Assembly (NCBI RefSeq): GCF_000143535.2 | Contig: NC_037310.1 | Location: 1,612,001-1,676,000, forward strand | DNA from: Botrytis cinerea B05.10 | Lineage: Eukaryota > Ascomycota > Leotiomycetes > Helotiales > Sclerotiniaceae | Direction: 5' to 3' | Length of the DNA: 64,000 nucleotides | Part shown: positions 1 to 64,000 of the stretch, piece by piece | Position numbering within the stretch: position 1 is the stretch's first letter | Layout of the letters: the number at the start of each line of letters is the position of its first letter | The notes under the pieces: generated by a model | Told to the model about the DNA's origin: nothing | Database searches by the model: none | The model's input: only the letters and a program-made list of their open reading frames with translations | Program-made: the position numbers and the translations under genes

Positions 1-1861
1 CTTGAAGCAAGTTCAACTAAAAGAGCGATGCCTGTGGTATAATTTTCAACCCCAATTTTCTGGACAGGAACCACGACAGCATCTGTAATATCTGGACATT
101 CGATAACCGCATGTTCAATAATGCTGGGGTTGGCAATCATTGTATTTGCAAGAACAATCATATCATCTGATCTCGCTTTGTAAGTCCAGAGATCCGGCTT
201 AGTCGGATGAGGTGAGTACAAATCACGAGTGGCAAACTTTATCATTAGAAAGTTAGTGATTTCCTAGTGAAAAGGTTGTTCATGGCTGAATGGAAGGCAC
301 GAAACTAGATCAAAAAAAGGGAGACAAAAAAACGACACACAAAAGTTGGAGTTTGGGGATGAGAAATAAGTTTGTGAGCTAGAAGCAAAGTTACAAATTA
401 CTTACCTCCGTGAGATCGGGAAAGAGTTTGAAAACTGGTTGCTCATCTTCAGGTTTGGGATTGCGCACAATATACGCTTCATACAGGTTGTCGTTGTATT
501 TCCGGAACTGTAGACCTGCTGCAGGATGGGCTTGGAAGTATTTCCAGTCCTTGGGATCCCAGTCTCCAATTTTTCGAATCAAGGGGTAGCTTACCGACTC
601 AGTGGATCCGTGAGATGTATACAAGTCGAGCTTGGTAACTACAGCATCTCCCAATGACTGTGCTACGTCACCACCTCCATAGCACATTAAACTGACATGG
701 CTCGCTAGCGAGTCAAGAAGCTCTGGGCTTCTGGCACACTCGGCTACTAGTGAGGGCCCACCAAGAATTCCAGTTACATCGCTCGTATATTTGAGCCCCT
801 CGGCTGCAAGGGCCGCTGTTGGAATGGTTGCAGCGGGTGGAAAGACGTAAGCTGTTTGACCTGCTATTGCTGCAATCATTATACAAACGAATGAAGTCTA
901 AACAACGGGAGGTCTGTCAGTGCAGTGATCTTGGCAATGAATGTTGGATAGCTTTTGCGAGGAAGGAATGATCTCACGTGAAATGGAGCGGTAAGAGCAA
1001 AGACTCTTCCACCCTCGCTCTTTCTCTCCATCGACTCAAACCCTTCCGGTGGCTCTATTTGTATTGCTTTCATGTAAGCAGCTGCAAAGTCATGAGTATA
1101 GATTATTGGCTTCGGAAGACCTGTTGTTCCCGAAGTATGAAGGGCTACCAATGGTTCTCTTTTGGCACTTTCAAAAGTTTTGTCATAGGGGAAGTGTTCG
1201 TAAGTAGAATTTAGTAGCTCTTCGATGGAAGGCACGCTGAGAACCTGTAGATGATCATGTATTTGTACTACCGGTGCAACAGTTGGTGGTTTTGGATCGG
1301 TAGTCAGCAGTACTTGGCAACCTGTGGCCTTGAAAAGACTTTTTGTAGCTTCGGGGGTGTTTCGTGACGAAGTAAGAAGTAACTAAATGTATGATAAGCC
1401 AAATTGAAGCGGAAAAAGTATGTTTGAGCTCTTTTCGGTGTTTTTTTATCTTCTTTCTATGTCATTCATATTCATTGCCATACAATGCTTCTACAAACAG
1501 ACACGTTATAATATCAAATATGGCATACCTTGTAGCCTGCCTTCACAGCACCCAAAATAAAAACAGCGTATCGGAAATCATTCCAACCCATATAGCAGAG
1601 TGTCTGAAAGTCCTTTCCCGGTCCCAGTTTCTCCGTCAGCCACCAAGCCGCACCATTCACAGCATTTCCTAACTGACCATAGGTGATCTTCCGATACCCT
1701 TTGTCAAAACCGACAAGAGATACAGGATACTCCCCAAACAGGACTGCCGGGCGTACTCTCGCCATGCCATCGAGCATGTTGATAAGAAGCTGAGGCTTGC
1801 TGTGCAGAGAGTTCCGAGCTTTGGGACCAGGATATCCTTCTTCAAAGATGATTGAAGCCAT
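1..1861 (-). CDS. NRPS-like adenylate-forming enzyme, N-terminal adenylation domain (3' part outside window)
   Basis: Partial gene entering from the left edge. Exons 1861-1529, 1382-978, 897-406 and 236 to beyond 1 join in frame. Introns have GTATG, GTGAG and GTAAG donors. The protein starts MASIIFEEGYPG and reads as an ANL-superfamily adenylation domain of the fungal NRPS-like type (A domain usually followed by a carrier domain and a reductase or thioesterase). The A3 phosphate loop is intact (LHTSGTTGLPKP, exon 2), as are a GSTES A5 motif (exon 3) and an F-x-TRDLYSPHP stretch (exon 4). In exon 4 the A10 region reads DDMIVLANTMIANP where the family has NGEKxNP, so the catalytic lysine position holds isoleucine. 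Such enzymes activate aryl or amino acids in secondary metabolism; the substrate cannot be inferred. The MFS exporter and PKS relic downstream suggest a decayed cluster. Confidence 0.85.
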
Positions 1862-3726
1862 TGTGTTGGTTCTGCGATGAGGCGGGTAGTAGGATTGGGG
1901 GAAAATGGTGATGTGAAATTCAGTACTATTTGAGAGAAAAAGACCTTGCTCAACTCATCAAAGATACGAGAGAATTTAAGAAACAGAGAATGAGAAGTAA
2001 AAACGACTCTTGTTCGAGGGAAAAAGCGAAGGCATGACGCAGGTGCCGGACAAACACCGCTGACTCAAATATGTGCTGTGCCGCATGCCGGAGTAACTAA
2101 AAGTAGAATCGCCTCGTCTTCATGGCCCATTTCCTGCGGTATAATGGATCCAAAGGGAAGAATGAAAGGCTGAATAGAAAACAGTTGATCACGCGTATTG
2201 TTGCTCTTGTTGCAGAAACTTCGGTTCTAGGTGAACTTGTCCAACAGCTAAATCTAATTAAGTACGATTGTCATTACATAACATTGCTCTCAAATTTCAA
2301 GATCTGTTCGAATGTAGTGCCGGGTAGCTAGTTGGACACATCTTTGATCACTGTACATGGTAGACCGAGGCACTGGCACTGTGGTGAAGATCTAATGGGC
2401 TCTTCTGCAAACCCCCATGTACCTGATAGTCTGTCTGGCTTTGTAGGATTAAGCCCTCAGAGTAGAATAGATAAATGCTCTAAAGAGGCATGGATTCTTC
2501 AAACCTGTGGACCTTGAATATAAGCGAGTGTTTTGATGTGTCATTCGCATAAATCTACTTTGACCGAGGGGAATTAGGAGGACTAGTTGGCCCCTTGACA
2601 TCAACTCGTTAGTCGAAGTTGTGCACTTTCCTGCCTGATATCCTTATTTACATGTTCTGTGATTGGATAAAAAAATATGATGTGCATGTTACTCCGTGTG
2701 AAAAATTAATTCGTGGTGGGTAACTGATGATTGCACATGGTGGACCGTTGAGACAAGCTTCTGGGTACTCACACCCGTAGAAGATAAGCTTCTCGGCTTG
2801 CATATCCCGTCGATTACTGTGATACCAAGCACATAGGTGGGCTGGGCGGGTTGCAAAATGATTTGTTTATCAAAGATCCAAAAATAACGCGATCGAAGTT
2901 TGTGACAATTTCAAGAAAACAGAGTCAATTTTGAATCTTTGAAGCTAATCTGTCTGGATTTCCTTATTAATTACGGCGTACTCCCCCATGCAGATGATTG
3001 TGCGTAAAGATCACTCTGCATGGTTCAAAATGTATGGGCCTTGCTTCCATAAAATGAAGTCTTCTGAGCTCGCACAACCTTCCGCATTTTCTTTTAATTA
3101 AACGTGTTGGTACGTGAATGTTGGTTGATGTTGGAAAATATCCAACCGTTGACCCCCACTGCGCCGCACTATAGTTTCCGTCTACCCCAATGAAAATAAG
3201 ACGAATTCATTTTTTGAAATTGGAAGTGAATGTTGCTTTGAAATGCCAACCTTGATGTCGGCCTCGATTAATCACCAGGATACAACCACTGGGGCGCAAA
3301 ATCATATATCTATGATGTGAATAATTCATTGGCCCTGAGAATAGATGGGGTGGGGCTGATGTGTTGCATAGAGCTGGTGGGTAATCATTTAGAATTCGGT
3401 AAAGGGTTCAACTGCGACGTCAAAATATCAACTATAGGGGTCTGCTTTAGTTGAACTTGAGTATCTGGTGGTATTTTTATCTATGCAGCACTCGACCTAT
3501 CTGTAACATTCTCCGCTAAACTTCTATGGAGACAGAGTCTGGGTAATACTACGCTGCAATGTAATTGCGGCTTGCAGTTGTGCCAGATAGAAGAGGGTGG
3601 TTACATGTTAGGTTGATGTAAGCGAACAAACATTTCCTTCCGGGTTGGACTTCTCCGTCTATGTTTTCTAGAATAGTACCATCTCACAATCAAAGATTCG
3701 AACACATTGTAAGTGAACAATAAAAG
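1862..3726. other. Intergenic spacer between divergent NRPS-like and MFS genes
   Basis: AT-rich spacer holding the two divergent promoters. Only short, unconvincing ORFs are present on either strand (for example 2122-2331 and 2332-2517). I saw no RNA gene and no long repeat. A short palindromic pair CCATGCAG/CTGCATGG lies near 2987-3022. Confidence 0.5.
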
Positions 3727-5727
3727 ATGGAAAACAGTGTTTCCGATACAGATCCAATACCACAAATTTTAGAGAAAGTCTGTTTTGATGCCAATCTCGA
3801 ATCTCCTCCTATATCAGCTCTTGAAGAAACGAGAAGGGCCTCCAATTATCTAAAAGGATGGCCTCTGCATTTGCTCACCACAGCGTGAGTATCCTTTAGT
3901 GCCACACAGCTGTCAGCTCACTAACGAATTGACTCCTGACAATAGACTAATGCTCGCTATCTTTCTTCCTCAGGTTGAAGGAACAATTGCAGCAACAGCT
4001 CTAATATCTATCACGAATGATTTACGAGGTTTCAACGAAAGCAGCTGGATTATCACGGCATACATGCTCACATATACTTGTTTGTTCTCGACTCATGCTT
4101 GTGCAATGCAGTGCTCTAACTTCATGTCCTTTCAGGTTTTCTTATTATCAGCGCAAAGCTTAGTGATATCTTTGGCCGAAAGTCCCTTTTACTAGTTTCA
4201 GTTGGATTGTTTGTTATATTCTCAGCTGCATGTGCTGGAGCACAGTCAATGACTCAGTTGTAGGTATGCCCTCGAAATTCTTGCAGAAACCACCTACGTC
4301 TGATGATTATTCAGGATCATACTTAGAGCCTTCCAAGGCATTGGTGCATCAGGAACCTATGCTCTTGTTACTGTCATCCTATTCGAGCTTGTACCGTCGG
4401 AGAAATATGCTTCTTACACAAGTATACTAGCTGCAATCCTGGGGACCTCCCTCGTGATAGGGCCGATTCTCGGGGGTATCATTTGCAACTTTACGACTTG
4501 GAGGTGGATCTTCATTATCAAGTAAGTGTTCCTCAGACAGAGAAATTTATCAGGCTGACACTTCGCAAACAGTGTAATTCTAGGCGCAATTACGATAGTA
4601 CTCTTATCCTTAGCTTTGCCCAAAAATTATCCTCACCACCATCTCCCTGAGTCGATGTACAAACCCAAGACATTAAGCGAGAGCTTTTCTAGGCAACAAT
4701 TCGGGAGAGTGGACTTCATAGGAACGGGCCTTCTCTTATGTGCAGCAATCCTCTTGATCGTTGCACTCGAAGAAACCGGTATCGACTATAAATGGAACTC
4801 TGGATTCATCATTGCAATGCTAACAATTTCCATCATCTCGTGGATTTCATTTTTTGCATGGTCATGGAGAATAACTTCATGGGATGGAACCCGCGAACCT
4901 ATATTCCCGTGGAGATTTTTAACGAGTCGAACTTGTGCTGGACTTTTTATGTAAGTTGTTCAAACACACCCTATAACATAACTGGGTTTCTAATCTGTTC
5001 AAGTATTGTATTCTTGACTGGAATGCCACTTACTGTTGCGCTTGTCCAGCTGCCGTTGCGTTTTCAAGTGGTCAACGGGCTTTCCCAACTTAACGCTGGT
5101 GTACGTCTCTTGCCTTTTCTGGCTTTCACTCCTGTTGGATCAATGGTTACGGCTGGCGTGGAGGGAAAGTTCAAAGTCCCACCATTGTACATGTTTATCG
5201 CGGCTTCGTGTCTCCAAATCGCGGCGTTCACATTACTCAGTTTCTCTCCTACCGATAGCCACATTAACCATGCACAGTATGGATATCAGGCAATGGCTGC
5301 TATTGCTATCGGGAGTTCTCTAGCTAGTTTGACGGTGATGGCCCCTTTCATGGTGGAGGAACGAGATAAATGTTCGGGCAGTACTTCTCATCGTTTTGAT
5401 ATTCTTGCTAACATAGTCTTAGCTGTTGCGATGGCTGCCGTCCTCCAATTTCGAACGATGGGAGGTGCTATTGGATTGGCAATTGTTACCACCGTGATGA
5501 ATCGTTACATCAAAACCCATTTGTCGGAAATTTTGACACCGAATCAAGTACATGAAATATTGCGGAGCACGGAAAGTCTGGCATTGTTACCGCCCTCGGC
5601 ACTTAGACCTGTGACAGAAACGTTTGCGAGAGGCTTCAATTTACAAATGCGAATCTTGATAGGGACATCTGTAGCTCAGATACCTTTTTCAATGCTCGTT
5701 TGGCGGAAGAAACAGATCGTTGTATAG
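3727..5727 (+). CDS. MFS drug/metabolite exporter, DHA2-like (seven exons)
   Basis: Exons 3727-3884, 3946-4079, 4136-4259, 4315-4521, 4573-4950, 5004-5371 and 5423-5727 join to a 557-residue protein. Signatures of a drug:H+ antiporter of the major facilitator superfamily are visible: LPQVEGTIAATAL in the first span, the loop motif AKLSDIFGRKSLL, RAFQGIGASG, and LGTSLVIGPILGG (antiporter motif C region). A hydrophobic C-terminal half follows, consistent with 12 to 14 membrane spans. It probably exports a toxin or metabolite across the plasma membrane. The last intron (5372-5422, 51 nt, with a GCTAAC branch point) is a multiple of three without stops; removing it restores the family reading ERDK-S-VAMAAVLQFR. 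Neighbours are an NRPS-like gene upstream and a PKS relic downstream, fitting a transport role for a former metabolite cluster; that is inference. Confidence 0.88.
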
Positions 5728-5859
5728 ATATTTGTGTAGCAAGACTTTGAAGGAGCCAGACTAAAGAATGAAACAATTCATTAATAAGTAATTTCTTTTG
5801 GGCTGTCTGGGGAAGGTTGAAAGCAGATGAGAACCCTAATGTTAATTCTATACAAGCTC

Positions 5860-6170
5860 ACCACCTTTCGACTCCAGGCGGGCGATCCAATCAAAGCGAG
5901 CGCCATCGGTCGAACGCTCTGGAACTACTGTTTCAGAGATAGCCCTATATATATATGCATGCTTCCCCTAATCTATAGCCTGCCACTTATTTGGAGTGGC
6001 GCCGTGGGATCTAATATTGGGCATCTCGAAGGTGCTAGTGGTATTGCGGGTATCACAAAAACGATGTTTATTCTAGAAGCTAGTGTCATACCGCCCAGTG
6101 TCAATTGAAAAAGGACAAATCTTGATACTGATGAAGTACTTTTGAGAACCAAGGTGCTTCGCCGAAACGC
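5860..6170 (+). pseudogene. Relic of a polyketide synthase ketosynthase domain
   Basis: One reading frame gives QAGDPIKASAIGR, then RDSPIYI, an inserted stretch, then VGSNIGHLEGASGIAGITKT and LEASVIPPSVN. This is the C-terminal half of a type I PKS beta-ketoacyl synthase; family members read QAGDPIEA...GSVKxNIGHLEGASGIAG. The second catalytic histidine (NIGHLEG) is kept. About 17 residues (near 5960-6000) replace the usual G-S-V-K linker, a TGA stop follows PPSVN where F-E-K is expected, and the reading decays after that into further stops. No N-terminal KS half with the active-site cysteine, AT, KR or ACP domain is visible nearby, so this is a fragment and not a working gene. Confidence 0.72.
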
Positions 6171-8238
6171 CAAGATAAATTTTAGAGATTACTGATTCTT
6201 GTTTAGTTTCCCTGTGAGTGTACTCCATGGCGCTCTGAAGGGCAGAGAGACTAGCAAGTTTCGACAAATTAGAGACCAAAACAATTTTCAAGGAAGTAGA
6301 GCACAAAAGAAACCCTGATATGAATTCATTCCCAGTGCGAAAATATGCCATCCACCAGCACAAGTGAAGTAGAGTACGTATGTCTATTCTCAAAATCGAA
6401 AGAGTAGATTATTTAATTCTCTGGCCTGAGTATTTGGGTTTCGGTATTTCTGAAGGCCACAGCGTGAAGAAATTATGTGAAAGAGAGATTTCTATCCATA
6501 GATTGATTGTATGTTTCCACTATCTAAAAGTATATTATGGCATAGAAAAGGATAAATTTTAGCAGATTCCATACACGACAGCAATATTGAGATATCTAAT
6601 ACACCCTAAGAGCATTTGAGCCAAACTCGAAACGGATTGTTGAAAAGCGGTGCATGGCCTACACACGAATTTCTAGATTGGACGCCTTTTCCCAGAGAGA
6701 ATGAATTTCTGTCAGCGCTACTGTCCCGATCAGTCTCCATACTCTTACTTACTACCACAAGCTATGCTAAAGAACTTGGCAAAGTTCAATCTAGAGATGG
6801 AAGGTACCCTTTTCCGACTTCAACGAATTAACGCCAGCTTTCCTGCTGCTCTGACACTAGACCGCAATAACCACATCTCCTTGAGTTGTACTTCATTGTG
6901 AGATACAATTAAATGCCTCACATCACAATCTTTACTCTGATCTCATTCATGCCAGCTAGGGGAATGGGACTAAGCGTTTATCTACGGCGCCAACTTTAGA
7001 ATACCAGAAGAAGAGAATGTGTTGGATCCACAGTTTTCAGACGGATCCTCAAACACCTAGGTATCTATTGTAAATCAGATCTACGTAGTCATTTGCCAAA
7101 ATAGGCGAAAGCGCTAACAGATTTCCGATATTCGCAGAGACCATTCATTTGGGGTATGACCAAGCTGGAAGTTTACGGGTATAGTAATTTTCTTTGCAGG
7201 ATAGTGAGGGGATTTCAAGTAGGGGCATCAAAACTTTCAGCTTGACATTTCCAAGTGTCGCTGAGTGACAGGCGAATGCGATAGCAAGCAAAATGATATG
7301 AGAGCGCGACGTACAATAGTGGAATAAGATAACACAGTATTGCAGATTTTATGATGCTGTAGATCATGAAAGAAGTAACATGTCTATTCCACCAAGTTTC
7401 AACCGATCCTCTCCTGTTTCGTTTTCTTCTTGCGAGCTTCCGTGAAGTCCCTTCCTGATGCGCGTTCCCAACGGAGATGGTCAGAAATTTGGATGCGGAA
7501 CATAACCATGAAATTATGACCGAAAACTTCTCCGGCTATGATTTGCGTGCTGCGCGGAGATTGTTCACAATTCAGACATGCAACAAATCCAGATATAGTC
7601 CCAAGCTCACACCTCCTCAGCACTCATGTGTGAAATGCGCGGAAACCTTCCTGAATTCAGACGTGCAACAATATCAATGACAGGTTTATGATTGATCAGT
7701 TCGTGCTCAGAATATTGCCACGTCTCACCCTAAATGATCAAAAGTGCCCAGTGTCATGGAATCTCCGGACCTCTCTTTTCTCTTCTGAAACTTCAGACAG
7801 CTCGGAGAAGGACCAAAATTTAGACGTGCAACAAGTATATTTTAAACACATACGAATACAGGTGACTGCCATGCTCGTGATATTTTCCTCTGTAGAAATT
7901 TCCGAAGTGTGCCTTGGCCGAATCGAGTTTAGGTCTCACCGAGCGGACCTATAAAAATCTGATATTTAGCAAAATCCTGATCCACTAATTCCGCATATGT
8001 CGTGAGGGCTTGAGGCGAGAAGAGGCGAGGGGAAAGAAAACTGTAAGTGTGTAATGTAATGAGATTAGATGCTATGTATATGGCACGCACGTTGTAATCC
8101 ATCATTAAGGAACTAGCGCCAAAGTTCATGTGATTAGATAGCCTTGTGAGAAGCTCGGACCCATCAAATTGAACATGTTGTTAGGGATAAATATGGAAGG
8201 TGCGACTTTAGTGGATTGATGTATATTCTGGATCCATA
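6171..8238. other. Gene-poor spacer, possible decayed sequence
   Basis: No convincing gene on either strand. Short ORFs around 6616-6901 in two frames may be further decayed coding sequence but match nothing I recognise. A 17-bp motif occurs three times (7570-7586, 7655-7671, 7818-7834). The right end is the promoter side of the Arp9 gene. Confidence 0.45.
7570..7834 (+). repeat. Three dispersed copies of a 17-bp motif
   Basis: ATTCAGACATGCAACAA at 7570, ATTCAGACGTGCAACAA at 7655 and ATTTAGACGTGCAACAA at 7818 differ by one or two bases. Spacings are 85 and 163 bp, roughly one and two units of about 82 bp. Flanking sequence between the copies is not obviously repeated. This may be a decayed tandem array or binding sites; the function is unknown. 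Confidence 0.5.
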
Positions 8239-8363
8239 CTATGGTGTAGGGAATAAGTTATGTTACACCGCCTTTGTCTTGCCACTGATAGAATCATTCT
8301 GCCCACGCAAGCTGATCCTGACTAGCGAAGGCGGTGTGACATAACTTATTCCCTACACCACAG
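8239..8363. mobile_element. Foldback element / MITE candidate with 36-bp terminal inverted repeats, flanked by TA
   Basis: The left arm 8239-8274 (starting CTATGGTGTAGGGAATAAG) and the right arm 8328-8363 are inverted copies matching at 34 of 36 bases, separated by 53 bp. The dinucleotide TA lies immediately outside both ends (8237-8238 and 8364-8365), as expected for target duplication by Tc1/mariner-type elements. There is no coding capacity. It lies about 220 bp upstream of the Arp9 start codon, so it may affect that promoter or be transcribed as a hairpin. Confidence 0.65.
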
Positions 8364-8581
8364 TAGCATTAATAATTCTACACCCCTTCCATCCCTCCAA
8401 GAACGACTCTTTCATTGACCCATCTCCATCTGAACAACCTCAATTCTAGATCAACAAAGTGAACTTCGGGGCTGCATTCCATTTTTTGTCAAGTAGTTTA
8501 CTACGATTGTTTATCACACCATTAACCTAACAGGGATTACTACCACATATTATCCGAACTAATCAACAACCATTCGCAAAA

Positions 8582-10672
8582 ATGCCACCCTTTAAGGATG
8601 AGCATATTCTCATTATTGCGCCGGGCTCACAAACAACTCTTGCTCAACTAGGTCTTCCTGAATCCTTTACTCCACCACAACGAAGATTTCCCACTCGTAT
8701 GTTTCTAGCTCCCGATGGAAAAACCTATGAGCCATACAAAATTCGACCCAAAAAGAAGGATGCTTCAGCTACAACAAACGGCGATACTGAGATGGGTGGA
8801 ATTAAAGAAGACAAGGCAGATGAGGAAGAAGAATTGGAAGAAGTCCCGGAGGATGACGAAGGCGCTATTTGGCCATTAAAAGGTTTGTCTATATGTTTCT
8901 TGCAGGCCTTGTATATGCTGATACAATGTAGAGGGTCGAATCGAGAATCTTCCAGCCTTTTGCGCTTTCCTACATCACGTTCACAACCAATTATCGCCAA
9001 CTCTTCACACGCCTGTTATGTTAATTGCGCAACCTGCTTGGACGGCCAAGAATCATGAAGACCTCACTCAATTCATATTTGAAAAGTTCAGAACTCCTGC
9101 GCTTTGCATCATGGACAGCGCATTGGCAACTTCATACGCATTTGGAATCGCAAACTCAACAGTCATCGATGTAGGATTTGAAAAGGTTGATATTACTGCT
9201 GTTACGGACTTCCAAATATCTGGCAGAGGAAATATACCACAGTCTGGTGGAGAGGCAATGACATTGCGCTTGCAAGAGTTACTCAAGTCGAAGGACTTTA
9301 CAAGGGATATGGCAGAACAATTGAAGAAGAGTGCAATTTGTGAAATACTACCTCTGGGGACTCCTCTGCCGGGTGGTGAGGAGAACGCAGAAGTCGTAAG
9401 CAACCCTGCCGCTGCAGCTTCCACTGGTGCACCATCGTCTGGACCGAATGTTAAGGTTGCAGAAGCACCTCGCGGACCAGGACAAAATACTGAGGTAGGA
9501 GAAGAAGATGCCATTAATGGTATCGATGCTGCAGAAGACGATGGTGTTTTAGATGTTGCTAGTATTGTGGCAAGTGGGAAAACTCAAGAATATCTCGCAA
9601 AGATTGAAAAGGAGAAAGCTGGAAAGGCTTCGAAGAAGGCCCAGAAGGACAAAGAAGCAGCAGAGGCGGCAGCAGCTAAGCCAGTGAGGTTACCAAACTC
9701 GAAGAGACCTCGCGCTACGTTCCACTACGAATCATCACTTCCTGAGCCAGACGCAAAACGCCAAAAGACGCCCGAGCCAGTAACCACAGCGAACCATGAG
9801 GGCGTACCATCTCCTACCGGTACAGCCACCGATGCTCCCGTCGACACTACGTCAGGTACCGATCCGGCTGTTGCGGTGGATGAAACTGCAGCTCGTGAGC
9901 AAGCAAAGACAGCACGCAGACAGAAAGCTTGGGAAGATGAGCACCCTGATCGCACGAGAAGAGATATTGACATCGGCCTAGAGAGATTCCAAGCAGCAAG
10001 TGAGAGTTATATGGACGCTATTGCCGATACTGTCTACAGGACTATCCTCTCCGTTGACGACATCTCCAAACGTCAAGATGCTTGGGATTCTCTGATCATC
10101 TGTGGATCAGGATCAAAGGTCAGAGGCTTCAAAGATGCGCTCATTGCAATTCTCAATGCCCGATATCTTATTTCGCCAAGCTCTGCAACCATGTTTATGA
10201 GTGAACTCCCTTCGAATCTACCAACACCATCTGGCACAGGTTCCATGACACCAAATGCTTCCTTTTCCTCGACACCACATCCAGTACCCTCAGCTAACGC
10301 AGTTAATCCTTTACTCCTTGCAGCGACTACCGCATCAAATCCTGCACTTAATCCTAACATACCTTCGTTCAACAGCGGAGCAAACGCTCAGCACTCATCA
10401 CACTCTCAGTCACCCACCAGCATCAAACTCGCCACTCCTCCAGGATACTTCCCAGAGTGGAAGACTTATGAGGAGGCCGTTTTCTTAGGATCTCAAGTAG
10501 CTGCCAAGGTCATTTTTGTTGTCGATCAAGGTCTATCCAAGGGGTTCTTATCACGAGTTGATTTCAACGAAGAAGGACCAACTGCTATTCATCAAGTGTA
10601 AGTTTTTTTTTCCTCTTGGATCGTGATATAAGTGCCTTGTACTGATACAGAAATAGTGGACTTGTGTATTAA
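8582..10672 (+). CDS. arp9: Arp9-type actin-related protein, SWI/SNF and RSC chromatin-remodelling subunit
   Basis: Exons 8582-8882, 8932-10597 and probably 10657-10672 give 660 residues. The N-terminus MPPFKDEHILIIAPGSQTT and the segments RRFPTRMF, MLIAQPAWTAKNHEDLTQ and STVIDVGFEKVDITAVTDF are those of the fungal Arp9 family. The actin fold is interrupted by a long low-complexity insert (about residues 250-400, acidic and Lys/Ala-rich) and a Ser/Pro-rich loop before the C-terminal PEWKTYEEAVFLGSQVAAK block. Arp9 pairs with Arp7 on the HSA helix of the remodeller ATPase in the nucleus. Without the second intron (GTAAGT donor at 10598, AATAG acceptor at 10656) the protein would end ...AIHQV at 10601; with it, a 16-nt last exon adds GLVY. 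The short last exon is my inference; the rest is secure. Confidence 0.88.
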
Positions 10673-11973
10673 AAGAATTGCGAAAGCGGAGTATGTGGTA
10701 ATGCATTTGGGAGAAAAGAAGAGAATGATGATAAATTTACAGACAAAAAGTATACCCATACTTTCATCGAAGCCCATATATTCAAGTTTGTAGTAATAAA
10801 ATGAATATCCCTTTGCTTCTGTTCGCCTTTGATGTACTAGATAACTTGAGCTGAGATATTTGTAAAGGAGTAAACTCACAACTAAACAGCCGATTTGAGA
10901 CAAGGCCTCCCGAAAAGAAAACGCCAACTCCCTTTCTCTAACATACAGTTATGCCTCCCAGCTCTTTCACCTCTTATGTCCGCTCCTACCATCCTACCAC
11001 CTCCGACGAGGCTCTACCTCTCTCGTACCGAACCCATTAGTGAAACACTCTCCGAATTGGCCGTTTTTATATCGATAAATTTGGTCAATAATTTTAGACT
11101 TAGGAGAAGAGTGGGCCTCAGAGGAGAGTTGGTGAAGTGAGAATAGGTAGGAACAGAGGGTGGTGAGAGACGCTCAACGTTATCTTTGTCAATTACCACT
11201 TTTGGAGCTGAATGGGTTATCTTATTGTTCAATTTTCCAGAGGTTGAATAGAAAAAAGCCAATTGGAGGCCCTTCCCACCTCTTCTTTCCTCTTCCTTGC
11301 CTCTTCATTTTGGATGAATTCCCATAACAACTGATTCAAGTTATATTAAAGGAGATGGATATCCGTATGCTGCCCAGCCTTTTGAAGAAGTGAGCTTTAT
11401 GGAAAGGGACAAGCAATCTACCCAGGTCAGGTGAGTTGGCCATGCTCCTTCCTTCTCTTTTATTGCCTACCTACCACCTACCGCCTACCTAGCACCCGAC
11501 ACTTATTACTTGCCATTGATACAACTCCCATTTATACTTTCTTCTAACAAGCTCGGAAAATTCACTAGTACAGCGAACCAGATTTTCAGGCAGCCTAAAC
11601 TTACTTAGCTCGCGTCACTTTGCTTTTAACCCTTTTTTTTTACTTTCCCACGAAGCCCTTTTCTTTCATGAAAACCACTGGACTGGACAACTTACTATCT
11701 ACACAACGACCTTGAAATCTGCCTGGAAAACTACCTAGTAAGTATTATTGTCTCTCCAAATCCCTTGCCCGATTCACGTCTCTTTAATCCTCTTTGTGTC
11801 AAAACTCTGGTCATTGCTTTGCTGGATTTTGTTGTTCCTCTTCCTCCCAAAATTGTTGTCCATCTAATGGGATTTAATACTCCATGAGATGAATTGGTAT
11901 ATACAGATTGCAAAATTCTCACCACTTGATTTATCTGGGTTTTGCTAATGCTACTTATGCGAACCAGTTCAAC
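10673..11973. other. Intergenic spacer with probable 5'-UTR intron of the next gene
   Basis: No gene seen. Pyrimidine-rich, polyC/T-tract DNA typical of fungal promoters fills 11270-11720. A good donor (GTAAGTATT at 11738) and acceptor (TATATACAG ending at 11906) suggest a 169-bp 5'-UTR intron of the 2EXR gene that starts at 11974. Confidence 0.5.
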
Positions 11974-13304
11974 ATGAAGTCACCATCTCGCCCTGTGAGG
12001 AAGGCGACGAAGAAAGTTACAATGACAAAGTCAAAGTTATCGACCAAGAAAAAGAATACCAATGCCAAGAAGAGTTTTCCTCAGCCAGAGGCGGCCAAGG
12101 CTATTGTAACGAATCCGGTTGATCGACTTTATAAGACTGTGACTTTGGAAAGTGATGATATCGAAGATGGAATTTGGATGATACGCAGACTTGGCAATGG
12201 TAAATATGAAGCTGTTAATCTCAATGATGCTGCGTTCGAAGACATCTGCTCGGAGGAAAATGAGGCAAGAATGGCTTCCACTCCGAAAAGCCTCGAGGTT
12301 TTCAAAGCAAGCCAAAAGTCTATGAAAGATATTTCATTGAAGCTGGATAGAGCTATCTTTACCGCAAGTATGTATTCGGCTCCGCGTTCTTACACAACCC
12401 ATGCACCCGGGCAGAATTAACGTTTTCATTACAGGTGGAAAGGTCTTCCGATTCAATAAGCTCCCTATCGAGTTGCGATACAAAATTTACGAGTATGCAC
12501 TGATTTCAGAAACTGGTTTACACCCCGACTACTCCTCCTGCAACAGTTTCAAATTACCAGGTCTTGCCCTTGGCCTTCTTGCCTCTTGCCGCTTCATAAA
12601 TGCAGAGTGCATGCAGTTCTTGTGGAAGAATTCTTTCAACCTCAATTCTTGCAGCATAAAGCGCCTTAGAGAGGTTAAGGAGACTTTAATCCAGAATGCC
12701 CGTAATTTCAGATACGAATGGTCTGGTAGTGGTTCCGGGCATTCTAAGGATATGCTCATTCTCGGAATGCTCGCCTCTTGCGCAAACATCGATACTCTGG
12801 ATCTTGTATTGTGGGGATCTTGTGTAGATGGTCGCCGCGCATGGTACAATCGCAAACCACAATATCTGTATCAGAACGACCCCACCGTTCCTGCTGCCGT
12901 TCAAAAATTCAATAAAAGCAATGGCTTCGATAAACTCCTTAGTCTACATGGCCTTAAGAAGGTCATTGTTACGAAGCACTGGACTTTCAATGATAATATT
13001 GGCTACAATAGTTTGACCGACGTAGAAATGAAAGCTTTCGAGAAATTTTTAAATGATAAGCTTGCAACGCCAGTAGCACCGCCTGTGGTAAGTTCATGAT
13101 CCTGTCAGTATATTCTTCTGGGTATCCTTCTAATCACATCTTAAGGTCATTGCTCACCTACCTTCCACTCCAACAAGAAAGTCGACCAGAATCCAGAAGA
13201 ATGCGAAACCACTCAGATATGTCCCGGATCCAGTCAGCGAAGATGAGGAAGGCTTTTGGGATGAGGATGAAGAAGATGATGAAGATGATGAAGATGATGA
13301 ATAG
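11974..13304 (+). CDS. 2EXR/F-box-like domain protein
   Basis: Exons 11974-12367, 12435-13087 and 13146-13304 encode 401 residues. The ATG at 11974 (MKSPSRPVRKATKK) is the first methionine codon in frame after the probable 5'-UTR intron. The N-terminus (about 45 residues) is basic and looks like a nuclear localisation sequence. The middle opens with FNKLPIELRYKIYEYAL, the F-box-like start of 2EXR domains, a large fungal family of mostly unknown function. A hydrophobic leucine-rich block (LPGLALGLLASCRFINAEC) and a second conserved block follow. The C-terminus is an acidic tail of about 18 Asp/Glu residues encoded by a GATGAA-type repeat. Basic head and acidic tail suggest a nuclear or chromatin-linked protein; that is inference. 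Confidence 0.82.
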
Positions 13305-14009
13305 GAATGAGATCCACGAAATATGAATCATTTCCGGACGTTGCGGTTCTCAGCTGGGTCTGTTAATGCTCGATGTTTGGGGGCTGTGTTGTCTAATATC
13401 GGGTTATGAGACTTTGATGCGCTGATATTGCAAGGGACTTACGCTTCATATTATCTAATATGAAACTATGGAGATTCATTCTTGAAGAGTTCTAACATTG
13501 GAGAGAAAGGATCGTGTAGTAGCCGTGCGAGAACGTAGATATTCGCCTAATAAGGGAGGGTGGTTTTCAAGGGAGGACATCAGCTTTCTTTCATACTCAA
13601 TAATGGAGGCGAACAATAGTTTGCTAAATAGCAACAATAGTATACTTGATGTTAATAGTTATAGTTTATAATTCTCAAAACACTTTTGAGTGGACAATCA
13701 ATTTGACGTCTTGAGTGCCTCATGAAACATGTACCTGTAGTGTCGTATAACTATCTTCAATATACAAATCTCAAATTTGACAGTCGAACGTACCTTCTGG
13801 ACTTGGCCCCTCGAGGAGATCGGGGGTTTACCTAGGTAGCTTTTGGTGTGGGGTATAAAATTTAGCGTTGATGGTCCAAGCATAATCAGATCCGTGTAGC
13901 TTCAAGATTTCTAGATTCACAAACTCAGCAATTTATTCCTACCTATTTCAAACACATTTCATTTCCGTTTGTCTTGCCATACCATAGTTCTTGATCGCAA
14001 CATAACAAA
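13305..14009. other. Intergenic spacer
   Basis: 3' flank of the 2EXR gene and promoter of the Bre2-type gene. I see no gene, RNA or long repeat here. Confidence 0.5.
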
Positions 14010-15784
14010 ATGTCAGTCGACGGACAATCGCCACGAAGAGGCTCTATATCCTCAGCAAATACACCAATCCTTCCGCCAGCATCAGCATTTGCGCAAAAGC
14101 GCGCTTTAGAAGATGATCATCAACCTGCAGTATCATCACCTCTCAATCCAGAATTCAAAGTTCAAAAGACTGGAGATGAAACACCAGGTGGCATTCGCGA
14201 ACGAGCTTCAAGGGCTAAAAAGGAATCGTTGAAGAAGAGAGAATCGAAGGCAGGATCGCTTGCGCCAGAAGGAAGTGCAAGAGCTACTCCAGATCCAAGA
14301 TCAAGCTCTTCCAGCAAGAAGAAAGCCGTAATCAATTGTGTTACTCCTCTACGATACAAGATACCTCCACCGAAACTACCGGATTTCGAAGCTCCTCGTG
14401 GGCCGACTCTCGTTCCTTCGCATACCAAAACCACTCCAGATGGTACTGAGATTCAATTCCATGAGACTACTGATCAGTAAGTTTACGGCACACACCGTAT
14501 AGATGATTAAACTCATAAATATTTAGCGTATATAACAAGAAGAACTTTCGATATACCCGTGGCATAGCAGATCCAGCCTTTCCTTCCATTCTTTACTACC
14601 GACAAACCGAAACGGAACCTTTTGGTGCTCGACTAAGTTTTGAAGACTCGGCCCCCCATATGATGATGGATGAATCGGCGAGACACATTACAACAGATAA
14701 GGGCTTTAGAATGGCGAAGGCCAATGTAGGAATAAGGGAAGGTCGTTGGTATTGGGAATGTAAGATCACAAGTGGTGTGCCGAGGCCTAAAGCAGGAGAG
14801 CCAGCGCAAGAGTCGCATGGGCACGTTCGAATGGGGTTCGCAAGAAGAGAAGCAGCCCAAGATGCACCAGTTGGGTTCGATGCTTATAGTTATGGTATCC
14901 GGGATGTAGCTGGGCAAAAAGTATGGATGTCTCGACCCAAGGACTTCTTCCCTGCAGGAGAATCTATCTATGAAGGAGATGTTATTGGGCTAGAGATCAA
15001 TCTTCCTTCCGAAAAATTACATCGAAAAGTCGTCGAAGGAAATTACAACCCAGCAGTCGATCTCACTGATGAAGATGACGGCGGAATGGAACGAGCAGAT
15101 ATGATACGAGATCGAGTACCTATTCGATTCAAAACTCACCTCTACTTTGAACAAATCGAATATTCCACATGCAAGGAGCTAGAAGAACTCATGAACCCAT
15201 CGCCAGTCATATCATCAACTGGGGGTGTCGCGTCTGCAATTCAAGATCCCGGACCAACTCATCCTGTACCAGCTCTCCGCACTCTTCCACACTCATCTAT
15301 TAAAGTCTACAAAAATGGAAAGCTAATCGGAACACCATTTACGGATCTCCTATCCTTCCTCCCACACGCCTCGAAACCACAACCTCAAGTTGGAGCCAGA
15401 GAAGGTCTTGATGATGGGATGCTTGGTTATTTTCCCGCCGTATCAGTCTTTCGGGGTGGTGCAGCAGAAGTCAATTTCGGTCCTCAATGGTGGTATCCTC
15501 CATCAGGTTTGAGCACAGAGGATGGTGATGTGGATATGGTCAATGATGAATCATCTCTACCCAAACTTAGAGCAGCGAGCGATCGATACGATGAGCAAAT
15601 CGTAGAAGACATTCTTTATGATATTGTTGACGAAGTTGATTTCTGGATTAGAGATGGAGGGGATAGTGGGAAGGGTAAAAAGAGGGATTTACAGTTCGCC
15701 AACGGAGGAGCGGCAAATGGCGGGGGACTGGGAGGTGGAGATGCAGGTGGAGAGATTAAGGAATTGGTGCAGGATGATGAATAG
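14010..15784 (+). CDS. bre2: Bre2/Ash2-type SPRY subunit of the COMPASS (Set1) H3K4 methyltransferase complex
   Basis: Two exons, 14010-14476 and 14527-15784, give 574 residues. The first 100 residues are a disordered Ser/Lys-rich stretch. The core starts at VTPLRYKIPPPKLPDFEAPRG, continues to NKKNFRYTRG and the split SPRY domain with MAKANVGIREGRWYWECKI, HVRMGFARREA, PVGFDAYSYGIRD and GESIYEGDVIGLEINLP, and ends with IKVYKNGKLIGTPF and AEVNFGPQWWYPP. This is the arrangement in yeast Bre2, animal ASH2L and Aspergillus CclA. It binds the Set1 complex (with Swd1, Swd3 and Sdc1) and stimulates H3K4 di- and trimethylation; in Aspergillus the orthologue affects secondary-metabolite clusters. The C-terminal helix region EQIVEDILYDIVDEVDFWI fits the Sdc1/DPY30-binding motif. 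No PHD finger is present, as in Bre2. Confidence 0.9.
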
Positions 15785-18118
15785 GTTGATGGAGAACCTT
15801 GTGCAGCAACCTGCTTTTGAGATAATGTGTGCAAGGTGGAATAGGATGGTTATTTTTTAAGGACACAGGTTTAAAAACGGGCGCGGACACGGACATAAGT
15901 GGCGTTTTGGTGCGTGCTATGTAATTGAAATAGGAGTGTTAATTTGCTGGGCATACATTTTTTTAGATGGTGGTTGGTAGCTGTGCAAAAGGAGCTGATA
16001 TATATTGTCAGGAAATGGGAGAGGGCATAATGATGGGGCAACAGAGAGATATAATACCAAATTATGAGTTGCTAAAGAAGCAGCGGAATCAAACCTATTT
16101 AACTATGGTTACTCTACATAATTATTATAGTTACAAGAGCATTTTGGGGGGGTTTTCGGGCATAGGTGATGGCATAGGTGATGGTATAGGTTTAATATGA
16201 TTATGACTCCGTCCGTAGATGTCTGTTCAAAACCCCTTTGAATATATAGATATAGGAATAGGATAGACAAGTTCATCGCGGAATTGTTACCTCTGCTGCC
16301 AGAAAGTGTACAAACTCCGGAGCTAGATGATACACATACCACAAGATGATAAACTACAAGAGGACTAACCCGATTTTCTCAGAAACAAAACCGCACACTT
16401 TCTGGCAGCACGGGTGTCTATGTTTTGATATCAGGGGTTTTTGTGACACGAGTGAATACCACTAGTAAAATCGAAACGCGTATTGTGAACTCCTTTTGCT
16501 CGGCGAGCTCGATCGGTAGCAACTGCTTGGCACTCGAGCACTATACGGTGAGAGCTTGCGGTGATTACCTCTTCATTTAAAGTATTGTTATAGATAGACA
16601 CTAGGTCGTCCACGTTTGCAGTCCATATACGTGTACCCAATCTAACGAGTAAAGGAAACTCAACAGAATCCGTCGAATTATGGATGCGATTATCAATCCT
16701 CGGTCCCGAAACCAGTACTCGCGAGTACCTGATGCGAGTACGAGGGACTGGACACTCAGTTCCGGGAATTCGGGATCCACAAGGCTGCGCACGATCCTTG
16801 AAACTTGGACTGGACAGGACCGAGAAGGAACTTGGGAAGACTTATTATTAATGCATGCCGGTACTTGGAAGGGGATATGGATGTTCTCCGCTCCTGATAT
16901 CCGTTTCACGATTCCATTGATGGGTGTGATGAGGTGATCGGGGTGTAAGCTTTCCAGCCATTGGATTCTCCAGGTATGTTGCTGCGTTTTCTGATATGGT
17001 ATTTATATCCTCGAGGATTGTGTACAGAGAAGGTCCTTGGGCATATTATACCTAACGATCTGAGCCTCGATCGTTATTTTTATCCTCAAGTTATTCTATT
17101 CCGCCGCCATCGGTGGTAATCTGCTGGCTCTTTGACTAACAACGATGATGAGGTTTATTTCTGATCTATATTTGACCTATAAGCCAATATATATACCTAC
17201 GTACAATGAAATATTCACACCTATGATATATTATCCCGATTGTCAGAGAAATCTTTGAATTGAGATGTTTTTTTTTTGGATTCTTGAGTTCCTCGAAGAC
17301 TAAAGCTATACACCTAGCTATCCAACTGCCTGTCTATACATCTGCTCGAGTACAGGAACTTGAATCAACACCCCCTAAACTTATTCATGTTGTGTTAAAG
17401 AAAAGAGAACCGAGCCCTTCAATAAAGTATATACCCCTGTAATTATACACAGTCCTTGTAATTCCGTTCCACCAACCTATTTAAGTAGTGGTTCGCTTAC
17501 GACAATTGGGAACGTGTTAGCTTTTTAGTCCAGTTCCCCATCTGGAATTCGATAGGGAAAACTTTATTTGATCCTCAAACCAAGATGAAAAGACTTGTTA
17601 GTGACATTCGATTTTGTAAAGAGTATAATATTCAACAATAGGGCCTTTCGATTCTATATACCCCCTTGTACCAATATATTTCCTTTCCCCAGATGTTAGC
17701 TTGCCGGCCAGCAAGGCTACTGCCGCTTCATCGTTAAGCTTCGAGAAAGTGTCAAATTGAGCCCCTACTCAGCCTCAAGTGGAGGTGTCTAGAAAGACTT
17801 TGAATATCTGATAGAAACGACTCGGATAAGGTCAAGAAGTCTATCCGAGTGCTTTTGGTAATATTCATGACCTCTACTGCCATCGATATCTTCCTTTGCT
17901 TAGCTCAAGTGGAAAGTTACAATAAAAGGTCTACAGCTACCCACATATTTACCCATATATTCTTTATTTTTCGGCACTCTTTCCTTATTAGCTCGGTCTT
18001 TTCACGACTTTTCGAATCCACCGATTCGAAAGGGGTCAACAACGTCCTGACACAAGACTAAACCCGAGATTTTGAGAGATTCCTAGAGTTGATCTCCCGC
18101 TTCTGCAGCTTCTATGAC
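15785..18118. other. Intergenic spacer with a foldback pair and a short tandem repeat
   Basis: No supportable gene over 2.3 kb. A 16-bp perfect inverted repeat lies at 16294-16309/16395-16410, and the 12-bp tandem CATAGGTGATGG occurs near 16161-16190. The ORF at 16680-16937 has no recognisable features. Confidence 0.45.
16294..16410. repeat. 16-bp perfect inverted repeat with 85-bp spacer (possible foldback element)
   Basis: TGCTGCCAGAAAGTGT at 16294-16309 is repeated in inverted orientation at 16395-16410. A few extra outer bases (ACC) also match. The overall size of 117 bp is close to that of the foldback element at 8239-8363, but the sequences are unrelated and I see no target-site duplication. 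Confidence 0.45.
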
Positions 18119-21100
18119 ATGGATTCCAGAACACCCAGACACCGTTAGTCTTCATTAATAATCTATTCATTACGTATTTCGAGCAAAGTCAGCTGATTGG
18201 GACATAGGAACTGCATGTGATGCATGCAAACGAATGAAGGTATACATGATCAAAGTCGCTTTGTTTTCCACATCTTACTGATGATCATCAGATCAGATGC
18301 GAATGGGATCAGGAAGGAAAATGCAATCGTTGCCATGGACGGGAGATGGAGTGCACCGTCACGACAAAGGAGCGGAAAAAGAGAGAGAGAAAGAAGTATG
18401 AGATAATCTGAATCGTAATCAACATATCTAACTGGTTTGTAGGGTCAATAATATCTCTCTCTTAGAAGATAGGCTGAAACGTATGGAGTATGCTATGACA
18501 TCTTCAGGGCTTAGTATTGATGCCTCTGGTGTTGAAAGACAGATGTCAGAGGAGATAACCGATCAAGCCGGCATGTTTGAAAAGTTCTCTGCGCTCACTA
18601 TAAGTAATAGCGGAAGTGAAAACTTTAGGGGCAAGTCTAGATCATATTTCCCGATGAATTCTCTCATTAACATAATCAGGTGCTGCTTCTGGATTCTCCA
18701 TGCTTTCACCAGAAGGTCTTCAACTTATCACCAAATTGACTGGAAATAACGATTTTGCAAATTTCATGGCTTCTACAAACTTTACAACAATGAACCAATA
18801 CTCTGTGTCCTCGTCAATATGGCATGCGATGCCTGATGATCAACACAAGCCGCTTCCACCCAAGGAAGTTGCAGATAAGGCCTTGGAATGTAAGTTTATT
18901 GCTCATTTCTTATGAACACAAAGTAATTGGTGTTCTTAGTTATTTTTGATAGAATGATGATCACGTGGCCTCTATTTGACCGAAAGACCTTTATGGAACG
19001 GTACTCACGCAAATATCCGGTCAAATGTTCAGAAGACCCTGCTTGGTATGCGTGTCTCAACATCTGTTTTGCTCTTGCTACGATCATGCGCAAAGAAGAA
19101 TTGCCTGGAAGTTCGCCTCGAACGCCTCAAACTACAAAGTCTACAGGGCCTGAAGAACTGGAGAATATGGCTTGGTGGAGATGGCTTCGGAACGCAGCCA
19201 GTACTTTTGTTGATATGCAATTTGGACCACCTTCTCTCATGGCTGTGCAGGCAATGTCTGGACTTGTAACTCTCTCTCCATCAGCATGTATTATGGAACG
19301 TATTAACCTCATATTAGGCATTCATTCTAGACACACTGTCAGATCCATATCCATCTTCTGTTGTATCTGCAGCAGCGATTAGACTTGCACAAACCATTGG
19401 CCTTCATCGTAACATGTCCAATTCCGGCCTTGATGAGGCTGAAATAGAGCAAAGACGCAACGTTTTCTGGATTGCCGTCATGATTGAACGTGGCATAGTC
19501 ATTCGTCAAGGTCGTCCATCACTGATTCATGATGAAGATATTGGGGTGGACTTACCACCTGCAAGTCAATATCCAAAGAACGCCGAGGGAAGATTTGTTA
19601 CGTTTCGTCATAATGCTACTTTATCATTACTTCACGGTCGAGTATACAGTAGACTATACTCTGCAAAATCGTTTACCAAATCGAAAACGGAGAGACTGAA
19701 GATGGTTGGAGTGCTAGATGATGAACTTCAGCAATGGTGCGAGACTATTCCAATTGAAGTTCGACCGGGCCACCCTATAAAATGCGATGAACATCATATA
19801 GTTTCGGTTGTTTGTATGCAATGGGGTTATTACCAGTGTCTTAGTACCATTCATAGAGCATCATTATATTGTGGCCCAGGCTCCATGGACGATGATGATG
19901 GCGATAAATCCCAAAATGATTTCGATTGGAAACTGAATCCACGAGTATATGCCAGCGCTGCGATATGTGTTAATGCAGCAAGGAGAACGATCAATTTATT
20001 GGAAGATTGTACAAGACTATCAAACCCTATAGAAGGAAATGTTTTACGGTATGTCTGAAATGTGTCTGGATTCTATCTCACACTAACATATAATTACTAG
20101 CATGTCTATTTACAATGCACTTGCAGCATGTGTTACTCTTTTTGCAAATATTCTTCAACATCCTCTTGAGCCACAAGTACAGCCTGATCTTCAATTAATG
20201 AGTGATGTAGTATCATTTCTATCTAGCTTTGAAGATCAAGGCGCAGCGGAGAGTCACCCATCAGTACCAATCTTTCAAGAAATCAACCGTGTCGCCGTGG
20301 AACATGTTAAGAAGGCACAACGTAGAGCTCCGAAACTCACTAAGAGATCACGAGCTAGATCCTGTAATAATGAAGAACCGGATACAGAAAGTGATTACTC
20401 GGATGATGAAGATTACAGGGCAGAGGAGTTGGAGAGTCGCAAGACACTCTCCGAGGTATGAGTGGCGATCTGATTTTGAAATGATTCTGGAGAACTAATA
20501 TTGATTCTAGGTACAAGATCCAGGATCTCCGGTATCACCTGTTAACTCGGCAAATCTTCAAGCATCTCCTTTCTCTTCAGCACAACCACCGCCGTCCAAC
20601 ATTTCAACGGGTATACAATCATTCGAATCCAACTCGTCGAGTTATATACCAGAACACATTCCTACATCTATACACCAAAACTACATTAGACAACAAGCAG
20701 CACAAATTGCTCATCAATCTCCCCCATTTTATGAATCAAGTCCTCATGTACTACACATTACCAATCTCCCCGACATTGATGAGCAACACCAAGCTATCAA
20801 TCCTTCAGATTACCCTGATCCATCTATAGACCCTCGACTCGGATCCCAATCCCAATCTTACTCTTCACAAGCTTACACACATACATCCCACCCCGCTACC
20901 GGATTCTACTTTTCCTCTTCGGATCAGCATCAGCATCAGCATCAACAAAATATAAATTCACATCACTCGGAAACATATACAAATACATTGTCCAATCCAC
21001 ATGCCAGTCCGCAAGATCTGGTAAGTCAAGAGGAAGAACCTCTGCTTCCGCAAGATGGGAGTTGGTTTTTTCCGACGATTAGTCCGTGGTCGTATGGGGA

Positions 21101-21233
21101 TGGATCGAATGTTAATTTGAATGGGGTTGGTGCGGTGATGGGGGGCGTGGGTGAAAATGAAGGGGCGATGTGGAGACATGGTGAGAATGGTGGTGAGGGA
21201 GGGGGGTTGGGAGGTTGGAATGGTCATGGGTAG
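18119..21233 (+). CDS. Zn2Cys6 fungal-type transcription factor (nine exons)
   Basis: Exons 18119-18143, 18208-18239, 18292-18395, 18443-18630, 18680-18889, 18940-19265, 19318-20048, 20101-20455 and 20511-21233 join to 897 residues. The binuclear zinc cluster is at residues 12-40 (C12, C15, C22, C30, C33, C40: TACDACKRMKIRCEW...GKCNRCHGREMEC). It is followed by a basic KERKKRERK stretch and a short coiled coil (NNISLLEDRLKRMEYAM). The middle part (FDRMMITWPLFDRKTFMERY to RLAQTIGLHRNMS and RRNVFWIAVMIERGI) is the fungal-specific transcription factor domain. The C-terminus is Gln/Ser/His-rich with QH repeats and a Gly-rich end, a likely activation region. The third intron from the start of exon 4 (18631-18679) has a GC donor (GGG|GCAAGT). 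The first two exons are only 25 and 32 nt. Target genes are unknown; no adjacent cluster suggests a pathway. Confidence 0.87.
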
Positions 21234-22290
21234 TGGTGTGTGAGGTTGAGAGATGTATGGTGGTAGTGTGAAGCTTAATGCTAGTCGAGAAATCTTGATC
21301 AAGTCGATAGTTTGTATATACAGGCATGATTCATGCGATCTGGGCGGAGGAGGATGGAAGGAGGAAGGTGTAGGCTTGGATAGTCATCATACCATTTCAC
21401 TACTACGAATTTTGAATACCAGTTTTATTCCTCTTGAGCATACCAAGTAAATTTCACATCATGTGCTAGATAATCGATACTGAATATCTGAGTTGAATGG
21501 GAATATGCAAAAGGAGGAACGACTAATGAAATGGAAGATTCATAACATAGATGGAAATGTATAATTGTACCTCTTATCTATGTAAACCTACCAAATAATA
21601 TCTTACAAAAGTACAAATAAACAAACAAATGAGACGAGGTAATTTATTAGTTATACAATGATAAATAGGATGACATTTATTGATAAATGTGTAATTTCTT
21701 CTTCTTCATCTAGAAACCTTCAATCAATTAATAAAAAAATATAGCAAGTAAGATCTCACAAGAAAAGAAAAGAAAAGAAAACACGAGATATTCCAACCAT
21801 CCATTAACGATATGATACATACACGTGATTGAAATCATCCCATTCATTCCCTTTTGTTGCACGTCTCAAAAAGGACTGGCTGTTCGAGGGGAATTTTGGG
21901 TGTTGAGATTGCTTGGAACACCAGGAAGGAAGGAAGGAAGGGAAGGAGGAAGAGAGGATACTGTTAAGATGGATTCGATTGTATCTGATGTCGATTCGTG
22001 TATCTTGGGAAGGAATTGTGATTGGTAGGATGATTCGTTTAACCTTATGTTAGAGATGGAATTATGGAATTACGGAGGGAAAGATGCGTAGATTTTTGAT
22101 GTTACATCTAATCTAACAAATGAAGGATAAATGAATTCGATAGTTGAGTAGATTCCATACGTCAGTTCATACACTCACTCACTCACCGGTGAAAGAAAAG
22201 AAATGGTGGAAGTGCGAAAAAGCTTGTGGTGGAGTGGATGGATTATTGTATATATTTTTAAAATTCTTGGTGCTCTTCAACAAACAATAA
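21234..22290. other. Intergenic spacer, AT-rich
   Basis: 3' flank of the transcription factor gene and 5' flank of tRNA-Asn. It contains an AAAAG run (21761-21780) and GGAA tracts (21925-21955). No gene seen. Confidence 0.5.
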
Positions 22291-22382
22291 TCCCTCGTGG
22301 CGCAATTGGCTAGCGCGTTCGACTGTTATCTGTAACAAGTCACGTGATCGAGAGGTTGGTGGTTCGAGCCCACCCGAGGGAG
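22291..22382 (+). tRNA. tRNA-Asn (anticodon GTT) with an 18-bp intron
   Basis: The acceptor strand TCCCTCG (22291-22297) pairs with CGAGGGA (22375-22381), with G22382 as discriminator base. The D arm is GCGC-AATTGGCTA-GCGC. The anticodon stem TTCGA/TCGAG encloses the loop CTGTTAA with anticodon GTT at 22325-22327. The T arm is GGTGG-TTCGAGC-CCACC. An intron of 18 bp (about 22329-22346) interrupts the anticodon loop one base after the anticodon, the canonical site for eukaryotic nuclear tRNA introns. A T5 run at 22389-22393 is a Pol III terminator. Confidence 0.95.
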
Positions 22383-23220
22383 CTTGTCTTTTTGCATTTT
22401 AACTCACCTTCATTTCTTGTTGGTGAATGGATTGCTTTTTTTTGATGGTGGTTCAAAAGATGGGTTGCTTTTGGTTTGGAAGTTTTGAAGGATGGTTTTT
22501 GAAATGTGGGGTAATTGAATTTTTGTAATATTGTCTGTCATGTCACGTGTCTGTATGCGGATGGGCTCGAACCATCAACCTGGCGTTCTGGAAGTTATTT
22601 CTTTAGATTTTAGCTGGAGTGAGCTTCTATTACATTCTGCTTTCTCCTTCTGATTTCTCTGATTTTTCTTTCGGTTGGGATGTTGGGTAGCAGAACTCTT
22701 TCTCTTGAAGAAAAGATCGTTGTGTTGGGACGATATTACGCTGAACAAATGTGGCTATGCTATGTATGTGTGGCTTGAGAATGGAGGGGATGCCTGGGTG
22801 GCTTGTATCGGTCTCTCCATTGACAGCGAATTGAAAGCATGTGATACGTCGATGGAGAAGAAACATCAAACCGCCGCTTGGGCGCGAAGCAGGGTTTCAA
22901 ACGTATCCCTGTTGGATATGACGTGTGGCTGGGGCCGAATCTCTGGAGCTGGATCGAAGTACGGATGGTATGGCGAGTCGCAAATGAAGATGAGTGGTGA
23001 ATAAAGAAAAACGTGTGTTGCACAAGGGAGGGAGGTATGACCTGGATTGTGACCATGTTTTGGAACTTATATTCGATACGATAACTTACTCTACTTGTTC
23101 TAAAGGTTTTCTTCATATATTCACACATTCATACGTTCATATCTTTGGATTCAAGAAGATAAAAGACACCCAATACCCAGCACACCAAGAACACACAACA
23201 AGAATAATCGAATCACAATC
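22383..23220. other. Spacer with an antisense tRNA 3'-half-like sequence
   Basis: No protein gene supported. On the minus strand, 22552-22588 resembles the 3' half of a tRNA (see findings). The rest is the promoter of the gene at 23221. Confidence 0.45.
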
Positions 23221-24657
23221 ATGCTCGAATATTTTACCTACAAAAAAGTCAAGAAACATAATGCCGAGAAGAAAGATCGAGCTTCCAATTCCAACACTCC
23301 TCTAGCATCACCAAATCCAGCTTCCCCATCAACTTCTTCAAAACCACGTCGTTTAAATACCGTCAGAAGTCGATCTGCAGATTTGGGAAGAGGAGGCGCA
23401 AGTCCAATTCTTAACGAGGAGGATGAATATTTCTTGCATCGATTTATAAGTGCAGAGGGAACTCCACCTCCGCTTCCGCAGAGAAAACCTACGTTACCGA
23501 CTAGACCTAGTGAAAGGAGAAATGAGGCAATAACAATGGGTGATGAGGCAGGAGAGTGGAGGAATAATGAGCTGCAGATGATTTTGAGGGAGGGGGATGG
23601 AGAGAGTGTCGAAAGAGAGAATGAGGGTGCAGCGCCAGGAAAAGGAAAGGAAAAGATGAGCGAGGAAGGAGAGAAAATTGATGATAATACTGAGAAAGTG
23701 GCCAAGAAGTGGAAGAGATTAAGCTTTTTGAATCGAGGCAAAAAGGTACGTTATTTCATCGATCCAATTCTCTCTTATTCTGTCAACCAACAACTAACAT
23801 CTCCTTTCCAGGAAAAGGACGCCAAAGCTACAGGTCTTCAACCAGATCCCAACATCTCCGACACCGAAGCTCAACGAGAACAAGACGACCTATCCCGAGT
23901 TCTCGATGACCTCTCTCTAACCGCTTCCAACAACCGCGCATTTTCTCTTTCCCCCGATTCCACCGTTCTCGTTCAAAAATTCACCTTCATTCTCAAAGAT
24001 CTCATAAATGGTGTCCCAACCGCCTACGATGACCTCGTTCATCTCCTAGAAGATTCCCAAGGAACCCTCTCAAAATCCTACGATTCTCTCCCCTCCTTCC
24101 TCCAAAAACTCATCACGCAACTCCCGCAAAAAGTCACCACCACTCTCGCTCCTGAACTCCTGGCCGTCGCTACAGAAGCCCAAGCTCACAGTGTTGCGAA
24201 TGCCGCGAGCGCTGCGCAAACAGGCGGGATGGGCGCTGCTGCGAAGTCTCTCCTGACACCTTCGTCGCTCAAAGATCTGGTGACTAAGCCGGGTGCAGTG
24301 GTGGGCATGTTGAAGGCGATTGTCAATGCGTTGAAATTGCGCTGGCCGGCTTTTATGGGAACGAATGTTCTGCTTAGTTTGGCGCTTTTTGTACTGTTGT
24401 TTGTGTTTTGGTATTGTTATAAGAGGGGGAAGGAGGTTAGGTTGGCGAGGGATGGGAGGGTGCTTGCGGAGGGGGAGGGGCTTACTCCTGGTGAGGGGGG
24501 GAGTAGAGAGTTGAGTAGGGAGGGTTCGAGAAAAGAGGGTGGCGGGAGTAGTGATGGTGATGGGTATAAAGCGAGGAGAGATGCTAGACAGAGGGAGAAA
24601 GAAATTAGGAAGGAAGAAGAGAGTAGTAGGAGTCGAAAGAGTAAGGAGAGGAAGTAA
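23221..24657 (+). CDS. Conserved-looking fungal protein with one transmembrane segment, function unknown
   Basis: Exons 23221-23745 and 23812-24657 give 456 residues. The 66-nt intron (GTACG donor, CTAAC branch, TTCCAG acceptor) is in frame and stop-free, so an unspliced reading would give 478 residues. The N-terminal third is charged and disordered with proline-rich PPPLPQRKPTLP, a possible SH3 ligand. A middle helical domain (VLVQKFTFILKDLINGVPTAYDDLVHLLED) leads to an Ala-rich stretch and then one hydrophobic span (about VLLSLALFVLLFVFWYCY) near residue 375. The tail after it is Lys/Arg/Glu-rich (QREKEIRKEEESSRSRKSKERK). I do not recognise the family. The layout suggests a tail-proximal membrane anchor with the large N-terminal domain in the cytosol; that is inference. 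Confidence 0.75.
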   Translation: MLEYFTYKKVKKHNAEKKDRASNSNTPLASPNPASPSTSSKPRRLNTVRSRSADLGRGGASPILNEEDEYFLHRFISAEGTPPPLPQRKPTLPTRPSERRNEAITMGDEAGEWRNNELQMILREGDGESVERENEGAAPGKGKEKMSEEGEKIDDNTEKVAKKWKRLSFLNRGKKVRYFIDPILSYSVNQQLTSPFQEKDAKATGLQPDPNISDTEAQREQDDLSRVLDDLSLTASNNRAFSLSPDSTVLVQKFTFILKDLINGVPTAYDDLVHLLEDSQGTLSKSYDSLPSFLQKLITQLPQKVTTTLAPELLAVATEAQAHSVANAASAAQTGGMGAAAKSLLTPSSLKDLVTKPGAVVGMLKAIVNALKLRWPAFMGTNVLLSLALFVLLFVFWYCYKRGKEVRLARDGRVLAEGEGLTPGEGGSRELSREGSRKEGGGSSDGDGYKARRDARQREKEIRKEEESSRSRKSKERK

Positions 24658-26579
24658 TAGAGATGGGGATTATGTGGGATGAGTTAAAGGACAATGGATT
24701 GATACTTATGATGCTATGATACGATATGATGGATGCGATGGATACCCTTAATACAACGAGATATAAAGCCTGGCCTTTTTTTTTTGTTTTTTTTGGAATG
24801 GTAGTTAGAACAATGAATTGGGTTGTTTCATTTAATTTAATGAGTATTTGTGAATTTTGATGATTTTTTAAATGATTGAATATTGGAGATTTGTGTTCGG
24901 GAATTTGTGTTGTTGTGATGGGATTTGATTGATGAATGAATGAATGCATGGGAGGAAAGATGGGAGGTCAAAATGAGAGGAAGTGTGTGTGTGTGTGTGT
25001 GGTACAGAAGTAGTTGATTCAAAGTATTGAGAATCTAACCTTGAGATTCTGCAGATGTGTAGATGTGTAGGTAGATATGTATGCACAAGGAAGTTTAGTT
25101 GATTGATTGGCTGGCTGGTTGGTTGGTTGGTTACCTATAATATATACAATTGAGACTATCAGGGTTGTAAATAATAATAAGTTGGGGCTCTGATATATAT
25201 GAGATATGGATATGATGGACTGTAATTATTTTATATGTAGAATATATCTCTCGACGATGTTTGGAAATCGGGATTGGGTTTATTTATTTGTTAATGTGAA
25301 TATGAATATGGATATGAATATATACTTGTGTCTTTGTATGTAGAATAGATGATATAGGATGGGATGGGATGGGATGGGATGGAATCATTATAATTTGAGA
25401 GGGGGAGGGGGGAGAGAGAGTATATGCGTTGAGAATTCATCCTCTCTCATCTATTTATTGTTTTATCTCTGGGAAATGCTATCTATCTATTTATGTATTT
25501 ATTTATTTTCTCTTTTACTTTTAGGATTATAATTATAAGATTACATCTATCTATCCAGTCAATTTCAATATTCTAGTATTGCATTTTGAAGTATCTATCT
25601 ATCTATCCATCCATCCATTCATCTATCGATCTATATATGTATACAAATCTCCATTGGATTATAAACGAATCCATCCAGTTATATAAATAAGATAGGATAG
25701 GATAGGATAATTACTCATACATATAAGCAAGCAGCAGCATATAGACCAATCACAATCACACAAATTAATTATCGTAGAGGAAAGGATAAGTATAAACGAG
25801 ATGAATATTACTTACATCATATTAAACTAACCGTAAAGTGAAGAATACTCGAATTGTTCTATAAAATAATCAATTGTATTCTCTTTCTCTTAGAGAGCTG
25901 CGTGTTTACATTCTCTAGAAATTCGAAACTCCGAGGACTTTTCTTTTACTTGGATGGTGAATAGGATAGTGATGAAGATTTAGGATCCTAGAGGGAGGGT
26001 AGATTTTTTTAACCGAAAATGTTAACCGATAGATTTATAAATCCAAGTAATAAATATTGTGTTGTGGAATGGAATGGTTGATTGTTCATTGGGTATCGAG
26101 AATTTCTGTTATGTGAACTTAGTATCTAAAAATTCAACCTAGATGCTTGCGAACTTATAATGGATTTGGGACTGAAGATCCAACGATTCCATCTCGTTAA
26201 TTACGCTCCGTTTTCACATTTCCTAATAGTCTCCCAATTGAAGGAGAATTCACAGGAAAGAGAATTGAATCTAGATATTGTAAAATCAGATGGTGAGTAA
26301 CAGCGACCATTATTTGCTCAACGACTAGCTAGGTATCTTCATAATCAATCATTGACTGTACATACAAAACACATCCTCCTTCAATAGGCACGTTCATTCC
26401 GGATAACGCCTACGTTATCCGTTTGTTCAATCGATCTTTTGTCATACTAGTATCTCTGCCTGCCATTGATTACCATGAGCCCTTCATGAGCAATGAATTG
26501 CACGCAATCGGCTCTCCTTCCCCTTTGTCTTTCGCTATAGATCCCACAGCATAAGATATGTATTTCGCCTGGGCTACTT
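24658..26579. other. Long simple-sequence, gene-free spacer
   Basis: About 1.9 kb rich in microsatellites: (GT)n at 24983-25001, GGTT/GGCT repeats around 25108-25131, (GGGAT)5 at 25356-25382, and ATCT/CATC tracts at 25490-25630. No coding potential or RNA gene seen. It contains the 3' flanks of two convergent genes. Confidence 0.6.
25356..25382 (+). repeat. (GGGAT)5 microsatellite
   Basis: Five near-perfect copies of GGGAT ending in a GGAAT variant. It sits inside a larger tract of simple sequence and has no evident function. Confidence 0.7.
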
Positions 26580-29500
26580 TCACATAGCTTCGATTGCTCT
26601 CAGAAGACAATCCAGACCTCTATCACTGATTCCACTCTCTTCATTTTCAGCTTCCTGGCCCTTTCCCTTCGCCCCCGCCTCCCTCAAACACCAAGCCACA
26701 TCACTCAAAACACCTAACGGCAAATAAGTCCCCTTCTCCCCTCTCGCCCTCTCCAAACTTTCTCCAAGCCTACTGGTAAATTCCCATTCTCTCGCCGCCA
26801 CCTCCGCTCTATCAACCACTTTCCGTGGAATCCCACACATACTCGCACAGTGCATACCGAAACTACCTTCAGCAACACCGTTCTCCAGTTTATACAAAAA
26901 CAGAACGCTTCTTGATTCATTATCGACTTCAATCGCCATACGTTTATTGATAACTTCAGGATGAGAATCAAATTCGAGGGCTAGAGAGTGGTAATGTGTG
27001 GCGAAGAACCCGATACATCCGATATGAGATGCGACGTGGTGCAGAACTGCTTGGGCAACTGACACTCCATCGTAGCTGCTAGTTCCACGACCAAGTTCAT
27101 CAAGAATGACAAGGGAACGGGGTGTAGCTTCAGAAAGGATTTTTTTGGTTTCTGAAAGTTCGACAAAGAAAGTGGATTGGGCGGCGAAAATGTTGTCATT
27201 AGCGCCTAGACGGGACATGATACGGTCAACGGGTGTGAGAGTTGCAGATTTAGCAGGTACGTAGCAGCCTAGTTGGGCCATTATTACTGCGACGCATGTC
27301 TATAAGTGGATTGTTAGCATGTTTATTTTATGCAAAAAAAACAAGAGACATACCATTCGAAGTATTGTGGATTTTCCAGCCGCATTAGCACCAGTGAGTA
27401 GATTGATATTAGGCGATTGACCACCAAGCTGAACATCATTGGGAATGAAGTCCGTAACATTCGGTAGAACGCAAGGGTGTCTAAGTTCTTCGAACTCAAC
27501 TACACTTCGTTCAGAGTCGACAAACTTGGGTCTACAGGACGTAGTACCTAAAGCTGAAGACGCAGCAGCAAGACTGACAAGACAGTCAAGCTGTGCCACA
27601 ACCTTCACAGCTTGGAGCCATGTCTTATAATCTTCATCGAAACGTGCGTAGAATCTGCTTGCCACTTCCTTGACTATTTGACCATGTGTTTCCTGGGTCT
27701 CTTGAAGGTCTCGAATTATATTGGTAAGCTCTGGGAAGTAATAACGCTTGAAACCAGATGCAGCGGATGTCACCTTCCAATCTTTTGGTACCTTGATAGA
27801 AACTGGTACTTGCAATTGATGGATTTCTTTGCCAATGCTCTTTAACTCTACCTTCTTTGAATCAAACTTCTTTTGGTATTTCTTCAATAATGATGCCAGC
27901 TCCTGATTGATTTCTTCAATACGATCTTGACTCGCATCAAAATCTTCTTCGACTCCCCTCTCAGGAACAAGAATTTTGTGTTCTTTTGCCTTTTTTCGAT
28001 CAAATGCAGTCTTCCACCATTGCAATGGCTCAGCAAGATCAGGTATTGACGCAACCAAACGATTAAAGATGCCATCGCCGCTACTATATTTTCCTAAGAT
28101 GTCCTTTTGAATATACTCTATTTGTTCAAAACCCTCTAATACTTTTACGAAATCTTCGGGTCGGCATGAACCAGCATGTATACGAGAAATCAAACGTTCT
28201 AGATCAGGCATCGCAGATGTTGAAGACTTAAATGAACGACTCAATTCGTTATCTCTGTTGAGAAAATCAACAGCATCAAGACGTTCGTTGATCCTCTTGA
28301 TATCAGAAAGAGGGTGCGACACCCATTGTCGAAACAAACGCTTTCCAAATGGTGTAGTGCAACGATCGAGGAGTGTGTAGAGGGTACCATCAGAGTTCCC
28401 ATCGAATGTGTTAGAGAAGATCTCGAGATTGATAAGGGTCTGCCCATCAAGTACAAGAGTTGTACCTTTTTGGATAGGATTGTACCAGGAAAAGTTACCT
28501 TGTGTAAGTAGAGGTTTCTCAAGCTGAAGGAATTTCAAGTACTGGAAAAGAGCTCCAAAGGCGGATATTAACAAGTCCTTGTCTCTAGCCTTTTCGAGCT
28601 CCTCAGGCCAAGTTTCTTTCCCACCGTCCGCTGAAGTAAAGTAGCCACCGTAATCTAGCTCTCGGCGGGATTTTTCGGCGCTCAAAAATTCCTTCTCTGG
28701 TTTCAAGTAATTCCAAATGGTTGTCGGGCCAGTGTTGTTTTTCAATATACGGAGCACCTTGGTCGAAACACAAGACTTTTCCAGTAACAACTCTTGAGGG
28801 CGAGTTTGGGCTACAAAGGTCTCAAATTTGGTCAGATCTACATCATCAGTAAACTCGGTAAGGAAGAATTGGCCTGTTGATGTATCGACAAATGAGATAC
28901 CAAATGCTGGTAAATCATCATTTGTAGTGGATTCCTTAATAGCCACACAGTATGTTGCCGAATCACCTTGTAACATACTACCCTCAACCAAGGTACCAGC
29001 AGTAAGAATATAAGATAGTTCTCGATGAATGATCTTATCTGCTTTCTTGCCTTTGCTAGAGGGGCCTGTGCTGTCTTCTCGTTCGCGCATCTCTTTTGCC
29101 AGAGCCGATTCCTTCTGATCACCAACAGCGACTTTGTAGCCTTTAGCAAGAAATTGGTTTGCCCAATGCTGTAACGACATTTCCGGTACACCGACCATTG
29201 ACATATTAACGCGGTCGGTGAGTTTCAAATCAAATATCTGATGTCCGATTGTAGCATCTCTCTCGTATAATTCGTAGAACTTACCCTTCTTGAAGAAAAG
29301 GATAGTGTCCCAGCACTTTTGCTTTACTTTCCAGTATTGCGCCTCGAAGGGTGTGAAGTTATTGAACGCCATTGGCGGAATAAATAGCGTACGAGGATCA
29401 TAATCAGGATGACCAGGAGGATTGCGATCAATATCCCGTTCATTCGCTAGCCACTCATATCGTTGATTTGGGTCGGTTTTGGATGCCTTCTCTTTGAATT

Positions 29501-30484
29501 TCTTTCCGCTGGAATTGGGGGTTCTCGAAATGCTCGACGACTTGGCCTGTCGGGGTTGAATATTATCTGGATCATACTTCCATTGTTGAGCTGTTGAAAT
29601 TTCTGGTATTTGCATATCCTCATCGTCATCGATAGAGGAATGGGCCGGCAAGTTGTTGGTCCGCTTTCGAGATGATGCCGTGGATGTTGGACGCTTTCTC
29701 TTTTTGGAAGATTTGCTTGGACCATCAGAATCGTCATCGACAACGAAATCATCCATCTCATCTATTATTTGTAAGTTACTGCTGAAAAGATCCAAATATA
29801 ATAGACTGACCATCATCATCATCATCAGCGCCATCTAAGTCACCAACAAATGTATCCTCATCATCATCATCGCTTTCAATCATAGGTTTCTTTCCTTTTC
29901 TTCGATGTGTAGTTCTCGGAGTTACATCTTCATCGTCGTCGTCTGATTCGGCATAGCTGACTACCTTCCTAGCAGCCTAGTGAATAAGTATATTAGCTTG
30001 AGAGAACTTTCATCTGCAGAAGGGAAGCGCATGCCTTTCGTGAAGGACTGCTTGTTAAAGCTAAACCATTGATGCCCGCAACCTGCTCCGCAACACCTTT
30101 AGCAGCCGCCGGGGGCGAAGATGAGCAACCGTCTACCTCAGTTGGAATACCGCCATTTTCATTCTCTTGTGAGCTATCTGGTTCGATGTTGTCACTACTT
30201 GGAACTGGAGTTGCACTCTTCTGGATGGGTTTTTGAAACTGGGGTCTCTTCACGGTGCTGCTGGGTTTCGGTGTAGACTTTGCACTATTGGCAGAGCCAT
30301 TGGGTTGTAAAACACCGCTGGGTGAGCCTGTGGAAGCTTTCGGGGTAGGAGTGGTGGCAGGTTTCTTCGAAAAGAATCCTAGGATTGATGCTTGGTTCTT
30401 GTTTGATCCTATGCTTGAGTTTTGTTTCTTCAAGGTTGGGGGAGGGCGAGCTGGGGTTGACTCATTGTCTGTATTCTTCACCAT
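26580..30484 (-). CDS. msh6: DNA mismatch repair protein MSH6
   Basis: Exons 30484-30035, 29976-29811, 29761-27354 and 27299-26580 encode 1247 residues, typical for fungal Msh6. A PCNA-binding PIP box (QASILGFF, residues 31-38) opens a disordered N-terminus with acidic runs. Next comes the mismatch-binding domain with the Phe-x-Glu motif (KGKFYELYERD), then the connector, lever and clamp domains. The C-terminal ABC ATPase has Walker A GANAAGKST (about 996-1004) and Walker B LVILDELGRGTS (Asp about 1075), followed by the FFATHYHSLA switch. Msh6 pairs with Msh2 as MutS-alpha and recognises base mismatches and one-base loops in the nucleus. The first intron (30034-29977) uses a GC donor (AAAG|GCATGC). 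The second and third are ordinary GT-AG introns. The start at 30484 gives the PIP box at its usual distance from the N-terminus. Confidence 0.96.
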
Positions 30485-31232
30485 ATTGGATAAACTGCGT
30501 AAGACTAAAATCTATAAAACATCAACTAAAAAAATCGAGTTGAGAAGGATTTGGTGTTATGAATTATGTATTCCAAAAAAAGTAGTTTTCGGGCCGCTCG
30601 AAATGAAAGTGATAGGTGGAAGACGCGCAACGCGGCTTAGCGCGACAAACCGCGAGATTAAGCACGTGCCAACTCTTAATTAATTTGACAACCCCGAGCT
30701 GTTCATCATCACTCCAAACGTCGAGAATTGGTTTACTTAAAAAGGTTGATAAATTCTTACTTCGTGGATCAATCTGCAAAGTTACACCTGACAATGCTTA
30801 GAAAGTCATATCGGTTGGAATGACCACCATGGTAGTCCATTTACGTCCTGTCAACCTTTTCTCTAATGTTTACATCTTTTCTCTCAGCATATCCTAGTGG
30901 ATATCTTTGGTCCCTGTATGTAAAAACGTCAGAATGAAAATCCATTTTGTCTCACAGTTAGTGTGCGGTTGGTAATCTGACAAAGAATGCAAAGCTCAGG
31001 CTTTTGACCTTGGTCTTAAATGGGATGGAATACTCTGGAGTATGAAGTCTTTCTCATGACACTGTTCTATGAAGTCTAATATGCAGCCAAAGAACATATG
31101 TATTGAAGACATCATCACATTACCAGAATAGCCGAAAATGTGATTGCGGCTGGTCAGGGTGACATGATATGTACAAAGGCGAACCAAAATGCATGAATGG
31201 GTATATACCTAGGTGAACATGGAGATTTCTGT
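30485..31232. other. Intergenic spacer
   Basis: MSH6 promoter and 3' flank of the MFS gene. No gene or RNA seen. Confidence 0.5.
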
Positions 31233-33272
31233 CTATCTGATGCTCTTCTCTCTAACCACCAAACTTATCAAAAATGCCAAACCTGATAGTCCCACGCTCA
31301 CTGCATGACTCGCTCCCAAACTTTTTACATAGGCATCTATCACCAGAATTTTGACATCTCCTGGTAGGTCTTTCACGCTTCCTACATCTTCCATCACTTG
31401 TCTCACTATATTCCCATCTAATTCTAACCCTACAAGCGCTTTTCCCAAAGCACTGTTTTGAACTCCAGCACATAAGGCAACTCCAACAACCATACCGATA
31501 CTAGACATCAAATACATACCGGCGGTTGCCATACCCATCTCCCTCTTTTGAACAGAAACGGTAAGGGCAATGAATGCGCAAGCAGCCGTTATTCCGAGAC
31601 CAAAACCACCTGGAAATATAGAGAGAGATCCTACGAGAGAAAGGTGATTGCTATGCCATGTTGTGAGAAGCATAGTGTAGGAGAAAATAGATGAGATAGT
31701 AGAGAAGATCAGAAGGTATTTGTAATGACCAGTGCTGATGATTATTAGTATACCAAACTTATGAAATGGTAAGAGTGATTGAATGGGCAAAGAACGAACC
31801 GAGTAATTAGCAAGCCTGCAAGGAGACCACCCATCGTATTGCCAAAGACAGCGGGGAAGAGATGAAGCCCAGCAGTAGTATTAGAGCTACCTTGTGTCAC
31901 ACGAAAATAGAGTGGAACGGAATACATCATCTATGCGAGGTTAGTGATTAGCACATCGCAAATAGAAGGCGTAGAATGACTTACGCCAACTTGTGCAGCG
32001 AGCTGCAACGCATTGATAGCATAAGATGCTGCTACATCACGTTGGATCGCAAGTGCGGGCGGGAATATGGGCTCCGCAGCGACTTTGACCTCATACGTCA
32101 CAAATATAGCGCCAAGCACAACAGATCCCAACAACAACCCAAGGACTGTAGGATGCGACCAAGGTAGTGCTTGTCCTCCAAGACTGAGAGAGCCGAGAAA
32201 GGCAGCGATGGTTCCAGTTAGCAAGAATGCTCCAACAAAATCAATTCGTCGAAGTTTCGAAGGCCCATCTTTGGCTTGGATGGGCTCGTCAGATGATGAT
32301 TGTCTTGGAAGTTTATATGCTACTAAAGCAATGGCGAAAAGCATCAGAGGCCCTTGCCCGATGAACGACCTGTAATTGTTTGTTAGAGAATGGATACGAT
32401 CAGGTGTTTAGACTAGAATGGAGAGTTTACCAACGCCACCCTATCGTGTCTGCTAGCAGTCCGCCTATGGGTCCACCGATACTCCTTCCAATCGTCCCAA
32501 CGACGTTAACATAACTTCTCCACGCGGCAACATGAATGAGAGGTACAAGATCTGAGCGCGTTAGAAAGGTGTGGGAAGACTCAAACCTGACTCTAATCAC
32601 TCACCAACGATCAGAACGGAGACCATAACACTCATACCCGCACCCCCAATACCAGCGACTACTCTCCCCATCACAGTTTGCCACATTGTTTGTGCAAGCC
32701 CCCTTTCAAAACATCAGTACAATATCTCCAAACTCTGAAACTTACTTACGTCAAAACGCATCCAATCACGAAGAACCCGTATGATATCAAGAGAACTGGT
32801 TTTCTTCCGTATATATCACTAATCTTGCCGGTAAGGGGTTGGACAGCACACATCGCTAATGAATAACTAGTAGTTAACCAACTGGCATCACCCAGTGCCC
32901 GAAATTCGGAAGCAATGGTGCCATATGTTGCAAGAACAAGCGTGCCATCTGCGTATGATATAAAAACACCTGGAAAAATAAGCACAAATAAAGTCAATGA
33001 AGGAGATGTGAATATTTACCAATCAGCAGAAGGCTTATTATGATAGCAGCGCTCCTCGTTACTTTTCCCGTGGTTTCGTCTTGGACTTGATCATTTTGTG
33101 CAGATTCTACGTCTGGAAAAGTTGCGGTTGACTTGTAATTTGGAGTAGAAGCAGCGGTTACTGGTGAAAGTAATGAATCTGTTTCCGAGTACGATTTTAT
33201 CGAATCAGCATCTTTGGACGAAGCTTGACTTGAATCATCTCTAGGAACAGTATCTCTCTCATGCAGTGCCAT
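31233..33272 (-). CDS. MFS transporter, vacuolar amino-acid/drug type (seven exons)
   Basis: Exons 33272-33020, 32969-32750, 32702-32605, 32551-32431, 32369-31985, 31930-31800 and 31734-31233 join to 569 residues. An N-terminal cytosolic tail of about 75 residues carries an acidic dileucine signal (ETDSLL), as in vacuolar Vba/Fnx-type carriers. Family signatures follow: SYADGTLVLATYGTIASEF (first span), TGKISDIYGRKPVLL (motif A), MGRVVAGIGGAGM, and NVVGTIGRSIGGPIGG. The C-terminal half begins with RRIDFVGAFLLTGT. With about 14 spans it belongs to the DHA2-like group, which includes vacuolar basic amino-acid importers and drug exporters. I favour a vacuolar location from the sorting signal; the substrate is not known. 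All junctions have GT-AG ends and the frame closes. Confidence 0.86.
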
Positions 33273-34132
33273 ATTTTGGTATCCGATACTATCTCCAACA
33301 ACAATTCTTTCTTATGATTCAAGCTATGGCGGACGTCAAAGTTTAATAAATGATTTCTCAAACTGCCTAGACCGGCTAATGTTTTGTTTTCAAGGCATTG
33401 ACTCAATTCGCTGTCAGCGCAAGCCAAGGCACTGGACCGTCAGCAACAGATCCAGGGGCTCGGTCCCGGTTGGAATGAAAATTTGAAAGCTCATCATTTT
33501 GTCTAAAATCCCACCTTATCAAGTATCCGAAATTGGATCTCACATATGGCTGCGGGAATCAACCAAAAATCCCGAATTCCCAATGAGAGATGTACGGAGT
33601 AAATGCACATGAAGTTTTTATCACAAGATAGGCTTGAATGAGCGGAAACACCCTGCTAAATCAACCCTGAAAGCCCCGCAATTTGATGATGAAAATAGGC
33701 ACGGATCTCACGCCATACATTAGAGTTGAGGCTGCTTTAGTAATCACTCAATGTCATATCTCAAATTTGCAGGGGCTTTTTTCCCTTTGTATGGAAAAAT
33801 GATTCTGGGGGTTTAAAACAGCGGGGCATTCTCCCTAATTCACAACTGTATCGCTAGGAAATCCCCAGCCCAAAAGCATATGCCAGGACGCCAGTTACCC
33901 GTTGCTGCGGACTCTTTGACGGCGCGAGACTTGAGCTCCACTTCCGATGTGAAGAGTTCGTACTCCACAGCGAGATGTGGAATGTGGGTGGGCCCATGAT
34001 ATAATAGATTCAACCGCAACTTATCATGACGGACTTCATCTCAAAGCCTTCAATTGGCGTTGTATCGATTCTTCTCACTCGAATGTCGAGAAGGGACCAT
34101 ACAGAAAACATTTGGAACAGAACGAATTCAGC
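33273..34132. other. Divergent promoter between MFS and sulfatase genes
   Basis: 860 bp between divergently transcribed genes. No ORF of interest and no RNA gene seen; binding sites could not be assigned by eye. Confidence 0.5.
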
Positions 34133-35994
34133 ATGAAAGTGTCACCACTATTTGTTCTAGGACTTGCTACAGTTTCTGCTGCCACGCAAGCTCCAAATGG
34201 ACAAAAAAACGATGGAAGGCCGAACATAGTGCTTGTTTTGACAGATGATCAGGACCTACACATGCAATCAATAGATTTTATGCCCTTACTGAAGAAGCAT
34301 GTAATTGATCAAGGAACTTTTTTCAAGCGTCATTATTGTACTACTGCAATATGTTGTCCTTCAAGAGTCACATTATGGACGGGCAAGAATGCCCATAACA
34401 CAAATGTGACGGATGTAGCACCTCCTTATGGTCAGTGTTCACCTCAGTTTCTGGGAGATCCCGGCAGCTAATGTATTAGATTAGGTGGATATCAGAAATT
34501 CGTTGAGCAAGGCTTCAATGATGCGTATCTTCCAGTCTGGCTTCAAGATGCTGGATACAGCACTTTCTACACGGGGAAACTTTTTAATCATCACACTGTG
34601 AGCAATTGGAATAACCCCCATCCAGCTGGGTGGACGTCGTCTGATTTTCTTTTGGACCCTTTTACATATCAATATTACAATTCCACATTCCAAAGGAACG
34701 AACATCCTCCTGTAAGTCACGAGGGCGAATACTCAACAGATGTCCTTGCACAAAAGGCATACGGATTACTTGATGAAGGAGTACAATCTGGAAAGCCATT
34801 CTTTTTGGTCGCAGCGCCAATCGCCCCTCACGCAAATGTTGACCTGGCTGCGTTTAAGCCCGGAGAGGGAGTTCTGATGACTACCCCTCTTCCTGCTGAG
34901 AGACACAAGCATTTGTTTCCTGGTGCAAAAGTACCAAGGAATGCTAATTTTAATCCGGATAAGGTGATTCATGTGTTTTATTGAAGGAAGCTCAAGCTAA
35001 CCCTTTCACATAGCCTAGCGGAGCCTCATGGATAAAACATTTAGACCAACTCACTGACGAGGTTATCGCATACAACGATGAATTCTACCGAGCTCGTCTT
35101 CAGACGCTCCAAGCGGTAGATGAACTTATTGAAGGTCTCGTTGACCGGTTGACTGATTATGGTATCCTTGATAATACCTATTTTATTTTCTCTACCGATA
35201 ATGGCTACCATATCTCTCAACACCGTCTAGCTCCAGGAAAAGAATGTGGATTTGAGGAAGACATCAACATTCCTCTCGTCATACGTGGTCCTGGAGTTCC
35301 ACAAGGAGAGGAAACAAGTATTGTGACCGCGCACACAGACCTTGCTCCTACGATCCTCAAGATTGCAAATGGCGATTGGAAAAGAAAAGATTTAGACGGG
35401 AGCGTCATTCCCCTCGATCCACAAGGACTCAAAGATGCCGAGAATACTAGACAGGAACACGTGAATGTCGAATTCTGGGGAAAAGCACTTCCTGAAGGCA
35501 TCCATCGATTTTCTCTCGACGATGGAAAGATCGTCTACTATGGTCCCAATAACACCTACAAAGCTCTGCGTATAATTAGCGATAGCCATAATCTCTACTA
35601 CTCAGTTTGGTGTACCAATGAACACGAGCTCTACGATCTAACTACCGATCCTCATCAAACAAACAACATCTATCCCTCCTCATCTATTACCAGCTCTTCC
35701 ACGCACGGCAAACTCAACCTTCCCAAGCTCATTCCCCGCCTCGATGCTCTTCTTATGGTAACAAAATCCTGCAAAGGTAACACATGCGTACAACCTTGGT
35801 CGGTATTACATCCAGCTAGAAACGTAAGAACCCTTGACGACGCCTTATCTCCTCGCTTCGATACATTTTATGCAGAAGATATGGCAGAAAGAGTAGTTAG
35901 GTACGATAAATGTGAGCTGGGATATATTGTAGATAGCGAGGGACCTCAGGAAGTATTTGCTTTCCAAGAAGATGGGGATAGATGGGAATTATAA
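34133..35994 (+). CDS. Secreted sulfatase (arylsulfatase family)
   Basis: Exons 34133-34430, 34485-34963 and 35014-35994 encode 585 residues. The first 20 residues (MKVSPLFVLGLATVSAATQA) are a signal peptide. NIVLVLTDDQD (residues 31-41) supplies calcium-binding aspartates. CCPSR (74-78) is the formylglycine motif C-x-P-S-R, with C74 as the residue to be modified. FIFSTDNGYHISQHRL gives the second metal-binding Asp-Asn pair and a catalytic histidine/lysine region. Fungal homologues hydrolyse sulfate esters for sulfur scavenging and are often induced by sulfur starvation. The same fold serves choline and carbohydrate sulfatases, so the substrate is open. The ATG at 34133 is chosen because it starts the signal peptide; the longer open frame upstream (from 33977) is in frame only by chance. 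Confidence 0.9.
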
Positions 35995-36594
35995 TGTTAT
36001 CTTGTAGGCATAATTCTGTTAGTTTATGTACATATTACTTTTTTTCATCACTTGAAAATACGAAGGCGTGGGATCGAGAAATCAAAATCAAACCAAGGTC
36101 AAAATTCTACACATCCCTCTCTTCTCCAGCAATCAAAATTTCCCCGACCAATTCCAATTCTCAAAAATTTCTCTCTCCCTCAAAGTGAAAATGAAGCAAT
36201 AAATGTGGAAGTGCAAACGGATCGTTTAGTCACAGTTACTCTTTTTTTCCTTTGCTTTTTTGGTTAATTCATGGTAGAAAAGAAAAATAAAGTAGATTCC
36301 TTTGCTCGACTATCAAATATGATGTAGTCTATTTATTCCACTGAATAGAATTTTAAATTCGAAGTCATAGAAAAGGTGATTCGGTTGGTTGTGTGAGCTG
36401 TTTTGTCAGTTGGGGCGGCTTTACCGAGCAGTAATATGATCTTTAAATATTCCCCCCCCCCTCCATAATGGCCTTTAGTCATCCAGTCATTCAAGCTTTC
36501 CGTGTCAAATTTTAAAGAATACAGAAAGTATAACTAGATGTGGACCTTGCAGAGGATGTAGAGCACTCAAAAGATTCCTATTACACAAAACTGA
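35995..36594. other. Intergenic spacer between convergent genes
   Basis: 3' flanks of two convergent genes. It includes a C10 run at 36452-36461. No gene seen. Confidence 0.5.
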
Positions 36595-37806
36595 TTATCG
36601 TCTCGTCACAAAATTCACTTCCTCCCTCTTTTTTGGCCACACCCACTTCAATATAGATTTCCAATAAATCCCCACCCAAACCACGAAAATCATCGTCAAA
36701 AGCCCTGCCATTGCCTGGCCGGAATAAGATCCTTCACGATGATTATCAAATTGAGCAACAAATACATATCTCTGTGGTTCCCCTGTCTCAGTCGTAGCCC
36801 ACCACGTATAAGGCCATACAAAACAAAAGTACCACCCAAGGACAGCCCAGATAATTACTGTAGAGTATAACCCCGCGTAGAATTGCCACCATATGAAACA
36901 ATTGGGACACATAAAGTTCTCGGGGGAGATTATGTTCTTGACTCCCTCCTGTCGTGCCGCGGCACGAAGGGTCTCGATTTTCAAGGAAGGGAGCGGAATG
37001 ATGTGCGGATGTCCGCTTGTGCTACCGCTTCTGGGGAAGGTGGGCGTGTTGGGGGTGTAGGGGGATGAGGGCGAAGAGGCCGTCCAGGAAGGACCGGAAA
37101 TCACGCGTGTAGGAAAACGATGCCCACATTTATACGCAATGAAGATTTTCAGCTCCGGATCGTCTTTCTCGGGGTGATAGGACGGGTAAATTGGAATCCA
37201 CGATACGGGTTTCGGAGCTTGCCAATTCCACGTCCAGAACATGAGGAGGCTGGAATTGGGAACATTTTTGGGAGCCTGTCTGGGACGCTCTTTGTGGGCA
37301 TGGTAGTGTCCTTCTCCTACCGTCTTTGTTGTTTTGGTCGACGTGGAATTCCAGCGGGGAAATCGCCAGGTCCAGGGCTTGATAAAGCTTACTTTTTGCG
37401 GTGCTTTGTAGACGTAGAATTTATTTTCTCTTGTTTCTGTCCATGTTCTAGGCGTCGGTGTGGATTTATGGGCTTTGGAGTCGGGGATACCAGCGGTATC
37501 AAGTGGCGTATTGAGATCTATCTTTTGTTGAAGAGCTTCCTCCGCAGCAAATCTTACGAATTTCCCTTCTGTTTCGCGTCTTTTTTCTTCGCCCGTAGAA
37601 ATATGGGAGGAAGATTCAGAGACATCCGAACGAGGATCGGGAGTTTCGGCGGGCCCTTGATCTTCTTCTGAGGTTTCTTCCCGCCCACCCGGCACTAGAG
37701 AATTTTCTTGCCATGGTTCTGGCCATTCTCCGAAACTGAGGCGTGCTGTAGAGTAAGCAGACGTGGAACTTTCTCCTCTTCGTTGGCGTATTCCTATGGT
37801 ACTCAT
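36595..37806 (-). CDS. Unknown two-span membrane protein, single exon
   Basis: Uninterrupted 403-residue ORF from the ATG at 37806 (MSTIGIRQRRGESS). The first 140 residues are hydrophilic and disordered. Tryptophan-rich blocks follow (FIKPWTWRFPRWNS and LLMFWTWNWQAPKPVSWIP). A Ser/Pro/Thr-rich stretch precedes a possible zinc-ligand-like MCPNCFIWW and two hydrophobic spans (LYSTVIIWAVLGWYFCFVW and AMAGLLTMIFVVWVGIYW), with a short basic tail. I do not recognise the family. Clean coding character, the high proportion of conserved-type residues and low codon bias towards stops in other frames support a real gene. It is possibly an organellar or plasma-membrane protein. Confidence 0.72.
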   Translation of the reverse strand: MSTIGIRQRRGESSTSAYSTARLSFGEWPEPWQENSLVPGGREETSEEDQGPAETPDPRSDVSESSSHISTGEEKRRETEGKFVRFAAEEALQQKIDLNTPLDTAGIPDSKAHKSTPTPRTWTETRENKFYVYKAPQKVSFIKPWTWRFPRWNSTSTKTTKTVGEGHYHAHKERPRQAPKNVPNSSLLMFWTWNWQAPKPVSWIPIYPSYHPEKDDPELKIFIAYKCGHRFPTRVISGPSWTASSPSSPYTPNTPTFPRSGSTSGHPHIIPLPSLKIETLRAAARQEGVKNIISPENFMCPNCFIWWQFYAGLYSTVIIWAVLGWYFCFVWPYTWWATTETGEPQRYVFVAQFDNHREGSYSGQAMAGLLTMIFVVWVGIYWKSILKWVWPKKREEVNFVTRR

Positions 37807-39006
37807 GATGACTGTTTAAGATTTTGCGTATATTTCCGATAAGATGAATTACCCAGGACTTACAAAAACTTAAAGCAAAGTAAAAGTAGTTAAGATTTGA
37901 GGTCTCAAAGAGAAGATACAGCTATTGGGAACTCCACCGGAAGAAGGTATTCTTTGTACCTTGAATCGTGTCTTTACAAGCGAAAAGAAAATCGGCTAAT
38001 TGACGTTTGCGTTGACGAGTTCTTTGTCAAATTCATGCTAATTAAATGCTGGTCCAATTCCCGAACAAAGTAATTGTTCTCCCAATTTTACATTTATGGG
38101 AAGCAGTAAGTCTATCATCAAGGGAAAAAGTGAATCACTATATATAAAATAATTAATTAATACTCTACGTTCCGAGTGAACAGCAACAGCACAATAGAAT
38201 TCTCGGCAAATTACTCTCATGCCCTAACGTAGATTCTGGACTATAATAGCTATTATTTATACGGCAACACCTTTAGACTTTCTAGAGCATGAAAGCTATC
38301 CGTTACCGATCAAAACAGAATTGACAAAGACAGCCCCCTTCCTGAAAAAATCCAAAGGTTTACATTAAAAGGAATTAATATACTCAAGATGGTTTCTAAT
38401 CACCTACCTAGGTAGTTACTTATACCACCAGATTATGTATACATAAACCATTTACAGTCAAACAGCATTTCAGTTCAAACGCTACATCAAATCCTCATAT
38501 CAATCTTTTAACAAAGGGGTTCGCATACTTATTACTTACTGTAAAGATCTATACTACGTAGATCGAATTATGCAATTGTCCAATCTCCAAATCTGATCTT
38601 CTCAATACAGGGTTAACACTCCTTCTAAAGTCTTTGAATAACATGGTAGGGAGAGTACCTAATTCCTTTTTTTCTTTTCAAGTAATTAAAAAAACTCGGA
38701 GCCGATAAAATATAAAAGAGAGATAAGAGAAAGAGGGAGGAAAAGAGAAGAGAGAAGAAGGAAAAAGAAATGAAAAATCCAGGATTCAAAATAATGCGTT
38801 TAATACACATTCCAATGATAGATTTATCAAATCGTGAAAGTATATACTTTCGATAACATAACATCTCTAATACTTCGTACTTTAAATTATAGATCTCGGT
38901 AGAAATCACCCACGAGGTCACTCACTCGCAGTGCACACCAGAGAAAATCGACCAAAACATACACAACCCCATAATCTCCCACCCCCCTCAACCCTCACCC
39001 TCACAC
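37807..39006. other. Intergenic spacer, AT-rich
   Basis: 1.2 kb without a supportable gene. Small ORFs at 38038-38220 and 38625-38921 are low-complexity or lack features. Confidence 0.5.
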
Positions 39007-40032
39007 CTACACCTCACCCAACCACTCTTCCAGCGCCTTCCAAAACGTTTCAAAATCCTGGATCTGTGGACTATGACCCAACCCCTCAAACTCCACCAAA
39101 TCCATCCCGGGAACCCTCGCCGCCACCTGCTTCCCCAGCACCTCATAATGTCCGATCAACGCCTGCACACTCGGCGGCGCCCACGCCTTCCCTATCGCCG
39201 TATTATCCAAATCCCCCACCACGAGCAGACTCCTCATCGTCAAATTTGGCAACTGATACACCACGGGTTCCACAAAAACCGCATCCGTCACCAACGCCAT
39301 ATCCCACGCGAACGTGCGACCCTGCGGTCCTGTATACTCGTCTAGAAGCATGTTGACCCATTCGTCGTATGCGGGATCCCAGGTTCCGCCGTAGTAGGTA
39401 GATTTCTGATACGTCATGATGCTGGTGTAGGTAGTGGCGAGCTCGGTGACGAAGGTGAGGTCCGGTCGTTGGTAGGGGACTCCGAGAGCTTGCCAGTCTT
39501 CGAGTCCCAGGGGGTCGACCAGGATGAGACGCTGGGTTTGAGAGGGGAAGGTGAGCGCGTAGCGAGCGGATAGCATGCCGCCCATGGAATGACCCATGAT
39601 GATTGCGGAAGTGATGTTGAGGGATTGGAGGAGGAAATTTGTGTTGGTGGCGAGTTGGTGCAGGGAAAATTGATAGTGCATTGTTTTTGAGGATTTGCAG
39701 AAGCCGATTTGGTCGGGAACGACGACGCGGTAGCCGATAGAGGAGAGAGCACGGATGGTAGTGTTCCAGGTTGCACCGCAGAAGAGTTTACCGTGGAGGA
39801 GGACGATGGTTCCGGTGTAGGACGTGGTGTTGGAGGGAGGAACATCCATATAAGCCATGGTTAGATTTTGCTGTTGCGAAGTGAAATGGTAGAAGTGCAC
39901 GGGGTAAGGGTATTTGAATGCAAGACCACCAGGGGCGGGATCATTCTCGTGAAAGCTGGATAACGTTGTACTTCTGGCAAGAGCTACGAAGCCCAAGATC
40001 AGAAGCAGAAATTTACCAAGGGAAATTGCCAT
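39007..40032 (-). CDS. Secreted alpha/beta hydrolase
   Basis: Single-exon ORF of 341 residues. MAISLGKFLLLILGFVALARS is a signal peptide or anchor. The oxyanion-hole region is VLLHGKLFCGATW (HG at 80-81). The nucleophile elbow is GHSMGG with Ser149, and GLGHSP near residue 320 supplies the catalytic histidine; an Asp in VVGDLDNTAIG is the likely acid. Several N-x-S/T sites (NLT, NTT, NIT) fit secretion. The fold covers haloalkane dehalogenase-like, epoxide-hydrolase-like and esterase activities, so the reaction is unassigned. GC-rich codon use differs somewhat from the AT-rich surroundings, mainly at the 3' end. Confidence 0.87.
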   Translation of the reverse strand: MAISLGKFLLLILGFVALARSTTLSSFHENDPAPGGLAFKYPYPVHFYHFTSQQQNLTMAYMDVPPSNTTSYTGTIVLLHGKLFCGATWNTTIRALSSIGYRVVVPDQIGFCKSSKTMHYQFSLHQLATNTNFLLQSLNITSAIIMGHSMGGMLSARYALTFPSQTQRLILVDPLGLEDWQALGVPYQRPDLTFVTELATTYTSIMTYQKSTYYGGTWDPAYDEWVNMLLDEYTGPQGRTFAWDMALVTDAVFVEPVVYQLPNLTMRSLLVVGDLDNTAIGKAWAPPSVQALIGHYEVLGKQVAARVPGMDLVEFEGLGHSPQIQDFETFWKALEEWLGEV

Positions 40033-41383
40033 TGCGAAATTTGAAAATCCGAAGAACTGGCTTGGAAATCTTGATAGGAATCATTCATGATTTATATACA
40101 AGACTAGAACCATAATACTAGGGTTCTTTGGCTACAAACTGGGGTGACTTTTAATCGGAGTAAGATCTCGCCGACGTTATTGTCTTCAACGAATGAAAGT
40201 GTCCAGGATATTTTAAGACAAGCAAAATGTCCACCCCACCTTCTACATTCATCAAGCATCATGCACCATGCAATATATCGTCATCATTAGAATAACCGTC
40301 GCGTTACTGCTTTAGAATTTATCCTCACTCATCACCTATCCTCACCATACACATCTCATTATCTCACCATCACAACTTCACTATCCCCAAATTTTCTCCA
40401 AAATCCAAACACAACAACTTCAAACCTGCACACCAATCACCAAGCACCAAGCACCAAGCACCAAGCACCATCCTCCCATCCCAACCCATAAAAACAAACG
40501 CTGATCAACATCCACTGCGGGTACGGCACTTAAGATATCCGGGGTAAATCCGACCGGCACTCAGTACGAGTACAACCCCATGGGAGTCCCTCGGGGCCGA
40601 GAGGATATGCTTCACTACCCCCACCCCCTCAATCGCACAACACCTTCTTCAACCACACAACCACAAAACCACAAAACCAATCTTCAATATAAAAACATTC
40701 CATCAAAAAAATCCTAATCAATCACTAATGCATTGCATACTTCACATACTTTGCCTCTCCACCCACGAGTACTAACATACGAATATACCAACAACCCAAC
40801 ACACACCCACCCTCCATAAACTTCATGAAACACAGTGAGCGAGATAACAATACAACTCTAACTCATCAGCAAATACAATACACTCGTCACACTAGCAACG
40901 CTCATTCCACAATCCACATATCAAAACACCATCTCACACTCACACAAACACCATGCTCTACTCCACAATTTCCAATCAAATAAATCACAATCATCATAAT
41001 TCATCTAGGAAAAAAGTAAAAAAGTAGATACACTAGAAAAGAAAAGAAGAAGAAAAAAAAAGTCATCGCCAACAACCAATCCATCCACATCTCCCGCCCA
41101 ATTCCAAATATTTATATCCTTCATCTCCCTCATCCACATTATCATTAAACAGTAAAACACATAAAAAAGCACAAGCATATTCCCATGCTCATCCCTGCAG
41201 AACCAAAAGTTTCCAGTGCGAGACTTCCACGACTTATATTCTCCACCTTTTCACTTTGGTGAGCCTACATGCCATCATGTCGAATAGACATTCATAGCAT
41301 GCCCAGCTAGAACCTCTATTCCACATTTCCGGATCCAAAATCCCTTAACCATTTTATCGTCCAAGCGATCACAAGCCCGTTGT
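40033..41383. other. Intergenic spacer with short tandem repeats
   Basis: 1.35 kb between two minus-strand genes, strongly C/A-rich on the plus strand. It includes (CACCAAG)n at 40438-40470. No gene supported. Confidence 0.5.
40438..40470 (+). repeat. 7-bp tandem repeat (CACCAAG), about 4.7 copies
   Basis: Perfect head-to-tail copies of CACCAAG in the upstream region of the hydrolase gene. The function is unknown. Confidence 0.7.
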
Positions 41384-42462
41384 TTAAACAACCGACGAAT
41401 TAACAGGAACAGTACCCGTATTATTGTAAGCCGCATCATTAACCGCATGGTTTGAATTAACTGCAGTAGCCGCTGGAGTATTCTGTCCTTCACGATAACC
41501 ATTGTTCGTAACCGGAACATGTGCACCATCATGATGGGCACCATTATGATGGCCAACATCCTTGTCATTGAATGTCCTTGGCTGTTCATTGTAATCCCTA
41601 ATATGCAGACCCAGATGCGCAGGATCGATATTACGATGACCAAACAATAAGAGAGAACCAAAGCCAATCTTGGCAAGGACATCGAGAACGCCGTAGAAGA
41701 CTGCTTCTGAATCGGGTGCAATGACATTTCCACCTTCTGAAAGACCCCAGGCGATAGGGTAGAGAAACCAGAGGAACATGGTAACGCCTCCACAAGTCCA
41801 GTATACTTTATTCACTTCACTGCCCAAAGCTTTGGCATGTTGAGCTCCGACGAAGAGAATGTTCCAAGCAATACCAAAGAGGGCAGCCATTGCGAAGACG
41901 AAATATCCCCACTTATAAGAAGATGCAACGAGAGCACCAACGAGACCGGTGATAATCATAATCTCGTCCAAGAAGATTGTGAACAATATCGTTGGCCATG
42001 GAAGACCTGCAGTTAACAGGATGTCCAAAAGTAAAAGCTAAAAAAAAGTAGGAGTATTAGCACTTGACCACACAAGAAGGTAACAGCAGGAAAGCTTACA
42101 GGAGTTGTGACAACCCAATCGATATATCTCACGTAGAAAATTTCTCGATATACACCACTGACTTTAGGATCGCTTCGTTGGAATTCCTGAATGATAGAAG
42201 CATAGCCCAAATTTGACGCCATGGTAAAGTACGCGATCGAGGCCGTCATAGTAATGGCCGCAGTGATGTAATGGAAGACACGCTTGCTTCGTGGAACTCG
42301 GAAGCTCAAAGCCAGGAAAACTATAGTTGCAAAGGCCATTGCAGCAGTAATGGCCCAATACACATCACTTCCATGGGTTGTGATGCTGATATCGGAGCTC
42401 GCTGGGTAGTGAAAAACATCTGGATTTGCGTGCAATGCATCGTTGGCTCGTTTTTCAATCAT
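41384..42462 (-). CDS. Microbial-type rhodopsin (opsin), proton-pump class, CarO-like
   Basis: Exons 42462-42100 and 42037-41384 give 338 residues with seven membrane spans. Helix C spans the splice junction and reads RYIDWVVTTP|LLLLDI. Asp115 and Asp126 match bacteriorhodopsin Asp85 (proton acceptor) and Asp96 (donor), and Arg112 matches Arg82. The retinal lysine is Lys244 in DVLAKIGFG. This is the residue set of proton-pumping fungal opsins (Fusarium CarO, Leptosphaeria LR) rather than the non-pumping NOP-1 type. The C-terminal tail is His/Asn-rich (HHNGAHHDGAH). It lies beside carotenoid genes that make its retinal chromophore. Expression is probably light-induced, as in related clusters; a GATCGA box lies upstream at 42648-42653 on the coding strand. 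Confidence 0.93.
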
Positions 42463-43321
42463 ATTGATGAATGTTTGGATATCAATAGTTAATTATTTCA
42501 ACAACAAGCAATATGAAGAGGGGTGGGTATATATGAGAATTAAGCAGAAATCTTGGTATAATCTAGAAATAGAAGAATATACACACAATTTCCAAACTGG
42601 ATGAAGCGGCTTATAAAGACTTCAAAATTCAGCTAACTGTTCAATCTTCGATCATACTACAATCAGCGACATCGACATCATCAAATTGCCGATACTGCCA
42701 TCGATGTTACATCGGGACTTGAAGATCTAGATGACAAACGCGGGCAACAAACAAGGATCGCCACATAAAAGCTTGATTTGTATATATAAAACTTTCCATA
42801 TACCGTAGATCTGCTTGATATTATCCACACGAAAACGAGGGGGGACAGAGAATTTGTTGCCAACTATGCGTACTTAAATGTACCTATTTCGGCTAGAGAA
42901 TTTTCTAGTCGCTAAAACTACAGCCTTTTGAGGAAATGATAGCAGCGAACATGTCATATATTAATTAATTCCCAATTGATTCGACGATTTAAAAATGTAA
43001 CAATGATGACAAGATGAGGGGAACTTTCCTAGGGGCCCGAGTGACATTCAAATGCGTATATAGCGAATGATTGATATTCTCGGTTGACAGTCGGGATTGG
43101 ATTAGGATAGAGGTGTCATAGACTTTGACGTAACAAGGGCACAGACTTCGATACTCAGTCCCATTATGGACAAAACCGTAAATCTCAAATTCTCAATGAA
43201 CTTCCATCCCACAAAATCAAATCCACAAAACAAAAAGCTTGTTTTTTTGATTTGTGACTGAGAAGTTCTAGACCTACTTTGTCCTCAACGAGCATGTCGT
43301 TCTACAAATCGCTCAACCTCC
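42463..43321. promoter_or_regulatory. Opsin upstream region with GATCGA box
   Basis: 860 bp upstream of the opsin start codon. TCGATC at 42648-42653 is GATCGA on the coding strand, about 190 bp upstream of the ATG. GATCGA is the core reported for White Collar complex binding in Neurospora. The rest is AT-rich without genes. Confidence 0.4.
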
Positions 43322-43638
43322 TCAAGATCTTAGTGCCCGTCTCTTCCGAGCCTCCGAAAATACAAATTCATTACACCACATGAACGAATCAATCATTTCC
43401 CGAGAGTATTGACGAACATCACCGGATGTGACTCCAACCACCCCATCAACCACTCGATCGACGTCTGGGTATAAACCTTGAAGATAGAGCATTCTGAGAG
43501 CCTTTTGGCAACTGAGGGGTTGAACATCTGATCAAAAAGAAATTGAACGTTAGATATTCACACACTTATTAGACCAATGCTAATCCGGATGGCAGTTGAG
43601 TGGGCTGACTCACATTCGAACTTATGACGAGATGACAT
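43322..43638 (-). CDS. Cryptic two-exon gene for a 76-residue protein inside the carotenoid cluster
   Basis: Exon 1 43638-43614 (25 nt, MSSRHKFE) and exon 2 43527-43322 (206 nt) join in frame to 76 residues and a stop. The intron is well formed: GTGAGT donor, CTAAC branch point, pyrimidine tract TTTCTTTTT, ATCAG acceptor, 86 nt long. An in-frame TAG lies three codons before the ATG, so the start is well defined. Exon 2 is open throughout, with even composition and no repeats. It begins VQPLSCQKALRMLYLQG and ends NEFVFSEARKRRALRS; both ends suggest amphipathic helices and a basic C-terminus. No signal peptide or membrane span is seen. I do not recognise a family. It lies between opsin and carB on the same strand, so co-regulation is possible but unproven. 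Confidence 0.55.
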
Positions 43639-43831
43639 AACGACCTATAGACAAAAGAGGAGACCATTCTAGGTCCGGAAGAGGTCCGCTAGATATCGAC
43701 ACTAGACTTCGCGGTCCGCTAGAAACTACACAGGTAATAACCGTATCTTGACTTAACTTATCAATCAATTTTGATGACCTTGACAATGAATCCGACAACA
43801 AAAAGATGGATATCTAGAATTGTGATGGCAA

Positions 43832-45745
43832 TTACAACGCTTTTTCACTTTCCCATGTTCTCTTCGTCTCTCCATCCCACGAAATTCCCAAATTACCATT
43901 AATGTACCCCGTCGTAAATATCAACACTATTAAAGCCAAGATGAAAACCCCAGAATTACTTGATATCGTTCCTTGTCTAACAATTATATCCAGATTTTTT
44001 GTCCCTTTCCCTTGTATCACCCCCTCATCGGAAACCACATTGCTTTTATCTTTCCATGGGCACTCCACCCTCAAGTCGTCCAGGATTTGTGTACTTGTAA
44101 TCTTTGCACCGCCCAGAACGATAGGTACACCGGTTCCTGGATGCGTGGATGCACCTACGAAATACACACCCTTGATCTCGGGATGTTTGGTCTTGGGTCG
44201 AAATGCGAGGACATTAAAGAAAGAATGAGAAAGCCCGAGAATGGATCCTTTATCTAGATTAAATCGTGATTCCCATGATGTAGGCGTATTTAGTTCTTCA
44301 TGAACAATCAATGATTCAATCGGCTCACATTTCGTTCGTGATTCTATCGTTTGCAGTATTCTTCGGCGAGTAGACTTTACGATAGACTCCCAGTCTTGTT
44401 CTTTTGGAATACCAGTACCAGACGTGGCAGAGCTATCGCCCTGAGGACGATTGGACGTAGCTGAATTGAGAAGATGACCAACAGGAACGAGAACTACAAT
44501 GGAATCTTTACCTGTTGGGGCGGCAGTGGGATCAATTCTCGAGGGTACGTTCACATAGAACGAAGGCTCTTCAGGAATGGACTGCCTATCAAAGATAGAG
44601 TCGAACGATTCGCGATATTCATCTGCGAGAAATATGTTGTGTGTATCAAGTTGTGGAACTTGCTTGGAGAGAGCCCAGTAGAAAGAAACGGAGCTGCAAG
44701 AGCCCGTTCGTTTCTGTAAGGATTTTGCGTACGACGTGGACTTGGACGTCGGGAATAGATTATTGTAGGCATAGACGAGATCAGCATTAATAACGACGAG
44801 ATCTGCGTTAAGCTTTTTGCCGGAAGATAAAAGAACTCCTGCTGTAGTCTTGCCGTCGTGGGACGTTAATACCGAATCGACTGGTGAATTGAGTTGTATA
44901 TCGACACATAATCTCTCGCATATGCGGACGAGAGCCTCAACGACAGCATGAAATCCACCCACCGGGTACCAGATGCCTTCAGCGAGCTCCGTATATTGAA
45001 GAAGAGAATATGTGCCAGGAGCATCGAATGGAGACATCCCCATATACATACTCCCGAAGGTAAAAACTCGCCTTAACCTCTCTGTCCAAAAGTATTTGGA
45101 AGCTCGAGAATATATACTTTCGAAAGGATGAAGAGCAAAAACGTTGAGAAGAAAACTAGGCCGTAGCATGTTGAATATCGATGTGAAGTTCTTATGCAAA
45201 ACCTCTCGCACACTCAATTCGTAGTGTCGATGAGCTTCTCCAAGCCATTGCAAGTATCTTTCAAACCCATCCTTTCCTTCCCATTTCTCAATCTCTCGTT
45301 TCATTACACTCGCATCCGTACTAAGTTCAAACTTCTCTCCATCTCCAAACCACAAATTGTAATTAGGCTCGCATTTGAGTAGCTCCACCCCTTCGTCTTC
45401 GAGTGAAGTGTCGAGATCATGGAATGTTTCTTTGAACATCTTGGGTAGAAGTAAAAGGGAAGGCCCTTGATCGAATCGATATCCATCATGATGAATTAAA
45501 CTGCATCGACCGCCCGTAAAGCTGTTCTTTTCAAGTACTGTGACAGAGAAGCCTGCTTTTGCCAATCGTGCTGCCGTTGCAATGCCACCGACCCCCGCAC
45601 CTATTGTCCACAAGCATTAGTTCATGGAACACCTACTTGTGTTGGAGACAAAGTGCATGGGGACCAGGGGAGTAAAACACAGAGGTAAATTGGATCAGCA
45701 CTCACCCACTACAATGGCAGTTTTTTTCGTTTCTGCGGTCGCCAT
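43832..45745 (-). CDS. carB: Phytoene desaturase/dehydrogenase, CarB type
   Basis: Exons 45745-45706 and 45600-43832 encode 602 residues. The 40-nt first exon (MATAETKKTAIVVG) is needed to complete the FAD-binding motif VVGAGVGGIATAARLAKAGF, whose first glycine codon spans the junction. SLIHHDGYRFDQGPSLLL and the C-terminal signature GVYFVGASTHPGTGVPIVLGGAK are those of the CrtI-type phytoene desaturases. A C-terminal hydrophobic span (SGVFILALIVLIFTTGYI) anchors the enzyme to membranes. In Fusarium the homologue introduces up to five double bonds, from phytoene to lycopene and on to torulene. It follows carRA on the same strand with a spacer of about 410 bp. A GATCGA box is at 45922-45927. 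Confidence 0.94.
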
Positions 45746-46154
45746 TACAAGTTTCTGGCAGCAGAATTGAAATATACGGTACGAAGACCAGTAGAACACG
45801 AGATTGTTCACATGTTGAATTAATAGACAGTGATTACCTATCTGGGTAGTGCGCACGCAACATCGGTCGATAAGAGATAATGCTTGGTTTTACTTTGTGC
45901 ATTCCGGCAGTGCAAGATCAAGATCGAAGTGTCATCCAATTTTTGAGTGGGCATCGTCAATTGCCATGTTTCCATTCGGAATGGTCCGAGCTCAACATCC
46001 TCGGACACGAGTGCAAAGCCAAATCACATGACAGTATGGTGATTCGATAAATATGTCTCAATTCCCTATCTATGTTTATATTTATGTTGCTGGAAATGGT
46101 ATGCTGGGAAGTCCATAATACAATTATAGAATATTAATGATATATCAAAACTTA
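45746..46154. promoter_or_regulatory. carB upstream region with GATCGA box
   Basis: 409 bp between the end of carRA and the start of carB. AGATCGAAG at 45921-45929 contains the GATCGA core on the plus strand, about 180 bp upstream of the carB ATG. No gene is present. Confidence 0.4.
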
Positions 46155-48103
46155 TCAGCCTTGCCTCAACGCCTTCCAAGCAACTCCGATACGCCTCAGT
46201 TTGGGTACTGTTGCGCGACCTTGGGCAACTTTGTATTCATTTTCCTTGAGGACCCTTCCTATCTCAACGTAACTTTCAACAGCAACTCTCATTGATACCC
46301 TAGCATCTTCTGGAACTTGTTCAATAGCAGGGCGAGCCTCCTGGTAGATGGCAAACCCCTTGTTTAACAATCTTCCTCTCAGTTTGTCAATGATTGGCCC
46401 GGTAGGGTTTTCCACAATATGCTGAGGTTGCAAGCCTTCCTCCTCGAGCCAAGAAGATGGAAGGTAGACTCTTCCGATTGCGGCATCCGTTGCTACATCT
46501 CTACAGATGTTAATATACTGTAGAGCTATTCCCATGCGAGCCCCGGCACGAATCAACTCGTCACGTCGGTGCGACAAGACAACAGCTGAAGTATGATAGA
46601 AAGCTAGTTCCAAGCACATTTCAGCTACTGTCCCAGCAACTCTTCTGCTATATATCGTAAGATTGTGCTCATCTCTGATGGGGAATTCACCAGTATTTTT
46701 GTAACGATTTGCTTGATGAAATTCTAAATCTGTCTTGAATCCTTCCAGTAACTCGTATAATGGCCTAGGCGACAAAATGTGGGTTGGTAGAAGGCGAAGC
46801 GTCCGATATAAAGATGGTGGAAAGCTATTTTGGATGTATTTATCAACGTCAGAACGGCACGAAGCAGCCACATTGGCCGTTTCTTTTGATGCATACACTA
46901 GGTCAAGGTAGTGGGTGAGTTTGGCGATCCATTCGCGAGCCTCAGAATCAGTGTTTGCATCATCAACAAGATCATCAGCAACTCTACAAAAAGAGTATCT
47001 AGCCCAAATTAGTAAAAAAATCAGAGCAAAAGCCAACATGGTACTGTAGGAAAGCAATACATACAACAGGATCAAGTCAATTCGTAGGCGGCCGTGAAAG
47101 ACGGAGCTTGCCAGATAGAAACTTCTGCTCTTTTGTCTCAATAGCTCGACAGCCTCTTGAATACCTGCAATGCGAAGGTTATCGTACTTGCATGTGTCTG
47201 TTAAAAGTGCACACACCAGCATTTTGGGAGAGGGACATTCGGGAACAGTTGGAAACAAGTCAGGAAAGGTAAACAAAATAGCCAATGCATGATCGAAAGC
47301 AACAAGACCGAACACAATAAGTATGTTGGTTGCAAGAAAAAACACAGCTTCTTCTATTTCAAGTCCATCCCATAAGTGCAGACCTAATTTTGTCCCTGTT
47401 TCGATGCTCCACGTGCCTCTTTTCAATGCCAATGTGTCAACTATCCATAAATATAAAGTGGATGCAGCAATTGGCAATAGAGTGGCTGTGTATGGAAGTC
47501 TCATCAAGAATTCGTGAGAGAGACTCCACAGTAGTAGGGCAAATGGTCCTGCCCAAGCCAGAATCAATCCTAAATACGTTCCTCTAGCATTTTGCACGAT
47601 GAGGAAGCCTCCCGTTAGAATCAGAGATCCAAGGATTAGTTGCCCTAAACTTCGCGCAGATTTTAAAGAAACCGGCGGAACCAGCGAACCCCAAGCTTTC
47701 TGTTTCTTTTCACCCGGACACTCCCAGCCGCCAAGGTAGGCCGAATGAAAAACGGGTTTGCTTAAGAGCAAATATAGAAGACTCGTATTGTATGTCTGTA
47801 TCACAAAGAAAAATAGTTCTTCAGCGGGAATCAGAAATAGTTTAGGACCAATGATCACATTAGGTGGATATGTCCATATTTTCCGCTTGATGAGATATGA
47901 ATCCCAAGGAATGGTTGAAACGACAGCAATAGCTATGAGGAATAGAATCTTATATACATCTATCCGCCGAACGAAAGGCCGGTAAATGAATGTTAAGACG
48001 ATGGCTGGCGGGATGTTATATTTGAGATGGCTTGATGATGGTCAGTTTCCTGCTCGAGATATAGGGGTCAATGTACTAACACTAAGGCATATTCGAAGCC
48101 CAT
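46155..48103 (-). CDS. carRA: Bifunctional lycopene cyclase/phytoene synthase, CarRA type
   Basis: Exons 48103-48081, 48030-47065 and 46998-46155 give 610 residues. The 23-nt first exon (MGFEYALV) restores the family start MGFEYALVHLKYNIPPAIV. The N-terminal half is the membrane-embedded R domain (lycopene cyclase) with IPWDSYLI, IWTYPPNVIIGP and the essential IPAEELFFF near residue 75, and LEIEEAVFFL in its second repeat. The C-terminal half is phytoene synthase: SRSFYLASSVF, the first Asp-rich motif RVADDLVDD, and the second at ICRDVATDAAIGRVYLP. It condenses two geranylgeranyl diphosphates to phytoene and later cyclises the desaturated product. The second intron (47064-46999) is 66 nt, in frame and stop-free. 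It is divergent from the carX-type gene. Confidence 0.95.
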
Positions 48104-49441
48104 TTTGACGCGGGGGAAAGTTAAAATTGATGGTACCCAGATCAGCAGAATGTAGACATCTCTATACAAAATCCAAGACTAGAGACTCTATCTAGACCCT
48201 AGAGATAGAAAACGGGTGAATTGATGCGGGGAGACGACGAGGTAATATGAGAAGAGAAGAGATGCGGTGAGACTTCTCGCTAATTGGGATTGAATGAAGA
48301 AAAGTTGGAATGGAAGTGGCATCCCAGTAGAGCAGCCAAAGCTGGCAAAACGGAAGAAAAGTAGTCGGTGCGCAGCAGGTCGTATAAATCTAGGTTCGAG
48401 GGTTTAGCATTCCCGCTCGTAGTATTCAGGTGTGACTGGCATTTACGGTTACGGGAAGCGGCTCCTGATGGCTCAATCTACATAGTAGGTGAGTTGTATT
48501 GCAGCACCTTCCGGTTTATTGATACTGCACCGTACTGCACTGCACTATGCCATTCTGAACAAGGTAGAGTCCGTTATGAGTCTAGCAAGAATGCTGGCTG
48601 AATCATCCCCGCGCTAATGGTGTGAGTGACAGATTATCTACCGAGTGCATCTCCCATGATTCAATTGTACGTATGAAGAAAACTAGGTGGATGATATGGT
48701 ACGGATACATAGATGGTCGTGAATAACGCGTAGAATCGAGAAAATGGTGGTTGCCAATTGTATCAAAGTTCCATGTCGTCATCACTTTTTGGATCGATGT
48801 GTATTATGTAATCACCGATTGATTGTGCATCGCTTGGTTCACTTCTCCATCTCGTCATTCCTCATTCATCCCAGTTTCCCATGATCAATTCCCATCACCT
48901 ACCGACGTGTATGTAAGATCTTAGTAAGCCACATTCCGATCCCGATTCCTTAGGACGGAAAGCAGCAGGCCATTGGCCATTACCTCGTATGCGAGTAATA
49001 TATTGTCGTCATGTTCCTTCTACTCTCGTACTCCAAGGTAGATTCATACCAAGCTTGACCTTGGTAGATACCTTGATCAACTACCGCTCCGTTCTATTCT
49101 TTTCATTCGTCAAGGGGCGAGGGGTCAACAAGACCAAGGAATGATGCTTTCCACGCAATATTCCTCCTCGGATTGAAGCTCCTAAACGCTTTCCCCCGAG
49201 CAGGCAAGAACACAAAGAAACTTTCATGAGAGTATGTAGGTATCTTCCTCTACACCAATCGCCAGCATCATATCGTACCTGTCTTGGGAAATTATTCACA
49301 AATTCCACCTTGTCTACGCATTACCTACCTACGTAGATCACACCCATGCCAGTCAATCATTACCGTTGTCAAATCACTTTATTCTCCACATGTTCATGTT
49401 GAGGAATCCTCAATCGCAGCATTTCTTTGACACTTCCGTTC
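48104..49441. promoter_or_regulatory. Shared divergent promoter of carRA and carX-type genes
   Basis: 1.34 kb between divergent carotenoid genes. GATCGA occurs at 48792-48797, roughly 690 bp from the carRA ATG and 645 bp from the oxygenase ATG. Other GATC sites are scattered through the interval. No ORF of interest. The arrangement would allow joint light control of both genes; this is inference. Confidence 0.45.
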
Positions 49442-51391
49442 ATGCCGTTCGTCAAGGAGAAAAAGATCGCGTTTAGGAAGCAACATCCATATCTTCATGG
49501 GAACTTCGCGCCTATACATCGCACACAACCCTTGACACCTTGTATCTATACTGGTGTTATCCCAAAGGAACTGGCAGGTGGAGAATACGTACGCAATGGA
49601 GGAAATCCGGTGACAAACGAAGAATTGGGTAGGGATGCACATTGGTTCGATGGAGATGGAATGCTCAGTGGTGTAGCATTTCGAAGGGCGGAAGATGGTA
49701 GTGCACATCCGTATTTCGTCAACCAATATATCCTTACCGATACATACCTCTCAAGTATCTCAACACCATCCCTCCGTTTACCCATTCTTCCGAGCATAGC
49801 TACGCTCGTTAATCCTGCCTCGACTCTTCTCACGATTATTCTACGAATTTTCCGAACTATTTTCCTCGTCATCCTCTCCAACCTACCTGGATCTGCAAAG
49901 GCAATCAAGAAGATCAGCGTAGCAAATACCAGTGTAGTATACCATGATGGCAGAGCCTTAGCAACATGCGAGAGTGGACCACCGATGCGTATTTCCTTAC
50001 CAGGCTTAGAGACTGTCGGCTGGTACGACGGTGTTCGAGCAGAAGGAGAGCCGATCACAGACACAAAGTCTGGCGAAGTCTTTGGTGGAAGTGGACTCAT
50101 TGGTTTCATGAAGGAATGGACAACGGCACATCCTAGAATCGATCCTATCACGAACGAACTCATACTTTTTCATTCTACATTTATTGCACCTTTTGTACAT
50201 TATTCTATTATACCCAGCACAGATCATAATGATTCTCCTAATAAGCTCCCACGACTCGTCAACGCAACTGTCCCTGGAGTCAAATCCGCAAAGATGATGC
50301 ATGATTTTGGTGTATCCCTTAGTCATACCATAATCATGGATCTCCCTCTTTCTCTCGACCCCATGAATCTTGCTCGTAACGAACCTGTGGTCTCATATGA
50401 CCCATCCGGGATTTCCAGGTTTGGTGTTTTCCCAAGATGGGAACCTGAACATATTCGATGGTTTGAAACGAATGCCTGCTGCATCTTTCATACCGCCAAT
50501 AGCTGGGACGAAACTGCCGTTAACACATCTACCAAAAGCAAGGAAACAACATCAATTAATATGTTAGCCTGCCGGTTGACAAGTGCTTCACTAGTCTTTA
50601 GCGCAGGTGATGTTGCAGCTCCTATTCCGAAAAACAACCCAATGACTGCTCCAATCGAAGAAGAACAATGCCGATTGTACTATTATCGGTTTCCGCTTAC
50701 CAATTTGGAGAATAGTATAAGTCATCAATTTGCTCTCTCATCAATACCGTTCGAATTTCCTTCAATGCGCGAATCTTTAGCCATGGCTGAAGCTCAGTAC
50801 GTTTACGGCTGCTCGGTATCAGATGGCACATTTGGAGCTGCTCTTGGCCGTGCTGTCAAAATTGATTCACTCGTCAAAGTAGATGTACTCGCGTTAATCG
50901 CCCGTGGAAAGGAGACGAATCAACTCCCCATCACAGGTTGTGTTGATACACGAACGGTCACTGAAATTCTTACTTCGGACGATCCAAATGATCCCATTAA
51001 AATCTTCAAACTGCCACAAGGTTTCTACGCCCAAGAGTCAAGATTTGTACCCCGAGAAAATGGCAAGACAGAAGATGATGGCTGGTTACTCTCTTATGTT
51101 TTTGATGAGGCACAACTCGATGAACATAATATTGCGGGTCCTCAAGCAAAAAGTGAACTTTGGGTTATCGATGCGAGGGATATGAAAACCGTTGTATGTA
51201 AAATACACCTTCCGCAGCGAGTTCCGTATGGATTACATGGAGCTTGGTTCAATGAAAAGGAGATTGAGAATCAACGACCAATAGAGACTATTCGACATCT
51301 TCCTTTGAAGAAGAAGAATTCCAGCCATGAGAGCATATGGATGCATTCATGGATGTCGATGCGGATGTGGCTTTTGGAGAAGATCGGATGA
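49442..51391 (+). CDS. carX: Carotenoid cleavage oxygenase, probably retinal-forming CarX type
   Basis: Single exon, 649 residues. The ATG at 49442 (MPFVKEKKIAFRKQHPYLHGNFAP) is chosen; the open frame a few codons upstream starts only at TTG. The family fold of a seven-bladed propeller with non-haem iron is shown by the four ligand histidines in TAHPRIDP (about 228), KMMHDFGVSLSH (about 287), IFHTANSWDE (about 350) and PYGLHGAWF (about 598). EYVRNGGNP and HWFDGDGMLSGV are typical near the N-terminus. In Fusarium, CarX cleaves beta-carotene or torulene to retinal, while the paralogue CarT cleaves torulene toward neurosporaxanthin. The position next to carRA, carB and an opsin favours retinal formation, but CarT-type activity is not excluded from sequence alone. 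Confidence 0.88.
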   Translation: MPFVKEKKIAFRKQHPYLHGNFAPIHRTQPLTPCIYTGVIPKELAGGEYVRNGGNPVTNEELGRDAHWFDGDGMLSGVAFRRAEDGSAHPYFVNQYILTDTYLSSISTPSLRLPILPSIATLVNPASTLLTIILRIFRTIFLVILSNLPGSAKAIKKISVANTSVVYHDGRALATCESGPPMRISLPGLETVGWYDGVRAEGEPITDTKSGEVFGGSGLIGFMKEWTTAHPRIDPITNELILFHSTFIAPFVHYSIIPSTDHNDSPNKLPRLVNATVPGVKSAKMMHDFGVSLSHTIIMDLPLSLDPMNLARNEPVVSYDPSGISRFGVFPRWEPEHIRWFETNACCIFHTANSWDETAVNTSTKSKETTSINMLACRLTSASLVFSAGDVAAPIPKNNPMTAPIEEEQCRLYYYRFPLTNLENSISHQFALSSIPFEFPSMRESLAMAEAQYVYGCSVSDGTFGAALGRAVKIDSLVKVDVLALIARGKETNQLPITGCVDTRTVTEILTSDDPNDPIKIFKLPQGFYAQESRFVPRENGKTEDDGWLLSYVFDEAQLDEHNIAGPQAKSELWVIDARDMKTVVCKIHLPQRVPYGLHGAWFNEKEIENQRPIETIRHLPLKKKNSSHESIWMHSWMSMRMWLLEKIG

Positions 51392-52786
51392 TGATTATAG
51401 TGGTTTATGATGAATTTATTCTGTATTGATGTTTTATATACCCTTGCACATCAATCTCAAACGGCGTCTGGTTGATGGTCTTTTTGTTAATAAATCAGAG
51501 TCTGCAATGCAAACATACTCTCTTATTCATTCATACGGGTAATCGTCTGCCACAATTCACCTGTGTAGGCTAAAATACTTCATCCCATCAAATCTAGATC
51601 CATCGATACTCAACATGAAACGTGATGTTTATATAGTGGATCCACGGACGTTATGCTGCTTTTGAATGTCCGAAAAATATAGTGAAAATTTGAGGGAGCT
51701 TGAGAGGGGGGGTGGAAAAGCGGCGAGGGAATGTTTCGGGGGGGTGAGGTAAGGGGAAGGGGGAGGCGAGCGGGGATTTGTTTTGGGTTAGATTTGTTTA
51801 TGCGTTTGGTTGAATGGTTGGATGGTTGGATGGATGCTTGGTTGGACTTGTAGGGAGGGTATGGTCTATATTGTGAGAAGTGTAGTTACCTAGATAGAAA
51901 GAGGATTTGAGGATCTGGGGATTTGAGGATGGATGTTGGATGTTGGATGTTGGCTGGATAGATGGAGAGGGTTTGCGTTCTTCGTGGAGTGACTAGGGTG
52001 GGGGGAGTATGAGGTGATTCGGTAGGTGGGTACTAGGTAGGTACAGAAGATGAATATGAAAATGAAGATCTTTTCTTGCTTGCCTTGTATGAATTGAATT
52101 AAATTAAGCTTATTCTATATGTTGTAATTTGGGTTTAGGGATTGACGGTAGATAGATATTAGAGACGTCGGTAGTCTACTTGCTGTGTCCTCGTATAAAA
52201 CGAAGACTTCTCCTATTAATAATCGGATGTTTCTATAAACTTTAACTTCTACGATATATCTTACAAACCGACTTGCTTAGTTTTACCCTTGCCCATAATG
52301 ATTTCTTTTACTAAGAACATGACTTCCTTATTACAATAAACACAATACGAGCTTGTTGGTTTTTAACCTTGATGTCCGTTTCATCTGAAATGTGTCAAAT
52401 CTCCCCACAATCACTTCTTCGGTCTAGTTCGTCGTTCCTTTCAAGGGGCTGTTCGCCCTATCCGCTCGGACAATCAAATATATTAATGAATTAATTCATT
52501 TGGAAACACCACGGAAGATTTGTTCAATTGCTTGTTCGCATGGTGTGATAATCTTAAGCAGATCATGGCAGGCATTGATGGAAGGGATGGAGCCCAGCGG
52601 TAATTGGCTTGGGCAGTGTTCAAACTTCAAATAAAGATGCAACTCCATCTCTCTCATTCGTGATGTGAATACTTGCTTTCTACACCTACCCACTTTCGTT
52701 TCTTGTCTATTCTAGATCTTTCTTTCCTGGAGAACTGAAGTTCTTCATCGTCGGTCTTTACTACAAAATTACATATACACGCAATT
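51392..52786. other. Intergenic spacer
   Basis: G-rich imperfect repeats (TTGGATGG/GGATGTTGGATG at 51805-51960) and AT-rich DNA. The ORF at 52496-52693 (minus) is featureless. No gene supported. Confidence 0.5.
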
Positions 52787-54706
52787 ATGCGTTCCACACT
52801 CTTTTATTCCGTGCTTGCCAGTGGCATCACTTCTGCTCTTGGAGATGCGAGCATTTCCACTTTCCCAGACTCTCTCGCTTTAGCTGCGAATTTCGATCCC
52901 ATCAAGGCCGCCTATTGGACCGGTCTTCCTCACCATCGCCGCACTCCCTTCTCCGTTTCTCCAGATGGAAACTCGGCCTATCTTGCCTACCTCGATAGCA
53001 CCTATGCGAAAGTATACGTGCAGCAAGTTTCTCTCACCGATTTCAGCGCCGTCGGCGAGGCCGTTTCCATTACCGCTTATGAAGCTACCGGGTTGGTGGC
53101 CCAAAATGATGGGTTTGCCTTGATGGCAACGGTGAATGCGACAGGGACTACTGATCTTCCTACAGATGGTTCGCCAATTGTTTCCATCATCCGATATACC
53201 AATGGCACCAAGACATGGGAGACGGCGTTGAATGGTCCAGGAGTTCATCCTTCGGATATGTTGACCTCGACTCCAGATGCTAATGGTGATCTTGTTTACT
53301 CCGCTACTGCTGGTCTTTATGCTGGATATTTCGTCGTGGAGGGTGTGTATTATCTTCTTCTTTTTGATGATGTGAAAGTTTAACAGATATTTATAGCCTA
53401 CACTACCGATTATGCTGGTCATTTCGGTGATTCCATCCAATACGTCAATGACGACGGAGTTCTCCAATCTATTTCCGGTGCAAGCAGCAGTTTCGGTTGT
53501 TCCCACAACACCGGTATCGCTATCGAAGCTGCAGATGCCGCTCCCTTCGCAAGTGTCTGCGCTGAAGATCAAGGTGATATCTGGTTGAACACCGAAACAC
53601 AATACATGTCCGGTCAAAAGATCGCCAACGAGAACACCACCAACGGTGTCAGTGGTGAACCCATGGGCGGTATGTCCGGATCCTACTCTAACTTGGCCTC
53701 GATCCCAGGCTCCGATGGTTATATTTTCGCATGGCAATCACGCGGTGCTCTCGATCTTACCCTGAACGATTGGATGGGAACCGGATACACTCAATGCTCA
53801 CCCAGATGGCTCAACCACAACGTCGCCATCTCCGTCATGACCGATAAGAAAACCCTCGCTGGAGCCCAAGCCTCTTCCACCGTTGGCGCCGCAGAAGGTG
53901 ACACCCAAGTAACCTGGCTCACAAAGTCCTCCACCGATGATCATCAAAACGTCCACATCGCCGCCGTCAACTCCCAATACTCCATCGTCACCTACGAAAC
54001 CCTCACGTCCCCAGACTGTCAACCAGTCCCCATGGGCTGCTCAGGTACATACGCAGGTACCTCTTTCCAAGTCATTGACAACACCGGTGCCACTGTTGGA
54101 TCTGCCGTCGTTTCCACCGAAGCCTTTGTAAGTGGTGATATCGTTACCATCGGTACCGACAAGGTTTGCTGGCCTTACGTCTCTATGACATGGGATTTGA
54201 GCACTCCAAAGGATAGCGCAACTCCAGTGTCGAAAATGTCTTTCGCTTGTGCTACTTTGGGCGGTAACTCCACTACAACTGCTTCTTCTACTCCAGCAGT
54301 AGTTGCTAGCTCCGCTGCTTCTACCGTTGCCGCTAGCTCAGCCGCTGCAGTCGTAGCATCTACCTCAGCTAACGTAGCCATCGTCTCCTCCCCCGCCTCT
54401 TCCGCCCCCGCACTCTCCGCCTCCTCAGCAGCCGGTCTCGAGATTTCCAGCTCCGCCTCCGCCTCCGCTTCCCTCGTTGCACCAGTTTCGTCCGCAGCAG
54501 CGATTTCGACCCCTGCCCCTGCAAGCACCACTCTCGCGACCAAAACCCGTACTAAGCACACTAAATCTACGCACACGAAAAAAGTAAAGACTTCGTCGGC
54601 TTCTGCTTCTGCTTCTACTTCTACGGTGGGTGCTGAGTCCGCGGGTGATGTGAGTGGAGTTGTTTGGGTCGATGCTGATGAGTGTGATAGTGAGGAGGAG
54701 TATTAG
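52787..54706 (+). CDS. Secreted Ser/Ala-rich protein, function unknown
   Basis: Exons 52787-53342 and 53397-54706 give 621 residues. MRSTLFYSVLASGITSALG is a signal peptide. The first 490 residues look like a beta-propeller-type or WD-like extracellular domain, with repeated short strands such as PFSVSPDGNSAYLAYLD and YTNGTKTWETALNGPGVHPSDM, and cysteines near CSHNTG, QCSPRW, DCQPVPMGC and VCWPYVSM. The last 130 residues are a Ser/Ala/Thr-rich low-complexity linker, then a Lys/Thr/His cluster (TKTRTKHTKSTHTKK) and an acidic end DADECDSEEEY. No GPI-attachment hydrophobic tail is seen. It is probably a cell-wall or extracellular protein. The family is not named here; many ascomycetes have similar secreted proteins. 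Confidence 0.82.
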
Positions 54707-54873
54707 ATGGATGCGTGGAGGGTGTGAGCAGGATGAGGATTGTGGTTAGACAGGAAGTGGGGAAGTGAGATTGAAGATGAAGATGAAGCGAGAGAAAGAG
54801 GGAAGGGAGGTTTAGGTTAGAAATTCATGTTTATATTCATGTATATATACTAGTTTGTCACGATGAGAAATAC

Positions 54874-54877
<4 letters not shown>

Positions 54878-54920
<43 letters not shown>

Positions 54921-54921
54921 C
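54878..54921 (+). repeat. (CA)n(TA)n compound microsatellite
   Basis: Uninterrupted CA dinucleotides from 54878 run into TA dinucleotides to about 54921. It lies in the 3' flank of the secreted-protein gene. Confidence 0.85.
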
Positions 54922-55425
54922 ATATAAAGCAGTTTCATATATGAATAAATAAAAATCTTATATACCGCTCGAAATCCATACTCAAGACTCCACAGCACTA
55001 AAGCATTGCAACCACGGAAACGCTATCACCAAGAAGTTGCTTGATATTAGTGAAACTATACCATGAAGTCTCAAGGTATGGTAACGCCATGCACCACACC
55101 ATTTACCAATGCCAAGAGATCATGAGCTCTCGCGTTTTCAATAATTAGATTAAAACTGCCATTTTTTATTTTTTTTTGGAGATTTTGGTTTCGAGAACTC
55201 CAGAGATAAGATACATACTGTTGTCGATTTCATAGATCCATTGTTGCGAATCGATTTGAGTGAGGATTTATATAAATAAAAAAATATAAAAAACTTATTA
55301 CTGGGTAATATTGGAAATGCATTTATTATTCCAAAGTTTTTGATTGTGGGTGGGACTGCAGTCTGAATTATTGGATGCTTATTAGTTGTCTTTCTTTTGT
55401 TGGGGTTTCTCTTGGTTATTATTAC

Positions 55426-55479
55426 GACTACTACTACTACTACTACTACTACTATTATTACTACTACTACTACTACTAT
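55426..55479 (+). repeat. (CTA)n trinucleotide microsatellite
   Basis: About 17 CTA units with two ATT-type variants in the middle. It creates misleading open frames on both strands (poly-Thr, poly-Val). Confidence 0.85.
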
Positions 55480-55860
55480 CACCATATGTAAGCCGTTCAC
55501 TTTATTGATACTTTTTATCTTACAAAATGCTTCGTTTTTGAGCACGATAAAACAGCTTCTTGATCTGATGAGTCTCACAAGCAGACTTATAAAGTCCGTC
55601 GGATTCCGATTGTCAATTCTCGTCGGTCGCAACAATAGGTGATTGTAACAGCCTCCTCGCCAAACAGAGAGAAACACCCACACTGCATTTCATATAGACT
55701 GGAGCTTTGCAATGAGCTCTCAATATCTTTTCGCATCAAGAAAGCTATCAGAGACATCCATACATAATCATGTTATGCAACTTAGCTAATCAATCTTATT
55801 AATAGGAGTAGAGCAGCTCACATAGAATCGCTCTCTTCAAAGCTCATCGTTTCCTTGCTC

Positions 55861-56290
55861 ATGCTCATGCCAACAATATCGTCACCGAGCGTGGATTCGG
55901 TCATTATAGCCGTTAGCACCCCCGGTGTACCTAAATTCTATGCGAAGGCTTTCGGTACGGAAGATTCCTGTCCTGAGACTTAGTTTGACTTCGACAAAGA
56001 CACACTTTTCGTCGACTACGGCAGGGATCGGATGTTTGAAATGCGTTGACATCCCGATTCTTTGTGATGCGAGGAGTTCAAGAAGATTCGCCGCTGGCGG
56101 TATTATCCTGGGCACATCATGTCGACCTTGATGAGGTGGAAGAGGAGCAGAGTCCGGAAGGACTGCTTCGCGATACTCTGATGGAATTTCAGAACGTGGA
56201 GGTCTTCACGACATTACATCGACATTATGAAAACAAGCATTGTTGTGATCTCCAATTTCTGGATGTTGTAGACATTGATGCAGCGTGAGC
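55861..56290 (+). pseudogene. Relic of a 2EXR-domain gene with at least three in-frame stops
   Basis: One frame from 55861 reads through YAKAFGTEDSCPET, a TAG, FDFDKDTLFVDYGRDRMFE, a TGA, HPDSL, a TGA, then CEEFKKIRR. The blocks FGTED...FDFxKDTLFxD and EEFKKIRR match the order and spacing of 2EXR-domain proteins, whose intact versions read through these points. The stops are TAG, TGA and TGA, all explainable by C-to-T or G-to-A changes. After the last block the frame is lost (a further TGA at 56172). The usual N-terminal F-box-like LPxExRxxIW segment is missing. The intact 2EXR gene at 11974 is of a different subtype. Confidence 0.5.
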
Positions 56291-59200
56291 TGAATGGTCT
56301 GAATCATTCAACGGTGCTGCCCTACTTGATAATGTACTCCGTGCCAAACTTCGTAATTGTGGTATGGTAATGAATGCCACCACTGATGTGACCGGCAACG
56401 ATATCAGAATTGTTAAAGGCGAGAAGCTACAGAACAACGAGGATGTGAAGTCCCTCCCTTGCAAGACCCCTCTATTCGAGCAAAAAAATGGTCACCACCT
56501 CTGCGATGGAGACGCGAGTCAAAAGAGCCTTGGTGAATTATGAGCGTTCGCAGACACCTACTTGCGAGTAAAGATGCAGATTCGCAAGGAAAAGTTTTGC
56601 GACAATTTCAGATATCCTATGGTCACCACCAGATGAATCACGTCTGTTGTTGTTTTTTTTAATGTTTTTGGATTCCGAGAGTGTTGCTGTCTTGGTTTCC
56701 AAAGTCTCTGAGAGGTACCTTGAGGGTGAGTTAGGGTACTGACGGAGTTTTGAGTATGGCTTGGGGTGCTTGGGAGATTTCGATTCTGGTAGTATATGCA
56801 TGGTAGCTAATGCCTTTTATTCCAATGAATCTTTCTTATGGAACCCTTTTTCTCAAGATATAACGATGTTTCTTTCTCTTCCCACTTCAGACAGCATAAA
56901 TATCCCACACAAGAAACTGGCAATACACGTGTCAGAAAAGACACGGTGTGAAGGAGAATTCCTGAGCACTGGAACTAGAATCTCTTGTTTTGACCGACAA
57001 ACCCTTCAGATGAGTTTGTGTGATCACGTTCATTTCTTATGTCCTGCGAATCGCCGATGATTGAAAATGGAATTACAATATCGAATAGTGGCACGCCAAA
57101 AGAAAAAACACAACTTACTTCCAAGGTTAAACTTCACACAATTTCTCGTGAATAGAAATGATAGACAAGAGCCCAGTACCATCTCCCGCACACTCATACG
57201 GAAAGACATCCAAGGATCTCTATTCCAGTCGTCCGCATGAGAAAGCAGCAAAGAACCTCCTCCACACACATCTTCATCAAGAATCTCCCGATTCCCCTCC
57301 TCTTTCTCCATCTCCATCTCCGCTCCACCGCCCGCGCCTTCCACCCGAATCCACAAACCGAGGATGTGAAACGAAGATGCAATGATCATCCAGGCACAAT
57401 TCAACACACTATTTAGAGTGGCGACTGCCGTGCCTCCCGGACGCGATTTACCACCAAGTACAGAATTTATTACTGTCATGTATATATGGTAATAACAACA
57501 GTTTGGATTGGATTTTGCAGGATTTCGTTTCAATAAGTACAAGTACCGAAGCTATTCATTACGCTGCCGTGTAATTATGGGTGCACTCACCTGTAGATCT
57601 TAGCCAAGAAAAAGTGTCCGTGATTGCGTGCGCGATTCAGGTAGTTGGAGCAATGATCCGTTTTTCACATAGAGCAAATGGAGTGTGCGTGTATGCATTT
57701 GGTTCGCGAAGAAAGAAAGATGTTGAATAAATAAACGCCTCCCTCACCTATCATGTACCTAGCGATCCCACGTATCAAAACTCACGCGCCGAAGCCAAAA
57801 AGTAAACGCAGCCGTCCCCCCTCTCTCTCACTCTCGCCCAAGACTGCAACCTCAGCAAAGCCCAAACCTTATGAAATGGCCACGTAGTACTCCGTGCATG
57901 CATCTATATCCCCATGTTGAGATCCGACCAGACTGGCGGGCTCCTCACTATCTGCAGAGGGAAAGAGGCACATCAACTTCCGGATTCAGATACATCGACA
58001 GGTGTTATTATCGATATTATTGTGGAGTAGAGTGGTATTGGGCTGCCGAGAGCTGAGATGTTGTGTTGAGTTCTACAGGCTTTCTCCAGAAGCCAAGGAG
58101 AGATGCTTGGGGGGTTGGAGATTATTGGTTATTGGTTATTGGTTGATGGCAAATTATCGAGATTTGTTTGGCTCTTGAATAGAAGGGTTTGTTCGTTCTA
58201 TGGCGTGTGGATTCTGGATTCTCGGTGCCGGTGAACATCGAATGAGAGATATCACATGATAATTCGCGTATTAGTAATAAACACACCTAGACAATTTATA
58301 CGAAACCCATTTTCACTTACAACCATCACGATCACTCACGTCCGTCTGTCCTAATACAAGATTGAAAATTTGGAATGTCACCACCCCCTATAAAATCTGG
58401 AGATATGTCCGGATGAAAGTCCAAAAGCAAAAGAACCCCTCCCCTCCCCCCAGAAAAACAAAGCGGAAATGTATGCCGGGGACCCAAACTATTCCTTTTT
58501 CGATACCGAGATTTCCGCAATTCTATTTGTTCACTCACTTCATGCAATTAGCATGTACTTAGTAAGGGTGTTATGTTATGTTATGTTATGTTATGTTATG
58601 CCAACCATGTTGTCTTTGTTCTTCATCTTTCCGTCTCTTCTCCCCTCGCTTCAGTCCAGCCAAAAATGTGATATCATATCGTATCGTGTCGTACTTCACG
58701 AATTCGGTACTTGAAGATTCTTTGTTTCAAATTCTAAAATGCCATCATATCTTCAGACTTCCTTAAAGCCATTTCTCCATTGATCCGCAAGCGTTATTCT
58801 TCACATAGAGACTGGGTACGTCAAAGCGTTCAAAAACACAGAAACTTATATCTGGGCATGAGAGCGGTGGCTTGCGTTAAAGTTTGGAGAAACCAAAAAA
58901 AACAAAAACAAAAGGGATTTGTGTAACGTTTTTATGTCTTGAAAATAATGTTCATCGCGTGAACTTGTCCAACTAACTTTCGAAGCTGGAAATGCTTGGT
59001 GTACCTAGGAATAAGCTTTTCGTTCGTATTGGCGCGGTAAAGGTAAGCTAATCTACACTCCGTAAATACTACTTCGTACAGTACTAGCTCGGTAACCCCT
59101 TGACTCCAATTCGATGCTTCTTACTAGGATATTTGCATTTCTTTCATGGGGTGTAAGCATACGTTGAAATTCGCTATTCGATGAAATGGGGTGCATACTT

Positions 59201-61397
59201 CGTGCTGGAAGACGAGCCTCCGTTGTACTCGCTTCGGTCCATTCGACCCTTTCACAATTAAAATTATTAGAAGGCTCGGGAATTCTCCACGCGAGTTGGT
59301 TGGGGATGAAGTTGGGCTGGCGATTGTGTGCATGTTTTAGATGTGAGTCAGTCTGCTGTTCCTTTCGGTGTGCAACTCCCGTGTTTTCTTCTGTTCTTCA
59401 GTGATCCTACTACCTACGCACGAATGGGTGTGCCTTTTTGAGAATTCACCCACTAGTTATGTTGAATGGATTGGATCTTATGATGTTCAACCGAGGCAGG
59501 TAAGTATCGAAAAGCAAAAGGAAAGCCTAATGTGTAGTCCTCGTGTAAGTAACATTGCTGCAAATATATGATGGTTCTAGGCTTGAGAATTAGCATTTTT
59601 ATGAGACTTTTCTGTCCGTTCCATAAGGCTTCTATGATTGGCGCTTATCATTCCTCCTAAAGGCAAACGTCCGGCGTGGCATAATCAGGGGTTGGTACAA
59701 ACCCTACCCCATACACAGTCTACCTGGAGGTAAATGCACCCGTCAGCTCGGCGACAAACCATCCTAGCTTTCAACAAAATAACAGCATTTGACCGTAATA
59801 CGGTACCCAGGGCAGGGCAGGACCCAGGGCAGTATCCAGGGTATGGACTAAAAATCAATACTTGATCCGAGTCAGCTACCATCAAAATGTTGAGCTTCTC
59901 CCGAGCTTGACGGACGGTAAATTGATTTGAAATCGTTTTCTCCGTACATCCCGTAACAACTGTCATTCATTTTGCCATTCGATTCCCCAGCTTCTCCTCA
60001 TCATACCCACTCGATCAACACAGACCAATTCTGGTGGTTGGAAATATGAAATCTTAAACTCTATAAACCCCCAGTACAAACGATATCTGATATCACAAGG
60101 TTCTCGGATAAAATGGTTAAAGAAGGGGCGTGTGATTTTGACTGTAGCTCGATACCCCTTTAAGCTTAGTCTGTCTCCCGAAGGGATTTTGATCGTCGTG
60201 CCATGACTTTTGGAACAATAATGGAAATGTCCCTTTGAAATAATAAGCCATACAATGTAGAATTTGATGTAAAGCTCACTAATGTAATGGTCTTTGTCAA
60301 GCCAATGACAATGCTCCAAACCATTCTCCAGCAATAAGCTATCGCGATTTCTCTCGTGGCTGCCATTGCAGTATCATTGCAGAGTGCTAGTATAACCAAA
60401 TGCAAACAGGCTGATCTGAGAGGAGGCGAATGGGTAGTTTGTGGGTTGTAGGTTGTGGGTTGTAGATTACAAACGATCCCCTTTTGGCTACTTCCCTTTC
60501 GCGGCCTAGCTGTGGAAAGGACAGACACTACGGTCAGCAGTTTCACCCAGGGATTCCGACAAAGTGATACCAGGGAGAAGGGACAATACCAGACCGAACA
60601 TGTCAATCACGACCACCGGTTCGGTATCCAGGACAAATGGACGAGGAGGATCTGGAGACCAAGACATCCCCATACTGCGTAAACAATGGCGAGACGAATC
60701 TAGCAAGACCAACAGCCAACAAACATCCCACATCCATCTCGTTTCCCCACAATGGACACTTTCAATTTACGATTCATCGTAAATCCGACTCGAGCTGGGA
60801 TAATCGGCAGGGGACCAGTGTGCAAAGAGATTTCTGGTGGATGACGAGGTCAAGGATTAAAACGATACTCCATTCGGCATGTCGTGTGTCGATGTGCTAA
60901 TCATTACGAAGTTCTGCTTTTCTATTGGACACCCAACAAAGACAGAAGATGGGATTGGTCAATGCTAACACTTCGCAAATTGCTACTTGGACGACTCAAA
61001 TTTCATTTTCTTTGTAATAAACACAAACAACATGACCGCGGTACGTACAAGCTGCGCCCCGGATTGCATGGAGCCATTCATGAAGCAAGCTTCCTTACCC
61101 CATTCCCCATTGCATCCGATGGACATGCTACCTACCTAGGTATCCTCCCTCGCCAGTCGTCTGCTATTTCACGTATATATCTCCATGTCCTTCTCCCCTC
61201 TGATCCCTTTCTCAGAAATTCGATTCTTTTTTTCTCACTTGCCCCTTGTGTAATCCCCAATCCCAATCGTATTGCTATCTATTATTCAGCAGAAGAGATT
61301 GAGCTGCAAACTTTGGCTCCCATACCCACACCACATCATATTGATAAGCTTGATTTGCTCGAAACACAACATATAAAACTCGACAGTCGAAGTCATC
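56291..61397. other. Gene-poor tract upstream of the acetate transporter gene
   Basis: 5.1 kb without a supportable gene. A minus-strand ORF of 149 codons (57479-57030) has no recognisable domain. Simple repeats are (TTATG)6 at 58571-58600, a CCAGGGCAG cluster at 59806-59842, and a 14-bp tandem TTGTGGGTTGTAGG at 60439-60465. The 61040-61397 part is a likely promoter (pyrimidine-rich, CTACCTACCTAGG). Confidence 0.45.
58571..58600 (+). repeat. (TTATG)6 microsatellite
   Basis: Six perfect tandem copies of TTATG. Confidence 0.85.
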
Positions 61398-62438
61398 ATG
61401 GCTAGCCCCGCCACCACAGAGAACAATGGATTCAATAAGGAATACACCAGTGAATCCGGTCTCACTCATACCCAGGACCATGCCCATATCAATGGAGGAG
61501 GTGTTAACAGCAACCCCAATGCCCACATCTCACGAGGATATGATTATGGAGGAAACCCATTGGCACACATGAATACTGGCGAATCCGCCCGATTCCCCGC
61601 GTTTGGTGGAGAATTTCAGCCCGGTCTCTATAAACCTACGACAGAACGAAAATTCGCCAATCCCGCACCTTTGGGTCTCAGTGCTTTCGCTCTGACTACC
61701 TTCGTCCTGTCTCTCATTAATATCGGAACGGCTGGTGTCACCAAACCCAGTATTGTTATTGCGCTTGCGTTTGGCTATGGTGGTCTTGTTCAATTGCTTG
61801 CTGGAATGTGGTATGTAGTAAATACCTGCTGAGCTCATACATATGTATCAAAATAACAACCGCTAACAAGCATCCAGGGAAATGGCAGTAGGAAACACCT
61901 TCGGAGCCACCGCACTCTCATCCTACGGCGGATTCTGGATTTCCCTCGCAATTGTGCTCACACCCGGTGGATTCGAGATTGTATCCTCGTACGAAACCAC
62001 CGGTTCCGGCGTCAACGATTTCAACAACGCATTCGGATTTTTCCTCATGGGATGGTTCATTTTCACGACCATTCTCCTGCTTTGCACATTACGCTCTACC
62101 GTTGCCTTTTTCCTGCTCTTCTTCTTCCTCGATTTGGCTTTCCTATGTCTTGGAGTCGGTCACTTGCGCGCCAGTGCTACGGGAGTGGCTCTCTCCGGTG
62201 CGATCAAGGCGGGTGGATATTTCGGGATATTCGCTGCTTTTATGGCATGGTATAATGCCTTGGCTGGTCTTGCAGATGATAGGTATGTTCCTGTCCCCAT
62301 CCATTTCAACAGGGGATTCAGAAAACTAACATTTTACTTCTCTTCAGTAACTCCTTCTTCGTCATTCCAGTCGCTCATTTCCCATGGTCTGTTAAGGGAC
62401 GTGAACGTCGTGGCAAGACTGAGCGCGAAACAGTCTAA
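61398..62438 (+). CDS. GPR1/FUN34/YaaH-family acetate transporter
   Basis: Exons 61398-61810, 61878-62282 and 62348-62438 encode 302 residues. After an 85-residue hydrophilic N-terminus comes the family signature NPAPLGLSAF (residues 88-97). Six membrane spans follow, with [34 protein letters not shown], then LMGWFIFTTILLLCTLR, FLLFFFLDLAFLCLGVGH and GGYFGIFAAFMAWYNALAGLAD. Yeast Ady2/Ato1 and Aspergillus AcpA of this family import acetate with protons at the plasma membrane, or export ammonium. The C-terminus is short and basic (KGRERRGKTERETV). The tryptophan codon of GMWEMA and a serine codon are split by the introns. Glucose repression and acetate induction are usual for the family; no site was verified here. 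Confidence 0.93.
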
Positions 62439-64000
62439 ATCTCCACAAGCACAAAAACTCTTTTTCTTTTTGTTTCACATACATACATATCTTTAAAAAG
62501 AATCCACAAACCTTTCATGATATATTTTGAAGATGGAAATGTGGGTTCATGAGTTTGTTGGTCGGGTTTCCTTGGATGCGATGCGATATGATAGGACATG
62601 GGGTCGGGAACGAATGAAGGTTAATTTACGATACCATTGCGGATGAACGGGACGGACATGTTTGTTTGTTTGTATGCATACATGCAGACGTGAATGAATG
62701 ATGGATGGGTGCGAGGGAAAACTATCGAATATAATTCCTACTTTCTCGAAAACACCTACATGTCTGTCAGTCAGTCAGTGTCCATGCAAGGACTGGTTTC
62801 GGTTATGTCAGGACATGAACAAAAGGCGTGACAGAAGAAGAGACAGAAGAAAGGAAAGCAGGATCGTAATACGAACTTTCTCTCTGCCTATCTACGTCTT
62901 TTGGAGAATATGAGAACATGATGGATGGATGGATTATCTATATTACATTATATTATTATCACCACCTCTTAGTGAATCTTTTAATAGTTACATAATTTTG
63001 TTCTTGATATCTCAGCTCGTCTCTTCTCATCTTGACTATGTCCTTGATGTATCGATCATATCACATCTTGTCTGTCTGTCTGGTTGTCTGTCTATCTATA
63101 TTGCATTCCTCCCCCCAAATTGAGCACAGATGAGAAAGAAGTAGAGTAATAGTTTGCCTAATCTACTTATTGAATTCTACACCCATATCCTCACTCCCTC
63201 TCATACTTCATTCACTATCCACCCATTCATACATACCTATTCATTTCCTCTTTCAAGCCTACACAGCTATTGCCCCTTCATTAGCTCGTTTATTTTTCGA
63301 TATAGCATCTACATGTATATCATCTATATGTACAGCAACAATTCCATAGATAAATACACACTCTTCTATCTACACCCTATATTCCCATAACCGAGAATTT
63401 CGAGAGCTTGGCTTGGGTTGTTTTTGTCTATCTATCTTATTGTATCGTATTTTATCTGCTTGTGATATTGGATTTCTTCTCTTTCCATGTCTTAATTAAG
63501 TGCTTGTTTCTTTCATTTTCTAATTCTGCATGTGGTACACATGTTTAGGTATGTAGATAAGATGGGAGATGATACGAATAGGAATAGGAATATGGATGCA
63601 GAGATGCGAGTAGCATCTTCTCGTCTCTTCTTATCTCCTCTCATCTTAACTAAAATATTATATCCTATAGATAGGCAGGCAGGTCGTAAGATCCATTCCA
63701 ACATTCCTTTCCAGGCCATCACATCATGGCAGATTATCTTTGCTTAACGCACTGATCGCTAACGGATATAGCTCATCCCTTTCCTGTGTTCCATATCTCA
63801 TTGTTCCAATCTAATATTTGGTATTGTAACCGCCGCCACTACCACTTGAAGCATGTTATACAGCTCCGTCGGGCACTCCTGTGATATGAATAGTTGTGAA
63901 GTCAACGCAAGAAAAGTCAAATTGGACCACTTCCAGGGAATTTTCGAGCTTGATAAAAAAGAATTGCTCGATTTTATGACAAACGGTGCTGAGATGTGTT
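62439..64000. other. Intergenic tract to the right edge
   Basis: AT- and simple-sequence-rich DNA with TGTCTGTCTG/ATCTATCT tracts (63070-63100), purine runs around 62820-62870 and CTCTCATC-type repeats. I see no gene or RNA in the last 1.5 kb. Confidence 0.5.

What the first reader, a model, noticed from the sequence alone, without database searches (positions are those of the whole stretch)
43322..43638. Hidden 76-residue spliced gene inside the carotenoid/opsin cluster
The spacer between opsin and carB contains a two-exon ORF that size filters miss. GTGAGT donor, CTAAC branch point, pyrimidine tract and CAG acceptor are all present, the 25-nt and 206-nt exons close in frame, and an in-frame stop just before the ATG fixes the start. 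The product resembles nothing I know. It could be a small regulator or partner of the carotenoid/retinal pathway, or an unrelated micro-gene.
Basis: partly seen in the sequence, partly recalled or inferred. Interest (0 to 1): 0.75.

Follow-up and report, generated by a model that had tools for sequence, protein, structure and literature searches.

The report
Unannotated spliced transcript beside fungal opsin
Between the opsin gene and a carotenoid gene of a Botrytis grey-mould fungus lies a small two-exon reading frame that gene annotators seem to have missed; its spliced form turns up in public sequence data, so the RNA is very probably real, but nothing yet shows that the 76-residue protein is made or does anything.

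Summary
The anatomy is confirmed. On the minus strand, exon 43638-43614 (25 nt), an 86-nt intron 43613-43528 (GTGAGT, CTAAC, pyrimidines, CAG) and exon 43527-43322 (206 nt) join into a 76-codon ORF with an in-frame TAG starting nine bases before its ATG. It lies between the phytoene dehydrogenase and opsin genes, all on one strand. The genome fits Botrytis cinerea. Key new evidence: a public protein collection holds the identical, already spliced 76-residue sequence from four contigs (longest 2994 nt), while another entry, with contigs up to 34,137 nt, has only exon 2 from its internal Met. I infer assembled RNA, so transcript and junction are very probably real. Coding is not shown: composition leans non-coding; random transcripts of such length often carry a 76-codon ORF (82 to 365 of 2000 shuffles); an upstream ATG in better context opens an overlapping 62-codon frame. 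No relative beyond one near-identical sequence was found, and no significant fold match. Best reading: an unannotated, spliced, lineage-restricted intergenic or read-through transcript. A carotenoid/retinal role rests on position alone.

The parts
43614..43638 (-). exon 1 (25 nt): ATG and codons 1-8 plus first base of codon 9
   Evidence: sequence and translation; product identical to the start of P0001
43528..43613 (-). intron (86 nt): GTGAGT donor, CTAAC, T-rich tract, CAG acceptor
   Evidence: its absence from the reading frame of P0001 is the evidence for splicing
43322..43527 (-). exon 2 (206 nt) with TGA stop
   Evidence: single match in the own genome
43393..43667 (-). competing 62-codon ORF in another frame of the same spliced RNA (same intron removed); its ATG at 43667 has A at -3 and G at +4 and lies 29 nt upstream of the 76-codon ATG
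43672..43723 (.). three copies of GGTCCGCTAGA (two exact, one 82%) between the phytoene dehydrogenase stop and the ORF's ATG; possible promoter element, untested
   Evidence: the pair of exact copies occurs once in the own genome
43832..45745 (-). bcphd1 (carB-type phytoene dehydrogenase), upstream neighbour; first exon 45745-45706 read by eye
   Evidence: ORF; Pfam Amino_oxidase 6.4e-22; 5' end sequence printed; gene name from the published cluster
41384..42462 (-). bop2 (opsin), downstream neighbour; one intron placed by eye
   Evidence: Pfam Bac_rhodopsin in both exon pieces; spliced protein 94% identical to a Botrytis aclada protein

Best explanation
It is a real but unannotated spliced transcript lying on the same strand between bcphd1 and bop2 in Botrytis cinerea, carrying a lineage-restricted 76-codon ORF whose translation is unproven. 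Most likely it is made as a 3' read-through of bcphd1 or as a tandem upstream transcript running toward bop2, is processed like an mRNA, and if it does anything acts in cis, through transcription across the bop2 upstream region, rather than through a conserved protein. Shown: the splice anatomy in the DNA. Inferred with good support: transcription and splicing. Inferred weakly: overlap with a neighbour's transcript. Not shown: light control, any effect on bop2, translation.
For: P0001 is identical over all 76 residues, junction included, in 4 contigs of source 'lgn', the longest 2994 nt. The collection also holds unspliced readings: P0002 (exon 2 only, from M21, contigs up to 34,137 nt) and P0080 (opsin read only from a Met inside exon 2, source lgn, 22,248-nt contig). 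Spliced mRNAs seem to be in the same source: P0009, a full-length 336-residue opsin running across the bop2 intron position, 3 contigs of at most 1522 nt. The spacer is 1369 nt (1283 spliced), so a colinear 2994-nt contig must run at least about 1.7 kb into a neighbour. Composition leans non-coding: 6 of 239 coding pieces score as low, 79 of 390 non-coding pieces as high or higher.
Against: The contigs behind P0001 cannot be read here, so that they are RNA is inferred, not seen; the controls are one protein each. The two recorded exon-2 differences (R71G, L74V) keep the frame open. Short real proteins often have weak signal, and the codon-choice part of the score, taken alone, does not discriminate (56 of 239 coding pieces as low, 94 of 390 non-coding as high). 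The 2994-nt contig could be a misjoin.
Confidence: 0.58

Rival explanations
1. A genuine stand-alone micro-gene: its own promoter in the 193 nt after bcphd1, a short mRNA, and a translated basic, mostly helical 76-residue orphan protein of Botrytis.
For: Exact spliced product in 4 contigs; in-frame stop just upstream; frame kept open in a variant with 2 changes in 56 residues; exon 2 scores better in this frame than in the other two sense frames; single-sequence AlphaFold model with three helices; computed pI 9.1; GGTCCGCTAGA repeats just upstream.
Against: Composition scores below 233 of 239 coding pieces; two antisense frames of exon 2 score about as well or better; ORF length is unremarkable once the splice is given; upstream ATG in better context in another frame; no further relatives; model confidence only 64.
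Confidence: 0.33
2. A regulator or partner of the carotenoid/retinal pathway encoded as a small protein next to opsin, as Brz is next to bacterio-opsin in Halobacterium.
For: Position and orientation only: it lies upstream of bop2, same strand, inside a light-induced cluster (PMC3886904 passages). Precedent in PMC2253796 (abstract).
Against: No CxxC-type motif (Cys only at 15 and 60), no match to any Pfam or NCBIfam family, no expression data for it; the cluster is reported in all Helotiales families (PMC6941272 passage) while this ORF was found only in near-identical copies.
Confidence: 0.05
3. Nothing is there: a chance two-exon ORF that is never transcribed.
For: Loose models arise in 26 of 1000 shuffles.
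Against: An untranscribed chance ORF should not appear already joined, residue for residue, in 4 outside contigs.
Confidence: 0.04

Closest known systems
carP lncRNA of Fusarium (PMC6971296, abstract read; PMC12566771, passages)
   Same: RNA near a carotenoid-control locus, same strand as and upstream of a neighbouring gene (carS there, bop2 here), no conserved ORF seen.
   Different: Different locus (upstream of carS, not between carB and opsin), about 1 kb, function shown by deletion there; here none is shown, and no sequence comparison was made.
Brz, Halobacterium salinarum (PMC2253796, abstract read)
   Same: Small protein encoded directly upstream of an opsin gene, same orientation.
   Different: Archaeal, zinc finger, function shown; here no such motif, and translation is not shown.
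B. cinerea retinal cluster bccao1-bcphs1-bcphd1-bop2 (PMC3886904, PMC6941272 and PMC9920419 passages)
   Same: This is that cluster; gene families match.
   Different: The passages read describe four genes; the unit between bcphd1 and bop2 is not among them.

Membership tests
protein-coding gene | spliced ORF present in RNA | tested here: inconclusive
   identical spliced 76-residue product in 4 contigs of at most 2994 nt; that these are RNA is inferred, strongly, from the controls P0002, P0080 and P0009, not seen
protein-coding gene | codon and amino-acid make-up like known genes of the genome | tested here: not met
   6 of 239 coding pieces as low; 79 of 390 non-coding pieces as high; a weak test for 76 codons, and the coding pieces are the training set itself
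protein-coding gene | conserved frame with purifying selection in relatives | tested here: inconclusive
   only P0002 with 2 changes in 56 residues, species unknown; no relatives' DNA available
protein-coding gene | translation (footprints or peptides) | not testable with these tools
   no such data here
Brz-like small zinc-finger regulator | CPxCG-related zinc-finger motif | tested here: not met
   Cys only at 15 and 60; no Pfam or NCBIfam match; motif name from a section heading of PMC2253796
long non-coding RNA (carP-like) | transcript without conserved ORF, acting on a neighbour | tested here: inconclusive
   transcript inferred; no effect on a neighbour testable; no Rfam match in the spacer

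The most novel reading that the evidence does not exclude
A recently born Botrytis micro-protein, encoded directly upstream of an opsin gene and co-transcribed with the retinal cluster, that tunes opsin or retinal supply: a fungal positional counterpart of archaeal Brz.
Probability: 0.05. Interest if true: 0.75.

Novelty: new member of a known kind. Interest (0 to 1): 0.33.

Why it matters
If the transcript is confirmed it adds an unannotated unit to a well-studied light-regulated cluster and must be kept in mind when bop2 or bcphd1 are deleted or their promoters cut out, because such deletions may remove it too. If translated, it would be an orphan micro-protein whose origin within Botrytis could be dated. 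As it stands it is a missed small transcript of a common sort.

Tried and rejected
Homology: the own-genome protein search gave only the locus itself, and a DNA search with the spacer gave only itself (that search skips very common words), so there is no sign of a transposon piece. Pfam, NCBIfam and PDB sequence searches gave nothing up to E = 10. A search with X padding, to admit longer proteins (about 153-486 residues), had 19 candidates and none at E up to 10, so I found no sign that the ORF is a piece of a longer gene; lengths from about 134 to 152 were covered by neither search. Genome contigs: 531 stretches matched a pattern, none a relative. Junction DNA in viral contigs: 0. Rfam on the spacer: 0 up to E = 1. 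Fold: 23 Foldseek matches up to E = 10, none at or below 0.001; model confidence 64, so no fold is claimed. I wondered by eye about a helix-turn-helix; no family or fold search supported it, and I made no dedicated test. Light-element motifs (recalled, WCC type): GATCGA or its complement at 42648, 43454 and 43456, the last two overlapping inside exon 2; GATC four times between 42650 and 42811, nearer bop2. I draw nothing from it.

Coding score: the first run had 1 of 14 training rows in the wrong frame (5 stops); the second dropped 1 of 14 rows for a frame fault; one search used 14 of 14 in frame and is the one quoted. In all three the ORF lies between the coding and non-coding means. The non-coding stretches were chosen by me from the ORF list and may hold unrecognised exons; the coding pieces are cut from the training genes; pieces overlap. 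In one search, against a simulated null, exon 2 was reached by 7.7% of non-coding draws and lay above only 2.8% of coding draws.

Papers: PMC6638203 (gapless genome) and PMC11702200 (B. cinerea lncRNAs) are not held, so I could not check whether either lists this transcript. PMC10218500 has none of the six terms asked for. The PMC11409189 passage names Bcin01g04580 only. Searches bearing on whether it is in print; supplementary files could not be read.

Full report
WHAT IS THERE. The window lies in a 42.63-Mb, 18-contig genome (contig 1, 1612001-1676000). Size and contig number fit B. cinerea B05.10 (recalled), and the spliced opsin is 94% identical to a Botrytis aclada protein and 79% to the Monilinia laxa one, the same 79% that PMC7827745 (table passage) gives for M. 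laxa OPS2 against Bcin01g04540. The cluster is opsin (minus), phytoene dehydrogenase (minus), phytoene synthase (minus) and carotenoid oxygenase (plus); Pfam finds the expected families in all four. The spacer between opsin and dehydrogenase is 42463-43831, 1369 nt.

THE OBSERVATION. The product is MSSRHKFEYVQPLSCQKALRMLYLQGLYPDVDRVVDGVVGVTSGDVRQYSREMIDSFMWCNEFVFSEARKRRALRS. A comparable model arises in 3 (strict) or 26 (loose) of 1000 shuffles of the spacer and in none of 13,110 bp of other probably non-coding sample from the window.

SPLICED PRODUCT IN PUBLIC DATA. A search of a collection of 5.8 billion proteins had 2 candidates, and both matched. P0001 equals the 76 residues throughout, from 4 contigs of source 'lgn' (which I take to be the Logan assemblies of public reads; recalled), longest 2994 nt. 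P0002 (sources lgn and ena, 7 contigs, longest 34,137 nt) begins at the internal Met 21 and has only exon 2, with two changes. The simplest reading is that P0002 was called on genomic DNA and P0001 on intron-free, that is RNA-derived, contigs. Two controls from the opsin search agree: P0080, 'lgn', longest contig 22,248 nt, reads only from a Met inside the second exon; P0009, 'lgn', contigs of at most 1522 nt, reads the full spliced protein across the intron position. I could not open the contigs, so this remains an inference, though a strong one.

STAND-ALONE OR NOT. The spliced spacer is 1283 nt. If the 2994-nt contig is colinear with the genome it must extend about 1.7 kb into bcphd1 or bop2 or both. 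That favours read-through, a long leader, or overlapping UTRs joined in assembly, and does not tell which.

CODING OR NOT. Against: the ORF's per-codon score (-0.036) is as low as 6 of 239 coding pieces and is reached by 79 of 390 non-coding ones; the amino-acid part drives this (11 of 239 and 118 of 390), while the codon-choice part alone is undecided (56 of 239 and 94 of 390). Of 2000 shuffled transcripts each of 415, 725 and 1283 nt, 82, 197 and 365 have a sense ORF of 76 codons or more. An ATG at 43667, with A at -3 and G at +4, opens an overlapping 62-codon frame (to 43393) in the same spliced RNA 29 nt upstream, whereas the 76-codon ATG has G at -3 and T at +4. For: the frame stays open with two substitutions in P0002; exon 2 scores better in this frame than in the other two sense frames, though two antisense frames score about as well or better; the single-sequence model has three helices (mean pLDDT 64.2), without any significant fold match. 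I put coding at about 0.38 in all (the first two rivals together).

CONSERVATION. No relative besides P0001 and P0002 was found, no family, no PDB chain. The collection does hold annotated Botrytis, Sclerotinia and Monilinia proteins, so no annotated protein close to it seems to exist, within the limits of exact 5-residue words and the length ranges searched. Published locus tags run Bcin01g04540 (bop2), 04560 (bcphs1), 04570 (bccao1); if 04550 is bcphd1, as I infer (no paper found gives that tag), no round-number tag is left between bop2 and bcphd1. The four-gene cluster is said to occur in all Helotiales families (PMC6941272 passage), which makes a Botrytis-only ORF an unlikely core partner; but distant relatives would be missed here.

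MECHANISM. I commit to a spliced, lineage-restricted transcript that, if functional, acts in cis on its downstream neighbour, by analogy with carP upstream of carS (PMC6971296 abstract; PMC12566771 passages). The analogy is of arrangement only. The cluster is light-induced (PMC3886904 passages); whether this transcript is, is unknown.

VERDICT. The functional reading is unsupported. Moderate-to-low interest.

Noticed in passing
43672-43723: Three copies of GGTCCGCTAGA (two exact, one 82%) in the 193 nt between the dehydrogenase stop and the ORF; the exact pair at that kind of spacing occurs once in the own genome, but two matches with up to one mismatch in the window are reached in 10 of 100 shuffles.
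   Followed up: partly
43393-43667 (minus, spliced): An overlapping 62-codon frame in the same spliced RNA, with a better start context than the 76-codon ORF.
   Followed up: partly
43185-43295 (minus): A 36-codon ORF follows the 76-codon one in the spliced transcript.
   Followed up: no
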